Origin: Eubacterium sp.
Lineage (GTDB): Bacteria > Bacillota > Clostridia > Lachnospirales > Lachnospiraceae
DNA length: 64,000 bases
Direction: 5' to 3'
Assembly: GCA_017433825.1 (NCBI GenBank)
Contig: JAFRGL010000023.1
Span: forward strand, 1 to 64,000
Position numbers and translations under genes: made by a program. Below are positions 1-64,000 of the stretch, in pieces. Within the stretch, counting starts at the first letter, position 1; each line of letters starts with the position of its first letter. Under the pieces are notes generated by a model. It was not told the DNA's origin. It searched no databases and worked only from the letters and a program-made list of their open reading frames with translations.

Positions 1-27
1 GAGCCAGGATCAAACTCTCTGAATAAA
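1..27 (-). rRNA. rrs: 16S rRNA, 5' end only (runs off the window)
   Basis: Read on the minus strand, these bases give AGAGTTTGATCCTGGCTC, the near-universal start of bacterial 16S rRNA, preceded by a short T-rich stretch as in other Firmicutes. Only the first two dozen or so nucleotides are present; the body lies to the left of the window. The exact mature 5' end is uncertain by a few bases. The gene is divergent from pyc and has its own leader and promoter to the right. Confidence 0.95.
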
Positions 28-174
28 AGTTCGTATCCTTCAGAATCAACTAACTAGCTAATCCATCCGTTTACTGTTTTAGGTTGTTCAAAAGAACTTA
101 TTTAAAAGAATCTTTCGAGGATGTGTTTTACTGTTTAATTATCAAGGTGCGCTGTCATTTGCGACAGCTTTATT
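28..174 (-). promoter_or_regulatory. rRNA operon leader (pre-16S)
   Basis: Transcribed leader between the predicted rRNA start point and the 16S 5' end. It contains a perfect 6-bp hairpin (GCTGTC/GACAGC, 151-168) close to the start and then the sequence CTTGATAATTAAACAG, which resembles the conserved leader/spacer sequence before clostridial 16S genes. The rest is A/T-rich and probably pairs with sequence beyond the 16S 3' end for RNase III processing; that partner is outside the window. Confidence 0.6.
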
Positions 175-204
175 AAGATAGCATATCGTTTTGTGATTGT
201 CAAC
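175..204 (-). promoter_or_regulatory. rRNA operon promoter
   Basis: Minus strand: perfect -35 TTGACA (199-204), 18-bp spacer, -10 TATCTT (175-180). It reads toward the 16S rRNA. The region to its right (205-245) is A/T-rich and may act as an UP element. The back-to-back pyc promoter starts about 45 bp away. Confidence 0.7.
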
Positions 205-249
205 AATTTTTTAATCCAATTTTATAACTGAAAGATCATTCACATTCTA

Positions 250-278
250 TTGATTTTTGCCCTGCTTACCTATATAAT
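250..278 (+). promoter_or_regulatory. pyc promoter
   Basis: TTGATT (250-255), 17-bp spacer, perfect -10 TATAAT (273-278). Predicted start near 285 gives a roughly 50-nt leader ending in the AAGGAG ribosome site at 322-327, six bases before the pyc ATG. No riboswitch-like structure is evident in the leader. Confidence 0.8.
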
Positions 279-333
279 TAAAGCATGAGTTTGGTTATTA
301 TTAACAGACCAATATAAAAATAAGGAGTGTACT

Positions 334-3300
334 ATGCCTGACGAAATGATCAAGAAGGTTCTGGTCGCGAACCGAGGCGAAATCGCGGTGCGTATTTTCC
401 GTGCCTGTATGGACTTAGGGATTCATACCGTCGCCGTCTATTCCAAGGAAGATACCTACAGTATTTTCCGTACGAAGGCCGACGAGTCCTACATGCTAAG
501 CGAGAATGACAGCCCCTTAGGCGCCTATCTTAACATTGACAGAATTATTGACATGGCAAAAAAGCGTCACGCAGACGCAATTCACCCCGGATACGGATTC
601 CTTTCCGAGAATGCCGAATTCGCAAAAGCCTGTGAAGACAACGGCATCACCTTTATCGGACCGCCCTCCCATGTGCTGGCGCAGATGGGTGACAAACTGA
701 CAGCCAAGGAAATGGCCATCCGCTGCAACGTTCCGATTATCCCGGGCAGCACTGAACCTTTAAAAGACGGAGAAGAAGCTCTCCGCCTCGCCAAGGAGTA
801 CGGTTTCCCCATTATGCTGAAAGCTGCTGCCGGCGGCGGCGGACGCGGTATGAGAAGATGTGATAAGGAAGAGGAAGTTATTCCCGCTTTCGACCTTGTT
901 TCCGCGGAAGCCAAAAAAGCCTTCGGCAACAATGATATTTTCATTGAGAAATTCCTGGAGCATCCCAAGCACATCGAAGTCCAGATCCTGGCCGACAAAT
1001 ACGGCAATATCGTACATCTGTATGAACGTGACTGCTCCCTGCAGAGAAGATTCCAGAAGGTTGTGGAATACACACCGGCATTCTCCGTACCGAAGGAAGT
1101 GCGGGAAGCCATCTGCGCGGACGCTGTTAAAATCGCCAGGGAAGTCGGCTATGTGAGTGCCGGTACCGTGGAATTCCTGGTAGACAACCAGGGCAACCAC
1201 TATTTCATCGAGATGAACCCCAGAATCCAGGTTGAGCACACTGTTACCGAGATGGTAACCGGCATCGATATCGTGCGCGCCCAGATTCTTATCGCGGAAG
1301 GCAAGCCCCTCTCCGACCCGGCTATCGGCATTACCTGCCAGGATGATGTTTCCTTAAGAGGCTACGCCATCCAGTGCCGTATCACCACAGAGGATCCGGC
1401 CAACAATTTCGCCCCGGACACCGGTAAGATTACAGCCTACCGTTCCTCCGGCGGTTTCGGCATCCGTCTTGACGAAGGCAATACCTTCAGCGGTGCGGTG
1501 ATTTCACCTTATTATGATTCCCTGCTGGTAAAGATTACCACTTACGATACCACCTTCTACGGTGCCTGCAGGAAGGCCTTACGTGCCATCAATGAAACCC
1601 GTATCAGAGGCGTAAAGACCAACATCGCCTACCTGACCAACATTCTGACCAATGAAACATTCCGCAAAGGTCTCTGCCATACCAAGTTCATTGACGAGAC
1701 CCCGGAACTGTTCAATATTGCAGACTCCAGGAACCGTGCCACCAAGCTTCTGGAATACATCGGCAACATCGTAGTCAACGATCCCACCGCCGGCAAGAAG
1801 CTGTACGAGACACCCAGGTTCCCGGTTGTCCCGGAAGGCGAACCGCCCAGGGGCCTGAAACAGTACCTGGATGAGAACGGTCCGGAAGCCCTGTCCAGGT
1901 GGGTTATGGATCAGAAGAAGCTTCTGATCACCGACACCACCATGCGTGATGCCCATCAGTCGCTTCTGGCCACCCGCGTCCGTACCAGGGATATGGTGAA
2001 GGTTGCGGACGGCACTGCCAAGATCCTGCATCCGTGCTTCTCACTGGAGATGTGGGGCGGCGCCACCTTCGATACCGCCTACCGTTTCCTGCACGAATCG
2101 CCCTGGGAGAGACTGGACCTTCTCCGTGAAGCCATTCCTAACATTCCGTTCCAGATGCTGCTGCGCGGTGCGAACGCAGTCGGTTATGCCAACTATCCAG
2201 ACAATGTTATCCGTGATTTCGTAAAGCTTTCCGCTGAAGGCGGCATTGACATCTTCCGTGTATTCGACTCCTTAAACTGGGTGCCCGGCATGGAAGTTGC
2301 CCTGGACGAAGTTATCAAACAGAACAAGTTCGCAGAAGCCACTATCTGCTACACCGGCGATATCCTGGACAAAACCAGGGACAAGTACACCCTTGACTAT
2401 TATGTCAGGCTCGCCAAACAGCTGGAAGGCATCGGCGCCCATTCCGTAGCCATTAAGGATATGTCCGGCCTGCTGAAGCCTTACGCAGCCAAGGAACTGG
2501 TAGCTGCGCTTAAGTCCGAACTGAAGATTCCGGTGCATCTGCATACCCACGACACCACCGGCAACCAGGTAGCCACGATTCTTATGGCCGCCGAAGCAGG
2601 CGTGGACATCGTAGACGTGGCGATTTCCTCCATGTCTTCCCTGACCTCGCAGCCGTCCATGAACGCCGTTGTTGCCGCCCTGCAGTATGACGAGCGTGCC
2701 ACCGGACTGGATTATATGGATCTGCAGCAGCTGACAGATTACTGGTCAGACATCAGGGAACGCTATACCGATTTCGAATCCGACCTGAAGACACCCGTTA
2801 CCGATATTTACCGCTATGAAATCCCCGGCGGACAGTACACCAACCTGAAACCCCAGGTTGAAAGCTTCGGCCTCGGCCACCGCTTCCTTGAGGTTAAGGA
2901 AATGTACAAGCGCGTAAATGACATGCTGGGCGATATCGTTAAGGTTACGCCTTCCTCCAAGATGGTCGGCGACCTGGCTATCTTTATGGTGCAGAATGAC
3001 CTTACCCCGGAAAACATCCTGGAAAAAGGCGCGAACCTTTCTTATCCGGATTCCGCGGTCAGCTATTTCAAAGGCATGATGGGCCAGCCGGCCTGGGGCT
3101 TCCCCAAAGAGCTGCAGAAGATCGTACTGAAGGGCGAAGAGCCCATCACCTGCCGTCCCGGCGAGCTGCTGCCGCCTGCGGATTATGATGAAGCCCGGGC
3201 TGCCCTGTCCAAGGTTATGAACGCAGATGACGAACTGAATGACCGGGCCATCATTTCCTGGTTCATGTATCCGAAGGTTGTGGAGGATTATTACAAAGCC

Positions 3301-3768
3301 AGACACGAGCATGGCTACATCACCCGTCTGGGAAGCCACGTATACTTCCACGGACTGGCCATCGGCGAGACGAACAAGGTCAACATCGAAGACGGCAAGA
3401 CCCTGGTTATCAAGTACATCGGCCTGGGCGACCTGAACGAAGACGGCACCAGGGTTGTACAGTTCGAGCTGAACGGCATGCGGCGTGAGGTCAACGTGGT
3501 TGACAAGCGCGCGTCCGAGAACATTGTACAGGTTAAGCTGGCAAATCCGGACGATCCCACCGAAGTCGGTGCTTCCATTCCCGGCGCTGTCAGCAAGATT
3601 CTGGTAAAGAAGGGCGACAAGGTCAAGGAGAACGATTCCCTTGCCGTTATCGAAGCCATGAAGATGGAAACCGCTGTTGTCGCCAAGTGCGACGGCGAGG
3701 TTGCCGAAATCTTCAAGGCTGCCGGAGACAATGTAAAAGCCGGCGAGCTTATCATGGTTATCAAATAA
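334..3768 (+). CDS. pyc: Pyruvate carboxylase, single-chain
   Basis: Biotin enzyme that carboxylates pyruvate to oxaloacetate with ATP and bicarbonate; anaplerosis in the cytoplasm. All three functional parts are present in the 1144-residue chain: an N-terminal biotin carboxylase/ATP-grasp domain (glycine loop GGGGRGM near residue 167), a carboxyltransferase TIM barrel starting around residue 531 (DTTMRDAHQS; metal-binding HLHTHD near 735), and a C-terminal biotinyl domain with the AMKM motif, biotin on Lys1110. The length is normal for bacterial Pyc. It is monocistronic: own promoter upstream and a strong terminator 24 bp after the stop. The ATG at 334 has AAGGAG six bases upstream. Confidence 0.97.
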   Translation: MPDEMIKKVLVANRGEIAVRIFRACMDLGIHTVAVYSKEDTYSIFRTKADESYMLSENDSPLGAYLNIDRIIDMAKKRHADAIHPGYGFLSENAEFAKACEDNGITFIGPPSHVLAQMGDKLTAKEMAIRCNVPIIPGSTEPLKDGEEALRLAKEYGFPIMLKAAAGGGGRGMRRCDKEEEVIPAFDLVSAEAKKAFGNNDIFIEKFLEHPKHIEVQILADKYGNIVHLYERDCSLQRRFQKVVEYTPAFSVPKEVREAICADAVKIAREVGYVSAGTVEFLVDNQGNHYFIEMNPRIQVEHTVTEMVTGIDIVRAQILIAEGKPLSDPAIGITCQDDVSLRGYAIQCRITTEDPANNFAPDTGKITAYRSSGGFGIRLDEGNTFSGAVISPYYDSLLVKITTYDTTFYGACRKALRAINETRIRGVKTNIAYLTNILTNETFRKGLCHTKFIDETPELFNIADSRNRATKLLEYIGNIVVNDPTAGKKLYETPRFPVVPEGEPPRGLKQYLDENGPEALSRWVMDQKKLLITDTTMRDAHQSLLATRVRTRDMVKVADGTAKILHPCFSLEMWGGATFDTAYRFLHESPWERLDLLREAIPNIPFQMLLRGANAVGYANYPDNVIRDFVKLSAEGGIDIFRVFDSLNWVPGMEVALDEVIKQNKFAEATICYTGDILDKTRDKYTLDYYVRLAKQLEGIGAHSVAIKDMSGLLKPYAAKELVAALKSELKIPVHLHTHDTTGNQVATILMAAEAGVDIVDVAISSMSSLTSQPSMNAVVAALQYDERATGLDYMDLQQLTDYWSDIRERYTDFESDLKTPVTDIYRYEIPGGQYTNLKPQVESFGLGHRFLEVKEMYKRVNDMLGDIVKVTPSSKMVGDLAIFMVQNDLTPENILEKGANLSYPDSAVSYFKGMMGQPAWGFPKELQKIVLKGEEPITCRPGELLPPADYDEARAALSKVMNADDELNDRAIISWFMYPKVVEDYYKARHEHGYITRLGSHVYFHGLAIGETNKVNIEDGKTLVIKYIGLGDLNEDGTRVVQFELNGMRREVNVVDKRASENIVQVKLANPDDPTEVGASIPGAVSKILVKKGDKVKENDSLAVIEAMKMETAVVAKCDGEVAEIFKAAGDNVKAGELIMVIK

Positions 3769-3791
3769 ACGTTTATATGCCTGTAATGCAG

Positions 3792-3824
3792 AACTCCCGC
3801 GGGGCCATCCCGCGGGAGTTTTTT
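3792..3824 (+). terminator. Intrinsic terminator after pyc
   Basis: Perfect 12-bp stem (3792-3803 with 3809-3820), 5-nt loop, followed by a T run. Its left side also offers A residues, so it can serve the converging minus-strand recR operon too. Confidence 0.9.
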
Positions 3825-3859
3825 ATTTATCCATACAGCTCATAAAATATTTTCCCGGA

Positions 3860-5026
3860 TTACCGGAGTTTGATCAGCATATAGCTTTCATCGTTAATGC
3901 AGCCGTAATACAAATCCTTAAGCGGAATGACCTGCCGGACGATACCGGGAAGGCTGCCTTTGAATTTCAGTCCGCCGTAAATGGAATAGACGCACAGCTC
4001 CGAACTGTTGTACATCACAATCTCATTTCCTGAAAGGGAAACGGACGAATAAGCAAAGTCCGCGGTTTTTGAGCACACGCGGGCGCCGAGGGTATTGTAT
4101 ACCCGGATAATGTTCTGCGACGGATTTTCCTCGTTCCGGAGCAGGACACCGAAATGGTTTTCGTCATAGAAGGTGCTGGCAATGGTGCCGTCAATTTTGA
4201 TGCGCCGGAATTCCCTGGGTGTTTCATTTCCCTTGAAAATGATCATGCCTTCCGAAGTAAATGCCACACAGTCGGAATTGTCCATATAATGGATTTCCGG
4301 CACCAGGATGTTGGAATAGGTATACGTATTGATAATATTGTCCGTGGCTGCCTTGCCCCTGGAACCGAAATTATAGAAATGAATGGTGGTCACAGGCATG
4401 CCCTGGGCAAACTGCAGGTAGGAAACCGCCAGGATTATGCCGCTTTTCGAAAGCGCTATGTCCATCGGATAACCGTTGGCGTCCATGGTGGTCTTGATCG
4501 TTGCCACCAGGGTTCCGTCCGGGTTGTAGCAGCTGATACGGGCGGTGGTGCCGTCGTCCAGAAGCGCCGCAACCATACCCGAAGAGGCCACTTCCACCCT
4601 CAGTATCGGCAGTGAAGTCTGCAGCCGGCCTTTTTCGCCTTCAGGCGTCAGGATACAGATGGTGGTGCCCATCCGGTCGTAAACCGCGCAGGTGGTGCCG
4701 CAGTTAACCATCCTGGGCTCGTTCATATCATAATTGACGGTCCACAGCTGGTTGTCGTACCGGTCATAATAGCCGGCCGCATCCAGGCCGCATTTCAGGA
4801 CATGGTCCTCCACCGCATAATAGGTGTAGGACATGGTATCCTCGTCATTATCAACGTACCTTGACGAATACGAAAGGAAACGCCAGTTGGCGATAATAAA
4901 GGCTGCTGCGGCAGCTACGATAAGGATAATCAGGACAACCCGAAAAGGGCGGCTTTTCACAACGGAAAGCGCCCTTGTGCCGGCTCTGTTCTTCTGTTCC
5001 TTTTTTTCTTCCGTTTCCGCACCCAT
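3860..5026 (-). CDS. Membrane-anchored DUF5711-like protein (beta-propeller-like)
   Basis: 388 residues. A basic, charged N terminus precedes one membrane segment (about residues 21-42, rich in Ile/Val/Ala), then a large extracytoplasmic domain of repeated beta-rich units with alternating Gly/Asp/Tyr turns, as expected of a propeller. It resembles the DUF5711 family of Clostridia, function unknown. A TTG codon in frame at 5062 would overlap recR; I prefer the ATG at 5026, 13 bases after the recR stop, although its ribosome site is weak. It is the last gene of the dnaX-ybaB-recR operon, an association that does not reveal its role. Confidence 0.7.
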   Translation of the reverse strand: MGAETEEKKEQKNRAGTRALSVVKSRPFRVVLIILIVAAAAAFIIANWRFLSYSSRYVDNDEDTMSYTYYAVEDHVLKCGLDAAGYYDRYDNQLWTVNYDMNEPRMVNCGTTCAVYDRMGTTICILTPEGEKGRLQTSLPILRVEVASSGMVAALLDDGTTARISCYNPDGTLVATIKTTMDANGYPMDIALSKSGIILAVSYLQFAQGMPVTTIHFYNFGSRGKAATDNIINTYTYSNILVPEIHYMDNSDCVAFTSEGMIIFKGNETPREFRRIKIDGTIASTFYDENHFGVLLRNEENPSQNIIRVYNTLGARVCSKTADFAYSSVSLSGNEIVMYNSSELCVYSIYGGLKFKGSLPGIVRQVIPLKDLYYGCINDESYMLIKLR

Positions 5027-5039
5027 TCGATTAAATCCG

Positions 5040-5636
5040 CTACAGCTCCGTTCTTCCTTCAAGGGCCCTCTGCAGGGTCACCTCGTCAATGTATTCCAGG
5101 TCGCCGCCTACCGGCACTCCGCTGGCGATGCGCGTCACCTTGATGCCCGCCGGTTTGATCAGCTTGCTGATGTACATGGCGGTGGTCTCTCCCTCCAGGG
5201 AAGAATTGGTGGCGATAATCACCTCATCCACCGGCTCCTGCAGCCGGACCATCAGTTCTTTCAGGCGGATGTCGTTCGGCCCGATGCCCAGCATGGGGGA
5301 AATAGCCCCCTGGAGCACATGGTAGACGCCGTCGAACTTCCCGGTCTTCTCATAGGCTGCCAGGTCCCTGGAATTCTCCACCACCATAATCACCCTGCCG
5401 TTCCTTGCCGGGTCGCTGCAGATCGGGCAGACTTCCCGGTCCGTCAGGGTATGGCAGACCTTGCATTCATGAATATTGCGCCGGGCGGAGACTATGGTCT
5501 CTGCCAGTTTTTCCACCCGTTCTTCGGGCAGGCTGATAATATGGAACGCCAGCCGCTGGGCGGTTTTGCTTCCCACGCCCGGCAGCCTTCCCAGTTCCTC
5601 AATCAGGTTTTTGATATGACTGCTGTAATAATCCAT
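5040..5636 (-). CDS. recR: Recombination mediator RecR
   Basis: 198 residues, full length. RecR works with RecO/RecF to load RecA on gapped DNA. Visible features: N-terminal helix-hairpin-helix ([16 protein letters not shown]), a zinc finger with two CxxC pairs (CKVC and CPIC, around residues 57-72), then a Toprim domain. The ATG overlaps the ybaB stop by one base (TAATG), so the two are translationally coupled. The order dnaX-ybaB-recR is conserved in Firmicutes and most other bacteria. Confidence 0.97.
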
Positions 5637-5977
5637 TAAAAACCAAAGCCCCCAAGACCGCCGGCAAAGCCCGACATGGAGCTGGCCTGGGCCTCGTCGA
5701 TCTGGCGGAGTGCTTCATTCATCGCCGCCATAACCATGTCTTCCAGCATTTCCACGTCATCGGGATCCACCGCATCCGGGGAAATGGTCACTTTCAGGAC
5801 CTCATGCCTGCCGTTCATGGTAACGCTTACCGCACCGCCGCCGGCGGATGCCGTAAATTCTTTCTCTTCCAGGGCCTTCTGGGCTTCCTCCATCTGTCTC
5901 TGCATTCTCTGGGCCTGCTTCATCAGATTGTTCATATTTCCGCCCATACCGCCGGGATAACCGCCTCTTTTTGCCAT
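5636..5977 (-). CDS. ybaB: Nucleoid-associated protein, YbaB/EbfC family
   Basis: 113 residues. Small DNA-binding dimer of the YbaB/EbfC family. The N terminus is Gly/Met/Asn-rich ([19 protein letters not shown]), followed by a long helix ([19 protein letters not shown]), the characteristic beta strands ([20 protein letters not shown]), and a Gly-rich tail. It lies between dnaX and recR, 13 bases after the dnaX stop, and its stop is fused to the recR start. Confidence 0.95.
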
Positions 5978-5990
5978 GTTGAATTCCTCC

Positions 5991-7580
5991 TTATTCCTCT
6001 TCTTCCACCGGCATGTCCACTACGGCGCGCACCCTGTCAATCAGGGGGAGCCGGGCCAGCCGGTCGCTGCCCTGGCCGTCCTGCAGTACGATATGCACGT
6101 TTACAAGACAGCCGGATACTTTTGCAATGGTTTCTTTTATCTCAGACAGGGACTCGTCCTTGGCCAGGTATTCCCTGGCGGAAAGACTCCCCGTCATAAT
6201 ATACAAATCACCTGAGCCGTCCTTCGCGTCATAGGAAGGCTGGGACTGCTCCAGATAAGTCCGTACAATGGGAAGCTGTATCATTGATACTATTTTTCGC
6301 CAGCCAGACGCAATCTTCATCAGATCCTCCGGCGCAGGCACCTTTAATTCAGGCTCTTTCTTCTCTTCCGGCACTGCCGTCTCTGCCAAAGCAGGCGCAT
6401 TTACCACTGCTGCGGCGGGCACAAAGCCCTCTTCCATCTTCTGTTCCAGCTTCCGGATGCGTTCCTTCCACGCATCGTCTCCGGTCTGAAGCTCCGGTTT
6501 GGCCAGGGAAATAACCGCCATTTCCACGGCAATCCTCCCGGAAGCCGCAGTCCGAAGTGTCAGGGACAGCTCCGAAAAGACCCTGATATAGTACAGAAGC
6601 GTACTCTCTTCAAAATGTCTGCCGGTTTCCGCGAGTCTTTCCAGATTCTCCGTGGAAATATCCGGAATCTCAGACATATCCGACACGTTTTTCGCCAGAA
6701 GCATATCCCGCATATACCAGACGAAATCCGAAACGAACTGGGACATATCCCTGCCGCTTTCGCTGATGCGGGCAATGACCCGGACTGCGGAAAGCACGTC
6801 TTCTTTCCGGATGCTCTCCAGAAGCGTATCGAAATGGGCGGTATCCACGGTTCCCAGCAGGGAAAGGACACTGTCAAAGGTCAGGTATTCGTCCGGGCTT
6901 CCTGCAATGCACTGGTCCAGCAGGCTCAGGCCGTCCCGCATGGAGCCGTCCGCCAGCCTTGCGATATAGCGGACCGCCGCGTCCTCCGCCTTTACACCTT
7001 CCGCGTCAAGAAGCTCCCTCATCCTTTCCGCCACCGTATTTGTGTCCAGCCGGTGGAAATCATACCGCTGGCATCTGGAAAGAATGGTCACCGGAAGCTT
7101 TGAAACCTCCGTGGTTGCCAGTATGAAAATGACATAGGAAGGCGGTTCCTCCAGGGTTTTCAAAAGAGCATTGAAGGCGCCGGCCGAAAGCATATGCACT
7201 TCGTCAATGATATAGACCTTGTACCGGCCCCTGGACGGACGGTAGGTTACTTCCTCCACAATTTCCCGGACATTGTCCACGCTGTTGTTGGAGGCCGCGT
7301 CGATCTCGATTACATTGGTGGACGTTCCGGAAGCTATCTCCCGGCACATGGCGCATTTCCCGCAGGGGCTGCCGTTTACCGGGTTTTCGCAGTTGACGGC
7401 TTTGGCCATAATCTTCGCCACGGAGGTCTTGCCCGTTCCCCTTGTGCCGCAGAAAACATAGGCATGGCCTATGCGGTCATACCTGATCTGGTTGCGCAGC
7501 GTGGTGACGATATGGTCCTGGCCTTTGACTTCCTCAAAGACGGCCGGACGGAATTTCCGGTAAAGTGCTGTATAGCTCAT
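5991..7580 (-). CDS. dnaX: DNA polymerase III subunits gamma/tau
   Basis: 529-residue clamp-loader ATPase. Seen: P-loop GTRGTGKTS near residue 45, the four-cysteine zinc module (between about 64 and 82), Walker B DEVHMLS, and the sensor region [10 protein letters not shown]. The C-terminal third (after about residue 370) is variable, as expected for tau. The ATG at 7580 has AAAAGG upstream. Its leader begins inside the divergent SRP RNA promoter: the dnaX start codon is only two bases from that promoter's -35 box. I saw no programmed frameshift signal. Confidence 0.97.
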
Positions 7581-7581
7581 G

Positions 7582-7610
7582 TTGACAATTGCCTTTTCTC
7601 AGGTTATAAT
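7582..7610 (+). promoter_or_regulatory. SRP RNA promoter (full consensus)
   Basis: TTGACA (7582-7587), 17 bp, TATAAT (7605-7610), a perfect sigma-A consensus reading right. It starts directly after the first codon of the divergent dnaX, so dnaX must be transcribed from within or beyond the SRP RNA gene. The predicted start (about 7617) coincides with the 5' strand of the SRP RNA terminal stem. Confidence 0.93.
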
Positions 7611-7616
7611 TTCCTC

Positions 7617-7884
7617 TGTCCGTGCAGCCGGGGAGATAGCGGTGCCCTGTACCTGCAACCCGCTACAGCAGGGGTGATGCCGAACCGAGGCCAGTTCATT
7701 GTGGAGCAGCCTCATATAAGTGGCGTTGAAGTACGGGTCTTGCGCAGCAGGAACTCCCGAACCGTGTCAGGGCAGGAATGCAGCAGCACTAAGAGAGACC
7801 TCCTGGGTGACGCAAGGGCGCCTGTACTGAGTTAACTGTATGAGTAACGTCCAGGGTGGCTGTTCGAAGGGGTGCGCACGGACA
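7617..7884 (+). ncRNA. ffs: Signal recognition particle RNA, long (Alu-containing) form
   Basis: About 268 nt. The 5' portion (GGGGAGATAGCGGTGCCCTG, followed by TACCTGCAA) closely matches the Alu domain of Bacillus scRNA as I remember it. The S-domain core (GTGTCAGG ... GGAATGCAGCAGCA, about 7765-7787) carries the Ffh-binding internal loop. The 3' end (AGTAACG, GGGTGGC, GTGCGCACGGACA) pairs with the 5' TGTCCGTGC. It forms the RNA scaffold for Ffh-dependent targeting of membrane proteins. The orientation is unusual: opposite to dnaX. Confidence 0.95.
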
Positions 7885-7913
7885 TTTTTCTTATATTGCT
7901 TATCATAAGAATC

Positions 7914-7936
7914 GCGGCAGTTTCTGCCGCTTTTTT
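7914..7936 (+). terminator. Terminator of SRP RNA
   Basis: 7-bp GC-rich stem (GCGGCAG/CTGCCGC), 3-nt loop, six T. It lies 30 bp after the SRP RNA 3' end. A second inverted repeat (ATTCAGCCG/CGGCTGAAT, 7941-7973) follows and may serve the converging tRNA gene, though it lacks a T run. Confidence 0.85.
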
Positions 7937-7977
7937 ATTGATTCAGCCGAACGTTTTAGGCGTCCGGCTGAATATTA

Positions 7978-8064
7978 CGGAGAGTGTGGGATTCGAACCC
8001 ACGTGCCCGAAAAGGACAACCGCATTTCGAGTGCGGCTCGTTATGACCACTTCGATAACTCTCC
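7978..8064 (-). tRNA. tRNA-Ser (anticodon CGA)
   Basis: Minus strand: acceptor GGAGAGT (8064-8058) pairs with ACTCTCC (7985-7979), discriminator G at 7978. The anticodon stem CCGCA/TGCGG encloses CTCGAAA, giving anticodon CGA (reads UCG). The long variable arm (CTTTTCGGGCACG region) and GGTTCGAATCC T-loop are typical of serine tRNA. The 3' CCA is not encoded, so it must be added by a nucleotidyltransferase such as the one at 25344-26681. Confidence 0.96.
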
Positions 8065-8122
8065 TGTTGCGATATATTATTATACTTTTAATCTCTTTCG
8101 CAGTCAACCGTTTTCAACCGCT

Positions 8123-9604
8123 TCAGATAACCGGGCGCAGCTGGACGGCACGGATAAGCTCCGCGTTGTCCCTGGTTTTCGCGAACATGGTAAGTATGCT
8201 GTCGGCCGCTTCCTCCGCCTTCAGGCCGTTTAAGGCCCTGCGCATTTTGTTGACGGTTTCCAGTTCTTCCGGGGTCAGAAGCAGGTCTTCCCTTCTGGTA
8301 CCGGATTTAACGATGTCGATGGCCGGGAATATCCTTCTCTCCTGCAGCTTCCTGTCCAGAACCAGCTCCATGTTGCCGGTTCCCTTGAATTCCTCATACA
8401 CCACGTCATCCATCTTGCTGCCGGTTTCCACCAGCGCCGTAGCCAGGATGGTCAGGCTTCCGCCCTCCCGCATGTTCCGGGCCGCGCCGAAAAAGCGCTT
8501 GGGCATATGCAGGGCTGCAGGATCCAGACCGCCGGAAAGCGTCCTTCCGCTGGGCGGCACCACCTGGTTGTAGGCCCTGGCAAGCCTTGTGATGCTGTCA
8601 ATGAAAATAACCACATCCCTGCCCATTTCCACAAGCCGTTTCGCCCGTTCGATAACCATCTCGGACACCCTCTTGTGATGCTCCGGCATCTCGTCGAAGG
8701 TGGAATAAATCACTTCCACGTTGTCACCGGTAACGGTTTCCTTCATATCGGTAACTTCCTCAGGCCGCTCGTCAATCAGAAGGATAATGATGTGCATTTC
8801 CGGGTTGTTCTTCAGGATGGACTTGGCGGCTTCCTTTAAAAGCGTGGTCTTGCCGGCCTTGGGCGGGGAAACGATCATGCCTCTCTGGCCCTTGCCCAGG
8901 GGGCTTATGAGGTCCACAATCCGCATGGCCAGGCTTCCGCCGGGACGCTCCAGGTGAATCCGCTCATTCGGGAATACCGGTGTCAGGTCGTCGAAATTCG
9001 GCCGCTTTACGGACAGCTCCGGTGAAATGCCGTTGATGGATTTCACATATAAAAGGGCGGAGAATTTCTCATTGGCGGATTTAACCCTTGTATTTCCCAC
9101 CACGATATCCCCGGTCTTTAAAAGAAATTTGCGGATCTGGGAGGGGGAAACGTACACGTCCGCGTCACCGGGCATATAGTTGTCGGAACGGATGAAGCCA
9201 TATCCGTCTGCCAGCACTTCCAGGATACCCTGCGCCGTTTCGCCGCTGTCAAGGCTTGCGATGCCGGGCTTCGGCGCGAAACCGGACCGGGTACCGGTCT
9301 CCTCGGTTCTCTCCGGCTCGGCAGTTCTGGCTGTTCTCTCCGGCTCGGAAGGTCTTGCCGTTCTCCCGGTATCGGAAGGCCTGGCTGCTTCCCTTGGCCT
9401 TCTGTCTTCCGTCTGCCGCGGCGTATCCTGCCTGGGTGCGGCTTTGGCTTCAGCCGCTTTCGCGGCAGCATCCTTTTCGTCTTCCTCCAGCATTTTATCA
9501 ATCAGTTCAGGCTTGCGCAGCGCGGAAACCTTCTTCAGGCCCCTGGCCTTGGCAAGTTCACGGATCTCGGATAAAGGCAGTGTTTCATACTGTGCTCTGG
9601 TCAT
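8123..9604 (-). CDS. rho: Transcription termination factor Rho
   Basis: 493 residues. Hexameric RNA helicase that ends unprotected transcripts. Seen: N-terminal helical Rho_N/SAP-like domain (residues 1-45), a hydrophilic low-complexity insert (about 50-115, repeated PSEPERTAR-like units), a cold-shock RNA-binding domain (GYGFIRSDNYMPGDADVYVS), then the RecA-like motor with Walker A (PPKAGKTTLLK), DERPEEV, and FIDSITRLARAYN. Start: an in-frame ATG lies four codons upstream (9616), but GGAGG overlaps it and stands five bases before the ATG at 9604, which I therefore chose. It has its own promoter and a leader of about 110 nt. Confidence 0.95.
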   Translation of the reverse strand: MTRAQYETLPLSEIRELAKARGLKKVSALRKPELIDKMLEEDEKDAAAKAAEAKAAPRQDTPRQTEDRRPREAARPSDTGRTARPSEPERTARTAEPERTEETGTRSGFAPKPGIASLDSGETAQGILEVLADGYGFIRSDNYMPGDADVYVSPSQIRKFLLKTGDIVVGNTRVKSANEKFSALLYVKSINGISPELSVKRPNFDDLTPVFPNERIHLERPGGSLAMRIVDLISPLGKGQRGMIVSPPKAGKTTLLKEAAKSILKNNPEMHIIILLIDERPEEVTDMKETVTGDNVEVIYSTFDEMPEHHKRVSEMVIERAKRLVEMGRDVVIFIDSITRLARAYNQVVPPSGRTLSGGLDPAALHMPKRFFGAARNMREGGSLTILATALVETGSKMDDVVYEEFKGTGNMELVLDRKLQERRIFPAIDIVKSGTRREDLLLTPEELETVNKMRRALNGLKAEEAADSILTMFAKTRDNAELIRAVQLRPVI

Positions 9605-9723
9605 ACTGTCCTCCATTTATGGCTATCGGTTGTAATAATCGTTTTTTTGGGTATCAGGGATTGAAATGAATAAATAATTCTCTGGGATTCCCTTTTAGGA
9701 AATGTCTTTTCTGACTATAGACA

Positions 9724-9752
9724 ATAATATGGCAAGCCGCATTTCTTGTCAA
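9724..9752 (-). promoter_or_regulatory. rho promoter
   Basis: Minus strand TTGACA (9747-9752), 17 bp, TATTAT (9724-9729). The transcript would start near 9717 and carry a leader of about 113 nt. Many rho genes are autoregulated in their leader; no obvious hairpin is visible here. The remaining bases up to the glyS terminator (about 9753-9922) look empty on both strands. Confidence 0.75.
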
Positions 9753-9922
9753 CTTTAATATTTTCTTCACATTTTTAACAGGATATTCTTTATATACTTT
9801 ATGTTATTTTCACCATGAAGTCATACTTTGCACACATTTTTCCTGTATACTGCGTATCAGAGAAACAAAAGCAGAAAACATATTCTCTATCTTTCCCCCT
9901 CATTGAAAAATAAAACCGAAGG

Positions 9923-9953
9923 AAAAGAACCGCCCGGGAGCGGTTCTTTTTTT
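9923..9953 (-). terminator. Terminator after glyS
   Basis: GAACCGC/GCGGTTC stem (9927-9933 with 9940-9946), extended by A/T pairs, loop CCGGGA. It has T runs in both directions, longer on the plus strand. It sits 24 bp after the glyS stop. Confidence 0.8.
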
Positions 9954-9976
9954 GTGTATTTATCGGTTTTTCAAAA

Positions 9977-11371
9977 TCAGAATGTGAACTTGTCTGCGAA
10001 AAAGGCATCCAGGTCTTCAATCTTCACGCGAACCTGCTCCATGGAATCCCTGTCGCGCACGGTGACGGCACCGTCCTCCTCGGAATCGAAATCGTAGGTT
10101 ACGCAGAAGGGCGTGCCGATTTCATCCTGGCGGCGGTAACGTTTGCCGATGTTGCCGCGGTCGTCGAATTCGCAGTTGTATTTTTTGCAGAGGTCAGCGT
10201 AAATCTTCTCCGCCGGGCCGTTCAGCTTCTTGGAAAGAGGCAGCACACCGATCTTCACAGGTGCGATGGCCGGATGGAAATGCAGTACGGTGCGGACATC
10301 ATTCTTCTCTGCGTCCAGGACCTCCTCGTCATAGGCGCTGCAAAGGAAAGCCAGCACCACGCGGTCGGCGCCGAGTGAAGGTTCTACCACGTAGGGGATG
10401 TATCTTTCCTTCTTCTCATCATCGAAGTAGGTCATGTCTTCGCCGGAAACGTTGGCATGCTGGGTCAGGTCATAGTCGGTACGATCCGCGATGCCCCAAA
10501 GCTCGCCCCAGCCGAAGGGGAAGAGGAACTCCAGATCCGTGGTGCCTTTGCTGTAGAAGGAAAGCTCTTCCGGATCATGGTCTCTCGCCCGCAGCTCGTC
10601 GTCCTTCATCCCCAGGCCCTTCAGCCAGTCAATGCAGAACTGACGCCAGTACAGGAACCATTCCATGTCCGTGCCGGGCTCGCAGAAGAATTCCAGCTCC
10701 ATCTGCTCGAACTCCCTGGTACGGAAGGTGAAGTTGCCGGGAGTAATCTCATTACGGAAGGATTTGCCGATCTGGCCGATGCCGAAGGGGATTTTCTTCC
10801 GGGAAGTACGCTGTACGTTCTTGAAATTTACAAAAATGCCCTGGGCGGTTTCCGGACGCAGGTATACGGTATTTTTTGCGTCTTCGGTAACGCCCTGGAA
10901 GGTCTTGAACATCAGGTTGAACTGACGGATATCGGTCCAGTTGTGCTTGCCGCAGGTCGGGCAGGGAATCTCGTTGTCCCGGATGAACTCCATCATCTTC
11001 TCCTGAGACCAGCCGTCTACGCTGCTCTCCAGCACAATGCCCTTCTCCTGGCAGAAATCCTCGATAACCTTGTCGGCGCGGAAACGCTCGTGGCACTCCC
11101 TGCAGTCCATCAGCGGATCGGAGAAGCCGCCCAGATGTCCGGAGGCAACCCAGGTCTGGGGATTCATAAGGATGGCGCAGTCCACGCCCACATTGTAGGG
11201 ATTCTCGGTGACGAATTTCTGCCACCAGGCCTTCTTCACGTTGTTTTTCAGTTCAACGCCCACAGGGCCGTAATCCCAGGTATTGGCCAGGCCGCCGTAA
11301 ATCTCACTGCCGGGATAGATAAAGCCTCTTGATTTCGCAAGCGCGACGATTTTGTCCATTGTCTTTTCCAT
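9977..11371 (-). CDS. glyS: Glycyl-tRNA synthetase, single-chain (alpha2) type
   Basis: 464 residues. Charges tRNA-Gly. This is the eukaryote/archaea-like class IIa form found in many Gram-positives, not the alpha2beta2 form. Seen: [21 protein letters not shown] at the N terminus (quoted start [15 protein letters not shown]), a CRECHERF zinc-like element, CPTCGKHNW, class II motif 2 ([20 protein letters not shown]), motif 3 around [14 protein letters not shown], and the C-terminal anticodon-binding domain ([17 protein letters not shown]). Start: ATG 11371 lies eight bases after AGGAG; an in-frame GTG at 11380 overlaps that site. It follows the lipoprotein gene by 24 bases, so the two are probably co-transcribed; no T-box leader is present. 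Confidence 0.96.
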
Positions 11372-11395
11372 AAGAAACACTCCTGTATCTTAAAT

Positions 11396-12031
11396 TCATT
11401 GATAAATAATAATAGCAGCTGAACTGTTCACTGTCCGGAAAACCTCCGGCAGTTCTTCATTGTTCTCACTTGTCACCGTGCAGGTGGAAGCGCCGGTAAT
11501 CTGCGCCAGGTCGCTGGCCGCCATAATCTGGCCGGGCACTTCTATCGACATCGGCTGGTTGACGATGAGGATTTTGTCCACCCAGTAAGCGGAAGACACA
11601 TCCGAACCGGAAAGGGTATTGCCTGAAGTATCCGTAAATATCTTCTGGAAGCTGTATCCTTCCTCATATGCCTGCTTGACGGTGCCGCTGAAACACAAAA
11701 CGCCGTTGAAAGCCTCAAAATCCCCCGGGCTTGCATAGGTCATCGTGATACTGATGCTGCTGCCGGTAACAGTGCATTCATCCAGTGTGATGCCGTCCCT
11801 TCCGGTATCCTGCCTGTAGTAAGCCAGGGAATCCTCGATATATGCCTGCATGCTTTCCGCCGTCTCCCCTTCCGGGAGAGCATCCACCATTTTATGAACG
11901 ATGGAGTTGTCGCTGTTCAGGGTAAAGCTGTTGGTATGCTGTACTGCCTGCTCCGTTTCCTGGCAGCCCGTCATGAGCAGCGCTGCAAGAAAAGCCGCAA
12001 GAATCAGGAAAACCGCCGCTTTCTTTTTCAT
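11396..12031 (-). CDS. Lipoprotein of unknown function
   Basis: 211 residues. Lipoprotein signal: KKK, hydrophobic stretch, then lipobox LMTGC with Cys23, so the mature protein is membrane-anchored outside the cell. The mature part is acidic and Ser/Thr-rich with several beta strands; two regions of similar feel (Ile-Thr-Met-Thr-Tyr and Ile-Leu-Ile-Val) but no motif I recognise. AGGAG stands just upstream of the ATG, and a good promoter lies 70 bp further up. The glyS start follows its stop by 24 bp, with no terminator between, an odd pairing for an aminoacyl-tRNA synthetase. Confidence 0.75.
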   Translation of the reverse strand: MKKKAAVFLILAAFLAALLMTGCQETEQAVQHTNSFTLNSDNSIVHKMVDALPEGETAESMQAYIEDSLAYYRQDTGRDGITLDECTVTGSSISITMTYASPGDFEAFNGVLCFSGTVKQAYEEGYSFQKIFTDTSGNTLSGSDVSSAYWVDKILIVNQPMSIEVPGQIMAASDLAQITGASTCTVTSENNEELPEVFRTVNSSAAIIIYQ

Positions 12032-12097
12032 ATTGCTCCTTCAATCGCCCTGCCTTTACGGCTTCCGGGCGAAATTCTCTTTTGATTCTGGCATATT

Positions 12098-12126
12098 ATT
12101 ATAAGTGATGGTACGGTAAAAAGCAA
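12098..12126 (-). promoter_or_regulatory. Promoter of lipoprotein-glyS unit
   Basis: Minus strand TTGCTT (12121-12126), 17 bp, perfect TATAAT (12098-12103). It lies directly after the terminator of the upstream ABC operon. Confidence 0.75.
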
Positions 12127-12132
12127 TGTTAA

Positions 12133-12154
12133 AATCCGGGAATAATCCCGGATT
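12133..12154 (-). terminator. Terminator of amino-acid ABC operon
   Basis: AATCCGGG/CCCGGATT stem with a 6-nt loop, followed on the minus strand by TTTTAAC. The short T tract makes it moderate. It lies about 37 bp after the ATPase stop. Confidence 0.65.
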
Positions 12155-12190
12155 TCAAATGCTTCTTTGTACAGTTATGCATAAGCTTTT

Positions 12191-12955
12191 CTACTCCTGC
12201 CCCTGGTAAAAATGGCCGAGGAATTCTTTCATTCTGACATTATCCGAGGAAAACACCTTTTCGGGCGAGCCTTCTTCCACGATGACACCGCCGTCCATAA
12301 AAATGATATAGTCAGCCACGTTTTTTGCGAAATTCATCTCATGTGTTACGATAACCATGGTCATATGCTCCTGTGCGAGCTGCCGGATTACCTTAAGGAT
12401 TTCCCCTGTAAGCTCCGGGTCCAGCGCGGAGGTGGGTTCGTCAAAGAAGAGGACATCCGGCTTCATAGCCAGCGCCCTGGCAATGGACACACGCTGCTGC
12501 TGTCCGCCGGACAGCTGGTGGGGGCGGAAATCCTCCTTGCCCGTAAGATCCATTTTCTTTAAGAGTTCGCGGGCATAAGCGTAAACTTCTTCCGGGTCTC
12601 TCTTCTGCACTTTAACCGGTGCGTCGGTAATGTTCTGCCACACTGTATAATGCGGAAAAAGGTTGAAATTCTGAAACACCAGGCTGTAATACTGCCGGAT
12701 GTTCTTCAGTTCTTTCTCCGGCGCGTAGACAGAGAACCCGTTCATGCTTCTCGCCGCGTATTTCCCCATGTATATGAGGTCGCCGTCGTCCATTGTTTCC
12801 AGAAGCGTCGCGCAACGGAGCAGTGTGGATTTTCCGGACCCGGAAGGGCCGATAACAGCCACGACTTCGCCCTGGTCCACGTGCATGGAAATGTCTTTCA
12901 GCACTTCGTTGTCGCCGAAGGATTTCCTGATATGGTTTATTTCCAGATATCTCAC
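12191..12955 (-). CDS. Polar amino-acid ABC transporter, ATP-binding subunit
   Basis: 254 residues. Drives uptake of an amino acid by ATP hydrolysis at the inner face of the membrane. Seen: Walker [11 protein letters not shown]-loop [14 protein letters not shown] signature [14 protein letters not shown], Walker [16 protein letters not shown], and the switch His in VTHEM. It belongs to the GlnQ/HisP type. An extra segment of about 20 residues ([20 protein letters not shown]) sits between the A loop and the Q-loop, as in several clostridial homologues. GTG start with GGAGG seven bases upstream. Third gene of a substrate protein-permease-ATPase operon. Confidence 0.94.
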
Positions 12956-12968
12956 GGCAAATCCTCCT

Positions 12969-13616
12969 TTATTTCAGATAATTGACTTTCTTCTCAATGG
13001 CCTCCATAACGAAGGCAACCGCGTAGTTGAAGACATAGTAAAATACGCCGGCGGCAATGAACGGCATGATAGTGGTCTGAGCCGCGGCAATCTGCTTGGC
13101 TATGGCAAACATCTCGATATAGGAAACCGAGTATACCAGTGAGGTATCCTTAACCAGGGTGATTACTTCATTCGTTACTGCGGGAAGCACGTTTTTCACC
13201 ATCTGGGGGAAGATAATCCTCATGAAAGTCTGTGATTTGCTGTAACCCAGTATCTGAGCGGCCTCATACTGGCCTGCGGGAACCGCTTCGATACCGGAAC
13301 GGTAGATTTCCGCAAAATAAGCGGCATAGTTCAGCGCGCATCCGAGTATAATCGCCGTAAATTTGTATCCGCCGATATTCGCACGCCACAGATAATACGG
13401 CCCGAAATACCAGAAGAGCAGCTGCAGCATCAGAGGCGTTCCGCGCATAATGGATATGAATACTTTCACAAAGACGGAAAGGGGCTTAAACCTGCAGGCC
13501 CGCCCGAAATAAACCACCAGCCCCAAAGGCAGGGAGAATACCAGCGTCAGGGCAAAAATCAGCACGGTCTGGATAAAGCCGGTTCCTATTTGCTGAATCA
13601 TTACCGATAATGACAT
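12969..13616 (-). CDS. Polar amino-acid ABC transporter, permease
   Basis: 215 residues, HisM/GlnP family, about five membrane segments. The EAA loop that docks the ATPase is visible ([20 protein letters not shown] followed by QMVKNVLP). Start ATG 13616 with AAGGTGG upstream. It is separated from the upstream binding-protein gene by a GC-rich hairpin (13638-13667) and from the downstream ATPase gene by 13 bp. A single permease gene implies a homodimeric membrane channel. Confidence 0.93.
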
Positions 13617-13637
13617 AAACCACCTTCATCATAAAGA

Positions 13638-13667
13638 CCGGCCCCGGAAGATACTCCCAGGGGCCGG
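13638..13667 (-). promoter_or_regulatory. Intercistronic hairpin in the ABC operon
   Basis: CCGGCCCC/GGGGCCGG stem of 8 bp between the binding-protein and permease genes. On the minus strand only TCTTTAT follows, so it is more likely a partial terminator or RNA-stability element that keeps binding-protein mRNA in excess. This is a common arrangement; its effect here is inferred. Confidence 0.55.
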
Positions 13668-13708
13668 CACCTTTTTCTAATTACTTCAAATATTGCAGTC
13701 CGGAATTT

Positions 13709-14542
13709 TTATTCCCCGTCAAAAGCGAGCATGTCACTGATTTCGTATTTCTCGCCGAGGGCAGCAATAGTGCCGTCCGCTGCCAGTTTCTCCAGATCAG
13801 CGCTGATAAGGTCCGCCAGAGCCTGCTGGCCGAGGGCAAAACCTACGCCGTACTGTTCGTTCTGCAGCGACTCCGCCATGATTTCAAAGCCTTCACCCCT
13901 GTTCGCAATCTGATAGTTGGCAACGCCTATATCAATGGCCAGGGCATCCAGCGCACCGGCTTTCAGCTCAGTAAACGCGGTATTGTAATCAGCAAACTCA
14001 CTCAAGGCTTCAAAGGAATCCGTCAGTTCGGCATGTCCTTCAAGCAGCGCGGTAAGGGCTGCGGAAGCGGCCTGGACGCCGACTTTCTTTCCTGCAAGGT
14101 CCTCCAGCTTTTCGATGCCGGAGCCTGTGGCAACGACCACAACCTGCTGGTTATCCACATAGGGGATGGACCAGGCATAGTCATCTTCCCTGCCGTTGAT
14201 GGTAAAGCCGTTCCAGATACAGTCAATGGCGCCGGAGTTCAGTTCCAGGTCTTTGGAGTCCCAGTTGATGGGTTTCTTTTCCAGTGTCCAGCCTTCCATC
14301 TGGCAGACGGCTTCTGCCAGTTCCAGGTCAAAGCCGGTATATTCGCCGTTGTCGTCCATGTAGCCGAAGGGCGGATATTCCGCGTCAAAACCTACGGTGA
14401 GCACACCGTCATCCACAGGGGAGGCTGCCGTTTCAGCTGCAGATGATTTCTCATCTGTTTTATCAGCACCGGAACCGCCGCAGGCTGCGAGTCCTGCTGC
14501 CAGAACACCTGCCAGGATGATGGCAAAAAGTTTCTTTTTCAT
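13709..14542 (-). CDS. Polar amino-acid ABC transporter, substrate-binding lipoprotein
   Basis: 277 residues. Signal KKKLFAIILAGVLAAG with lipobox LAAC (Cys21), so it is anchored to the outer face of the membrane. The family-3 solute-binding fold is clear: GVLTVGFDAEYPPFGYMDDN, GFDLELAEAV, and KVGVQAASAA. The acidic/aromatic binding cleft fits a polar or charged amino acid, but the ligand cannot be read from sequence. It is the first gene of the operon and has a near-consensus promoter. Confidence 0.93.
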   Translation of the reverse strand: MKKKLFAIILAGVLAAGLAACGGSGADKTDEKSSAAETAASPVDDGVLTVGFDAEYPPFGYMDDNGEYTGFDLELAEAVCQMEGWTLEKKPINWDSKDLELNSGAIDCIWNGFTINGREDDYAWSIPYVDNQQVVVVATGSGIEKLEDLAGKKVGVQAASAALTALLEGHAELTDSFEALSEFADYNTAFTELKAGALDALAIDIGVANYQIANRGEGFEIMAESLQNEQYGVGFALGQQALADLISADLEKLAADGTIAALGEKYEISDMLAFDGE

Positions 14543-14606
14543 AATAATATTCTCCTTACTGCCGCTGTTTTAATTTACCACGGTGATGTGGTCAATCAGC
14601 AAAACA

Positions 14607-14635
14607 AATATAGCAAAACACAGGGTAACTGTCAA
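14607..14635 (-). promoter_or_regulatory. Promoter of amino-acid ABC operon
   Basis: Minus strand TTGACA (14630-14635), 17 bp, TATATT (14607-14612). Leader of about 60 nt to the binding-protein ATG, with AAGGAG upstream. No riboswitch-like fold seen. Confidence 0.8.
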
Positions 14636-14658
14636 TACACAGAAGACAAGACACAAAG

Positions 14659-14706
14659 AAAAGCCTTCTGTGTCCGGTATGTTTCTTCCGGATACAGAGG
14701 GCTTTT
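14659..14706 (-). terminator. Terminator after alr
   Basis: 19-bp stem with two G-U pairs (14659-14677 with 14688-14706), 10-nt loop, A4/T4 at the flanks. It ends the alr transcript 20 bp after its stop. Confidence 0.85.
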
Positions 14707-14725
14707 AAAGCTCACCTGCGTTTAA

Positions 14726-15850
14726 TTAGAGATAAATGCGGTTCACCCGCCTGCTGATCCTGCAGACCTGCTCGTAATTGATGGTGCCGGAATTCTCGGC
14801 GAGTTCTTCCACGGGAATAAAGGCGTCGCCGTCGGTGCCGAAAAGGGTGACCGTATCTTCGAGCTGTACGTCCGGAATGTCGGTCACGTCCACCATCATC
14901 TGGTCCATGCAGACACGGCCGATGACCGGCACGATTTTCCCGCGGATGATAACCCTGGCTTTGCCGGAAGCCGCCCGCGGGTAACCATCGGCGTAGCCTG
15001 CGGAAACGGTGGCAATCCTCGTAACGGGCTTTTCGGTAACATAGGTGGCACCGTAGCCCACTCCCCTGCCGGGCTCCACTTCGCGGATATTGACCACGTG
15101 GGCTTTCCACTGCATGGCCGGGATGAGATCCAGCTTCGTCTTGTCCACCTCGTCGGAGGGAAACAGGCCGTAGGTAATGATGCCGCTGCGGACCGCGGTG
15201 TAGATATGTTCATTGTACTCGGTAATGCCCGCGCTGTTACACAGGTGCACCAGGGGTATTTCCACCTGCCGTTCGGCAAGAAGCCTTCTCATTTCGTCGA
15301 ATTCCGCCGCCTGTTTTTCGGAATATGCCCGGTCGGTCATGTCCGCACAGGAAAAATGCGAAAACATGCCGGTAAGCGACGCGCCGGGAAGCTTTGACAT
15401 TCTGGCAATGGTGTCCGCATTTTCCGGTGTAACCCGGAAGCCGATGCGTGTCATGCCCGTATCCAGCGCGGTATGGAATTCCGCGTGGATGCCGAGTTTC
15501 GAAGCGGTTTCCGCGAACCTGACCGCCTGGTCTTCCTCATAAAATACCGGTGTGATGCGGTTTTTAACAGTCTCCTCGAAAAGAGACGGTGAACTGTAGC
15601 CCAACAGCAGTATGGGCTTTTCAATGCCCGCATTGCGGAGCTCCAGGCCTTCCTTTTCATCCGCCACTGCAAAGCCGTCCGCGATGTCTTCTATCCCGTG
15701 ACAGACCGGGACCGCGCCGTGGCCGTAGGCATCCGCCTTGACCACCACCCACATGAAGGTGTCATTATGAAGATATCTGCGCACCTCGGCCAGATTATGC
15801 CGGATGGCAGGAATTGATATTTCCGTATAACATCTGTAATAGTTTTCCAT
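14726..15850 (-). CDS. alr: Alanine racemase
   Basis: 374 residues, fold type III PLP enzyme making D-alanine for peptidoglycan. Seen: the PLP lysine in VVKADAYGHGAVPV (Lys near residue 38), the catalytic tyrosine region VGYGATYV, and VCMDQMMVDVT. The length is standard. The ATG at 15850 has AAGGGGA before it. It follows the small membrane protein gene by 44 bp and is probably co-transcribed with it. Confidence 0.96.
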   Translation of the reverse strand: MENYYRCYTEISIPAIRHNLAEVRRYLHNDTFMWVVVKADAYGHGAVPVCHGIEDIADGFAVADEKEGLELRNAGIEKPILLLGYSSPSLFEETVKNRITPVFYEEDQAVRFAETASKLGIHAEFHTALDTGMTRIGFRVTPENADTIARMSKLPGASLTGMFSHFSCADMTDRAYSEKQAAEFDEMRRLLAERQVEIPLVHLCNSAGITEYNEHIYTAVRSGIITYGLFPSDEVDKTKLDLIPAMQWKAHVVNIREVEPGRGVGYGATYVTEKPVTRIATVSAGYADGYPRAASGKARVIIRGKIVPVIGRVCMDQMMVDVTDIPDVQLEDTVTLFGTDGDAFIPVEELAENSGTINYEQVCRISRRVNRIYL

Positions 15851-15894
15851 TTCCCCTTATTTCCCCTTCTGCAGTCCTTTATTTCCGTCTGAAA

Positions 15895-16485
15895 TCAGGC
15901 GCCTTTCTTCGTGGTTAAAAACTGTACGATAATACCCAGTATTGCCAGCACGCCGATGGCAGCGTAGGTGGTTATCTGATGCCTGCTTAACACGGTGCTT
16001 ATCTGGTTTAAGTAGTTCACCGCATTTACCGCACCGAAAATGGCGGTTACGATAATCGTAAGCGGACGGGTGAATTTGACTGCAAGTATTCCGATAAGTA
16101 TACCCGCGGCAACGGCCGCTATCCAGCAGATAACTTCGTTGACGCCCCTTGTCGCCAGCACGCCGAAGATGGCAGACCCGGATACGCAGGCCGTCAATAC
16201 GAAAACGCCTGCCAGATAAATCCTGAAGGACAGAATTCCCAGGATAATGCCTATGATAATGCCGACAAGGACAGGCAGCCAGCCCCGGTTCTGCGCCGCA
16301 GCCGTACCCGCCATTAATGCATAGCCGATGCTCACGCCGATGATAAAGCCGATGATGGCCACAGACAGCTTTAACAGCTTATAGCCGAAGAAACACTGCA
16401 GCAGATTGAAAATAATGAGAATGACAACCAGCATAGTGGCAACGCCGCTTAAACCGCTGGATAATAACCCGTATATAAAACTCAT
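15895..16485 (-). CDS. Multi-spanning membrane protein (TMEM198/DUF4203-like)
   Basis: 196 residues with about seven hydrophobic segments, many Gly/Ile/Val, and a repeated GIIIGIILGILSF-type pattern. It resembles DUF4203/TMEM198 proteins, function unknown. Start: a TTG in frame at 16500 exists, but GGAGG stands six bases before the ATG at 16485, which gives MSFIYGLL. It has its own strong promoter; alr lies downstream in the same direction. Confidence 0.75.
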   Translation of the reverse strand: MSFIYGLLSSGLSGVATMLVVILIIFNLLQCFFGYKLLKLSVAIIGFIIGVSIGYALMAGTAAAQNRGWLPVLVGIIIGIILGILSFRIYLAGVFVLTACVSGSAIFGVLATRGVNEVICWIAAVAAGILIGILAVKFTRPLTIIVTAIFGAVNAVNYLNQISTVLSRHQITTYAAIGVLAILGIIVQFLTTKKGA

Positions 16486-16512
16486 GTCATACCTCCGCAA
16501 AATAATGGAATG

Positions 16513-16541
16513 ATTATAGCACAGGCTGTATGTTTTGTAAA
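16513..16541 (-). promoter_or_regulatory. Promoter of membrane protein-alr unit
   Basis: Minus strand TTTACA (16536-16541), 17 bp, TATAAT (16513-16518). It lies at the end of the upstream GH13 gene region. Confidence 0.75.
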
Positions 16542-16550
16542 ATGACCTCT

Positions 16551-18506
16551 TTACTCCCCTTCAAACACAAACGCACTGACGGGCGGAAGTGTGATATCCA
16601 AAAGCCCGTAGGACAGGCGGTATTTCTCTTTTTCGAACGTCCAGCCTTCCCCGTCGGAATATGCCGTCCTTGTTACGAAGTCTTCTTCCAGATAGCCGGC
16701 ACGTCCGCCGATCCAGAAGGGCAGGCTTACCTGCCGTTCTTCATCCGCGGTATTGATTACCGTGAAAACCTGGCCTGTACCGGTGAACCGGACAAAGGCT
16801 GCCGTATTGTCAGCCGCGAAAACAAAACGGAAGGAGCCGGTCTTCAAAAGGGGGCTGCCCCTGTGCAGCCGGATACTCTCCTTATAGAAGGCGTGAAGGT
16901 CTTCGTCGATGTCATCCCAGGGGAAGCATCTGCGGTTATCCGGGTCTGTGAATCCGCACAGTCCTGCCTCGTCGCCGTAATACACTAAAGGCGCGCCGGG
17001 GAAAGTCATCTGCAGCAGCACCGCCTGCCTTAAAACCGGAACGGATATGTTCCCGGACGCAGCGGCTGTACCGCAGTCGGACAGCCTGCCTGCGGTATGC
17101 CCGGTCCGGGTAAGGAACCTGGAATGGTCGTGATTGTCCAGGATGTTCATACCGGCGAAAAGGCTTCCGGCCGGAATGACAGCAGTCTTTGCCTCCACAG
17201 TCCGCGCAAAGGCTTCGGCATTCCGGTACAGCTGCGGACTGAAGAAATCGCTGTGCTTGTCCATACCGGTCAGGAAGAAGGAAACCGGGTCACAGAAGCC
17301 TTCGAAATTGATGACCGTATCCCATTCATCGCCGGAAAGCCAGTCCTTCGGGCTGTCATAATGTTCCGCCACGATAAGCTTATCCGGGCCGCAGGATTTC
17401 ACGGTCCTGCGGAATTCTTTCCAGAAATAATGGTTGTACTTTAAGGAACTGCCCAGGTCTGCCGCCACGTCCAGCCGCCAGCCGTCTGCAGAAAAAGGCG
17501 GCCGCAGCCATTTTTCCGCCACCTGCAGCATCTCCTTTTCCAGACTTTTGTCTCCCTCGTAATTAAGCTTCGGCAGGGTAAGATTATCCCACCAGCATTC
17601 ATACTCCGTCTGTTCTTCGTTTTTGAAATGGAATCTTCTGCTGTACGGGCTTTCCGGATTGCCGAAAGCGCCTTCCGAAGAAGCATGCGCGGACTTCTGT
17701 GCCGGAATGACTTCTGATTCTTCGGGCCGGTCCACCCAGTAATGCGCACAGGAACAATGGTTGAAGACACCGTCCAGCACCAGCTTCATACCTTTTTCAT
17801 GGATTTTGCCGGCCAGGCGGATTAGCGCGGAATCACCGTTTTCTTCGCCCGGGTCTCCCAGATGCCTGTCCACATGGGCAAAATCGGTGCAGTCATACCG
17901 GTGGGAGGAAGGAGATGCAAATACCGGATTCAAATAGATGACTTCCACGCCCAGATCTTCCAGGTAATCCAGCTTCTCCTCGATACCCTTCAAATCCCCG
18001 CCGTAGAAACAGCCGGTATCGTCCGGCTCCACCGGGTCGGATAAGGCATCCAGCTTTTTTACCGGCTTTCCCATGTAAATGTACTCGCCGTCCTGCACGT
18101 CATTTTCCGGGCAGCCGTTGGCGAACCGATCCGGGAAAATCTGGTAAATGACCGCTCCTTTCGCCCAGTAGGGGACGAAGTCCTTCCCGGCAGAAAAGAC
18201 ATAGTCTTCCCGCATTTTGCCGGAAATGCCCAGCTTGTCCAGGAATAAAAGGCCTTCCGAGGTTTCGATTCGGAAAATCCAGCCGTTCCGCGCTTCCTTC
18301 TCCGTCAGCACACAGGCATAGAAATCAAAATCATTTCTGTCAAAAGCCCAGTGCATCGGAAAAGCCATCCCGCCGGACAGGAGGTCTGCGTGTACGGCCT
18401 GGTATCTTCCCGTACGCAGCAGGATTTCTAAGGCGGGGCTGCCGTCTTTACCGGTTTTGCGGACGTAATTTTCTGTTTCGTCGCTGAAAAATGTCCTTGT
18501 TTCCAC
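16551..18506 (-). CDS. GH13 alpha-glucosidase, neopullulanase/cyclomaltodextrinase type
   Basis: 651 residues, no signal peptide, so probably intracellular. An N-terminal beta-sandwich (about 1-115, CBM34-like) precedes the catalytic barrel. GH13 regions: I LVLDGVFNHC, II DGWRLDVAADLG with the nucleophile Asp, III LIVAEHYD with the acid/base Glu, IV ILDNHDHSRF. N-terminal CBM34 plus these motifs point to hydrolysis of maltodextrins, cyclodextrins or pullulan. The GTG start lies only five bases beyond the T run of the ftsH terminator and has no clear ribosome site, so the start or its expression is odd. It is not in an obvious sugar operon. Confidence 0.88.
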   Translation of the reverse strand: METRTFFSDETENYVRKTGKDGSPALEILLRTGRYQAVHADLLSGGMAFPMHWAFDRNDFDFYACVLTEKEARNGWIFRIETSEGLLFLDKLGISGKMREDYVFSAGKDFVPYWAKGAVIYQIFPDRFANGCPENDVQDGEYIYMGKPVKKLDALSDPVEPDDTGCFYGGDLKGIEEKLDYLEDLGVEVIYLNPVFASPSSHRYDCTDFAHVDRHLGDPGEENGDSALIRLAGKIHEKGMKLVLDGVFNHCSCAHYWVDRPEESEVIPAQKSAHASSEGAFGNPESPYSRRFHFKNEEQTEYECWWDNLTLPKLNYEGDKSLEKEMLQVAEKWLRPPFSADGWRLDVAADLGSSLKYNHYFWKEFRRTVKSCGPDKLIVAEHYDSPKDWLSGDEWDTVINFEGFCDPVSFFLTGMDKHSDFFSPQLYRNAEAFARTVEAKTAVIPAGSLFAGMNILDNHDHSRFLTRTGHTAGRLSDCGTAAASGNISVPVLRQAVLLQMTFPGAPLVYYGDEAGLCGFTDPDNRRCFPWDDIDEDLHAFYKESIRLHRGSPLLKTGSFRFVFAADNTAAFVRFTGTGQVFTVINTADEERQVSLPFWIGGRAGYLEEDFVTRTAYSDGEGWTFEKEKYRLSYGLLDITLPPVSAFVFEGE

Positions 18507-18510
18507 TCTT

Positions 18511-18547
18511 AAAATCTGCGGCCGGCCTTCTTTCGTTGGCCGGCCGC
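18511..18547 (-). terminator. Terminator of tilS-hpt-ftsH operon
   Basis: Perfect 10-bp all-GC stem (18518-18527 with 18538-18547), 10-nt loop, then AGATTTT on the minus strand. The next gene's GTG start is five bases further on. Confidence 0.85.
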
Positions 18548-18563
18548 TTTATCTTTCTGTTAT

Positions 18564-20630
18564 TTATTCGTCTCTGAAATCGTCTGTCAGGCTGTCGGAA
18601 GGATTCACTTCCGGAAGGTCTTCATCTTCCGGATTATTCCTTACAGGCTCTTCGTCCGCAGGCTCCTCATCCCGGCCGTCTGAAGGCTCTTCTTTCCCGG
18701 GTTCATCCTCCGGCTCCTGTTTTTCTTCCCGGCTGCCGTATCTGCGCTCGTAGTAACCGGGCTGTTCGTCCTCGGGAAGATAGGATTCCGCATATGGCTC
18801 GCCGAACTGGATGTGACGGAAAACAGCTTCGAATTCCGCACGGTTCAGGCGTTCCTTCTCAAGCAGAAGCCTTGCCACTTCATCCAGGACTTCCCTGTGG
18901 GCCTTGATGATATCCATTGCCTGCTGGTGGCACTCGTTGATGATGCGGGTAACCTCTTCGTCAATCATGGACGCGGTTTCTTCACTGTAGTTCCTGGTAT
19001 GTCCCCAGTCCCTGCCGATGAATACTTCGTCGGAGTTGTCGCCGTAGGCCACCAGTCCGACTTTATCGGACATACCGTACTGGGTTACCATGGCACGGGC
19101 AATGGCAGTCACCTGCTTGATATCCTGGGAAGCACCGGAGGTAATATCCTCGAAGATCAGCTCTTCGGCCACACGGCCGCCCAGGCCTACGATAATCTGC
19201 TGCATCATCATACCCTTTGTACGGAACATGCCGTCATTCTCCGGCTGAGGCATGGTATAACCTGCCGCGCCGATGCCGGTAGGTACGATGGAAATCGTGT
19301 AAACCGGGTCCATATCCGGCAGTACATGGAAGAGAATCGCATGTCCCGCTTCGTGATAAGCGGTGATTCTCTTCTCTTTGTCGGAAATAACCCTGCTCTT
19401 CTTTTCCTTGCCGACGGATACCTTTAAGAAGGCATCCCGGATATTTTTCTGGGTAATGAACTTCTGGCCGGCGATGGCTGCGCCGATGGCTGCTTCGTTC
19501 ATCAGGTTTTCCAGATCCGCGCCAGAAAAGCCGGCGGTGGTCTGGGCAATTGCCTTCAAATCCACATCCTCGGACAAAGGTTTCTGTCTGGAATGCACCT
19601 TCAGGATAGCTTCACGGCCGGTTACATCCGGCAGGCCTACGCCGACGGTACGGTCGAAACGTCCGGGACGGCGGATGGCCGGATCCAGAATATCCACACG
19701 GTTGGTGGCTGCCAGCACGATAATGCCTTCGTTAACGCCGAAGCCGTCCATTTCCACGAGCAGCTGGTTTAAGGTCTGCTCACGTTCGTCATGGCCGCCG
19801 CCCATGCCGGTGCCTCTCTGACGGGCAACTGCATCGATTTCGTCGATGAAGATAATGCAGGGATGGTGCTTTTTCGCTTCGGAGAACAAATCCCTTACAC
19901 GGGAAGCACCGACGCCGACGTACATTTCCACGAAATCAGAACCTGAGATGGAGAAGAAGGGCACGCCCGCTTCGCCCGCAACGGCTTTTGCAATAAGGGT
20001 TTTACCGGTTCCGGGAGGTCCCACGAGAAGGACGCCTTTCGGAATCCTGGCACCTAAACGGATGTATTTCTCCGGGCCTTTCAGGAAATCCACGATTTCC
20101 TCCAGTTCCTGCTTCTCCTCGTCCATGCCTGCCACATCGGCAAACCTTACCTTGGAATCCTCGGGCAGTGACATTCTCGCCCTGCTCTTGGAGAAATTCA
20201 TCATCTGTCCGGTACTGCCGCCGCCCGCGGTTCCCCGGCTCATGATCAGCGCGAAGATGAAGAATACCACGCCGACGATGATAATGGGCAGAATCATCAT
20301 AAAGATGGGGGACTGCTTCTGAACCGCACTGACCACATAGTTTACATTATGGGCAGCCAGCTGCTCTTCCGTAACCCTTACATCGGACACGTAGATGGTA
20401 AACTGCCTGCCTTCGACGGTCGTAAAGGTCAGGGTACCGGTGGGCACGTCGGAGCTTTGGGTAATCGTGGCGTCTTTAATGTCGCCCTGCTCCAGGATTG
20501 CCATGTATTTGGCATTGTTCACGGTTTCCTCTGTGTCCCTCCGCATGCCCGGCATGACCCGGTACATGATTATGAAGAACACAATGATCACTGCATAAAA
20601 AATGATGTTTCGTATCAGGTATCGTCTCAC
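18564..20630 (-). CDS. ftsH: ATP-dependent membrane zinc protease FtsH (paralogue 1)
   Basis: 688 residues. Two N-terminal membrane segments (about 7-24 and 110-130) flank an extracytoplasmic domain. The AAA module has Walker A GPPGTGKT, Walker [10 protein letters not shown] and the second-region-of-homology arginines (RRPGRFDR); the zinc site is HEAGH with the third ligand in the usual downstream Asp. The tail (about 620-688) is strongly acidic and Pro/Asp/Glu-rich. GTG start with AGGAG nine bases upstream. The order tilS-hpt-ftsH is the canonical Firmicute arrangement. A second FtsH is encoded at 54033-55919. Confidence 0.96.
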
Positions 20631-20673
20631 AAAAAATGACTCCTTTATCTTCGTTTCAAAACCAGCCGGGCTG

Positions 20674-21192
20674 TCACTCTTCCACTACGCCGATGTAGGG
20701 AAGGTTCCTGTACTGCTGGTCAAAATCCAGCCCGTATCCGACCACAAACATATCGGGAATCGTAAAACCGGTGTACTCCACCTTCACATCCTTAACTTCC
20801 CTTCTGGCAGGCTTATCCAGCATCACGGCAATCCGCACGCTTTTCGCGCCGTGTTCTTCAAACACCTTCCGGAGCATGGAAAGTGTCCTGCCGCTGTCTA
20901 TGATATCCTCGGTGATCAGCACATGCTTTCCGGACACATCCTCGTCAATGTCCTTTTTGAACTTCAGAAAGCCGGTGGATTTGGTGCCGGAACCGTAGCT
21001 GGACACACTGACGAAATCCATGGTTACCGGCATGGTCAGCCTTTTCACCAGATCACAGGTAAAAAAGACGCCGCCTTTTAAGACACCGACAACCAGCACC
21101 GGTTCATCGTAGTCTTTGTTGATCTCCTCCGCCATTTCGCGGACTCTTCTGTCAATGGTTTCCTCATCATACAGTATCTTTATGCTGCTCAC
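20674..21192 (-). CDS. hpt: Hypoxanthine-guanine phosphoribosyltransferase
   Basis: 172 residues. Salvages hypoxanthine and guanine to IMP and GMP. Seen: PRPP loop [14 protein letters not shown] and the N-terminal [15 protein letters not shown] start with AGAGG upstream. It begins one base after the tilS stop, so expression is coupled. In Bacillus, HprT and TilS interact and control ftsH, which is the next gene here too. Confidence 0.95.
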
Positions 21193-21193
21193 T

Positions 21194-22576
21194 TTAAGCC
21201 TCTTCCTGAATTGTGATTTTCAGTACTCTCCTGGTCATATCGGTTACTTTGCAGTTCTCGCTGATGCGCATCCCCGTCACCCAGACAACCTGGCGGTCGT
21301 CAGCCAGAAGCGGCAGGCTGTCCCTTTCGCAGACAGGCACTTTTTCATTGATCAGGTAATCTGAAAGCTTCTGCCTGCCTCCCTGCGCGTTCACAGTCAG
21401 GGTATCGCCCTTCCTTCTGGTCCGGATGACAATATTTCCGATTATTGTATCATAATCCAGCCATTTCGTATATGTTTTTTCTGTTAAATTTTCAGTAAAA
21501 TTCTCAAAATGAATAATTTCCGCGGTAAAAACCAGCCCGAATGCGTGTGTTTCCCCCGCTGTATTCAAAATAACCGCTTCCTCTGGTGGTTTTTCTTCCG
21601 TTTTCGCAATCCGCACACTGCCGTAGCTCTTCTGCCCGGTCAGGCCGCAGGGCAGGGACAGCCGTTTTCCGGTCTGTGCGTTAAAAAGGCCAAGGAGGCC
21701 GTTTAAGTGGACCCGGCCGATATCCTTTGCGCTGCCTGACAGGGTTTTCAGCGCTTCCGCCAGGACCCCGCAGGCCAGGTAAGGCGGTTCGTCTGCCAGG
21801 CCGTCTTCAACCTCCGCCATACCGGCAGAGGGATATTTCACATATTGTTCCGTCTTTTCCCGTATCTTCTCCTGCAGGAAGTCCGCGGCAAAACGCAGAT
21901 CCTCCGCAGCGGAAAAAAGATGCTCCACCGTCTTTTCATTGACCTCCGTTTCCAGAAGCGGCAGGATATGGCGGCGGATGCGGTTGCGGGTATAGGCGTC
22001 CGTCAGATTCGTGGAATCCGTACAGAAATCCTGCCCGCGTCTTTTCAGTTCTTCTTCGATTTCCGCCCTTGTAAAACACAAAAGCGGCCGGATAAAGCTT
22101 CCGGCAGAAGGCGCAATGGCTGCCATTCCCGTAAGGGATGTGCCCCTGGCCAGGTTAAACAGCAGCGTTTCCGCGCAGTCGTTTTTATTGTGGGCAAGGG
22201 CGGTTTTGCCGGCGCCGGCAAGATGCATCGCTTCTTCTGCGGCCTTCTTCCGAACCTTCCGCCCGGCTTCCTCCTCGGAAATGTGTTCTTTCTCCGCCAG
22301 GGCCCTGACATCCTCATGGAATACATACAGAGGCACGCCAAGCCGTTCGCAAAGGTTCCCCGTAAAGGCTTCGTCCCTGTCGCTTTCCGCGCCGCGCAGG
22401 CCGTGGTTGACATGGAAAGCGGAAACCTTCAGGCCAAACCTGCCCGCAAGGTCCTTTAAGACCAGAAGCAGGCATACGGAATCAGCTCCGCCGGATACGC
22501 CGGCGCAGACTGCATCGCCCTCTGCAAGCATGTTATTTGACTGAATATAAGCTGCTGCTTTCTCCGTAAAATCCAT
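21194..22576 (-). CDS. tilS: tRNA(Ile)-lysidine synthetase TilS
   Basis: 460 residues. Modifies C34 of tRNA-Ile(CAU) to lysidine, so that it reads AUA. The PP-loop ATP site is SGGADS near residue 31, and RRHILPLL marks the middle domain; the C-terminal TilS domain (residues about 360-455) is present. Start: an ATG at 22600 would add eight residues, but the family usually begins near MDFTEKAAAYI, as at 22576. Neither start has a strong ribosome site. It sits just after a terminator, so its own promoter is unclear. Confidence 0.9.
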   Translation of the reverse strand: MDFTEKAAAYIQSNNMLAEGDAVCAGVSGGADSVCLLLVLKDLAGRFGLKVSAFHVNHGLRGAESDRDEAFTGNLCERLGVPLYVFHEDVRALAEKEHISEEEAGRKVRKKAAEEAMHLAGAGKTALAHNKNDCAETLLFNLARGTSLTGMAAIAPSAGSFIRPLLCFTRAEIEEELKRRGQDFCTDSTNLTDAYTRNRIRRHILPLLETEVNEKTVEHLFSAAEDLRFAADFLQEKIREKTEQYVKYPSAGMAEVEDGLADEPPYLACGVLAEALKTLSGSAKDIGRVHLNGLLGLFNAQTGKRLSLPCGLTGQKSYGSVRIAKTEEKPPEEAVILNTAGETHAFGLVFTAEIIHFENFTENLTEKTYTKWLDYDTIIGNIVIRTRRKGDTLTVNAQGGRQKLSDYLINEKVPVCERDSLPLLADDRQVVWVTGMRISENCKVTDMTRRVLKITIQEEA

Positions 22577-22616
22577 AGCAGGCCTGCCTTTAAATATCAT
22601 TTCCGTCTGTTATTTC

Positions 22617-22651
22617 AAAAAGGGGACGGCAGGTTCGCCATCCCCTTTTTT
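22617..22651. terminator. Terminator between divIC and tilS
   Basis: GGGGACGGC/GCCATCCCC stem with one mismatch (22622-22630 with 22637-22645) flanked by five A and six T, so it works in both directions. It ends the hup-rqcP-divIC operon on the minus strand. Confidence 0.8.
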
Positions 22652-22661
22652 CATGCAGTGT

Positions 22662-22991
22662 TTACTCGGCCTCCTTGAAAATAATCTCGTTGTCGTTTAC
22701 CAGTCCGAGCTTTTCCTTGGCGGTCTGTTCAATGTACTCGTCACTCTGCATATACTCGTTAAGCATCTCGATTTCCCAGGTCCTTAACTCTTCATCCTCA
22801 ATCTGCGCCTCCAGCTCTTTTGTCCGTTCCTCGATGTCGGCTATACGGCTTTTCAGATGCCTGCTCTGCACCAGCAGCGCCACGGTCAGTATAATGACCA
22901 CGAAAATAATCGCCAGCATGGTTGCCGTTGTCGGATTCAGCCTTCTGTAGAAATCCCGCAATAAATGGCGTTTTTTCATCTTTCTATCCAT
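22662..22991 (-). CDS. divIC: Septum formation initiator, DivIC/FtsB family
   Basis: 109 residues. Basic cytoplasmic N terminus (MDRKMKKRHLLRDFYRR), one membrane segment (TATMLAIIFVVIILTVALL), then a coiled coil (HLKSRIADIEERTKELEAQI) in the extracytoplasmic part. This is the DivIC/FtsB design that recruits late division proteins. It follows rqcP by 22 bp. In spore-formers yabP and yabQ usually come between; here they are absent. Confidence 0.9.
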   Translation of the reverse strand: MDRKMKKRHLLRDFYRRLNPTTATMLAIIFVVIILTVALLVQSRHLKSRIADIEERTKELEAQIEDEELRTWEIEMLNEYMQSDEYIEQTAKEKLGLVNDNEIIFKEAE

Positions 22992-23013
22992 ACCCTTTGC
23001 CGCGGCATGTTCA

Positions 23014-23253
23014 TCAAAGGAAGCGGATCATCTCCTGTGCTTCTTCCTTACGGACATTGTCCGCGATGGAAAGGATTTCCGCCTTCACCGTCCGGTTGCC
23101 GAATTCTATCTCAATCACATCACCGGTTTTCACTTCATAGGAAGCCCTGGCCGGTTTGCCGTTCACCTGGACCCGTCCGGCGTCACAGGCGGTATTGGCC
23201 ACCGTACGCCTTTTGATCAGTCTGGAAACCTTGAGGAATTTGTCCAGTCTCAT
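23014..23253 (-). CDS. rqcP: S4-domain RNA-binding protein RqcP (YabO/Hsp15-like)
   Basis: 79 residues, almost all an S4 domain: MRLDKFLKVSRLIKRRTVAN and AGRVQVNGKPARASYEVKTG. In Bacillus, RqcP helps RqcH add alanine tails to peptides on stalled 50S subunits. The ATG overlaps the hup stop (ATGA), so it is translationally coupled with hup. Confidence 0.92.
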   Translation of the reverse strand: MRLDKFLKVSRLIKRRTVANTACDAGRVQVNGKPARASYEVKTGDVIEIEFGNRTVKAEILSIADNVRKEEAQEMIRFL

Positions 23254-23528
23254 CAGCCGTTGACTTTGTCCTTCAGGGATTTGCCGGCTTTAAAGCGGGG
23301 GGACTTGGAAGCAGCGATGGTGATCTCTTCGTTGTTGAAGGGGTTTCTGCCGGTTCTTTCCGGACGGTCAAGAACTTCGAAAGTACCGAAACCGGTAAGC
23401 TGAACCTTTTCACCTTTGGCAAGCTCTGAAGCTACTGTATCTGTGAAAGCATTGATGACTCTTCCTGCTGTCTTTTCATCTGTTCCTGCTGCAGCTGCAA
23501 CTTTTGCGATTAATTCTGTTTTTTTCAT
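23253..23528 (-). CDS. hup: HU-type DNA-binding protein
   Basis: 91 residues, the standard HU length. Seen: KTELIAKVAAAAGTDEKTAG, the conserved GFGTFEVLDRPERTGRNP beta-arm with the intercalating Pro, and a basic C terminus. AAGGAG nine bases before the ATG. It has a near-consensus promoter with an inverted repeat over the -10, and starts the hup-rqcP-divIC operon. Confidence 0.96.
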   Translation of the reverse strand: MKKTELIAKVAAAAGTDEKTAGRVINAFTDTVASELAKGEKVQLTGFGTFEVLDRPERTGRNPFNNEEITIAASKSPRFKAGKSLKDKVNG

Positions 23529-23560
23529 TGTATTTGTCTCCTTATAAAAATTTCTCAGCG

Positions 23561-23596
23561 GATAGCATTTTACTATCCGTAGCTACCTTTTGTCAA
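23561..23596 (-). promoter_or_regulatory. hup promoter with palindrome over the -10 box
   Basis: Minus strand TTGACA (23591-23596), 18 bp, TAAAAT (23567-23572). The -10 lies inside a perfect 6-bp inverted repeat, GGATAG/CTATCC with a 7-bp centre (23560-23578). The palindrome may be an operator for a repressor; whether HU itself or another protein binds it is unknown. Confidence 0.7.
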
Positions 23597-23608
23597 GCTG
23601 TACCTGCA

Positions 23609-25336
23609 CTACTTGTCAAGACTTTTCAGTTCTTCCTTTAAAAGTGCCAGCTTTTCCTCAGCGTCTGCCGCGGAGCTTCCCCTGACACCGCAGTAGAACT
23701 TGATCTTCGGCTCGGTGCCGGAGGGCCGGACCGCCACCCAGGCGTCGTCTTCCAGCTCGAAATACAGTACATCCGAGGACGGAAGGCCGGTGGAATGAAC
23801 CGTTCCGGAAGCAAAATCCGTCACTTCATCCTTCTTGTAGTCCCGAAGGGCGGTTACGGACAATGAACCGAAATTCTTCGGCGGATTGGCCCGCAGTTCC
23901 TCCATGATTTCCCCGATGCGCTCAATACCGGCTTTGCCGGCCATGGTCACGGAAACCACGTCCTCCAGGTAATACCCCAGCTTTTCGTAAAGGGCGGTCA
24001 TGGCATCCCATAAGGTCTGACCGCGGTCACGGTAGAAGGCAGCCGCTTCGCAAAGCGCCATGGAGGCGGAAACCGCGTCCTTGTCCCGGGCATAGGTGCC
24101 GATAAGGCAGCCGTAGCTTTCCTCAAAACCGAACAGGTAGGTGCCTTTTCTGCTTTCCTCAAACCCGAGAATCTGCTGTCCGATGTACTTGAACCCGGTG
24201 AGCACCTCTATAAACCGGACGCCGTAGCTTTTGGCGACGGCAGCCGCCATGTTGGTGGATACAATGGTGGAAATCATCGCGCCGTCATCCGGGCAGAGCC
24301 CCAGAGCCTTCTTCTGTCCGACTTCATAATCCGCTAAAAGGGCGCCGGACATATTGCCGGTGAGGGTATGGTAAACGCCGTTTTTGTCTTTCACCCGCAC
24401 ACCCAGACGGTCCGCGTCCGGATCGGTGGCCAGCACAAGGTCCGCGTCCGTCTCCCGCGCCAGGGCAAGGCCCAGATCAAAGGCTTCCTCCGCTTCCGGA
24501 TTCGGATAGGCCACGGTGGGGAAGTCGCCGTCTGGCAGCTCCTGCTCTTTAACCACGGTGACGTTTTCAAAGCCAAGCTCTGAAAGAACCCTTCTGACAG
24601 GCAGGTTGCCCGTGCCGTGCAGGGGTGTGTAGACAATTTTCAGTTCTTTTCCGTATTTCTTTATCAGTTCAGGGTGCAGGACCTGCTTTTTGATGGCGTC
24701 ATTGTAGGCATCGTCCACTTCTTTTCCGATAACGGTCAGAAGCCCGGCTTCCCCGGCAGCTTTCCTGTCCATGGTTTTCGCGGAGAAAATGTCTTCGATT
24801 TTATTCACCTCCGCCATTATGCCCTTGTCGTGCGGCGGTGTAATCTGCGCGCCGTCCGCCCAGTAAACCTTATAGCCGTTGTAATTGGAGGGATTGTGGC
24901 TGGCGGTAATATTAATGCCCGCCGTGCAGCCTAAGTACCGTACGGCAAAGGAAAGCTCGGGTGTGGGCCTTAAGGATTCGAAAAGATATGCCTTTACGCC
25001 GTTCGCCGCCAGTGTCAGCGCGGATTCTTCCGCGAATTCCGGTGACATGTGCCTGGAATCGAAGGCAATCACCACGCCTTTGTCCGCAGCACCCATGGCA
25101 ATGATATAATCTGCCAGGCCCTGGGTGGCCTTGCGTACCGTATACCGGTTCATCCGGTTGGTGCCTGCGCCGATAATCCCCCTTAAGCCCGCAGTTCCGA
25201 ATTCGAGCTCACGGTAAAACCGCTCTTCGATCTCTGTACGGTCATCTTTGATGGAAGCCAGTTCTTCCCTGCTTTTGCCGTCGAGGAGGCTGCTTTCCAT
25301 CCATTTTGCGTATTCTTCCATCGCGTTCATCGTCAT
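23609..25336 (-). CDS. Phosphohexomutase (phosphoglucomutase/phosphomannomutase family)
   Basis: 575 residues, PGM2-like alpha-D-phosphohexomutase. Interconverts sugar 1- and 6-phosphates. Seen: phosphoserine loop GINITASHNPSNYNGYK, the metal-binding loop ATDPDADRLGV, the sugar-specificity loop FEESYG, and the phosphate-binding RPSGTEPKIKFY. The length fits the long PgcA/GlmM-distant group. Start: ATG 25336 has AAGGAG only three bases away; ATG 25330 has nine-base spacing and may be the true start. Cca lies seven bases upstream, so the two are co-transcribed. Confidence 0.94.
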   Translation of the reverse strand: MTMNAMEEYAKWMESSLLDGKSREELASIKDDRTEIEERFYRELEFGTAGLRGIIGAGTNRMNRYTVRKATQGLADYIIAMGAADKGVVIAFDSRHMSPEFAEESALTLAANGVKAYLFESLRPTPELSFAVRYLGCTAGINITASHNPSNYNGYKVYWADGAQITPPHDKGIMAEVNKIEDIFSAKTMDRKAAGEAGLLTVIGKEVDDAYNDAIKKQVLHPELIKKYGKELKIVYTPLHGTGNLPVRRVLSELGFENVTVVKEQELPDGDFPTVAYPNPEAEEAFDLGLALARETDADLVLATDPDADRLGVRVKDKNGVYHTLTGNMSGALLADYEVGQKKALGLCPDDGAMISTIVSTNMAAAVAKSYGVRFIEVLTGFKYIGQQILGFEESRKGTYLFGFEESYGCLIGTYARDKDAVSASMALCEAAAFYRDRGQTLWDAMTALYEKLGYYLEDVVSVTMAGKAGIERIGEIMEELRANPPKNFGSLSVTALRDYKKDEVTDFASGTVHSTGLPSSDVLYFELEDDAWVAVRPSGTEPKIKFYCGVRGSSAADAEEKLALLKEELKSLDK

Positions 25337-25343
25337 TTACTCC

Positions 25344-26681
25344 TTATTGTCTGTTTATTTCCCCTTTTATAAACTCCAGAAGATATTCCCTGGTATTATT
25401 CTTCGGATTCTCCAGCACGGCATTCAGGGCCGCCTGAAGCACGGTGCCTACCTTAGGGCCTTTTTCACAGCCGGCTTTCATCACGTCTTCGCCGGTCACA
25501 GCCAGCTCTTTTAAGGAAATGCAGTCACCGCGGGCCAGCATCATCTCCCCCATGGCCTTTACCGAATAAATACGTTCGAACTTTTCCTTTCGCCGGTGCA
25601 TGCTCTGGCCCAGCACGTCCGCGACCTGCACCTTAATCAGCCGGAAGAACATTTCTTCCCCGAGGGATGAGAGAAGCTTTCTGACCGGCACTTCCCGGGC
25701 TTCGGTCCACTCGTCGTGCTGCCGGATAAGCAGGCAAACCTTGCGCATGGTGTCATTATCGCATTTCAGCCTTTTTAGAATCGCCTCCGCCATTTCAGCG
25801 CCTTTTTCCGGATGGCCTTTGAAATGGTCTATGCCGTTCCTGTCGGTGGTCTTCATCACGGGCTTGGCGATATCATGCAGCAGCATGGTCAGCCTTAAAA
25901 TCCGGTCGGACTCAATGCTTTCCATGGTCTTTAAAATATGATCGCCCACGTTGTAGCAATGGTGTTTGTTCACCTGGGGCGTATTCATGCAGACGTCGAA
26001 TTCCGGCAGGAATACCGCCGTTTCGCCCAGCTCCCAGGCTTTCCGCAAGTATTCCGGATGTCTGGAAACGAGTATTTTCGTCAGCTCGGCGAAAATACGC
26101 TCTGCGCTGATTTTACGCAGGTTGCCGCTTAAGGCTTTGACGGCTTGTGCCGTCCTCTCTTCTATCTCAAATGACAGCTGGGCGGAAAAGCGGACCGCCC
26201 TGAGCATCCTTAATGCGTCTTCGGAAAAGCGCTCGTAAGGGTCTCCCACGCAGCGGATAAGGCGGTTTTCCAGGTCCTTCTGCCCGCCGAAAAGGTCCAC
26301 CAGACCGTCCCTGTCGTTATACGCCATCGCATTGATGGTAAAATCCCTTCGTTTCAGGTCTTCTTCCAGTGAAGAGGTGAAGGTGACGGATGAGGGATGG
26401 CGCATGTCCTCGTAAATGCCGTCAATGCGGTAGGTGGTCACTTCGAAGGCATCCTCCCTGTCCATGACGGTAACCGTACCGTGGGCAATGCCGGTATCAA
26501 TGGTGCGTCTGAACAGGTTCTTCACCTGCAGGGCCCGGGCGTTGGTGGTGATGTCCCAGTCCTGCGGGGTTCTTCCCAGCAGGCTGTCCCGGACGCATCC
26601 GCCCACAGCATAGGCTTCGAAGCCTGTGCCTTCCAGGACAGAGATGATTTTTTTTACTTTTTCCGGTAACAGAATCTGCAT
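25344..26681 (-). CDS. cca: tRNA nucleotidyltransferase/poly(A) polymerase family (CCA-adding)
   Basis: 445 residues. Seen: nucleotidyltransferase signature AYAVGGCVRDSLLGRTPQDWDI, the TITTYRID-like DxxT region (FEVTTYRIDG, RRDFTINAMAY), arm domain, and an HD domain (HDIAKP). The tRNA-Ser in this window has no encoded CCA, in agreement with need for this enzyme. An in-frame ATG 20 codons upstream gives an unlikely N terminus; I chose 26681 (MQILLPEKV). The ribosome site is weak (GGGGG). Confidence 0.9.
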   Translation of the reverse strand: MQILLPEKVKKIISVLEGTGFEAYAVGGCVRDSLLGRTPQDWDITTNARALQVKNLFRRTIDTGIAHGTVTVMDREDAFEVTTYRIDGIYEDMRHPSSVTFTSSLEEDLKRRDFTINAMAYNDRDGLVDLFGGQKDLENRLIRCVGDPYERFSEDALRMLRAVRFSAQLSFEIEERTAQAVKALSGNLRKISAERIFAELTKILVSRHPEYLRKAWELGETAVFLPEFDVCMNTPQVNKHHCYNVGDHILKTMESIESDRILRLTMLLHDIAKPVMKTTDRNGIDHFKGHPEKGAEMAEAILKRLKCDNDTMRKVCLLIRQHDEWTEAREVPVRKLLSSLGEEMFFRLIKVQVADVLGQSMHRRKEKFERIYSVKAMGEMMLARGDCISLKELAVTGEDVMKAGCEKGPKVGTVLQAALNAVLENPKNNTREYLLEFIKGEINRQ

Positions 26682-26696
26682 GAACGCCCCCGTCGG

Positions 26697-26751
26697 TGAT
26701 AATAAAAAAAACAGACGCAAAAGCCTGCTGCTTTTATGCATCTGTATTATA
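26697..26751 (-). terminator. Terminator-like hairpin in the cca leader
   Basis: Stem of ACAGACGCAAAAGC with GCTTTTATGCATCTGT (26711-26745, one small bulge) followed on the minus strand by T8. A -10-like TATAAT (26746-26751) lies directly in front. Either this is a second terminator backing up the one at 26811-26851, or an attenuator for cca. If a promoter uses that TATAAT, the hairpin would form within the first nucleotides of the transcript. Confidence 0.65.
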
Positions 26752-26810
26752 GCATACTGCTTATTATATTTCCATGTTTCTTTGCTCTTAAGACGCGTGT
26801 TATCTGCACA

Positions 26811-26851
26811 AAAAATTGGGCTGCCTGATTGACGCTCTCCTCAGGCAGCCC
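26811..26851 (-). terminator. Terminator of the mini-ORF transcript
   Basis: Perfect 11-bp stem GGGCTGCCTGA/TCAGGCAGCCC (26841-26851 with 26818-26828), 12-nt loop, then AATTTTTT. Its first base is the last base of the stop codon of the 30-codon ORF. Confidence 0.93.
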
Positions 26852-26943
26852 TACCAATGATAATTCAGTAGTTTCACTATATAACCTCCATTCTCTTTAT
26901 TTTTCAGGTTTCGTGGTTCTGCTCCCATTCTTCTTATCTTCAT
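26851..26943 (-). CDS. Possible 30-residue peptide, unknown
   Basis: Reads MKIRRMGAEPRNLKNKEN at the N terminus and ends KLLNYHW. The N-terminal half is basic; there is no signal or membrane segment. Its ATG overlaps the stop of a 9-codon ORF (MIVPVLQNR, 26940-26969) as ATGA, and that ORF in turn overlaps the stop of a 2-codon ORF (ATG AAA TGA, 26966-26974), which has an ideal AAGGAGG eight bases upstream. Within the 30-codon frame, GGAGG stands seven bases before a GTG that would give only MKLLNYHW. Lies between a consensus promoter and a strong terminator. I do not recognise it; it may be a leader peptide of a regulatory RNA rather than a functional protein. Confidence 0.4.
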   Translation of the reverse strand: MKIRRMGAEPRNLKNKENGGYIVKLLNYHW

Positions 26944-27051
26944 CTGTTTTGCAGAACCGGGACAATCATTTCATTGGTTTGTCCTCCTTGTATCTCAACC
27001 TATCGATAGTTTCTTCTTCTAAATATATTGCTCTTGTCTCTTTCTGGGTTC

Positions 27052-27080
27052 ATTATAAGGGAGGGGTGTTGATTTGTCAA
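27052..27080 (-). promoter_or_regulatory. Consensus promoter of the mini-ORF transcript
   Basis: Minus strand TTGACA (27075-27080), 17 bp, TATAAT (27052-27057), both perfect. The 45 bp upstream (27081-27125) are almost pure A/T with A tracts, like an UP element. It is among the strongest promoters in the window. Confidence 0.93.
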
Positions 27081-27214
27081 GCATTTTCTTGAAATTTTTC
27101 TATATTTTTAAATATTTAGAATATTTACGTCAATTAGATACAATTTAGCTCCGCCATCCTGAAATGTTGCGTGATTTGAAAAGATTCTAAATATTCAGTT
27201 CCTGCATCCACCGA

Positions 27215-27442
27215 ACCGGCAGAAGAACGGCCGGCAGGTCGTTTCAGCCTGAAAAATATACAGCTGCGAAACCGTCTGATTTCGGGTACCGGCCTGATTC
27301 GACGAGTTCTCTGATGACAACTCGCCTCAGCAGGCCTCAAAAAGAATTGCCTGGAAGCAACTTTTTGCCCCTCATCAGCCGTTTCCGACAGCTGTATTTT
27401 TCATGGGCTTTACTCCAATCCCGGCCTGTTCTTTCTGCCGGT
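27215..27442. repeat. Long imperfect foldback element (about 228 bp)
   Basis: The ends are inverted repeats: ACCGGCAGAAGAACGGCCGG (27215-27234) against 27421-27442, matching with two single-base bulges. Pairing continues inward for about 45 more bases per arm with small gaps (AGCC..TGAAAAAT..ACAGCTG..AAAC..CTGAT on both sides). The centre holds two further hairpins: GGCCTG...CAGGCC enclosing GAGTT/AACTC (27291-27335), and AAAAAG...CTTTTT enclosing TTGC/GCAA (27338-27366). The remaining sequence of the gap (27126-27214, 27443-27511) shows no gene. It may be a MITE, a palindromic repeat, or a structured RNA; copy number is unknown. Confidence 0.7.
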
Positions 27443-27511
27443 ACGGCTGCCTGTCAGTTCCCGGGCCGGGCCCCAAAAGCAGCCGGTTGATTCAGCCATA
27501 AATAACTGTTT

Positions 27512-28192
27512 TCAGTCAGTAGTTTTCTTCCGCCGTGAGGCGATTCTGTTCAGAAGCTTCACCACCTGGCCGACGCAGAACGCCGATATGATGGTGCCCT
27601 CGCGGACCACCACCACGTCTCCGGTGAAGGATTTTATACCTCCCAGGAAAATCAGCTGCAGCACCAGGGCGATGCAGATCATGCTCATGTCCACCATCGT
27701 CTTGCAGTCCCCGAAGGGCCTGGTCTTCAGCTTCTGGAAGATGGCTCCCGCCAGTCCTTCCGCCGGCATCGGGATAAGGTTCGGCTGCAGATACGTGAAC
27801 ACGCCGATACCGATGATAAACAGGCTGGCAATCAGATAGACCAGCCTTAAGGGATAAGTCTCCGGCCGCGGGAAATTGTATAGAAGATGTCCGAAAGCAT
27901 TCGGGTTGATTCCCACAAGGTCCACCATAAAGCCGAAAACAATGGCTACCGGGATGCCCAGGATATTCACCAGGCGGAATTTACTCCTCAGGATGAGAAA
28001 CTGGGCAAGGACCAGCAGGCAGTAAACCAGGATGGTGGTGGTGCCCAGGGTGAACCCCCAGATAACCTCCAGAGCCCTGGGAATCGAGCTGACAGGAGAA
28101 ATTCCCAGCCCCGACATCTTGGACACATTGATGCCGACGGCAATAATAAACAGACCGATAATATAAACGATCAGCCGTTTTACGTTCTTCAT
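27512..28192 (-). CDS. YczE/YitT-like membrane protein (DUF6198-like)
   Basis: 226 residues with about five or six membrane segments and GLGISPVSSIPRALE near the N terminus, a hallmark of YczE/YyaS-type proteins. The function is unknown; transport or membrane regulation has been proposed for relatives. Its ATG overlaps the stop of the aminotransferase (ATGA), so it is the last, translationally coupled member of the aryl-acid operon. That context makes a role in moving or sensing aromatic acids or amino acids plausible, but this is inference. Confidence 0.8.
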   Translation of the reverse strand: MKNVKRLIVYIIGLFIIAVGINVSKMSGLGISPVSSIPRALEVIWGFTLGTTTILVYCLLVLAQFLILRSKFRLVNILGIPVAIVFGFMVDLVGINPNAFGHLLYNFPRPETYPLRLVYLIASLFIIGIGVFTYLQPNLIPMPAEGLAGAIFQKLKTRPFGDCKTMVDMSMICIALVLQLIFLGGIKSFTGDVVVVREGTIISAFCVGQVVKLLNRIASRRKKTTD

Positions 28193-29358
28193 CCCAGCAT
28201 CTTCGCCTTGATGTCAGCCAGGCGGTTCAAAGCCTCGTAAAGCGTGTCATCCTTCTTTGCGAAATGCAGCCGGATGATGTCCTTTACCGGCTCCATGAAG
28301 AAGGATGAGCCTGGCACGGCAGCAACGCCCACCTTGGCGGTCATCTCCTCGCAGAATTCCAGATCGTTCTGTCCGGGCTTCATGAAAGGCGCAATATTGG
28401 CCAGGCAGAAATAGGTGCCCTCCGGCTCGGAGAACGGAATGCCGATGTCGCGGAGGCCGTTCGTGAAGATCTGCTTCATATGCTCGTAATGGGCGGTAAA
28501 TTCATCGTAATAGCTGTCCGGCATGTCAAGGCCCACGATGGCAGCCTCCATCAGGGGAGCAGCGGAACCCACGGTATTGAAATCATGGTACTGCTTGATT
28601 CTTTCCATGATATTCTCCGGGGCAATGGCGTAGCCTAAACGCCAGCCTGTGATGGAGTATGTCTTGGAAAGGGAGGAAATGCTGACAGTCCTCTCCCACA
28701 TTCCCGGCAGGGTCGCCATGTAAATGTGCTTCCTGCCGTCAAAGATGATGTGCTCATACACCTCGTCCATAACCGCGTAAACATCATATTTCTTACAGAG
28801 GTCCGCGATAAGCGTCATTTCCTCCATGGTAAACACACGTCCCGAGGGGTTGGCGGGATTGCAGATGAGGATCATTTTCGGGTTCTGGCGGAAGGCGTCT
28901 TCCAGTACTTCCGGATCAAATTTCAGCTCGGGCGGCACCAGGGGCACGTAGATGGGCTCGCAGTCCGCCATAATGCACTGGGCATGGTAATTTTCGAAAA
29001 ACGGGGAAAACAGCACAACCTTGTCCCCCGGATTGGTCAGCGCGAAAATGGTGTCCACCATGGCTTCGGTGGAACCGATGGTTACCACGACTTCCTTATC
29101 CGGATCCAGGTCAAGGCCCATGAAACGGCCGCATTTCCGGCAGAGGGCCTGACGGAAGTTCAGGGCACCCATGGTTATCGGATACTGATGGGGGCCGATG
29201 GCGGAGATTTCACGCAGGCGGTCGGTAATGGCCGCGGGCGGATCAAAATCCGGGAAGCCCTGGGCCAGGTTGATAGCGTCATTTGCAATGGCGATCCTGG
29301 TCATCCGCCGGATGATGGATTCGGTAAACATGGCATTTCTTCTGCTCATTTCTTTCAT
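28189..29358 (-). CDS. Class I/II aminotransferase, probably aromatic
   Basis: 389 residues, PLP fold type I. Seen: AQGFPDFDPP, CNPANPSGRV, DEVYEHIIFDG, and the PLP lysine in SSLSKTYSITGWRLGY (near residue 236). General family: aspartate/aromatic aminotransferases. In the operon with IorAB and aryl-CoA ligases it would interconvert arylpyruvates and Phe/Tyr. GAGGT eight bases before the ATG at 29358. The stop overlaps the start of the YczE-like gene; the ACT protein gene lies 34 bp upstream. Confidence 0.9.
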   Translation of the reverse strand: MKEMSRRNAMFTESIIRRMTRIAIANDAINLAQGFPDFDPPAAITDRLREISAIGPHQYPITMGALNFRQALCRKCGRFMGLDLDPDKEVVVTIGSTEAMVDTIFALTNPGDKVVLFSPFFENYHAQCIMADCEPIYVPLVPPELKFDPEVLEDAFRQNPKMILICNPANPSGRVFTMEEMTLIADLCKKYDVYAVMDEVYEHIIFDGRKHIYMATLPGMWERTVSISSLSKTYSITGWRLGYAIAPENIMERIKQYHDFNTVGSAAPLMEAAIVGLDMPDSYYDEFTAHYEHMKQIFTNGLRDIGIPFSEPEGTYFCLANIAPFMKPGQNDLEFCEEMTAKVGVAAVPGSSFFMEPVKDIIRLHFAKKDDTLYEALNRLADIKAKMLG

Positions 29359-29392
29359 ATGGATTTACCTCGATTCTTCTCTTCTTCCTGAA

Positions 29393-29824
29393 TTATAATC
29401 CCAGCGCGAGGCTGTCAGCCGCAGTAATATTGTGTCTGTCCAGGCTTTCCTGCATGGTCTGCATATTTTTTGCGGCAATAATCATATACGCCAGACCGTC
29501 CTTGTGTCCGAAAACGGAATACATGTACTCGATATCCACCCCGTCCCCGGCCAGAAGCTGCAGAAGGTCGTTCAATCCGCCGGGCCTGTCGGGCACCGCC
29601 ACGGCAAACACCGGATTAACGGCAATCACAAACCCTGCCTCGGTTAAGGCTTTCTGCGCTTTTTCGGGATCGTCGGGAATCAGGCGGAGAACGCCGTATT
29701 CCGAAACTTCCGCCACATTCAGGGCGCGGAGGTCGATACCATGCTCGGACAGCACGGAAAGGATGGCAGCCAGCTGCCCTTTTTTATTTTCCATAAACGC
29801 GCTCAGCTGATAAATGTTCTTCAT
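29393..29824 (-). CDS. Double ACT-domain amino-acid-binding protein
   Basis: 143 residues forming two ACT domains (about 4-68 and 70-138): QLSAFMENKKGQLAAILSVL and AVAVPDRPGGLNDLLQLLAG show the typical beta-alpha-beta turns with Gly at the ligand site. No enzyme domain. Such proteins are regularly found with paaK-iorAB in anaerobes. Here it may sense an aromatic amino acid and control the neighbouring enzymes or their transcription. Strong AAGGAGG upstream; it starts 12 bp after the paaK-like stop. Confidence 0.9.
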   Translation of the reverse strand: MKNIYQLSAFMENKKGQLAAILSVLSEHGIDLRALNVAEVSEYGVLRLIPDDPEKAQKALTEAGFVIAVNPVFAVAVPDRPGGLNDLLQLLAGDGVDIEYMYSVFGHKDGLAYMIIAAKNMQTMQESLDRHNITAADSLALGL

Positions 29825-29836
29825 GGTTTTCCCTCC

Positions 29837-31135
29837 TTATATTTTTCTTCTGTCGATAACACGCACGGCCTTGCCTTCGCTTCTTTCGATGCTTCTGGGG
29901 GCAACCAGCCGGATTTTCGCGTAAATGCCCAGCATGGCTTTCATTGCCTGGGTCAGCTGTTTTTCCATCTCGGTAACCGTCGCCAGGCTGCCGTTGAAGG
30001 CATCGGCGGGGATTTCCACACGGATTTCGATGGAATCCGTATTTTCCAGCCGGTCCACGATAATCTGGTAGTTCGCCGGATATCCCTGCTCCAGAAGGAC
30101 GGTTTCGATCTGGGACGGGAATACATTGACGCCCTTGATGACCATCATATCGTCAGACCTGCCCATAGGCCTGCTCATCCGGATGTGGGTTCTTCCGCAG
30201 GAACAGGGCGTATCGTCCAGGATGCAGATATCCTTCGTCCGGTACCGCAGCAGCGGGGAAGCCTTCCGGGTCAGGGAAGTAAACACCAGTTCGCCCTTGC
30301 TTCCGTAAGGCAGAGGCTCCAGGGTGACCGGGTCCACAATTTCCGCGAGATACTGGTCTTCGCAGATATGCATGCCGGCCTGTTCGCTGCACTCATAAGC
30401 CACGCCGGGGCCGCACATTTCCGTCAGACCGTAAATATTGTAGGCTTTGATGCCCAGGTCTCTTTCGATGTTCCTGCGCATCTCATCACTCCAGGCCTCC
30501 GCGCCGAAGATGCCGGCCTTCAGCCGTATTTTATCCCGCAGCCCCCGTTCATGGATGCTTTCCGCCAGATATGCGGCGTAGGAAGGCGTACAGCACAGGA
30601 TGGTCGAACCCAGGTCCACCATAAACTGCAGTTGCCTGTCGGTGTTGCCTGAGGACATGGGCAGTGTCAGGCAGCCCACCTTGTGGCTGCCGCCGTTTAA
30701 GCCGGGGCCGCCGGTGAACAGGCCGTAGCCGTAGCAGACCTGGCACACGTCGTCTTTCGTACCGCCCGCAGCGGTGATGGCCCTGGCGCAGCACTCTTCC
30801 CACAGGTCGATATCCCCCTGGGTATAGCCGGACACCACTCTCTTGCCGGTGGTGCCGGAAGTGGACTGGATACGCACGCATTCCGAAAGCGGAACCGCAA
30901 ACATGCCGAAGGGATAGGTTTCCCTTAAATCGTCCTTGGTCAGAAACGGAAGCTTGTAAAGGTCTTCCACGCCTTTGATATCATCCGGCGTAAGCTTTTT
31001 TTCTTCCATCTTCTGCCTGTAATAAGCCACATTGTCCCAGACATGCTTTACCTGCCGCACCAGGCGTTCGCTCTGAAGGTTCTTTAAGGCGGACCGGTCC
31101 ATGGTTTCTGTTTCTTTCTGATAATACATTTCCAT
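29837..31135 (-). CDS. paaK: Phenylacetate-CoA ligase (PaaK type)
   Basis: 432 residues, the usual size of PaaK. Activates aryl acetates such as phenylacetate to CoA thioesters using ATP. Seen: P-loop-like STSGTTGKRVVSGYT, YNIYGLTEMCGPGVAYEC, and the C-terminal IKGVNVFPSQIETVL. Start is uncertain: ATG 31135, ATG 31129 and the Met at residue 12 are possible, none with a strong ribosome site. It is the second acid-CoA ligase of the operon; it lies 26 bp after iorB. Confidence 0.93.
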   Translation of the reverse strand: MEMYYQKETETMDRSALKNLQSERLVRQVKHVWDNVAYYRQKMEEKKLTPDDIKGVEDLYKLPFLTKDDLRETYPFGMFAVPLSECVRIQSTSGTTGKRVVSGYTQGDIDLWEECCARAITAAGGTKDDVCQVCYGYGLFTGGPGLNGGSHKVGCLTLPMSSGNTDRQLQFMVDLGSTILCCTPSYAAYLAESIHERGLRDKIRLKAGIFGAEAWSDEMRRNIERDLGIKAYNIYGLTEMCGPGVAYECSEQAGMHICEDQYLAEIVDPVTLEPLPYGSKGELVFTSLTRKASPLLRYRTKDICILDDTPCSCGRTHIRMSRPMGRSDDMMVIKGVNVFPSQIETVLLEQGYPANYQIIVDRLENTDSIEIRVEIPADAFNGSLATVTEMEKQLTQAMKAMLGIYAKIRLVAPRSIERSEGKAVRVIDRRKI

Positions 31136-31161
31136 AATTACTGCTTGTCTTTCTGTACTGC

Positions 31162-31731
31162 TTAGCTTTCCCTGCCCAGTTTATAGGCTTTCAGGTTCAT
31201 TTCCGTAAACTTCTCAGGTACGCATTCCCTGATGACGGTTATCCACTCTTCTTCCGGATAGTCAAAATGCTTTGACAGCCTTCCGATCAACACCAGGTTG
31301 ACCGCTTTTGCACTCCCCGCCTGCTCCGCAAGGGAAAGTGCGTCAAAGGCGTCCAGATTCAGTCCCAGGCCTTTGATATTGTCCTCAATGCCATCCGGGT
31401 AGACCGCCGTACCGGTAATAACCGGCATGGGATTGGTTTTCTGCGTATTGGTGATTAAAATACCGTCCTTACGTAAATATTCGGTCCAGCGGGCCGCCTC
31501 CAGAAGCTCGAAGGAAAGGATAAAGTCCGCCTCCCCTTTGTCAATCAGCGGGGAATATACCTTGTCGCCGAACCGTACGTAGGTAACCACGCTGCCGCCG
31601 CGCTGGCTCATGCCATGCACTTCGGACACTTTGACGTCGAAGCCCCTGCCCACGAAAAGCCTGCCGAGGATTTTGCTGGCAAGGAGTGTTCCCTGGCCGC
31701 CGACACCGACAATCATGATATTCTTTGTCAT
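31162..31731 (-). CDS. iorB: Indolepyruvate:ferredoxin oxidoreductase, beta subunit
   Basis: 189 residues, the gamma-like domain of 2-oxoacid:ferredoxin oxidoreductases: MIVGVGGQGTLLASKILG, GMSQRGGSVVTYVRFG. It pairs with IorA to convert arylpyruvates to aryl-acetyl-CoA plus CO2 and reduced ferredoxin, or the reverse. Start: ATG 31731 eight bases after AAGGAG; longer in-frame readings into iorA are unlikely. It begins three bases before the iorA stop region ends, that is, the genes are almost contiguous (iorA stop at 31734). Confidence 0.95.
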   Translation of the reverse strand: MTKNIMIVGVGGQGTLLASKILGRLFVGRGFDVKVSEVHGMSQRGGSVVTYVRFGDKVYSPLIDKGEADFILSFELLEAARWTEYLRKDGILITNTQKTNPMPVITGTAVYPDGIEDNIKGLGLNLDAFDALSLAEQAGSAKAVNLVLIGRLSKHFDYPEEEWITVIRECVPEKFTEMNLKAYKLGRES

Positions 31732-31733
31732 GG

Positions 31734-33473
31734 TTAAAACTCCTTTCTTTCGGGCAGCGCGCCGAATCTGCAAAGCTGGGCGCAGACGCCGCAGCCGACA
31801 CAAAGCGTACCGTCAATGGATGCCTTGCCGTCCACGATGCTGATGGCCGGGCAGCCTATCTTCATGCAGGCCTTGCAGCCCACGCATTTATCCCTGTCGC
31901 TTACAATCGGGCCGGGATGCTTTACATATTTCAGAAGCGCGCAGGGCCTTCTGGAAATGATGACCGACGGGCAGTCATTTCCGAGTGCTTCCTTAACGGC
32001 CGCTTCACATTCCGCAAGCTTATAGGGGTCCACCACCTTCACATCCGGAATACCGATGCTCCTGCACAACTCTTCCAGATTGATCTTGCCGGCGGGATCG
32101 CCTTTAAGGTTAATGCCGGTGGTGGGATTCTGCTGATGGCCCGTCATGCCGGTAATGGAGTTGTCCAGGATAATAACCGTACAGTTGGATTCATTGTAGG
32201 CGATGTTGACCAGGCCTGTGATGCCGGAGTGGATGAAGGTGGAATCACCGATAACCGCCACGGTATTTTTCGCGTTTTCCGGCGTACTCTTTACAAAGCC
32301 GTGGATGCCGGATACGGAAGCGCCCATGCAGATGGTGGTATCAATTGCGCCAAGGGGTGCCAGGGCTCCTAAGGTATAGCAGCCAATATCACCCAGCACG
32401 TTCACCTTCAGCTTGTTCAGGATGTGGAACATGCCCCTGTGGGGACAACCGGCGCAGAGCACGGGCGGCCTTGCGGGCACATTTTCCGGATAGGCTTTCC
32501 CTCCTTCCGTTTCCAGACCTAAGTCCCTGGCCACGGTCTTCTGGCTGAATTCGTCGATATTCGTGAAGGTTTCCTTGCCCACGGGGTTAAGGCCGATATT
32601 CCTGCAGTGGGCTTCGATCACGCCGTCCAGTTCTTCCACAACCACAAGCTTTCCGACGGAAGCGGCGAAATCCTTAATTTTCTGTACGGGCAGCGGGTTG
32701 ATCATGTCCAGTTTGAGTACCGGATAGGTATCCCCCAGCACTTCCTTCACATACAGGTAGCTGGTGGAGGAGGTAACAATGCCGCAGGAATTATCCTTTC
32801 CTTCTTCAACCCGGTTAATGGATATGGTCTCCGCCAGGGCAGTCAGCTTCGCGGTGCGCTCTTCCACTACGAAATGCCTTGCCTTTGCCATAGCGGGCAT
32901 CATTACGTATTTCTGCGCGTTTTTCACGTAGGGTACGGGGTCTTTTTCCACTCTTTCACCGGTTTCCACAATACTCTGGGAATGGGCTACCCTGGTGCAC
33001 ATCTTCAAAAGCACCGCGGTATCGTATTCTTCGGAAATCTCGTAGGCCAGCTTCGTAAACGCCAGGCTTTCCGCAGAATCCGACGGCTCCAGCATGGGCA
33101 GCTTGGCCGCAACGGCATAATGTCTGGAATCCTGTTCATTCTGGGAGGAATGCATGCCTGCGTCATCCGCCACGGCGATAACCATGCCGGCATTCACACC
33201 GGTGTAGGCAATGGTAAAGAGGGGATCGGCGGCCACGTTCAGGCCAACATGCTTCTGGCCGCAGAAGGAGCGTTTGCCCGCCAGGGACGCGCCGAAAGCG
33301 CTTTCCATGGCCACTTTTTCGTTCGGGGCCCATTCCGCGTAGATTTCATCGTATTTGGCGGCTTCCTCGGTAATCTCGGTACTGGGGGTTCCGGGATAAC
33401 TGGATACAAAACAGCATCCGGCCTCGTAAAGGCCCCTTGCCACCGCTTCGTTTCCGAGCATCAGTTTCTTCAT
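31734..33473 (-). CDS. iorA: Indolepyruvate:ferredoxin oxidoreductase, alpha subunit
   Basis: 579 residues. The pyrimidine-binding domain comes first (YEAGCCFVSSYPGTPSTEI), the TPP site in the middle (GDIGCYTLGALAPLG; GDSTFIHSGITGLVNIAYN), and at the C terminus two [4Fe-4S] clusters (CVGCKACMKIGCPA and CVGCGVCAQLC). Oxidises or forms indolepyruvate, phenylpyruvate and hydroxyphenylpyruvate with ferredoxin. AGGAGG ten bases before the ATG. The first gene of the operon, the acid-CoA ligase, ends 17 bp upstream. The attenuator at 35146-35299 controls it as part of the same transcript (inferred). Confidence 0.96.
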   Translation of the reverse strand: MKKLMLGNEAVARGLYEAGCCFVSSYPGTPSTEITEEAAKYDEIYAEWAPNEKVAMESAFGASLAGKRSFCGQKHVGLNVAADPLFTIAYTGVNAGMVIAVADDAGMHSSQNEQDSRHYAVAAKLPMLEPSDSAESLAFTKLAYEISEEYDTAVLLKMCTRVAHSQSIVETGERVEKDPVPYVKNAQKYVMMPAMAKARHFVVEERTAKLTALAETISINRVEEGKDNSCGIVTSSTSYLYVKEVLGDTYPVLKLDMINPLPVQKIKDFAASVGKLVVVEELDGVIEAHCRNIGLNPVGKETFTNIDEFSQKTVARDLGLETEGGKAYPENVPARPPVLCAGCPHRGMFHILNKLKVNVLGDIGCYTLGALAPLGAIDTTICMGASVSGIHGFVKSTPENAKNTVAVIGDSTFIHSGITGLVNIAYNESNCTVIILDNSITGMTGHQQNPTTGINLKGDPAGKINLEELCRSIGIPDVKVVDPYKLAECEAAVKEALGNDCPSVIISRRPCALLKYVKHPGPIVSDRDKCVGCKACMKIGCPAISIVDGKASIDGTLCVGCGVCAQLCRFGALPERKEF

Positions 33474-33490
33474 TCTTCCACTGCCTCCTT

Positions 33491-35125
33491 TTAGTTGGTT
33501 GTCTGCGCTTCAACCAGGGGAACGCTGACATATCTTTGTCTGAGTACGGGCTTTTCAATCTTGCCGGTGGGATTCCTGGGAACATCTGCGAAAATGATCT
33601 TCCTGGGCCGCTTATATTTGGGCAGCTCCAGGCAGAATTCGTTCATTTCCTCTTCCGTCGCCGTCATACCGCTCTTCAGTTCAATGATGGCAGCGGCGAT
33701 TTCGCCAAGTCTCTGGTCCGGCAGGCCGATAACGGCCACATCCTTGATTTTATCGTTTGTCCTTAAGAAATCTTCTATCTGTACCGGATACAGGTTTTCA
33801 CCACCGGAGATGATAACGTCCTTCTTCCGGTCTACCAGATAAATGAAACCGTCTTCCCTTCTGGCCATGTCACCGGTCCACAGCCAGTCGCCGTGGAGCA
33901 CCTCCGCAGTAGCCTCAGGGTTCTTGTAGTATTCCACCATGACGCCCGGGCCTTTGACCGCCAGCTCTCCTACGATGCCGTCCGGAACGTCATTGCCTTC
34001 CGCATCCACAATCCTGGCTTCCCAGCCGTAGCCCGGCACGCCGATGGCGCCGACCTTTTCGATATTTTCCACACCCAGATGCACGCAGCCGGGGCCTAAG
34101 GACTCAGAAAGGCCGTAGTTGGTATCATACAGGTGATCCGGGAAGTATTTCTTCCACCGCTTGATAAGGCTGGGCGGCACAGGCTGCGCTCCGATGTGCA
34201 TCAGACGCCACTGGTCCAGCAGGTACTCTTCCAGTTTGATCGAACCGTCCTCGATGGCGTCCAGCATATCCTGGGCCCAGGGCACCAGCAGCCAGACAAT
34301 GGTGCATTTCTCTTCGGTAACCGTCCTTAAAATCCATTCGGGCTTCACACCCTTTAAGATAACGGCCCTGCTGCAGGAAATCAGTGAGCCGAACCAGTGC
34401 ATCTTCGCACCGGTGTGGTACAGGGGCGGAATGCAGAGGAACACGTCGTCCTTTGTCTGCCCGTGATGCTTCTGCTCGGTCACGCAGGAAGCCACCAGGG
34501 CCCTGTGCCTGTGCAGCATGGCTTTGGGGAAGCCTGTGGTGCCTGAGGAGAAATAAATGGCCGCGATGTCATCCTCCGTCATATGCACCGGGGGCTGGGA
34601 GGAAGAGCAGAAATTCATCAGCCGCATGCAGCTGACTGCGTAGTCCGGGACCTCCTTGCCAAGGAAAAGCAGGGTGTGGACCTTCGGGATTCTGTCAATG
34701 ATGACATCCATCCGGTCGACGAATTCAGGCCCGAAGATAAGGATTTCCACGTCCGCAAGGTCCAGACAGTACTGAATCTCCTCACTGGTATACCGGTAGT
34801 TCAGAGGCACTACCGTACAGCCGGATTTCAGAATGCCGAAATACAGCGGCAGAAATTCCAGGCAGTTCATCAGAAGCATGCCCACTTTGGTGCCCGGTTT
34901 CACATTCCTGCTTAAGAGGAAATTAGCAAACCGGTTTGACATCGCGTCGAAAGCACGCCAGGACATTTCACGCCTGTAAGGCGCATCCGGCATAGCCAGC
35001 TCTATCAGGCTGGACTCCCGCCAGGTATGGGCATTATCCCGTTCCTCGGTGGGGTTGATTTCCACAAGGGCAATCTCCGAACCATGAAACCGGGCATTTT
35101 TCTCCAGAAAATCAGTTATTACCAT
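33491..35125 (-). CDS. AMP-forming acyl/aryl-CoA synthetase
   Basis: 544 residues, ANL superfamily. Seen: P-loop YFSSGTTGFPKAMLHRHR, DTNYGLSESLGPG, the hinge TGDMARREDGFIYLVDRKKD, and catalytic lysine in RNPTGKIEKPVLR near the C terminus. It activates a carboxylic acid through an adenylate to a CoA thioester. In an operon with IorAB and PaaK, an aryl acid (for example an arylacetate or aryl-propionate) is the most likely substrate; this is inferred. AAAGGCGGG eight bases before the ATG. It is the first gene after the attenuator. Confidence 0.92.
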   Translation of the reverse strand: MVITDFLEKNARFHGSEIALVEINPTEERDNAHTWRESSLIELAMPDAPYRREMSWRAFDAMSNRFANFLLSRNVKPGTKVGMLLMNCLEFLPLYFGILKSGCTVVPLNYRYTSEEIQYCLDLADVEILIFGPEFVDRMDVIIDRIPKVHTLLFLGKEVPDYAVSCMRLMNFCSSSQPPVHMTEDDIAAIYFSSGTTGFPKAMLHRHRALVASCVTEQKHHGQTKDDVFLCIPPLYHTGAKMHWFGSLISCSRAVILKGVKPEWILRTVTEEKCTIVWLLVPWAQDMLDAIEDGSIKLEEYLLDQWRLMHIGAQPVPPSLIKRWKKYFPDHLYDTNYGLSESLGPGCVHLGVENIEKVGAIGVPGYGWEARIVDAEGNDVPDGIVGELAVKGPGVMVEYYKNPEATAEVLHGDWLWTGDMARREDGFIYLVDRKKDVIISGGENLYPVQIEDFLRTNDKIKDVAVIGLPDQRLGEIAAAIIELKSGMTATEEEMNEFCLELPKYKRPRKIIFADVPRNPTGKIEKPVLRQRYVSVPLVEAQTTN

Positions 35126-35145
35126 AGTTTACCCGCCTTTCCTAT

Positions 35146-35190
35146 AAAAAAAGCACCCACCCTCATTGCTTATCAATAAGGGCGGATGCT
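35146..35190 (-). terminator. Attenuator terminator before the aryl-acid operon
   Basis: 17 consecutive pairs, including G-U (35174-35190 with 35152-35168), 5-nt loop, then six T (35146-35151). It stands after a Phe/Tyr-rich leader ORF and 21 bp before the first gene's ATG. Bases 35178-35192 can instead pair with leader codons 17-21 (35237-35251), which would destroy the terminator. Confidence 0.93.
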
Positions 35191-35218
35191 GTAAATCCTT
35201 TTTTGCCCGCTGAAAAAA

Positions 35219-35299
35219 TCAGCCGAGCGCAGGTATACAACGATCCGCCTTACTAAAGTAAAAATATCCGAAATATCCGAAATATCCGAAGCTTTTCAT
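35219..35299 (-). CDS. Phe/Tyr-rich leader peptide (attenuator)
   Basis: 26 codons, MKSFGYFGYFGYFYFSKADR then CIPALG. Codons 4-15 contain five Phe (TTC, TTC, TTC, TTT, TTT) and four Tyr (TAT, TAT, TAT, TAC) codons; FGY is repeated three times as a 9-bp DNA repeat. No Trp codon. AAAGGA lies nine bases before the ATG and a promoter about 25 bp before that. The following terminator and alternative pairing fit ribosome-mediated attenuation: a ribosome waiting for Phe-tRNA or Tyr-tRNA would leave codons 17-21 free to form the antiterminator. Known leaders of pheA, pheST and trp work this way; application here is inference from sequence. Confidence 0.88.
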   Translation of the reverse strand: MKSFGYFGYFGYFYFSKADRCIPALG

Positions 35300-35332
35300 T
35301 GTATACTTTCCTTTGCGTTTTATTAATTCAGT

Positions 35333-35361
35333 ACTCTATCACGATTTACGGCTAAAGTAAA
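35333..35361 (-). promoter_or_regulatory. Probable promoter of the aryl-acid operon
   Basis: Minus strand TTTACT (35356-35361), 17 bp, TAGAGT (35333-35338), each matching consensus at four of six positions. The predicted start near 35326 leaves about 27 nt before the leader ATG. It lies directly behind the DUF4003 stop codon, with no terminator between, so read-through from that gene is also possible. Confidence 0.5.
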
Positions 35362-35398
35362 GACAATTTTTCGTTTATTTTTCGTAAACCGTCACGGC

Positions 35399-36373
35399 TT
35401 ACATGTATCGGAAGCGGCCGGACATGATATTCGCGAAAGCGAAGATGGCAATCCAAAGGCCGGTAAAGCAGTCCTGTGTCCGGTAAAACGGCGTACCGCT
35501 CTCATCCTTGTAGGGAAGGGCTGCTATGGCTGCCATAATAAGGGCATAGCTTCTTCTCATCCTTTCCGCTTTCTTACCTCTGCCGAATATGTGCAGGGGC
35601 GTCAGCATGTCATCCGCCTTGCTGTACAGGCTGATGAATTCGTCCATCGGTATGCGAAGCAGCGGGAGAAGCCCCAGGGCAATACCGTATTCTATCACGT
35701 CATATTCCCTGCCGGCCTTTTTCGCGGCATCCAGGAAGGGCTTGATGCTTTTGCAACGTGTCGGCGTATCGCCCGGCGCCATGCACATGACAGAGGCAAC
35801 ATATTTTGCCTGTTCCGGATGCATCGGATACATGGTTTTGCAGATATCGTAAATGTGCTGGATATCATCAATCAGCTTGTCCGGATCTTCATGGGCAACC
35901 GCCAGAACCGCACAGGTATAGACGTCGTGGTTATGCAGGACGAAGGGATTTAAGGACATGAGCCTTCTGTGCACGTAGAATGCCTGGTCCGCCTCTTCCA
36001 TGCTGCAGGTGCCGAACCGTTCGGACATTGTAACGGCCCCCAGATACACCTGTTTGGGTGTACAGTCCGTAACCCTGTCGATATAGCCGTAATTGTTCTG
36101 AATGTGGCTTGTCAGGGAAGTGATTTCCTGATGAACCAGCAGTTTTCCCACAGTAAACAGCCTGAAATCATCCGTCAGTTTTTTCAGGAATCCATCGCCG
36201 TTTACCCGGTCCGTATATAATGTCATCTTCTCTTGTGAGATGGCAATACCTTCCCTTGCCGCCATTGCAGCCGCCACCAGAAGGCTGTCTCCCTTCACCT
36301 TCGGAAACTTCTCAACCATAACCCGCAGGTTGCTGATGAACATATTGACGATTTCCTGCAGCTTCTCGTTCAT
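35399..36373 (-). CDS. DUF4003 family protein
   Basis: 324 residues, mostly helical, no signal and no clear membrane anchor. It matches the DUF4003 family of Firmicutes in length and in segments such as KFPKVKGDSLLVAAAMA and the central LNPFVLHNHDVYTCAVLAV. The function is unknown. It has its own strong promoter and lies directly upstream of the aryl-acid attenuator in the same direction, about 40 bp before its promoter; a functional link is not demonstrated. The ribosome site before the ATG is weak (AAAGA). Confidence 0.75.
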   Translation of the reverse strand: MNEKLQEIVNMFISNLRVMVEKFPKVKGDSLLVAAAMAAREGIAISQEKMTLYTDRVNGDGFLKKLTDDFRLFTVGKLLVHQEITSLTSHIQNNYGYIDRVTDCTPKQVYLGAVTMSERFGTCSMEEADQAFYVHRRLMSLNPFVLHNHDVYTCAVLAVAHEDPDKLIDDIQHIYDICKTMYPMHPEQAKYVASVMCMAPGDTPTRCKSIKPFLDAAKKAGREYDVIEYGIALGLLPLLRIPMDEFISLYSKADDMLTPLHIFGRGKKAERMRRSYALIMAAIAALPYKDESGTPFYRTQDCFTGLWIAIFAFANIMSGRFRYM

Positions 36374-36383
36374 TCTTTATATA

Positions 36384-36409
36384 AAAAGCGTCCCTGTATG
36401 AAGGCGCTT
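36384..36409 (-). promoter_or_regulatory. Hairpin in the DUF4003 leader
   Basis: AAAGCG/CGCTTT stem followed on the minus strand by TTATAT, between a strong AGGAGG sequence and the DUF4003 start codon. It is weak as a terminator; it could modulate translation. No open reading frame follows the AGGAGG. Confidence 0.4.
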
Positions 36410-36440
36410 TCTTCCTCCTTTATATTATAAACTGCTTTTG

Positions 36441-36469
36441 ATTCTACCCATCCGGGGAAAGAATGTCAA
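36441..36469 (-). promoter_or_regulatory. DUF4003 promoter
   Basis: Minus strand TTGACA (36464-36469), 17 bp, TAGAAT (36441-36446). Divergent from the TPR gene promoter 70 bp to the right. Confidence 0.75.
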
Positions 36470-36538
36470 GACTGGTATCATTTACGGCAAAATCGTGCGA
36501 AATCTCTTTAAATTCTGCTTTCCTTATTCTGATACTCA

Positions 36539-36547
36539 TGGTATAAT
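36539..36547 (+). promoter_or_regulatory. Extended -10 promoter of the TPR gene
   Basis: TGGTATAAT, an extended -10 with perfect TATAAT at 36542-36547; no good -35 box is visible. The leader is about 37 nt and ends with AAAGGAG six bases before the ATG. Confidence 0.65.
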
Positions 36548-36591
36548 ATAACAGTAATCATTATCATGTTTATTTATCAAAGGAGAAGAAG

Positions 36592-37509
36592 ATGAAATCT
36601 TTAAATGAATTCTATACCGAGCTTGACGAACTGAAGAAGAACAACCCCGAGGGCGTTCATAAATATCTGGTAGATACCTTCAATGACCATCAGCAGTGCT
36701 GCGGCCGCCACAATGATATCGATATGGCCTGCAGGAGTGAGCTTGCGGAATACTGCAAGGCGAAGGGCAACTATGAATATGCCATTAACTATTACAAGGA
36801 TCTGAAGGAAATCATTGCCTCCATTTCCGGTACGGACAGCGCCGCCTATGTTTCCTGCCTGAACAACATGGCCGAAACCTACCGTCTGACCGGCGATCTG
36901 GCAGAATCCCAGAAGCTCTTCTTCAATGCGGCGAACATCCTGGAGTCCAGGGTAGGCACCAGGGATTATCTCTACGGTCAGGTTATCAACAACATCGGCC
37001 TGAACTACATGATGATGGGCGAAAACAACAAGGCCATCATGAACATCAGGAACGCCTTAAGCGTTATCTCCGACCTGGAGGAATGCAAGGAAGACACCGC
37101 CAATGCCCTGGTCAACCTGGGCGTGCTCTACAACAGGACCGGCGACAATGACGCTGCCCTGCAGAACTTAAGCCAGGCCATTGACATCTACGAGACAGAC
37201 GCGCCGGACAGCCCCTCCAAAGGCGCTGCCTACAACTGCAAGGGCTCCATCTGCTTCGGAAAAGGCGAATACGCTGAAGCCCGCGAATGCTTTGAAAAAG
37301 CACTGGAAAGCCTGGCTGCCACAGCCGGCAAGACCCCGGACTACGCCGTCTGCTCTGAATGGCTGGTATACACCCTTGCGAAACTGGGCGATTATGACAC
37401 GGCCCTGGCACATGCGGAAGAAGCCGCTGCCATCTACGAGAAATTCCTCGGCGCAGACAACAAGAAGACCGTAAGCACAAAGGCTCTGGTTGAGAAGCTT
37501 CGTCCGTAA
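36592..37509 (+). CDS. Tetratricopeptide repeat protein
   Basis: 305 residues built of about six or seven TPR-like helical pairs (for example GNYEYAINYYKDLKEI, GENNKAIMNIRNALSV, GDNDAALQNLSQAIDIYE, GEYAEARECFEKALESL, GDYDTALAHAEEAAAIYEKF). No signal peptide, so cytoplasmic. No enzymatic domain is attached; it resembles kinesin-light-chain-like TPR proteins and is likely a protein-interaction scaffold. Monocistronic with its own extended -10 promoter and a convergent terminator with ftsZ. Confidence 0.9.
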   Translation: MKSLNEFYTELDELKKNNPEGVHKYLVDTFNDHQQCCGRHNDIDMACRSELAEYCKAKGNYEYAINYYKDLKEIIASISGTDSAAYVSCLNNMAETYRLTGDLAESQKLFFNAANILESRVGTRDYLYGQVINNIGLNYMMMGENNKAIMNIRNALSVISDLEECKEDTANALVNLGVLYNRTGDNDAALQNLSQAIDIYETDAPDSPSKGAAYNCKGSICFGKGEYAEARECFEKALESLAATAGKTPDYAVCSEWLVYTLAKLGDYDTALAHAEEAAAIYEKFLGADNKKTVSTKALVEKLRP

Positions 37510-37572
37510 GCCTTAAGCTTTCCCTTTGATTTAAGAAAAAATATACCGGACCGTCTGTCCGGTAACAATACG

Positions 37573-37604
37573 AAAACCCCGGCCGCGTACGCGGCCGGGG
37601 TTTT
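37573..37604. terminator. Bidirectional terminator between TPR gene and ftsZ
   Basis: Perfect 14-bp inverted repeat AAAACCCCGGCCGC/GCGGCCGGGGTTTT with 4-nt loop GTAC. The A4/T4 ends serve both converging genes. A second hairpin (ACCGGAC/GTCCGGT, about 37545-37563) lies just to the left. Confidence 0.9.
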
Positions 37605-37623
37605 CGTTATCAGTTCTTCCGCT

Positions 37624-38790
37624 TTATCTGTTGCGCAGGAAATCCGGAATCTGGATATCCTTCTTCGGCACCTTAGTGGTAACCGGAGTGGGCTGCTGCA
37701 GAACGGGCTTCACGGGCTCTGAAGCAACCGGGGTAACCGGTGTGCTGTTCATGCCGGGAATGTTAAAGCTCTGGGGCTTGAAGGCTTTCTTGGTCTCAGC
37801 CTGCTTCTTGCCCTCAGCGGCATTGGCATAAATGGCGGTGGAATCATCCAGGCCTGTGGCAATAACCGTGATGCGGCAGGTATCCGGAGCGGAATCATCA
37901 TACATCGCACCGAAGATGATGTTGGCATCATCGCCTGCCAGGCTCTGTACGTAGCTGGCTGCATCGTTGGCATCCATCAGGCTGATGTCGCCGGAAATAT
38001 TGATGATAACATGGGTAGCGCCTTCGATGGTGGTCTCCAGCAGCGGGCTGGAAACAGCCTGCTGAACTGCCTCAAGGGCCTTGTCGTCGCCTTTTGCAGA
38101 GCCGATACCGATATGGGCAATGCCCTTGTCGGTCATAACGGTCTGCACATCGGCAAAGTCAAGGTTGATGAGTGCAGGCATATTGATAAGGTCTGTGATG
38201 CCCTGTACGGACTGCTGCAGAACCTCATCGGCCTTCTTCAGGGCTTCCGGCATGGTGGTGCGTCTGTCCACGATCTCAAGAAGCTTGTCATTCGGGATAA
38301 CGATAAGGGTATCCACGTTCTTTTTCAGCTTGTCAATGCCGGCCAGGGCATTGGACATGCGGGTCTTCGCCTCGAAACGGAAGGGCTTGGTTACCACACC
38401 AACGGTAAGGATGCCCAGTTCCTTGGCAATACCGGCCACGATGGGAGCAGCTCCGGTACCGGTTCCGCCGCCCATACCGCAGGTAACGAATACCATGTCC
38501 GCGCCTTCCATCAGGGAACGAAGCTCGTCCACGCTTTCCTCAGCTGCCTTTTCGCCAACCTCGGGTTTTGCGCCGGCGCCGAGACCTTTTGTGATCTTCT
38601 CGCCGATCTGGAGAATGGTGGGTGCCTTGCACAGGGTCAGCGCCTGCTTATCGGTATTAACGCCGACAAATTCCACACCTCCGATTCCTTCTTCAACCAT
38701 TCTATTTACAGCATTGTTGCCTGCCCCGCCGACACCAATGACGATAATCTTTGCAGAAGATTCTGCCTCATTTGTCATTATCTCTAACAA
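37624..38790 (-). CDS. ftsZ: Cell division protein FtsZ
   Basis: 388 residues, tubulin-like GTPase that forms the Z ring. Seen: [13 protein letters not shown] at the N terminus, the tubulin signature [10 protein letters not shown], the T7 loop with NLDFADV, a variable linker with Pro/Val/Thr, and the C-terminal peptide [11 protein letters not shown] that binds FtsA/SepF. Start: TTG at 38790 has AGGAGG seven bases upstream and yields [10 protein letters not shown], the usual family N terminus; the ATG at 38778 has no good site. It stands next to infA rather than in a division/cell-wall cluster. Confidence 0.96.
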
Positions 38791-38856
38791 AATGCTTCCT
38801 CCTTGTCTATTTCAGGAAATAATCCCCTTACTATCTAACAGATAATCTTAAAATTA

Positions 38857-38885
38857 ATAATAACCTTGAATATCCTAAATATCAA
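38857..38885 (-). promoter_or_regulatory. ftsZ promoter
   Basis: Minus strand TTGATA (38880-38885), 17 bp, TATTAT (38857-38862), in the short gap after infA. No clear terminator separates infA from ftsZ, so read-through from the ribosomal operon is possible. Confidence 0.7.
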
Positions 38886-38916
38886 CAGTTTTTTTCTTAA
38901 AAACACAAGATATTGA

Positions 38917-39135
38917 TCATTTATCTCTCCAGATAATACGTCCCTTGTCCAGATCATAAGGAGAAAGCTCAATGGTCACCTTGTCACCGGGAAGGATACG
39001 GATGAAGTTCATCCTGAGCTTCCCGCTGATATGTGCCAGTACTACATGTTTGTTTTCCAGTTCAACCTTGAACATGGCGTTCGGAAGTTTTTCCAGAACG
39101 CGGCCTTCCACTTCTATAACATCTGCTTTCGACAT
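38917..39135 (-). CDS. infA: Translation initiation factor IF-1
   Basis: 72 residues, one S1-like OB fold: [42 protein letters not shown] eight bases before the ATG. It closes the spc operon after map. In most Firmicutes rpmJ-rpsM-rpsK-rpsD-rpoA-rplQ follow; here ftsZ follows instead. Confidence 0.97.
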
Positions 39136-39151
39136 TTATCAAACCTCCTTC

Positions 39152-39910
39152 TTACGGGCAGCTGCAGGTAAGCAGCTCGGGCTCACCATCGGTGATGAGA
39201 ACAGTGTTTTCATAATGGGCGGAATACTGCCCGTCGGCAGTGCATACCGTCCAGTCATCGTCCTCCCAGTAAACCTCCCAGGTTCCCAGGTTAATCATGG
39301 GCTCTATGGCCAGGGTCATGCCGGCGCAAAGCCGGATGCCTTTGCTCTTGCATACATAGTTCGGAATCGAAGGGTCCTCGTGCAGGGCTGTACCGATGCC
39401 GTGGCCTACAAGATCCCTTACCACACCGTAGCCGAAGCTTTCGGCATAACGGCCGATGGCATTGGAAATATCATGCAGGTGCATGCCTGCCCTGGCATAT
39501 TTGATGCCTTCGAAGAAACTCTGCTTCGTAACGTCTATAAGCCGCTGATGTTCCGGACTGATCTTTCCTACCGGGTAAGTCCTGGCGGCATCCGAATGGT
39601 AACCCTCGTAAATCAGGCCCGCGTCCAGGCTTACAATATCGCCTTCTTCCAGTACGCGGTCTTTTGTCGGGATGCCGTGCACCACCTGGTCGTTTACGGA
39701 AACGCAGATGGATGCGGGATAACCGTTGTAATGAAGGAAATTCGGGATGCAGCCCCTCTTCCGGATAAGTTCTTCGCCGAGCCGGTCAATGTCCAGGGTG
39801 GTAATACCCGGCGCAATGATTTCGGCCAGCGCGTTGTGCACTTCCTCGAGAAGCTTCCCTGAATGCCGCATGAGATCGATTTCTCTAGCAGATTTAATAG
39901 TGACAGCCAT
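39152..39910 (-). CDS. map: Methionine aminopeptidase, type I
   Basis: 252 residues. Removes the initiator Met from new proteins. Dinuclear metal ligands appear in SLDAGLIYEGYHSDAART, the GHGIGTALHEDP His motif, AIEPMINLG and the C-terminal HYENTVLITD. It starts two bases after the adk stop, as in most Firmicute spc operons. Confidence 0.96.
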   Translation of the reverse strand: MAVTIKSAREIDLMRHSGKLLEEVHNALAEIIAPGITTLDIDRLGEELIRKRGCIPNFLHYNGYPASICVSVNDQVVHGIPTKDRVLEEGDIVSLDAGLIYEGYHSDAARTYPVGKISPEHQRLIDVTKQSFFEGIKYARAGMHLHDISNAIGRYAESFGYGVVRDLVGHGIGTALHEDPSIPNYVCKSKGIRLCAGMTLAIEPMINLGTWEVYWEDDDWTVCTADGQYSAHYENTVLITDGEPELLTCSCP

Positions 39911-39912
39911 CT

Positions 39913-40557
39913 TTATGCCCCCAGGATTTCCCTGATCTTTTCAAAGACAACATCGATGTCCAGCGTGCCGTCAACTTCTACGAGGACGCCTTTACCGGTG
40001 TAATAGTCAATAAGGGGCTGGGTCTGTTCATGATAAACCGAAAGACGGTTTGCCACGGTTTCGGGTTTGTCGTCTTCCCGAAGCACCAGCTTGTCGCCGC
40101 ACACGTCACAGACGCCTTCCACCTTGGGCGGCGCAAATTCGGTATGGAAGGTGGCGCCGCAGGTAAGACACGCACGGCGTCCGCTCATTCTGCGGATGAT
40201 ATTCTCATCCGGAACCTCGATATCAATGGCGTAGTCGATTTTCTCATGTCTGGCTTCCAGCGCATTGGTCAGTGCCTCCGCCTGGGGAATGGTTCTGGGA
40301 AAGCCGTCCAGGACATAGCCTTTTTCAGCATCCGGCTGGGAAATTCTGTCCACCACCAGATCGCAGGTCAGTTCGTCCGGTACCAGAAGGCCCTTGTCCA
40401 TATATTCCTTGGCTTTTCTGCCCAGCTCGGTTCCGTTTTTGATATTGGCACGGAAGATGTCGCCGGTGGAAATATGGGGGATGCCGTAGGTATCCGCTAT
40501 CTGCTTCGCCTGGGTGCCTTTGCCGGCTCCCGGTGCGCCAAGCATAACAATTTTCAT
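39913..40557 (-). CDS. adk: Adenylate kinase
   Basis: 214 residues, long-lid form. Seen: P-loop GAPGAGKGTQAKQ, DGFPRTIPQAEAL, and a zinc-binding lid with CLTCG and CDVCG. Catalyses AMP + ATP to 2 ADP. ATG 40557 has CGGAGA nine bases upstream; the in-frame ATG 12 codons earlier lies in a palindrome (GCCGAAGCTTCGGC) and is less likely. A perfect 10-bp hairpin (40617-40640) without T run separates it from secY. Confidence 0.96.
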   Translation of the reverse strand: MKIVMLGAPGAGKGTQAKQIADTYGIPHISTGDIFRANIKNGTELGRKAKEYMDKGLLVPDELTCDLVVDRISQPDAEKGYVLDGFPRTIPQAEALTNALEARHEKIDYAIDIEVPDENIIRRMSGRRACLTCGATFHTEFAPPKVEGVCDVCGDKLVLREDDKPETVANRLSVYHEQTQPLIDYYTGKGVLVEVDGTLDIDVVFEKIREILGA

Positions 40558-40653
40558 ATTATGAATTCTCCGTTTCTGCCGAAGCTTCGGCAAATGATGC
40601 CGCTTTAACCTATTACAGGGCTGTGGAAATCCACAGCCCTATGATGATTAGCA

Positions 40654-41964
40654 TTAATCTTCAAGGAATCCTTTGTAGTTTCTTACCACCATCATGGATT
40701 CAACCTGTTTCAGGGTCTCAAGGATGACGGAGGCAATAATGATAAGGGACGTTCCGCCGAAGGAAACCTGGGCGGCAAACAGTCCGTTGAATACAAAGGG
40801 TATTACTGCTACGATAATCAGTCCCACCGCACCGATAAAGATGACGTATTTCAGGACGGAATTCAGGTAGTCGGAAGTGGCTTTGCCGGGCCTGATGCCG
40901 GGGATAAAGCCGCCCTGCTTCCTGATATTGTCCGCAATCTCAATCGGATTGAAGGTAATGGACGTATAGAAGTAGGCAAATACAACAACCAGGAAGATGT
41001 AGATGAGCAAACCTAACGTCAGGAACATGTCATCCTTCTTGAACCAGTTGCTGGAGCTGAGCATGGCAAGGAACCTTGCGCCTGCTCCTGCTGCTTTCTT
41101 ACCGGTAAAGCCGATGATAAGGGCCGGGAAGGACATCAGTGAAGATGCAAAGATAATCGGGATAACACCGGCGGTGTTGACCTTCATCGGAATGCTGCTC
41201 GTCTGACCGCCGACCATCTTTCTTCCGACCATCTTCTTTGAATACTGCACCGGAATCCTGCGCTCGCCGCCGTTTAAGGCATTGACCAGTACGGTTACCG
41301 CAACAATGATAACGATGATGACAACCCAGGCAACCACAGCCCTCGCGATGGTCTGACCCGCCGCGAACTTGTTGTGCAGGGAAATCATATCCTGCGGGAT
41401 ACGGGAAACGATATTGATGAGAAGTACCATCGATATGCCGTTTCCGACGCCCTTTTCCGTGATCTGGTCACCCAGCCACATAAGGAATGCGCTGCCGCCG
41501 GTAAGGGAGGCAACAACTGTGATAACGTTCAGAACATTCATCTCAAGAATGAGCTGATTGCCGAAACCGATGCACATTGCCGTGGATTCAACGATTGCCA
41601 GGGCAATGGTTACAAAACGGGTAATACGGTTAATCTTCTTACGGCCGTCCTCGCCTTCCTTCTGCATCTCTTCCAGCTTCGGAATCGCAATGGTCAGAAG
41701 CTGAATGATAATGGAAGAAGTAATGTACGGGGTGATACTTAAGGCAAATATCGAAAAGCTGGAGAAGCCGCCGCCGGTGAACGCGTTCAGGAACGCGAAG
41801 GCGTCATTCGCATTTGTCTGGAAATAATAGCTGAAGAAGCTCGTATTTACACCAGGCACCGGAATCTGGGAGCCGACTCTTATAATAACAAGGCAAATCA
41901 GGACGTAGAATATTCTGCGTCTGATTTCCTTGATATGAAATGCATCACGAACCGCTTTTAACAT
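40654..41964 (-). CDS. secY: Protein translocase subunit SecY
   Basis: 436 residues with ten membrane segments; forms the protein-conducting channel with SecE and SecG. Seen: the N-terminal RIFYVLICLVIIRVGSQIPVPG and the plug/translocation motif region GIRPGKATSDYLN. Its ATG overlaps the rplO stop by one base (TGATG). It is the main export gene in the spc operon. Confidence 0.97.
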   Translation of the reverse strand: MLKAVRDAFHIKEIRRRIFYVLICLVIIRVGSQIPVPGVNTSFFSYYFQTNANDAFAFLNAFTGGGFSSFSIFALSITPYITSSIIIQLLTIAIPKLEEMQKEGEDGRKKINRITRFVTIALAIVESTAMCIGFGNQLILEMNVLNVITVVASLTGGSAFLMWLGDQITEKGVGNGISMVLLINIVSRIPQDMISLHNKFAAGQTIARAVVAWVVIIVIIVAVTVLVNALNGGERRIPVQYSKKMVGRKMVGGQTSSIPMKVNTAGVIPIIFASSLMSFPALIIGFTGKKAAGAGARFLAMLSSSNWFKKDDMFLTLGLLIYIFLVVVFAYFYTSITFNPIEIADNIRKQGGFIPGIRPGKATSDYLNSVLKYVIFIGAVGLIIVAVIPFVFNGLFAAQVSFGGTSLIIIASVILETLKQVESMMVVRNYKGFLED

Positions 41965-42404
41965 CAGATCACCTCTGCTGTACCACCTGCTGCTTCAATT
42001 TTCGCTTTTGCGCTTGCACTTAAGGCGGACACTTTCACTGTAAACTTTTTGGTTACTTCACCGTTGCCCAGAAGCTTCACGCCGTCCCTGGGATTGGAAA
42101 CCAGTCCGTTTTCCATCATGCTTTCGATGGTGATTTCAGCGCCGTCTTCAAATCTGTCGAGTTCGCCCACATTGATGGCGACGATATTCTTGGAGTTCCT
42201 GCAAGTGAAGCCCCTCTTGGGGAGTCTTCTGTACAGAGGCATCTGGCCGCCTTCGAAACCGATTCTCGGAGCGCCGCTTCTGGCCTTCTGTCCTTTGTGT
42301 CCTTTTCCTGCTGTTTTGCCGTTGCCTGAACCGTGTCCGCGGCCTCTTCTGAAGTTATTGCTTTGGGTAGAGCCTTCGGCCGGACGCAGATTTGATAAAT
42401 CCAT
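41964..42404 (-). CDS. rplO: Ribosomal protein uL15
   Basis: 146 residues, large-subunit protein. N-terminal [20 protein letters not shown] and [18 protein letters not shown] are the basic extension that enters the rRNA core. Coupled to secY by a TGATG overlap; rpmD ends 14 bp upstream. Confidence 0.97.
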
Positions 42405-42418
42405 TGTGGTACCTCCTT

Positions 42419-42601
42419 TTAATTCTCTTCAACCTTTAACAGGTACTCAACTTGTTTGATCATGCCGCGAATAGCTGCATTATCAGGCATCTCTACTGTG
42501 TGGTTCACTTTTCTCAAACCTAAAGCTTCTACAACTTTTCTGTGTTTCGGAACACAGCCGATAGGAGACTTCTTTAAGGTAATGATTAACTTATCTGCCA
42601 T
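42419..42601 (-). CDS. rpmD: Ribosomal protein uL30
   Basis: 60 residues, the short bacterial form: [36 protein letters not shown] good AGGA ribosome site precedes the ATG. Between rpsE and rplO in the standard spc order. Confidence 0.96.
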
Positions 42602-42615
42602 TTTTCAAGTCCTCC

Positions 42616-43125
42616 TTAAGCAAAAATTTCATCAACGGACTTGCCGCGCAGTCTTGCCACTTCTTCAGGGGACTTCATCTGACGAAGGCCGTCGATGGTG
42701 GCCAGAACAACGTTCTGCTTGTTGTTGGAACCCAGGGATTTGGCACGGATGTTGGATACGCCTGCAAGCTCCAGCACGGAACGGGCGGGGCCGCCTGCGA
42801 TGATACCGGTACCTTCGGGAGCCTTACGGAGAAGCACCTCCGCGCTGCCGTATCTGCCGACAAAATCATGGGTTACAGAGTTATGGGGATCTCTGGCTAC
42901 ATTGATAAGTTTCTTGGTGGCATCCTCTTTACCTTTACGGATAGCTTCCGGAATTTCCGTAGCCTTTCCAAGGCCGGCGCCGACGTGTCCGTTCCGGTCA
43001 CCTACTACAACTAAGGCAGTAAAACGCATGTTACGACCACCCTTAACAACCTTTGTTACACGCTTAATGGTAACAACTCTTTCTTCCAGCTCCATGCTGC
43101 TGGTATCGATAATAGTATGTCTCAT
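42616..43125 (-). CDS. rpsE: Ribosomal protein uS5
   Basis: 169 residues. The double-stranded-RNA-binding-like domain ([20 protein letters not shown]) precedes the [19 protein letters not shown] region of the C-terminal fold. Helps decoding accuracy. Order rplR-rpsE-rpmD is standard. Confidence 0.97.
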
Positions 43126-43141
43126 GTGTTCTCTCCTTTCC

Positions 43142-43510
43142 TTAGAATTTCAGTCCGGCTTCTCTTGCCGCGTCTGCCAGTGCTGCAATCTTGCCCTGGT
43201 AGATATAGCCGCCGCGGTCAAATACCACTTCGGTAATGCCTGCATCCAGGGCTTTCTTTCCGATTACGGAACCCAGGTAGGATGCAGCTGCCACATCGTT
43301 GGTCTTCTCCAGGTTAGCCTTCACATCCTTGTCCAGGGTGGAAGCCGCAAGGAGGGTATGACCCTTGGAATCGTCAATGATCTGCGCATACATATGATTG
43401 TTGCTGCGGAAAACCGCAAGACGCGGACGCTCGGCAGTGCCGGCGATGTTGTTGCGCATTCTTCTGTGTTTTTTCTGACGAACCGTAGCTCTTGATACTT
43501 TATTTATCAT
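43142..43510 (-). CDS. rplR: Ribosomal protein uL18
   Basis: 122 residues when begun at the ATG at 43510 ([12 protein letters not shown]), the usual length; a GTG three codons upstream (43519) lies next to AGGAGG and is an alternative. Contains [20 protein letters not shown] and the C-terminal [20 protein letters not shown]. Binds 5S rRNA. Confidence 0.96.
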
Positions 43511-43533
43511 TTTTCGCACTCTCCTCCTGACGA

Positions 43534-44070
43534 TTACTTACCGGTCTTGCCTACTTTACGGCGGATGACTTCGTTCTCATAACGGATGCCCTTGCCCTTG
43601 TAGGGTTCCGGACCTCTCTTGATACGGATATCCGCTGCGTACTGGCCGACTTTTTCCTTGTCGATGCCGGAAATGGTAATGTTGTTGCCTTCAACTGAAG
43701 ACTCGATGCCTTCCGGATCGATCATATCGATGGGATGTGAGTAACCCAGGTTCAGGGTCAGGGTGCGTCCCTGCTTGCTGGCACGGTAACCGGTACCGTT
43801 GATAACCAGAACCTTCTTGAAGCCTTCGTGTACGCCTACAACCATGTTGTTGATAAGGGTACGGGTAAGGCCGTGCAGGGATTTCATTTTCTTGAGGTCG
43901 TTCGGACGGTTCACAACCACATGGCCGTCTTCAACCTTGATTTCCATTTCGGGGGCAAGCGTTCTGGTTAATTCGCCCTTGGGGCCTTTCACCGTTACGG
44001 TATTTCCCTCTTTCAGTTCAACCGTGACGCCGGCGGGAATTACCACCGGCAATCTGCCGATTCTTGACAT
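43534..44070 (-). CDS. rplF: Ribosomal protein uL6
   Basis: 178 residues, two similar beta-rich halves; [14 protein letters not shown] at the N terminus and the conserved [15 protein letters not shown] near the C terminus. Near the factor-binding site of the 50S subunit. Confidence 0.97.
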
Positions 44071-44163
44071 GAACTTTATTCCTCCTGATTTAACTTAAAT
44101 TTTCGGAGAAGGCGCGTCATAAGTCCTTCTCTGTTTTCAGTCTTGCTTAAGGGTGGGCACATC

Positions 44164-44565
44164 TTACCAGATGTACGCAAGAACCTCGCCGCCGACTTTC
44201 AGCTTTCTGGCTTCCTTATCGGTGATAACGCCCTGGTTGGTGGACAGAATGGCAATGCCCAGTCCGCCAAGAACTCTCGGGAGCTCATCTGCGCCTACAT
44301 AGATACGAAGACCGGGCTTGGAGATTCTCTTTAAGCCGCTGATGATCTTCTCGTTCTTGTCTGCGCCGTACTTTAATGTGATATGGATGTTCTTCGCAGC
44401 GCCATCCTGTTCCACATTGTATTTCGCAATATAACCTTCCTTCAGAAGGATTTCTGCTATGGATAATTTCATCTTTGATGCCGGAACATCTACGGTATCG
44501 TGCTTCGCGGAATTTGCATTCCGGATACGTGTCAGCATATCGGCAATCGGATCGCTCATAGACAT
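44164..44565 (-). CDS. rpsH: Ribosomal protein uS8
   Basis: 133 residues. [18 protein letters not shown] at the N terminus and [20 protein letters not shown] at the C terminus. GGAGG nine bases before the ATG at 44565; a second ATG two codons on is too far. In E. coli S8 represses the spc operon; no equivalent site was recognised here. The gap to rplF (93 bp) is larger than most gaps in the operon. Confidence 0.97.
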
Positions 44566-44588
44566 GGACTAATTCCTCCTTTTCGACT

Positions 44589-44774
44589 TTACCAGCTGGC
44601 TTTTTTAACGCCGGGAATCTGGCCTTTATATGCTAATTCACGGAAACAGATACGGCAGATGCCGTATTTTCTCAGGTACGCGTGCGGGCGTCCGCAGATT
44701 CTGCAGCGGTTGTATTCTCTGGTGGAGAATTTCTGTTTGCGCTGCTGTTTGATTTTCATTGCTGTTTTAGCCAT
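44589..44774 (-). CDS. rpsN: Ribosomal protein uS14, zinc-binding type
   Basis: 61 residues, the short form with zinc ribbon [20 protein letters not shown]. The zinc form is typical of Firmicutes. GGAGG upstream of the ATG; rplE lies 21 bp before. Confidence 0.97.
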
Positions 44775-44795
44775 GAATTAAATTCCTCCTGTTAA

Positions 44796-45335
44796 TCACT
44801 TTGCGAATGGCATGTTGAATAATCTCAACAGTTCTCTTGCTTCCTCATCGGTCTGGGCGGTCGTTACGAAGATAACGTCCATGCCTCGGACCTTGTCCAC
44901 TTTATCATATTCAATCTCGGGGAAAATAAGCTGCTCTCTGATACCGAGCGCATAGTTTCCTCTGCCGTCAAACGCGTTGGGATTAACGCCGCGGAAGTCA
45001 CGTACACGGGGCAGGGCCAGGTTGATGAGGCGGTCTGCGAACTCGTACATCTTCTCGCCTCTTAAGGTAACCTTGCAGCCGATGGGCATGCCTTCACGAA
45101 TCTTAAAGTTCGCGACGGACTTTTTGGCCTTGGTGATAATGGCCTTCTGGCCGGTAATCTTCTCCAGGTCGGCTACTGCGGAATCCAGAAGCTTGGTGTT
45201 CTCTCTCGCTTCGCCTACGCCCATGTTCACAACAATCTTGTCAAGCTTCGGCACCTGCATCACATTCTTATATCCGAACTTCTTCGTCATTGCTTCGACG
45301 ATTTCGTTCTTATACATTTCCTTATATCTGCTCAT
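44796..45335 (-). CDS. rplE: Ribosomal protein uL5
   Basis: 179 residues. Binds 5S rRNA and the P-site tRNA. Seen: [38 protein letters not shown] (quoted separately) and the C-terminal [20 protein letters not shown]. Standard length and position. Confidence 0.97.
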
Positions 45336-45353
45336 AATTTCCGGTCTCCTTCA

Positions 45354-45662
45354 TCAATCCAGTACATCGCCTGTAGATTTAGCGACACGTACCTTTTTGC
45401 CGTTTACGAACTTGTAGCCGATACGGGTAGCTTTGCCCTTGTGCAGGTACATTACATTTGAAATATCAATGGGGGCTTCCTTTTCAATGATGCCGCCATT
45501 TGTGTTCTGCTGGTTGGCCTTGGTGTGTTTGGAAACCATGTTGATGCCTTCCACAACCACGCGGTTCTTCTTGGGCTCAACGACCAGAACCTTACCCTGT
45601 TTGTCTTTATCTTTGCCGGCGATGACCTTGACGGTGTCACCCTTCTTAATCTTAACTGCCAT
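45354..45662 (-). CDS. rplX: Ribosomal protein uL24
   Basis: 102 residues, KOW motif in [20 protein letters not shown]. Start at ATG 45662 preceded by AGGAGG; the open frame extends 13 codons further upstream but this would overlap rplN. Assembly initiator of the 50S subunit. Confidence 0.96.
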
Positions 45663-45672
45663 GATTGTCCTC

Positions 45673-46041
45673 CTATAATACTTCCGGTGCGAGGGAAACA
45701 ATCTTCATAAACTGTTTCTCACGAAGCTCTCTGGCAACCGGTCCAAAAATACGAGTTCCTCTGGGAGTCTTATCATCCTTGATGATAACTGCTGCATTCT
45801 CGTCGAAGCGGATGTAGGAACCGTCTTTACGATGAGCGCCCTTTACGGTACGGACAACAACAGCCTTGACAACATCGCCTTTCTTAACAACACCGCCGGG
45901 TGTTGCATCTTTAACGGTAGCAGTGATAATATCTCCGATATTTGCATATCTTCTTGTAGAGCCGCCCATAACACGAATGCAAAGGATTTCCTTAGCACCG
46001 GTATTATCAGCAACTTTCAGTCTGCTTTCCTGCTGGATCAT
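45673..46041 (-). CDS. rplN: Ribosomal protein uL14
   Basis: 122 residues, a highly conserved beta barrel: [20 protein letters not shown], and [20 protein letters not shown]. Near the 30S/50S bridge; the binding place for silencing factor RsfS. Confidence 0.98.
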
Positions 46042-46071
46042 ACTGATTTACCTCCTTAATGCATTCCTTTA

Positions 46072-46329
46072 TTATTTCGCTTTTTCTACAATCTCAACCA
46101 GGCGCCATCTCTTGTCCTTGGACAGGGGTCTGGTCTCCATTACTCTTACAGTGTCGCCCTCGCGGCACTCATTGTTTTCATCGTGCGCTTTCAGCTTGTA
46201 GGTTCTTTTTACGATCTTCTTGTAAAGAGGATGCTTTACACGGTCTTCAACCGCAACAACGATGGTCTTGTCCATCTTATCGCTTACAACCCTGCCGACA
46301 CGTACTTTTCTAAGATTTCTTTCTTCCAC
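46072..46329 (-). CDS. rpsQ: Ribosomal protein uS17
   Basis: 85 residues, OB fold. [20 protein letters not shown] at the start and [19 protein letters not shown] at the end. GTG start with AAGGAG six bases upstream. Coupled to rpmC in the standard order. Confidence 0.97.
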
Positions 46330-46359
46330 GACTGTCTCCTTTCGTCACGCAAGCTTGCC

Positions 46360-46569
46360 TTACCTGGCTGCATTTGCTTTCTGTGCAATTACAGTTGAAA
46401 TTCTCGCAATGTTCTTGCGCACCTCTTTGATACGGCTGGTGTTGTCCAGCTGGTTGGTGGCATTCTGGAATCTCAGGTTAAAAAGCTCTTTCTTGGCAGC
46501 TACCAGTTCTTTGTTAAGCTCTGCTGCGGACTTGTTTTTAAGCTCCTCAACATATTTCTTACTCTTCAT
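46360..46569 (-). CDS. rpmC: Ribosomal protein uL29
   Basis: 69 residues, two helices: [20 protein letters not shown] and [16 protein letters not shown]. Start ATG 46569 with AAGGCGG eight bases upstream overlaps the rplP end by eleven bases; a GTG at 46578 is possible. Sits at the peptide exit and helps recruit SRP. Confidence 0.96.
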
Positions 46570-46996
46570 TTGCTTCACCGCCTTCTGTATCTGCCTTGGC
46601 TACGATCTTGCACTTGCAGGGTAATTTGTGCATGGCAAGACGAAGTGCTTCACGGGCAATCTCTTCGGAAACGCCGGCGATCTCAAACATGACGCGGCCG
46701 GGTTTAACAACAGCTACCCAGTATTCAACCGTTCCTTTACCGGAACCCATACGGGTTTCAGCAGGCTTTGTGGTAATGGGCTTGTCCGGGAAAATCTTAA
46801 TCCAGACTTTACCGCCACGCTTGATGTAACGGGTCATGGCAACACGGGCTGCCTCAATCTGGTTGGATTTGATCCAGCAGGGCTCGGTGGCCACCAGGCC
46901 GAAATCACCGTAGGTAACAACGTTGCCTCTTAAGGCTTTGCCCTTCATGGAGCCGCGGAACTGCTTACGATGTTTTACTCTCTTAGGCATTAACAT
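46559..46996 (-). CDS. rplP: Ribosomal protein uL16
   Basis: 145 residues. [20 protein letters not shown] at the N terminus, and [20 protein letters not shown]. Contacts A-site tRNA. I kept the ATG at 46996 because the N-terminal MLMPKR is common in Clostridia; ATG 46990 is the alternative. The acidic C-terminal tail ([10 protein letters not shown]) is slightly longer than usual. Confidence 0.97.
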
Positions 46997-46998
46997 AA

Positions 46999-47655
46999 TT
47001 ATCTATCGCTCCCTTCCTTCGTTGTCTTGCTAGGAAGGATCTCGCCGTTGTAGATCCAGGCCTTTACGCCAACCTTGCCGTAGGTGGTGTCTGCTTCGGC
47101 AAATCCGTAATCAATGTCTGCACGCAGTGTCTGAAGCGGGATGGTGCCCTCGGAATAGAACTCGGTACGGGCGATATCCGCGCCGCCGAGACGTCCGGAA
47201 ACGCTGGTCTTGATGCCTAAGGCGCCGGCTCTCATGGTACGCTGCATCGTGGATTTCATCGCGCGGCGGAAGGAAACACGGTTCTCCAGCTGAAGAGCGA
47301 TGTTTTCCGCAACCAGCTGCGCATCCCTGTCGGGTCTCTTCACTTCCTTGATGTCGATGAATACCCTCTTCTTAATGAGCTTGGAAAGCTCGGTTTTAAC
47401 TTTTTCAATCTCCTGGCCGCCCTTGCCGATGACAACACCGGGCTTTGCGGTGAAGATGATAACTTTTACTCTGTCGGAAGCTCTCTCGATCTCGATGTGA
47501 GATACGCCGGAGCTGTACAGTCTGGCCTTGAGGAATTTGCGGATCTTGTAGTCTTCTACAAGATTATCGGCAAAATTGCCCTCGGCATACCACCTGGAAT
47601 CCCAATCCTTGATGATACCGACTCTTAAGCCATGCGGATTAACTTTCTGTCCCAT
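46999..47655 (-). CDS. rpsC: Ribosomal protein uS3
   Basis: 218 residues. [22 protein letters not shown] domain [20 protein letters not shown], and [20 protein letters not shown]. Helps mRNA entry and unwinding. Two bases separate it from rplP. Confidence 0.98.
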
Positions 47656-47665
47656 GTTTTCCTCC

Positions 47666-48052
47666 TTATCTCTTATCCAGAACGATGGTGATATGGCTTG
47701 TACGCTTTTCGATTCTGTAAGCTCTGCCCTGGGCGCGGGGCTGAACCCTCTTTAAGGTCGGCGCCTTGTTGGCGTAGCACTCGGCAACATACAGGTCATT
47801 CTTTGACAGTCCGTTGTTGTTTTCGGCATTTGCGATAGCGGATTCCAACAGTTTCTTAACAGTAGCGGAAGCGAATCTGGGATTGTAGGTCAGGATACCC
47901 AAAGCAGCGGTAACATCCTTGCCCCGGATCGCATCCAGTACAAAGCAGGCCTTCGTGGTGGGAATTCTTGCGAAAGAAAGCTTGGCGGAAGGTCTGGTGT
48001 CTTTATTTTCGTTTCTTGCACGCTTAATCTGACTTCTATGTCCTTTTGACAT
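47666..48052 (-). CDS. rplV: Ribosomal protein uL22
   Basis: 128 residues. Lines the nascent-chain exit tunnel: the hairpin tip [20 protein letters not shown] is intact. Its N terminus ([20 protein letters not shown]) is a few residues longer than in Bacillus. Confidence 0.97.
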
Positions 48053-48073
48053 TTGTTAGTCCTCCTTCCTTAC

Positions 48074-48355
48074 TTATCTTACGCCTGAACGTTTTTCGTC
48101 TTTGCCGTGGCCTCTGTAGGTCCTGGTCGCAACGAATTCACCGAGCTTATGTCCAACCATGTCTTCTGTTACATATACCGGAACATGCTTCCGTCCGTCA
48201 TGAACGGCAATCGTCAGTCCGACGAATGAAGGGAAGATGGTGGAACGGCGAGACCAGGTCTTGATCACGGTCTTATCACCTGATGCATTAGCAGCATCAA
48301 CTTTTTTCAGCAGGCTTGCGTCTGCAAAGGGTCCTTTTTTAAGTGAACGTGCCAT
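48074..48355 (-). CDS. rpsS: Ribosomal protein uS19
   Basis: 93 residues: [20 protein letters not shown], then [20 protein letters not shown]. Binds 16S rRNA in the head of the 30S subunit with S13. Standard length. Confidence 0.98.
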
Positions 48356-48366
48356 GGTTATCCTCC

Positions 48367-49212
48367 TTATTTATTCAGCTGTTTTCCGTCACGTCTGCGG
48401 ACGATGTACTTGTTGGACTGCTTGTTCTTCTTTCTGGTCTTCAGACCAAGAGCAGGCTTGCCCCAGGGTGTGGACGGGCCGGGACGGCCAATCGGTGCAC
48501 GGCCTTCGCCGCCGCCGTGGGGATGATCATTCGGGTTCATAACAGAACCGCGGACGGTGGGACGGATGCCCATGTGACGTTTTCTGCCGGCTTTGCCGAT
48601 GTTGATCAGGTTGTGGTCGCCGTTGCCTACAATACCTACTGTGGCGCGGCAGTTGCCGGGAACCATTCTCATCTCGCCGGAGGGAAGACGTAAGGTGGCA
48701 TATTTGCCTTCCTTAGCCATCAGCTGAGCGCCGTTGCCGGCGGAACGGACCATCTGCGCGCCCTTGCCGGGATGAAGCTCAACATTGTGAATCATGGTAC
48801 CTACCGGAATCTTCTCCAGGGGGAGGCAGTTGCCGACGCGGATTTCAGCGTTCTCGCCGTTCATCACGCTCATGCCCACCTTGAGACCTTCCGGAGCCAG
48901 GATGTATGCCTTTTCGCCGTCTGCATAGCAGATAAGGGCGATATTGGCGGTACGGTTGGGGTCGTACTCGATTGCCTTGACGGTTGCGGGAATGCCATCC
49001 TTGAAACGTCTGAAGTCAATCATTCTGTACTGTCTTCTGTTGCCGCCGCCTTTGTGCCTTACGGTAATCTTGCCCTGGTTGTTGCGGCCGGCATTCTTCT
49101 TCAGAGAATAAATAAGGGATTTTTCCGGTTTTGTCTTGGTAATCTCAGAAAAATCGGAACCGGACATCTGCCGGCGTGAAGGTGTATATGGGTTATAGGT
49201 TTTGATTCCCAT
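48367..49212 (-). CDS. rplB: Ribosomal protein uL2
   Basis: 281 residues. [20 protein letters not shown], and the conserved C-terminal region [20 protein letters not shown] near the peptidyl transferase centre. A 60-bp gap separates it from rplW. Confidence 0.98.
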
Positions 49213-49272
49213 TACAGTTTGCTCCTTTCAATACGATTTATATCGCGCATCGTACGCGCATAGGCGGGCTTT

Positions 49273-49584
49273 TTACAGGCCCTGGAAGATTTCGATGTCC
49301 TTGCTGGACTCGGTCAGCGTAACAACAGCCTTCTTGGTCTTCGCAGTCTTGCCGGTGGAAATGCCCTTGTTGGTGTTGCGGCGTCTGGTCTTGCCATCCA
49401 GGTTCTGGGTGTTGACCTTCTTAACCTTGGCGCCATCGAACATCTTTTCGACCGCATTCTTAATCATGGTCTTATTTGCTTCGGGATGTACAAGGAAGGT
49501 GTACTTCTTCTCGGACATCTCGTTCATGCTCTTCTCAGTTACGACGGGTTTTAAAATCACGTCATAGTATTCAACCTTAGCCAT
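49273..49584 (-). CDS. rplW: Ribosomal protein uL23
   Basis: 103 residues. [20 protein letters not shown] and [17 protein letters not shown]. Docking site for trigger factor and SRP at the tunnel exit. Overlaps the rplD stop by one base. Confidence 0.97.
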
Positions 49585-50204
49585 TATGCATATACCTCCT
49601 CGATAGCTGCAACACCGGCCTTTGTGGTGATAACGGTGTTGTATTTCAGAAGCTCGTATGTGGAAAGGCTGTCCGGAGCGATTGTAGCGACATTCGGAAG
49701 GTTCCTTGCGGAAAGAATCACGTTGTCACAGGAATCGTCTACAACAAGGATGGCCTTTGTAACCTTCAGGTTGTCCAGGACTTTCTTCATGGCCTTGGTC
49801 TTGATCTCGGCAAGCTTAAGCTCGTCAAGCACCAGGAAGCTGTTCTCCTGCACCTTGGAGGTAAGCACGGATTTGAGGGCCGCGCGTTTTTCTTTCTTGT
49901 TCATCTTGAAGGAGTAATCTCTGGGAACGGGTGCGAACACCACGCCGCCGTGTGTCCACTGGGGAGCCCTGGTGGAACCCTGACGGGCGTTACCGGTACC
50001 CTTCTGTCTGTAGGGCTTCTTGCCGCCGCCGGAAACTTCGCTGCGGGTTTTGGCTTTCTGGGTGCCCTGACGGCAGTTGGCCAGATGAAGGACTACTGCC
50101 TTGTGCACGAGGTTTTCCTTAATCTCTGCACCGAAAATCTCATCGGAAAGTTCCATGGTATCAACAACGGCGCCTTCCATATTGTATACGTTTACATTTG
50201 CCAT
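49584..50204 (-). CDS. rplD: Ribosomal protein uL4
   Basis: 206 residues. Seen: [20 protein letters not shown], the tunnel-lining loop, then [20 protein letters not shown]. In E. coli L4 represses the S10 operon by binding its leader; the leader here (51278-51500) is structured, so a similar mechanism is possible. Confidence 0.97.
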
Positions 50205-50224
50205 TGACCTGTTCTCCTTTCCTC

Positions 50225-50860
50225 TTATTTGCGGGTCTTGACTGTCTCGCGGATGGTTACGAGGGACTTCTTCGGTCCGGGAACGGAGCCCTTGACCAGA
50301 AGCAGGTTGTTCTCGGCATCAACGCGGACAACTTCGAGGTTCTGAACCGTAACCTTTACGCTTCCCATGTGACCGGGCATGTGTTTTCCCTTGAAAACAC
50401 GGCTGGGGTCTGAACAGGAACCGTTGGAACCGGCATGACGATGGTACTTGGAGCCGTGGGCCATGGGGCCTCTGTGCTGGCCGAAACGCTTGATGGCGCC
50501 CTGGTAGCCTTTGCCCTTGCTGACTGCGGAAGCGTCAACCTTGTCGCCTGCGGAGAAGATGTCTGCCTTAATCTCCTGCTGCACGGCGTAATCCGCGGCA
50601 TTTTCGAATCTGAACTCCTTCAGATATCTCTTATAGGAAACGCCTGCCTTGGTGAACTGGCCTTTCTCGGGCTTGTTCAGCAGTTTCTCACGGATATCCG
50701 CGAAGCCGACCTGAACAGCATCATAGCCGTCTTTCTCAGCGGTCTTAACCTGGGTAACAACACAGGGACCTGCAAGAAGAACGGTAACGGGCGTTAAAAC
50801 GCCGTCTTCGTCGAAAATCTCTGTCATCCCGACTTTGGTAGCTAAAATAGCTTTTTTCAT
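50225..50860 (-). CDS. rplC: Ribosomal protein uL3
   Basis: 211 residues. [20 protein letters not shown], and the methylation-loop region [20 protein letters not shown]. Early assembly protein of the 50S subunit. A 99-bp gap with a small hairpin (GTCCTT/AAGGAC, near 50915) lies between rpsJ and rplC. Confidence 0.97.
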
Positions 50861-50959
50861 GAACTTATTCCTCCTGTTTTTCTACAGCGGAGCATCATGT
50901 CCTTATAATAATGAAGGACTCCATGCTCATTCTAGTGAACAGATGCGTATCTGTCTGTC

Positions 50960-51277
50960 TTACTTCGTCTTCATCTTGATATCGATGTAGACACCGGCCG
51001 GCATTTCCAGTCTGGAAAGCGCATCAACGGTCTTCTGAGTGGGCGTCAGGATATCAATCAGTCTCTTGTGGGTTCTCTGCTCGAACTGTTCGCGGGAATC
51101 TTTGTACTTGTGAACGGCACGAAGGATTGTCACGATTTCCTTTTTAGTGGGAAGGGGAACCGGACCTGATACCTGTGCACCTGTCTTCTTAACTGTTTCC
51201 ACGATTTTTGCAGCTGAAGCATCAACGAGCTGATGTTCATACGCCTTCAGTGTGATTCTCATGACCTGATTTGCCAT
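50960..51277 (-). CDS. rpsJ: Ribosomal protein uS10 (NusE)
   Basis: 105 residues. [20 protein letters not shown] and the loop [20 protein letters not shown]. Part of the 30S head and of the NusB-NusE antitermination complex. First gene of the S10 operon; AGGAGG is followed by CGACTTTTTT before the ATG. Confidence 0.98.
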
Positions 51278-51500
51278 AAAAAAAGTCGCCTCCTTTTCGC
51301 ACTTTTTTCAGTACGACAAGCGGTGACTGTACACATCTCCGTGTGTTTCTTAAGGATTCACACGTTGTTTCCACATCATTCGGTGGACTATTGGGTTGTA
51401 CAGTGACTTGTCGCCAGTTTCTTGAACGGACATTTGCTCCCCGTAAATTACCTGCACACGCTGCAGCAACCTCACGGATCTACGCTTTTATGTCACAGCA
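51278..51500 (-). promoter_or_regulatory. Structured 5' leader of the S10 operon
   Basis: About 220 nt. Its two ends pair: CGACAAG with CTTGTCG (51314-51320 and 51407-51413), continued by ACTGTACA with TGTACAGT (51326-51333 and 51397-51404), giving a 15-bp long-range stem with an internal loop. Inside lies a smaller hairpin (ACACAT...GTGTGT). This is the right place and scale for feedback control by a ribosomal protein such as L4, but I recognise no known consensus. Confidence 0.6.
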
Positions 51501-51506
51501 AGGGCT

Positions 51507-51535
51507 ATTATACACAAGTCACCGGTAAAATGCAA
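51507..51535 (-). promoter_or_regulatory. S10 operon promoter
   Basis: Minus strand TTGCAT (51530-51535), 17 bp, TATAAT (51507-51512). It is the only clear promoter before the 13-kb ribosomal cluster. Upstream (51560-51582) is a perfect 9-bp inverted repeat GTGAAAATT/AATTTTCAC without T run, and the rest of the gap to 51701 looks empty. Confidence 0.85.
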
Positions 51536-51701
51536 GAAAATCTTGCTCCAATTTCGCAGGTGAAAATTTCATGAATTTTCACGAAGTTTTTCATGTCTTT
51601 TTATGCACAATGACGGATTCGCCGGCAATGAACTAAATATGGTGCTGTTTTCGTACTTCTTCCCCCTATTTTGTAATATTAATACAGATGCGAATTATTT
51701 T

Positions 51702-52544
51702 TTACATTACATTCCCCAGCGCCAGTCCCCAGAGGATTCCGAGGACGAGCATCAGGACGGCGATTCCGATATTCTCCTTCAGGCGCTTGTTGGTACGGAA
51801 CAGGATAAGGAGCCCCATGCCACCGTTCACCAGAAGGCCCGCCATCAGAGGCCCGAAACCGAAGATGCCCGAAAGATAGCATTCCGTCAGCACCACAGAA
51901 GGCGCGCAGTTCGGGATAAGCCCTACCAGGGCGGCCAGGATAACGGTGCCGAAAGGCTTGCCGGCGAAAAAGCCCGCGATGGCGTCAAAGCCCACTGCGT
52001 CCAGCACGAGCTCCAGCACAAAGCTTACGATAAAGATGAATATCCAGATCTTGAAGGTGTGGGTCAGCGCAGACTTCAGAATGCTGCCCTCTTCGCAGCC
52101 GCAGTCCTCCTGCTCGCACAGCTCATGGAAATCCTTTTTGCCGTGCTTTCCGAAGACAGTCAGCACCAGGTCGATGACCAGGCCGGTCACCAGGCCCGCC
52201 AGGAATTTCAGCAGCAGGATTTTTCCCAGCATGCCGGCAGGCACCGTGTGGGAAATCATGATCGGTATCATTTCATCCGAGGTGGAGAAAAAGACCGCAA
52301 TCAGCGTGCCCAGGGTAACGATACCGCCGGAGAAAAGGCTGGCAATGGCAGCGGAAAAGCCGCACTGGGGCACCAGGCCCAAAGCCGCACCGAAAACAGG
52401 CCCCAGTCTTCCTACTTTTTTCACCACGCCCGTGGCGGAAGACAGCGCCTTGGTTTCCAGGTATTCCATTAAAAGATATGTAACGAACAGGAAAGGCAGC
52501 AGCCTTAACGTATCCTTTACGGTATCCAGCAGTATCTCCAGCAT
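51702..52544 (-). CDS. Putative 10-TM heavy-metal/manganese exporter (ArsP_2-like)
   Basis: 280 residues with eight to ten hydrophobic segments in two halves. Each half contains a short conserved motif with a Cys: GLVPQCGFSAAIA and GLIPNCAPSVVL. The cytoplasmic loop between them is Cys/His/Glu-rich (HELCEQEDCGCEEG), suitable for metal binding. It resembles the family of putative manganese or arsenic permeases, but the substrate is not known. Last gene downstream of gamma-carbonic anhydrase in the tsaE-to-permease run. Confidence 0.8.
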   Translation of the reverse strand: MLEILLDTVKDTLRLLPFLFVTYLLMEYLETKALSSATGVVKKVGRLGPVFGAALGLVPQCGFSAAIASLFSGGIVTLGTLIAVFFSTSDEMIPIMISHTVPAGMLGKILLLKFLAGLVTGLVIDLVLTVFGKHGKKDFHELCEQEDCGCEEGSILKSALTHTFKIWIFIFIVSFVLELVLDAVGFDAIAGFFAGKPFGTVILAALVGLIPNCAPSVVLTECYLSGIFGFGPLMAGLLVNGGMGLLILFRTNKRLKENIGIAVLMLVLGILWGLALGNVM

Positions 52545-52570
52545 CGTTCCTTCTCTGTTTCCTAAATTAA

Positions 52571-53077
52571 TTATTCTTCCGTATGCTCCCCGAAATGCTC
52601 TTTCGCAAATTCCACATACACCTTCGCGTTGAACAGGTTGCCGGCAATCTCCTCTTCGGTCAGCGGCCGGATGACCCTGGCCGGGTTTCCGAAGGCCAGG
52701 CTGCCGTCGGGAATGACACAGCCTTGGGTAACGAGGGCGCCCGCGCCGATGATGCAGTTTTTCCCAATCACAGCGTCATTTAAAATGACCGCGCCCATGC
52801 CGATGAGGCTGCCGTCGCCGATGGTGCAGCCATGCACTACTGCGCCGTGGCCGACGGATACGTCATTTCCAATGGTCAGCGGGTGGAAACGGTCAATATG
52901 CAGTATGCAGCCGTCCTGGATATTGGTCCGGTCGCCGATAATGATTTCCGCGTCATCGCCCCTGACTACCGCATTGTACCAGACAGAGGAATCCTGTCCT
53001 AAGGTTACGTCGCCGCAGACAAAGGCATTGAAGGCAATACCCGCACCGGGGCAGGAGGTAATTCGTTTGACGTTCAT
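52571..53077 (-). CDS. Gamma-carbonic-anhydrase-like hexapeptide protein
   Basis: 168 residues, left-handed beta helix of hexapeptide repeats (VCGDVTLGQDSSVWYNAVVR, IGDGSLIGMGAVILNDAVIG). Zn-binding His appear in DGCILHIDRFHPL and VGHGAVVHG, as in Cam/CamH-type enzymes. The catalytic Glu of Cam from Methanosarcina is not evident, as in the CamH group, so activity should be regarded as probable only. AAAGGAG upstream of the ATG. Confidence 0.88.
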   Translation of the reverse strand: MNVKRITSCPGAGIAFNAFVCGDVTLGQDSSVWYNAVVRGDDAEIIIGDRTNIQDGCILHIDRFHPLTIGNDVSVGHGAVVHGCTIGDGSLIGMGAVILNDAVIGKNCIIGAGALVTQGCVIPDGSLAFGNPARVIRPLTEEEIAGNLFNAKVYVEFAKEHFGEHTEE

Positions 53078-53136
53078 GCATTTTCTCCTTTATTTATAAG
53101 GAAGCAGTTGTTTACATGTTCTGTAATACGAGACGG

Positions 53137-54032
53137 TTATTTGACATGCTCGTGTGTAAACAGGTGGTTCTGGCAGTATTCGTAGGCGCCGTTGCATTTG
53201 GAACAATACCGAAATTCCAGATCCGGGTTGTCCAGCTCGGTCTGTCCGCAGATGCGGCATTTATGCCGGTAGGCCTGGAATGTCTGGCCGTTTGTTTCCC
53301 TTACCTGGCCCTGGCTCTGCATCCTTGCCGCCTGCCGCGCATTGTCACGCATATAGGCATTGAACTGTCTCTGGGTGGCTGACTGGCGCCGTCCGAAAAT
53401 CTTTCCGAAGCCGGTGAGCAGGAAGAACACGAAGGTAGCCGCCAGAGAGGAAATGATGAGGCACCTGATCATCCAGTTTCCCACAATCAGCTGGTAAGTC
53501 AGATACGCCGCGTCGAATATCGCCAGGTATTTAATCTTAATCGGTATAAAAAAGAACAGCAGCATTTTCTCCTCCGGGAAGGTCAGGGCAAACCCGAAGA
53601 AAATGGACATGCTGACATAATAGGTGGTAAAGAAAAGCCCGCCCGTCAGCTCAATGGCCAGCGCGCCGCCGCAGTAATGCATGATAAATGCGCCGACCAC
53701 CGTACCCAGAAGCCCGAGGAAAATATACACGTTATAGTAGAAATCGCCCCATACCTTTTCCAGCGTCGTTCCCAGCTGATAATAAACGAACAGAAAAATA
53801 ATGGTCAGAAAGGACAGGTTTGTGGGCGGCATCAGCCACCAGGATACCAGCCGCCAGATTTGCCCCTGCAGAATCCAGCCGGGCACCAGTGTCAGATAAT
53901 ACTGCACCGCCGGTCCGCCGGACATGGCGATAATCTCCAGCACATAGCCTATCACATAGCAGATAATGATATATCTGGTCAGATGCTTAATCGCGTATTT
54001 CCCGAATTTACGTTCCAGTTTCGCCAGGAATT

Positions 54033-54036
<4 letters not shown>
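53137..54036 (-). CDS. Rhomboid-like pseudoprotease with C-terminal zinc ribbon
   Basis: 299 residues. About six membrane segments with rhomboid-fold marks: QIWRLVSWWLMPP in the first loop and YYQLGTTLEKVWGDFYYNVY following it. The catalytic GxSG in the fourth helix is replaced (YVSMSIFFGFALTFP aligns Met with the nucleophilic Ser), and no His is present in the sixth, so it is probably not a protease. The C terminus after residue 205 is soluble and ends in a zinc ribbon (CRICGQTE...CSKC). Its ATG overlaps the ftsH stop (ATGA): translationally coupled to an AAA+ membrane protease, which recalls Derlin/p97, an analogy only. Confidence 0.8.
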
Positions 54037-55919
<1,883 letters not shown>

Positions 55920-55928
55920 ACTGCTCCT

Positions 55929-56426
55929 TTAGTACCTGCGGATTACGTCTGTCTCTTCCTCGCCGGTATTCTCCACGGAGAGGATTTTTACCGTATAGCT
56001 TGCGTCACCGTTGCGGACGGTACACACATCCCCGGCCTTCCTGCCCATAAGCGCTGCGCCTAAGGGGGATTCAAAGGTGATGCGGCCTTCCAGGGAATTG
56101 GCCCGCACCGGGGTGACAATCTTGTATTCTTCCGTGTCGCCGTCGCCGAAATCCACCACAACCCGCTTGTTAAGGCCCACTTCGTCCGCGCGGGAATTGT
56201 CCTCGATGATTTCAGCGGTCCGGATCATGTTCTCCAGATAGCGGATACGGCTTTCATTCTGGTTTTTGGCCTGCTTGGCCGCGTAATATTCGAAATTCTC
56301 GCTTAAGTCACCCTGGGCCCGGGCTTCCTTGACCGCTTCGATGGCCTCTTTTCTGACCACCAGCCTGCGGTGCTCGATTTCTTCTTCCATTTTTTCAATG
56401 TCGCTTTTTGTCAGTTTGTCATGCAT
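55929..56426 (-). CDS. greA: Transcript cleavage factor GreA
   Basis: 165 residues. Coiled-coil N-terminal half (about 1-80, EKMEEEIEHRRLVVRKEAIE, AQGDLSENFEYYAAKQAKNQ with the conserved acidic tip) and FKBP-like C-terminal domain (VTPVRANSLEGRITFESPLG). Rescues arrested RNA polymerase. It overlaps the ogg end by eight bases and ends nine bases before the FtsH start. Confidence 0.96.
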   Translation of the reverse strand: MHDKLTKSDIEKMEEEIEHRRLVVRKEAIEAVKEARAQGDLSENFEYYAAKQAKNQNESRIRYLENMIRTAEIIEDNSRADEVGLNKRVVVDFGDGDTEEYKIVTPVRANSLEGRITFESPLGAALMGRKAGDVCTVRNGDASYTVKILSVENTGEEETDVIRRY

Positions 56427-57249
56427 TTATCTCACCGTCTTTTCCGTCTGTCAGTTCACGATAAAAAATATATTGCTGGATCACGCCTTCATACCCGCCG
56501 TACCTTGCAAAGGGAAAGCCTTCCGGGTATTCGCGGGCCAGCACCTGTTTTATATGGGTGTCCGTCGGAAACGCTTCCAGATGGTGCAGGGCAAACAGGC
56601 AGATGCAGTCTGCCACCTTTCCGCCCACACCGTACAGCTTCAAAAGCTCCGCTTTGGCATCCGGATAGCGCATCCTTTTAATTCTGTCCAGGCTTATCTT
56701 CCCGGACGCAATCATTTCCGCGCTTCTCACCAGGTATTTGCTCCGGTATCCAAGATTGCAGGCCATGAGCGCGTCCGGCTCCAGTCCCGCGAAAGCTTCC
56801 GCTTCCGGAAATGCATGGTAAATGACGCCGTCCTCCGTCTGCATCTTCCTGCCGTACCGTTCGCAGATATTGGCGATGCACCTTCTGATGCGGGAAATGT
56901 TGTTGTTCTGCGAGATCAGGAAGGAGGCTGTCACTTCCCACAAATCCTGCCGCAGTATACGGATGCCGCTTCCCCTCCGGTAAGCCTCGGAAAGATAATC
57001 GTCTTCCGGGTCGACTGCATCTCCGAAGGCGGCGTAGTTTTCTTCCAGGTCGAAATACTTTATCCAGAAATCCAGCTCTTTTAAAGATCCGCAACCGAAA
57101 TTTACGATATTCCCTTCCTGGGAAGCCTTCAGGTACCGGTCACCGGCTATGATTTCAAATGAGCCGTCTTTCAAATCCGTCATCCGGAAGCACTGGCCGG
57201 AAGCCGCAATCTGCGCCAGGGAGAAATTCTCCAGTTCCAGGCTGATCAT
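56419..57249 (-). CDS. ogg: 8-oxoguanine DNA glycosylase/AP lyase (OGG1 type)
   Basis: 276 residues. N-terminal beta-rich domain (QIAASGQCFRMTDLKDGSFE) and HhH-GPD domain with LYGVGGKVADCICLFALHHL (catalytic Lys in GGK) and PTDTHIK (catalytic Asp). This is the eukaryote-like OGG1 family, found in many Clostridia and not MutM. Removes 8-oxoguanine. Its start overlaps rimI (ATGA) and its end overlaps greA. Confidence 0.92.
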   Translation of the reverse strand: MISLELENFSLAQIAASGQCFRMTDLKDGSFEIIAGDRYLKASQEGNIVNFGCGSLKELDFWIKYFDLEENYAAFGDAVDPEDDYLSEAYRRGSGIRILRQDLWEVTASFLISQNNNISRIRRCIANICERYGRKMQTEDGVIYHAFPEAEAFAGLEPDALMACNLGYRSKYLVRSAEMIASGKISLDRIKRMRYPDAKAELLKLYGVGGKVADCICLFALHHLEAFPTDTHIKQVLAREYPEGFPFARYGGYEGVIQQYIFYRELTDGKDGEINA

Positions 57250-57689
57250 TTCCCGCCCTCTCTCTTCATCAGGAGGGCGTCCTCGTCCGGGTCGGTATAA
57301 TAATCCTTGCGTACTGCCAGGAATTTAAAGCCCGCGGCGTCATAAAGCCTTCTCGCATGGATATTGCTGATGCGCACCTCCAGGAACACGTCCGTAATCC
57401 CCCGTTTTTCTCCTTCGGAAAGGAGGAAGTCCAAAAGCCCGCGGCCGATACCCCTGCCCTGGCAAGCTTCATCCACCGCGATATTGACCAGATCGCCCTC
57501 CGGGGGCACCAGGGTCAGTCCGGCATAACCGACAAGCTTTCCGTCTTCCAGAGCAGCGCAGAAGAAAGTATCACTTCTTATAAAAAAAGTAAACAGGGAG
57601 TTGGCGCTCCAGGGCGTGGAAAAGCTTTCCTCCTCGAGGCGTATTACGTCCTCCAGGTCATTCATTTCCATTTCACGGAAGGTCAGCAT
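57246..57689 (-). CDS. rimI: Ribosomal protein S18 alanine N-acetyltransferase RimI (GNAT)
   Basis: 147 residues, GNAT fold. The acetyl-CoA loop QGRGIGRGLLDFL and the C-terminal LEVRISNIHARRLYDAAGF are typical of RimI. Overlaps tsaB by seven bases; the neighbours tsaE-tsaB confirm the identity. Confidence 0.94.
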   Translation of the reverse strand: MLTFREMEMNDLEDVIRLEEESFSTPWSANSLFTFFIRSDTFFCAALEDGKLVGYAGLTLVPPEGDLVNIAVDEACQGRGIGRGLLDFLLSEGEKRGITDVFLEVRISNIHARRLYDAAGFKFLAVRKDYYTDPDEDALLMKREGGK

Positions 57690-58393
57690 TGGCTTTTCTC
57701 CTTTTCCGCCCGTTCCCGCTCCGCCTGGGAGAGGCGCATATAGTCGGGCACATGGGCATCGGCGGTCACCATTTTGCCCTCTTTTAAGTACCGGACGGCC
57801 AGCGTTCCCAGGGCCGCGGCATTCTGCCGGTTCTGGAAAGGCAGGGCTTCCGTAAAGTCTGTCTGTGTAAGGCTTCTGACCTTCTCCGCGTATACCGGGA
57901 AACCGTCCCCGGTGTAAATCACCGGCAGACCCAGCTCATTTATCTTCCCGATAATATCCTCCACCGGACAGGCGTCCGCGGGAGAAACATTCACCAGCGT
58001 TTCACCCTCAAACCGGTAAAGCGCAGTGTATACCTGGCCCCTTCTGGCATCCATCATCGGGCAGATCACCCGGTCTGTGCCGTACAGCGCGAAAGCCATG
58101 GCTTCCAGGGTGGAGATTTCCACCACCGGCAGGTTCAGGGCCAGGCCGATTCCCTTGGCCGTTGCGGAACCGATACGCAGGCCCGTAAAAGAGCCCGGGC
58201 CTTTGGCAACTGCAGCCGCATCCAGTTCAGCCGGGTCAATGCCGGCTGTCTTCATCAGTTCATCTATCATCGGAAGCAGGGTCTGGGAATGGGTGAGTTT
58301 GTTATTTACGCTGAATGCGCCTAGCACACGGTCTTCCTCCACAATTGCAGCCGAGGCCACAAGCCCTGAGCTGTCAATGGCAAGTATCTTCAT
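57683..58393 (-). CDS. tsaB: tRNA t6A synthesis protein TsaB
   Basis: 236 residues, ASKHA fold: MKILAIDSSGLVASAAIVEE, GPGSFTGLRIGSATAKGIGL. Partner of TsaD in the threonylcarbamoyl transfer to A37 of ANN-decoding tRNAs. tsaD itself is not in the window. It starts 18 bp after tsaE. Confidence 0.95.
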   Translation of the reverse strand: MKILAIDSSGLVASAAIVEEDRVLGAFSVNNKLTHSQTLLPMIDELMKTAGIDPAELDAAAVAKGPGSFTGLRIGSATAKGIGLALNLPVVEISTLEAMAFALYGTDRVICPMMDARRGQVYTALYRFEGETLVNVSPADACPVEDIIGKINELGLPVIYTGDGFPVYAEKVRSLTQTDFTEALPFQNRQNAAALGTLAVRYLKEGKMVTADAHVPDYMRLSQAERERAEKEKSQC

Positions 58394-58411
58394 TTATTCC
58401 GTCCGCCTCCT

Positions 58412-58870
58412 TTATACTGCATGAACGGTTTCGCTGAAACCATCATCATTCAGAATCGTAACCCTGCGGTAGTCAAAGCCTTTTTCCAGATCCTTCTCTA
58501 TCCGGATGCGCACTGCAGAGGGCGGAATCAGCTCTTCCACCAGTTCAGACCACTCCACAACGGTGATTCCTTCCCCGAAGAAATACTCTTCATAGCCTAT
58601 TTCATACATTTCTTCAATGTCCCCGATACGGTAAACGTCGAAATGATACAGGGGGAGCCTTCCCTCAACATAAACCGAAAGGATGGTAAATGTGGGGCTC
58701 GTCACCGGCTCCGTAATCCCAAGGCCGAATGCCAGCCCTTTGGTAAAAACGGTTTTGCCGCAGCCAAGGTCCCCGTCCAGGGTCAGTATCATGCCGGGAA
58801 ATGCCGCTTTTGCAAAGCGTTCGCCCAAGGCAAAGGTTTCCTGTTCTGTTTGGGTTTCCAGTATTTTCAT
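58412..58870 (-). CDS. tsaE: tRNA t6A synthesis ATPase TsaE
   Basis: 152 residues. P-loop LDGDLGCGKTVFTKGLAFGL, VTSPTFTI, VVEWSELVEELIPPSAV. ATPase that resets the TsaB-TsaD complex. First gene of the tsaE-tsaB-rimI-ogg-greA-ftsH-rhomboid run; the promoter is at 58930-58958. Confidence 0.95.
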   Translation of the reverse strand: MKILETQTEQETFALGERFAKAAFPGMILTLDGDLGCGKTVFTKGLAFGLGITEPVTSPTFTILSVYVEGRLPLYHFDVYRIGDIEEMYEIGYEEYFFGEGITVVEWSELVEELIPPSAVRIRIEKDLEKGFDYRRVTILNDDGFSETVHAV

Positions 58871-58929
58871 GTAAGAAAAACCTCTTTATCAGGCTGCCGG
58901 AACCGGACAGCCGCAAAATGAATCAAAAT

Positions 58930-58958
58930 ATATTACCACATTTTGCATATATCCGCAA
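58930..58958 (-). promoter_or_regulatory. Promoter of the tsaE operon
   Basis: Minus strand TTGCGG (58953-58958), 17 bp, TAATAT (58930-58935). The leader is about 50 nt with a GC-rich hairpin near 58894-58912 (GGCTG...CAGCC). Confidence 0.6.
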
Positions 58959-58995
58959 GTCTTGCGCCGAGGCTGTACAAGGAAGCGTATTTTTC

Positions 58996-59024
58996 TTGCA
59001 TTCCGCGTCCGTGTAAATTATACT
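58996..59024 (+). promoter_or_regulatory. Cyclophilin promoter
   Basis: TTGCAT (58996-59001), 17 bp, TATACT (59019-59024). Divergent from the tsaE promoter. AAAGGA lies ten bases before the ATG at 59063. Confidence 0.75.
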
Positions 59025-59062
59025 GAAAGGTACGTAAATCAAACAGAAAGGAATTATTTCTT

Positions 59063-59581
59063 ATGAAAAATCCTGTTGTTACCATTACCATGGAAGACGG
59101 CAAGGTCATCAAGCTGGAGCTTTATCCCGACGTTGCCCCGAATACAGTCAACAATTTCATCAGCCTGGTAAAGAAGGGCTTCTACAACGGCCTCATCTTC
59201 CACCGGGTTATCAACGGCTTCATGATCCAGGGCGGCTGCCCCGAAGGCACCGGCTACGGCGGACCGGACTACTCCATCAAGGGTGAATTCTTAAGCAACA
59301 ACTTCAAAAACACCTTAAAGCACGAGCCCGGCGTTATTTCCATGGCCAGGTCCATGCATCCGGATTCCGCAGGAAGCCAGTTCTTCATTATGCACAAGGC
59401 CGCGCCGCATCTGGACGGCGACTACGCTGCTTTCGGCAAGGTTATCGAAGGCATGGACAATGTAAACGCCATTGCAGAAGTACGCACCAACTATGCGGAC
59501 AAGCCCTTAACCAACCAGGTTATGAAAACCGTGGAAGTCGAAACCTTCGGCGTAGACTATCCGGAACCTGAAACCTGCTGA
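59063..59581 (+). CDS. Peptidyl-prolyl cis-trans isomerase, cyclophilin
   Basis: 172 residues, no signal peptide, hence cytoplasmic. Active-site motifs: FHRVINGFMIQGGCPEGTGY (catalytic Arg and Gln/Phe) and SAGSQFFIMHKAAPHLDG. Accelerates proline isomerisation during folding. Monocistronic, with promoter and a clear terminator. The Trp normally in the cyclosporin-binding loop is replaced (HLDGDYAAFG), common in bacterial forms. Confidence 0.96.
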   Translation: MKNPVVTITMEDGKVIKLELYPDVAPNTVNNFISLVKKGFYNGLIFHRVINGFMIQGGCPEGTGYGGPDYSIKGEFLSNNFKNTLKHEPGVISMARSMHPDSAGSQFFIMHKAAPHLDGDYAAFGKVIEGMDNVNAIAEVRTNYADKPLTNQVMKTVEVETFGVDYPEPETC

Positions 59582-59600
59582 AGAAACAGATTTACATGCA

Positions 59601-59626
59601 AAAAGCCCGGCCAATGCCGGGCTTTT
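59601..59626. terminator. Bidirectional terminator between cyclophilin and NmrA-like genes
   Basis: Perfect 11-bp stem AAAAGCCCGGC/GCCGGGCTTTT, loop CAAT. Serves both converging genes. Confidence 0.9.
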
Positions 59627-59641
59627 CATTTTGCAGTTTCT

Positions 59642-60583
59642 TCAATCTGTTGATACACGCGAGCCGATTGTATGGTTCTCCATGTCGGTAAAGATTTCCC
59701 TGACACTTAATGGTTTCCGGCCTGTCAGCTTTTCGAAATCATCCGTAAAAACGGACATCTGGCCTTTGCGGATTGCCCTGCCGAAGGAAACCATGCCGTC
59801 ACTGCAGAAGGGGAAATTCGACGCGGTCTGCGCCCACATATCCTCCGTCGTCCGGGGAACGCCGATGGAATCAAAGAAGGCATATTGCTCCTCATCGGAT
59901 ATTTCCACGTATTTTACATTGTGTCCGGTCACTTCATTTGCAATGGAAATGTACTTGGCGATGGTCATCGGTTCCGCACCGTTGATATTAAGGATACAGT
60001 CTTCCAGGTCGCTCATTGCCGCGCAGGCGCAGGCAAAAGCGCAGTCATCGCGGGAAACGAAAGCCATCAGGCCGTCACCCATATTGTTGGCAAGGATGCT
60101 GTCCGTATTCTCATACGCGTTGATATAGCTCGACACCATCGCTTCCGCGTACTGGGAATCCCTGAGGATCACATAATGTATCGGCTGCTCTTTGATGTAC
60201 GCCTCAAACCACACATGGTCATTTACCTCATAAGCATCAATGTCATCCTCTCCCGCGCCTACGACAGATGTGTAAACAAGCCTTTTTACCCCTGCCTTAA
60301 CGGCGGCATCCAGCGCCCTTTTCTGCGCCGCGCGTCTTTTCGGACCGACAAACGGCATTGAAACCAGCACCATCGTATCCGCACCGCGGAACACATCGAC
60401 AAGCCCCGCTTCATCGTTAAAGTCGGCTACCCTTGTCTCCACACCGGTGTCCTTGTATTTTTCCGCCCCGCTTTTTGTTGACGCGGTAAATATCAGATCT
60501 TCATGCGGCCATTTCTCCAGCAAAGCAGCCGCGGCTTTGGAACCGAGATTCCCGTCCACACCGTTCATTAATATTTTTTTCAT
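59642..60583 (-). CDS. NAD(P)-binding Rossmann protein, NmrA-like atypical SDR
   Basis: 313 residues. Rossmann loop MKKILMNGVDGNLGSKAAA (GxxGxxG), VLVSMPFVGP, and VYTSVVGAGEDD in place of the classical SDR active site; the typical YxxxK is absent. This is like the NmrA/QorB-type proteins, which act as redox sensors or quinone reductases; the role cannot be determined. It has its own promoter and diverges from the UroD-family gene, which may or may not be related. Confidence 0.83.
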   Translation of the reverse strand: MKKILMNGVDGNLGSKAAAALLEKWPHEDLIFTASTKSGAEKYKDTGVETRVADFNDEAGLVDVFRGADTMVLVSMPFVGPKRRAAQKRALDAAVKAGVKRLVYTSVVGAGEDDIDAYEVNDHVWFEAYIKEQPIHYVILRDSQYAEAMVSSYINAYENTDSILANNMGDGLMAFVSRDDCAFACACAAMSDLEDCILNINGAEPMTIAKYISIANEVTGHNVKYVEISDEEQYAFFDSIGVPRTTEDMWAQTASNFPFCSDGMVSFGRAIRKGQMSVFTDDFEKLTGRKPLSVREIFTDMENHTIGSRVSTD

Positions 60584-60628
60584 AGTTTCAGTTTTCCTGC
60601 CTTTCCATGGTTGGATTCACATAAAATA

Positions 60629-60657
60629 ATTGTACTATATCGGCAGCTGCATTGCAA
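60629..60657 (-). promoter_or_regulatory. Promoter of the NmrA-like gene
   Basis: Minus strand TTGCAA (60652-60657), 17 bp, TACAAT (60629-60634). The leader is about 40 nt. Confidence 0.6.
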
Positions 60658-60724
60658 TTCCCAACGCGGGGAAGGCCGGCACATCTGCACAAAACCCTCC
60701 CGCCTCTTCTCCGGCAATGTTTGT

Positions 60725-60773
60725 GCGGCGGTATACTGCCGCGGCCCGGCTCATCTGATAAAATAATATCAGA
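60725..60773 (+). promoter_or_regulatory. Inverted repeats before the UroD-family/lyxose isomerase operon
   Basis: Two candidate operators. GCGGCGGTATACTGCCGC (60725-60742) is palindromic except for one pair of mismatched positions. TCTGATA/TATCAGA (60754-60760 with 60767-60773) is a perfect 7-bp inverted repeat with 6-bp A/T centre holding a TAAAAT/TAATAT -10-like sequence. A -35 box is not obvious, which suits a promoter under activator or repressor control. AAGAGGAG precedes the ATG at 60825. Confidence 0.5.
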
Positions 60774-60824
60774 ACAGCAGGAAATAACCGCAGGCCTCGG
60801 GCCGCGAAATAAGAGGAGAAGAAC

Positions 60825-61949
60825 ATGTCATATACAAGACCGCCCTACAGCAAAGACGCAGAGTTTGAAGAAATACCTATGATGTTCAGCGCCAATACCG
60901 CCAGGGTGCCGAAGCTGGAATACCCCATCTCCGTTAAGGAGAATTTCCGCCGGGCCGCCTTCCGGGACCATCCGGTATGGCTGCCCAACTCCATGACCGA
61001 CGTCATCAATGTAAGTCAGTTTGACCTGGAAGCACCGCCTGCACCGGATCTTCCCGAAGGCGCGGAACCGCCCGCAAGCCCCTGGGGCTCGAAGGAACGT
61101 TCGAATTTCGTGGACGATTTCGGCTGCACCTGGACCTTTGTGCCGGAAGCCGGCGGCCCGATGCTTACTCCCGGCGTACCGCCCGTGGTATCCGATATCA
61201 CCAACTGGGAAAAAGAAGTCAGATGGCCGGATTTCAGCAAACACGAATACGTGGAGAGCCAGAAGAAATTCATGGAGAAATACGGCAATGTGGACAAGGT
61301 GCTGCACCTGAATATCGGCCAGAGCTGCACCGAACGCCTGGTGGCCCTTCTGGGGGGCTATGAGCAGTCCATGGTGGCCATGGCCGTGGAGCCGGAAGCC
61401 GTCCGCGACTTCCTGATGGCTTTCGCTGAATTTACGAAGGACCGTTTCCTGAAGATGACGGAAATAGCCAAAATTGATTTCGTCACTTTCCACGACGACT
61501 GGGGCACCGAGCGTGATACCTTCTTCTCTCCCGCCATGATGGAGGAAATGGTCTTCGAGCCGACGAAACTCATTATCGACGCCATCAAGAGCCGGGGCTG
61601 CGTTTTCGAACTGCACAGCTGCGGCAAAATCGAGCGTTTCATCCCCTATATGATCGACCTGGGAATTGACTTCGTCCAGCTGCAGCGCCGTGCCAATGAC
61701 GTGCCCATGCTGAAAGAGAAATACGGCGGCAAAATCGGCTTCAACACCGGTCTGGAAGGCTTCGGTTTCGGCGACCCGCTGCCCAAAGGCGACGAGCTTG
61801 TCGAGGTCATCCGTAAAACCGTGGACCTCTACGGCGCCAGCGGCGGCTTCTATACCATGGTCCACTCTCCGGATCCGGAGCAGATGTGGGACGCCACCCA
61901 GGAACTCTTCTGCTACAGCAGGGAGTTTTATGAGAAGGAAAATGCGTAA
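60825..61949 (+). CDS. Uroporphyrinogen decarboxylase-family protein (not heme biosynthesis)
   Basis: 374 residues, TIM-barrel UroD superfamily. The motif FELHSCGKIERF gives Cys/His ligands typical of the zinc-dependent cobalamin or methyl-transfer branch (MtaA/CmuA-like) rather than of HemE. It also has VTFHDDWGTERDTFFSP and QLQRRANDVP. Such genes in gut anaerobes often serve O- or N-demethylation or act with sugar-degrading loci. No corrinoid protein is encoded nearby, so the methyl-transfer idea is tentative. Followed after 12 bp by D-lyxose isomerase. Confidence 0.82.
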   Translation: MSYTRPPYSKDAEFEEIPMMFSANTARVPKLEYPISVKENFRRAAFRDHPVWLPNSMTDVINVSQFDLEAPPAPDLPEGAEPPASPWGSKERSNFVDDFGCTWTFVPEAGGPMLTPGVPPVVSDITNWEKEVRWPDFSKHEYVESQKKFMEKYGNVDKVLHLNIGQSCTERLVALLGGYEQSMVAMAVEPEAVRDFLMAFAEFTKDRFLKMTEIAKIDFVTFHDDWGTERDTFFSPAMMEEMVFEPTKLIIDAIKSRGCVFELHSCGKIERFIPYMIDLGIDFVQLQRRANDVPMLKEKYGGKIGFNTGLEGFGFGDPLPKGDELVEVIRKTVDLYGASGGFYTMVHSPDPEQMWDATQELFCYSREFYEKENA

Positions 61950-61961
61950 AGGAAAAAACAG

Positions 61962-62648
61962 ATGAAACGTTCCGAAATCAATGCTGCGTTAAGAGAACTG
62001 GAAGCGGCCTGTGAGAAATATTCCTGCTTCCTGCCGCCCTTCTGCGGCTTTACACCGGAAGAATGGCAGGAAAAAGGCCCGGAATACGATGAAATCCGGG
62101 ACTGTATGCTGGGGTGGGACATTACAGACTACGGCCTCGGCGATTTCGAAAAAACCGGGCTCTCCTTAATTACCATCCGGAACGGGAACCGGCAGATGCC
62201 GGAAAAGTATCCGAAGGTCTATGCGGAAAAGCTCCTGTATTTGAAAGAGGGTCAGTATTCACCGAATCATTTCCACTGGTACAAGACCGAGGATATCATC
62301 AACCGGGGCGGCGGGAATGTACTGATTACCGTCTTTAATTCCCTGCCGGATGAGGAAATCGACAGAAAATCCGACGTTACGGTGCACACCGACGGAAGGA
62401 CATATACCGTCCCTGCGGGAAGCGTCATCCGGCTCACCCCCGGGGAAAGCATCCATATACAGCAGAGGATGTATCATGACTTCCGTGTGGAACCGGGAAC
62501 CGGACCGGTGCTGATGGGCGAGGTAAGCCAGTGCAATGACGACAATACGGACAACCGGTTCAATCCCCCTGTGGGCCGCTTTCCGGAAATCGAGGAAGAC
62601 GAACCGCCCTACCGGCTTTTGTGCAACGAATATCCCGCGGCAAAATAA
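61962..62648 (+). CDS. D-lyxose isomerase-like cupin
   Basis: 228 residues. N terminus MKRSEINAALRELE and GWDITDYGLGDFEKTGLSLI are typical of D-lyxose isomerase (YdaE family). Metal ligands: HFHWYKTEDI (two His, Glu) and YHDFRVEPG (His). Interconverts D-lyxose and D-xylulose; D-mannose/D-fructose is also possible. In an operon with a UroD-family protein, an association I cannot explain biochemically. It ends 26 bp before a very long palindromic terminator. Confidence 0.9.
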   Translation: MKRSEINAALRELEAACEKYSCFLPPFCGFTPEEWQEKGPEYDEIRDCMLGWDITDYGLGDFEKTGLSLITIRNGNRQMPEKYPKVYAEKLLYLKEGQYSPNHFHWYKTEDIINRGGGNVLITVFNSLPDEEIDRKSDVTVHTDGRTYTVPAGSVIRLTPGESIHIQQRMYHDFRVEPGTGPVLMGEVSQCNDDNTDNRFNPPVGRFPEIEEDEPPYRLLCNEYPAAK

Positions 62649-62674
62649 CCGTCAGACAATACTGGCTGAAAAGG

Positions 62675-62726
62675 AAACCGGAAAGGGAGGGCAGATGCCG
62701 CGGCATCTGCCCTCCCTTTCCGGTTT
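62675..62726. terminator. 52-bp perfect palindrome, convergent terminator
   Basis: 26-bp arm at 62675-62700 is the exact reverse complement of 62701-62726 with no loop bases between them. It has AAA/TTT ends (TTTT on the plus strand), so it should act in both directions between the converging genes. It is unusually long for a terminator. Confidence 0.85.
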
Positions 62727-62730
62727 TCAG

Positions 62731-63054
62731 TTATTCTATCGATTCGTTAATAAAGTACACCTTTATCCTGTCCTGCGTGATCATCACCGATTCCTGATGG
62801 AAAAAGACGCACAAATCCTTTGCGATTTCATCTATCGTATCATCCGGAACATCGATAATGGAAATCACCAGCGTGTTTTCCTGGGTGTATTCCCCGTTTT
62901 CATGAAAATACCCGCCCTGCTCCAGCCGCAGGGAAAACGGCACATGGTAGGCGCAGCACACCTTTTTCATTACAGATACGTATTTTTCCGTACCGAAAAT
63001 CTGCTCCCTGGTAACGGAATCGTTCAGTCCCACATAAATCGTTGTTTCTGTCAT
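62731..63054 (-). CDS. Small protein of unknown function (DUF3574-like fold)
   Basis: 107 residues, no signal. The pattern YVGLNDSVTREQIFG..., QGGYFHENGEYTQENTLVIS and FFHQESVMITQDRIKVYF follows the alternating strand-helix layout seen in DUF3574 proteins. The match is by eye and tentative. It starts 13 bp after the Nif3-like stop and is probably co-transcribed with it. Confidence 0.65.
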   Translation of the reverse strand: MTETTIYVGLNDSVTREQIFGTEKYVSVMKKVCCAYHVPFSLRLEQGGYFHENGEYTQENTLVISIIDVPDDTIDEIAKDLCVFFHQESVMITQDRIKVYFINESIE

Positions 63055-63067
63055 TTCTTAATACCTC

Positions 63068-63937
63068 CTATGGCAGAAAATAGCTGAACATGTCTCCTGC
63101 GTGCACATAATTTACCGGAATCTCCGGCACAAGTTCACCAATCCAGTCTGCGGCATACTTCATTCCCAGTGCTTCCCAGTTATAGTGTCCGAGTGAAATC
63201 ATTGCCTTTTTCCTGCCGAATGCCACAGCATCCCGAAGATACGACAGCACGGTCCAGTCAATCGTTTCTCCCGGCAGGATGAGGTCCACTTCCCTTTCCA
63301 GATCGCCGATAATCTGCACGCTGTATTCCTTGGGCTTCCCGTCCTCGCGTTTCGGCGTGGATTCGTTCATGAAAGGATACAGGTGGCCTACGATGGCAAT
63401 GGTTTTCACCTCGTCGTCCGGCTTCCCAAGATACCGGCAGCCGTTCATCCCGATGCACTTCATCAGATGCTCCGCCACTTCACGTACGGTCACAGCTTCC
63501 GGCAGCTCCACGTAGAAATGTCCGAACCCGCCGTATGGCGGATTAACCGGACGCGAATACGGTTTCCAGCCGGTGTAGCGCAGAACGCCTTCGAAAATGC
63601 TGTCCGGATTGTGGAAATGCATATGGTCGTGGTCTCTCCAGACCGTAATGCCGTGTTCTTTAAGAAGCGCGCATTTTTCTTCGTAAACGCTGTTTTCAAA
63701 GTCTTCAAACCAGCCCGGGGCGTCTTCCGAAGTATAAAAAGTCGGCTCGTGTATGACCAGAAGATTGGCTCCGAGCTCTGCAGCCTTTTTAATCACATCC
63801 ACGGTCGGGCTGATGGCCGTAACAATACCCTTGCATTCATCTTCCGGACTGCCGAACTTATAAGTATCGCATCCGTTGTAGTTTTCGATAAACGGATGAT
63901 AGGCCAGTATTCGGTCAATAACTTCCCTGTTTTTCAT
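63068..63937 (-). CDS. Nif3-like dinuclear metal-centre protein
   Basis: 289 residues, NGG1p-interacting factor 3/YqfO family. Metal ligands likely in LLVIHEPTFYTSEDAPG (where the family has HHP or HEP), WRDHDHMHFHNPD, and the C-terminal ISLGHYNWEALGMKYAAD. Related proteins are called GTP cyclohydrolase I type 2, but activity is doubtful. GGAGG upstream of the ATG. First gene of a two-gene unit; the remaining 63 bp to the window end hold only a short GCCGG/CCGGC repeat. Confidence 0.88.
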   Translation of the reverse strand: MKNREVIDRILAYHPFIENYNGCDTYKFGSPEDECKGIVTAISPTVDVIKKAAELGANLLVIHEPTFYTSEDAPGWFEDFENSVYEEKCALLKEHGITVWRDHDHMHFHNPDSIFEGVLRYTGWKPYSRPVNPPYGGFGHFYVELPEAVTVREVAEHLMKCIGMNGCRYLGKPDDEVKTIAIVGHLYPFMNESTPKREDGKPKEYSVQIIGDLEREVDLILPGETIDWTVLSYLRDAVAFGRKKAMISLGHYNWEALGMKYAADWIGELVPEIPVNYVHAGDMFSYFLP

Positions 63938-64000
63938 TGCTTTCCTCCCTCTATTGCCGGCAGTGCCGGCATTTAAGCCCGTATTAAACCACTTCGAACT

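Follow-up and report, generated by a model that had tools for sequence, protein, structure and literature searches.

The locus raises the question of which signal switches on an aryl-acid operon in a member of the Lachnospiraceae, and whether the short open reading frame (ORF) in front of it, rich in phenylalanine and tyrosine codons, takes part in that decision. The window, i.e. the whole 64,000-nucleotide stretch of Eubacterium sp. DNA that was analysed, carries the following run of genes:

33491..35125, minus strand: AMP-forming acyl/aryl-CoA ligase of 544 aa, the first gene (PF00501/PF13193)
31734..33473, minus strand: iorA, alpha subunit of indolepyruvate:ferredoxin oxidoreductase (IOR) (TIGR03336, above cut-off)
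31162..31803, minus strand: iorB, beta subunit (NF005325, above cut-off)
29837..31135, minus strand: paaK-like phenylacetate-CoA ligase (TIGR02155, 479 bits, below the cut-off of 646; PF14535)
29393..29824, minus strand: protein with a pair of ACT domains (PF19571)
28189..29358, minus strand: class I/II aminotransferase (PF00155)
27512..28192, minus strand: YczE/DUF6198-like membrane protein, overlapping the aminotransferase gene (PF19700)

By their coordinates, adjacent genes from the ligase to the membrane protein overlap or lie 12-34 nt apart, so the run is likely to be one operon, of which the YczE/DUF6198-like gene is a possible last member. The true start of iorB probably lies inside the annotated ORF, and iorA is the only TIGR03336 match above cut-off in the window's genome. 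The leader lies in the gap of 273 nt that separates the ligase from the upstream DUF4003-like gene (35399-36373); its elements are listed here with reference to a sister genome, L009:

35333..35361, minus strand: putative promoter TTTACT-17-TAGAGT (by eye; below the promoter scanner's threshold)
35306..35313, minus strand: Shine-Dalgarno-like AAGGAAAG of the leader ORF (from the sequence)
35299..35306, minus strand: segment 1 (protector), GTATACAA, complementary to 35233-35240 and identical in L009
35219..35299, minus strand: leader ORF, MKSFGYFGYFGYFYFSKADRCIPALG, 26 codons with an ATG start (ORF call; diverged leader in L009)
35233..35251, minus strand: segment 2, the antiterminator 5' strand (35237-35251) plus the protector partner (35233-35240)
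35178..35192, minus strand: segment 3, the shared strand, forming the antiterminator with segment 2 or the terminator with segment 4
35146..35190, minus strand: intrinsic terminator, 17-pair stem and 7 T (folding and terminator scan)

The original prediction, made from the sequence alone, had described a 26-codon ORF with nine Phe/Tyr codons among codons 4-15, preceded by a ribosome site, and both were confirmed. The aromatic codons are numbers 4, 6, 7, 9, 10, 12, 13, 14 and 15 (five Phe, four Tyr and no Trp), and the ORF holds a 9-nt tandem repeat (TTCGGATAT, three times). The terminator stem (35190-35152) has the 17 predicted pairs around a 5-nt loop, and its T-run counts seven rather than six; no other terminator-like site occurs in the 701 scanned bases, against a chance expectation of 0.8 if any stem of at least 5 pairs is counted. 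The promoter-like boxes are present but weaker than had been stated, with two sites listed by the promoter scanner against 1.0 expected by chance and no strong call.

The competing 14-bp pairing between leader codons and the terminator arm was likewise recovered: codons 17-21 (35251-35237) pair with 35192-35178 through 14 pairs interrupted by two single-base bulges, as counted by eye. This antiterminator overlaps the 3' part of the leader and is mutually exclusive with the terminator in silico. A further pairing, absent from the original prediction, adds a third arm to the switch: GUAUACAA at the start codon (35306-35299) is the exact complement of 35240-35233. The pairings 1:2 (protector), 2:3 (antiterminator) and 3:4 (terminator) make up the classic attenuator layout. 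The Stem I specifier loop and the core (GGTGGTACC) of a T-box (RF00230) are absent from the window's leader, and no Rfam amino-acid leader family reaches its gathering score there; the five relaxed Rfam matches at the leader (E up to 5) fall far below theirs.

The aromatic content of the leader was compared with chance expectation in the window and 80 loci, 934,283 bases read on both strands. Among ORFs of 10-50 codons, the window's leader is the sole one with at least nine Phe/Tyr in 12 codons; four ORFs have at least eight, and two of them (window and L009) carry a Shine-Dalgarno-like site. No ORF in 20 Markov copies of the window reaches seven or more, and 1 Mb generated with the composition of the window's AT-rich intergenic gap yields 27 ORFs with at least seven, 6 with at least eight and 1 with at least nine. 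As for the pairings, the antiterminator energy was matched by 7 of 2000 shuffled leaders for the window and 0 of 2000 for L009, and the protector energy by 2 and 3 of 2000, respectively.

L009 is an uncultured Lachnospiraceae (RUG14126) of the window's genus, with a ligase 88% identical to that of the window. Its leader, MKRFAFYGYYYFFRRADRCVQNFA, occupies the same place. In the alignment, segments 1 (GTATACAATGAAA), 2 (GGCGGATCGTTGT) and 3 (ACAGCATCCGCC) are identical in the two genomes. Divergence affects the peptide, the middle part of the leader, the terminator loop, the upper stem and the 3' arm (segment 4), and the arms still pair. Such retention of segments 1-3 amid divergence is expected if each of them serves two pairings. 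The tandem repeat is absent from L009, which keeps the ORF, its start and its aromatic content; this content is therefore maintained without the repeat. The promoter-like boxes of the window are also kept, as TTTACT-17-TAAAGT. A strict ungapped terminator rule misses the L009 terminator. A search for the pattern of segments 2 and 3 across 397 genomes of the family, a sample to which the sister genome does not belong, recovered the window's genome only.

The switch was modelled by masking an assumed ribosome footprint and folding the remaining RNA, with five footprints. For L009, the antiterminator probability is 0.88-0.98 with the ribosome at codons 4-7 under the main footprint and 0.50-0.99 when all five are considered; without a ribosome, the terminator probability is 0.89. 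For the window at equilibrium, the antiterminator reaches only 0.51-0.69 at its best codon (5-7, depending on the footprint), and the terminator is near 1 at nearly all the others. When the RNA is folded only up to segment 3, the antiterminator probability is 0.94-1.00 with the ribosome at codons 1-11 in both leaders, and 0.91-0.98 at codons 1-14 in the window; it falls to about 0 once the ribosome has reached codons 18-23 in the window or 16-21 in L009. Without a ribosome the values are 0.94 (window) and 1.00 (L009); a ribosome placed at the stop codon gives 0.94 and 0.99. As the fold before arm 4 fails to distinguish stalling from an absent or a finished ribosome, discrimination must come from the kinetics of the 1:2, 2:3 and 3:4 pairings. 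The window's own predicted switch is weakly backed by this model.

With this anatomy, it is probable that the leader is a ribosome-mediated transcription attenuator sensing charged tRNA-Phe and tRNA-Tyr, whose scarcity would turn on a reductive aryl-acid operon. When both charged tRNAs are plentiful, the ribosome would cross the leader and mask segment 2 (codons 16-23), allowing 3:4 to pair, and transcription would end in vivo before the ligase. When either is scarce, the ribosome would stall at the first Phe/Tyr codons (codons 4-7 being the most effective in the model), covering segment 1 and freeing segment 2; the 2:3 pairing would then form, and the polymerase would read into ligase-iorA-iorB-paaK-ACT-aminotransferase. 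In the case of no translation, 1:2 would pair, as in the full-length fold, making termination the default. The operon products would in turn convert an aryl acid to the aryl-CoA (ligase/PaaK), carboxylate it reductively to the arylpyruvate (IorAB with reduced ferredoxin) and transaminate the latter to Phe or Tyr (aminotransferase).

The region upstream of the ligase was surveyed in four samples: (a) 80 ligase loci, the best 80 among the matches listed; (b) six of the seven genomes of the window's genus; (c) 130 genomes drawn from the 139 that carry the ligase in a family sample of 397, including the window's genome and G001 and leaving out G012, G087, G097, G153, G160, G173, G208, G333 and G373; and (d) the genus of locus L024, where 13 of 15 genomes bear the ligase and 12 of these 13 gave a readable upstream. 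These gave 225 upstream entries including the window, or 221 after dropping four that repeat the last 203 nt of another, and some are shorter than 400 nt where a contig ends. Loci L264-L292, from the same family and in many places coinciding with sample c, stood outside the screen.

The screen, which asked for a short aromatic ORF, a Shine-Dalgarno-like site and a terminator, passes 8 of the 225 real upstreams; among 225 reverse complements and as many Markov copies it passes none. The passing entries are the window, L009, L024 (the same as L251), L254, L257 (the same as L192) and L076; the last, a weak GTG candidate, was not counted as a leader. Leader-like ORFs of L021, L078, L085, L087, L115, L155 and others were set aside, either for want of a Shine-Dalgarno-like site with a terminator or for the distance of the ORF.

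The test set in advance, the presence of a Phe/Tyr leader before orthologous operons, supports the prediction. Such a leader precedes the operon in L009 and in five genomes of the L024 genus. Of the six genomes of the window's genus that bear the ligase, the other four show no such leader. In the family sample, 1 of 128 upstreams passes the screen (L192, with the same sequence as L257). Given its lack in four same-genus genomes and this single pass in the family, the leader is lineage-specific. In three genomes of the window's genus (L091, L092 and L093) iorA adjoins the ligase and neither a leader nor a T-box core precedes it; promoter-like boxes can be seen by eye in the upstreams of L092 and L093. 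In 17 loci (L014, L017-L020, L022, L030, L032-L034, L036, L044, L045, L058, L066, L078 and L086), the ligase and iorA are separated by 1.4-2.2 kb of intervening sequence that may hold an extra gene.

The second set of leaders comes from the genus of L024, in the same family, where iorA directly follows the ligase in 9 of 12 readable genomes. Five of these nine (L251, L254, L255, L256 and L257) have Phe/Tyr leaders, with a GTG start in L251 and a TTG start in L255, whose contig ends early. L255 and L256 fail the automatic screen and were accepted because both align with L257; the T-run after their hairpins is short. In L255-L257, a conserved GAAUGGUUCUU can pair with either the leader start (AAGAACC) or the 5' arm of the terminator, and L254 and L251 have their own versions of the alternative pairing. 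The best predicted duplexes of the five leaders have energies of -14.4 to -17.8 kcal/mol. The folding model behaves erratically on L024. The other four iorA-linked genomes (L253, L258, L259 and L260) have T-box cores with UAC specifiers, below the Rfam gathering score, and the three without iorA (L252, L261 and L262) show neither a leader nor a T-box core. By eye, the leaders of this genus have no sequence likeness to that of the window, and the leader groups do not align. Each of the 7 leaders has 2-5 Phe codons and 2-4 Tyr codons; Trp codons occur in none of them.

T-boxes provide a second device on the same ligase. A T-box core lies upstream of it in 31 loci, 30 of them distinct (L053 is the same as L102). 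The match reaches the Rfam gathering score in 23 of the 31, that of L079 lying about 490 nt away, and stays below it in eight (L052, L055, L058, L099, L253, L258, L259 and L260). Specifiers were read by eye or by regular expression, eight also in the Rfam alignments, and all 31 could be read: 27 are UAC (Tyr), four are UUC (Phe; L014, L032, L033 and L038), and none is of another type. L058 apparently has two T-boxes, the core before the ligase and an above-cut-off match just before iorA (L058:9464-9703).

The two devices are distributed as follows, with 400 nt of upstream sequence considered. Where iorA lies within 700 nt of the ligase (51 distinct loci including the window), 7 loci have a leader, 10 a T-box and 34 neither; most iorA-linked operons must therefore be controlled otherwise or by unrecognised elements. 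With iorA at 700-2500 nt (19 loci), there are no leaders, 5 T-boxes and 14 loci with neither; with no iorA in view (142 loci), no leaders, 13 T-boxes and 129 with neither; and at contig edges (9 loci), no leaders, 1 T-box and 8 with neither. These classes account for the 29 distinct T-boxes found within 400 nt.

A quick ligase tree was built by a short search from 121 of 220 usable sequences, with 100 of sample c left out except as repeats. On this tree, the distribution of leaders requires three changes of label, every one of them forced by starred branches: window plus L009, L024, and L254-L257. Three changes on the tree, together with the lack of evident sequence likeness, suggest that leaders arose three separate times, with transfer and loss as the alternatives. 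As judged from sequence, the operon has come repeatedly under putative Phe/Tyr-tRNA control by two devices, even within one genus.

These comparisons bear on the other explanations of the locus. The terminator might simply end the DUF4003-like gene, with the operon promoter near the ligase and the ORF an accident of AT-rich repeats, and the tandem repeat in the ORF, the one comparable ORF per 1 Mb of intergenic composition and the lack of a strong promoter call would all suit that account. L009, however, keeps the ORF, its start, its aromatic content and segments 1-3 without the repeat, parallel leaders occur in other genomes, and the screen passes appear in real upstreams (three of the eight being duplicate copies or the weak L076) and in neither control, which makes an accident very unlikely. 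A riboswitch or protein-binding attenuator, in which the ORF would matter little, gains from the invariance of the RNA segments between the window and L009, but what is invariant is the set of pairing strands, the leader matches no Rfam family at gathering score, and Phe/Tyr content recurs across dissimilar leaders; it is rated as quite improbable. Translational control, with leader stalling unmasking the ribosome-binding site of the ligase, is scarcely credible: the minimum free energy fold of the window does pair the sequence just before the ligase start with the 3' part of the leader, but the 17-pair stem with seven T has the look of a canonical terminator, and L009 preserves it in a different sequence.

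A different objection accepts a true Phe/Tyr attenuator and reads the operon as oxidative or catabolic, for instance balancing the fermentation of aromatic amino acids. A link of IOR with peptide fermentation is known, as a reference title in PMC13285125 indicates, and the same paper reports that the IOR of Bacteroides thetaiotaomicron takes part in the conversion of Phe to phenylacetate. Against this, there would be little sense in inducing degradation when the charged tRNA of the substrate is scarce. PMC13285125 itself argues that AMP-forming ligases work preferentially towards acyl-CoA and that the Bacteroides IOR may be biosynthetic. A catabolic operon is thus considered unlikely. The preferred reading remains ribosome-mediated attenuation, as the original prediction had it, supported by L009, the five leaders of the other genus and the Tyr/Phe T-boxes.

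According to the profile matches of its genes, the content of the operon fits the supply of Phe and Tyr. Control that turns the operon on during starvation, whether by leader or T-box, would suit an anabolic direction (aryl acid to aryl-CoA to arylpyruvate to Phe/Tyr). IOR can in principle also serve Trp. The window's genome encodes a prephenate dehydratase too and may thus make Phe in another way; the ligase/IOR operon would then serve for salvage alongside the classical pathway. The host habitat is presumably the rumen, to judge from the source names of the closest relatives (RUG isolates). Rumen bacteria are known to make Phe from phenylacetate (Allison 1965, cited in PMC7356843), and in Methanococcus maripaludis the synthesis of aromatic amino acids draws on aryl acids (Porat 2004, cited in PMC4162585). 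The direction of the Bacteroides IOR is disputed in a 2026 paper (PMC13285125), where IOR reportedly takes part in forming phenylacetate from Phe in B. thetaiotaomicron and the Bacteroides enzyme is nevertheless argued to be possibly biosynthetic, an argument that rests there on a linked arylacetate-CoA ligase. The locus thus bears on the question of whether gut anaerobes use a ligase-linked IOR to synthesise aromatic amino acids or to degrade them, and an attenuator expected to fire on Phe/Tyr shortage, together with the Tyr/Phe T-boxes, would be independent evidence for synthesis in these Clostridia.

The mechanism itself is already well known. The enterobacterial pheL-pheA, pheM-pheST and trpL leaders are ribosome-mediated attenuators, and the window's leader shares with them a peptide rich in the regulated amino acid, the 1:2/2:3/3:4 pairings and an intrinsic terminator. 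Unlike them, it has an aryl-acid ligase/IOR target, both Phe and Tyr codons, a Lachnospiraceae host and no Rfam match. The replacement of T-boxes by leaders in Firmicutes also has precedent. The hisS*/hisZ leaders of bacilli, as presented by Naville and Gautheret 2010 (PMC2965389), are predicted to replace a T-box in the same way, but they concern histidine, whereas here the target is an aryl-acid operon and both devices occur within one genus. In S. aureus, the leucine-rich attenuator peptide of ilv-leu, described in PMC5794164 with the backing of mutants, stands where B. subtilis has a T-box; the amino acid and the operon differ. Acholeplasma uORFC-13-1, listed in PMC8632094 before aroF, is a predicted Phe-containing uORF next to a terminator in front of an aromatic pathway gene, in that case a shikimate gene, and the uORF has at least one Phe codon rather than the Phe/Tyr run found here. 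Closest in target are the Tyr/Phe T-boxes (RF00230) on the same ligase, which share gene, tRNAs and the expected starvation-on logic; they are tRNA-binding RNAs without a leader peptide and with one specifier each, while the leader combines Phe and Tyr codons.

The original prediction knew of no such attenuator for this kind of operon, and none was found among the matches listed. In that set, where subscription journals are thinly covered, no title or abstract start mentions an attenuator or a T-box on an IOR operon, and no paper was found linking a T-box with phenylacetate-CoA ligase or with ferredoxin oxidoreductase and tyrosine. The terms indolepyruvate, ferredoxin and phenylacet are absent from the main text of a T-box survey (PMC2494555). 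Among the matches listed, the target, the dual Phe and Tyr codons and what appear to be three origins are new. A joint reading, for which the chances are about even, is that gut Lachnospiraceae invented Phe+Tyr leader attenuators for an aryl-acid salvage operon at least three times, interchanging them with Tyr- or Phe-specific T-boxes even in one genus. The leader would then be a two-tRNA OR gate as against the one-tRNA T-box, and the common starvation-on logic would mark the ligase/IOR operon as biosynthetic. Two tRNA-sensing devices that interchange on one operon within a single genus could be used to study how leader peptides originate.

Elsewhere in the same genome as the window, a T-box match below cut-off stands before a trpB-like gene and another before a transporter-like gene, both with UGG specifiers (genes and specifiers as judged by eye), so T-boxes may handle the Trp side. 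Another below-cut-off T-box match (81.5 bits; L241, at G000:C12:56259-56485) precedes a gene that by eye resembles the gamma subunit of a 2-oxoacid:ferredoxin oxidoreductase; this locus may be a counterpart of the aryl-acid operon that serves other amino acids. An S10-Clostridia ribosomal protein leader (RF03136) lies at positions 51408-51490 of the window, on the minus strand.
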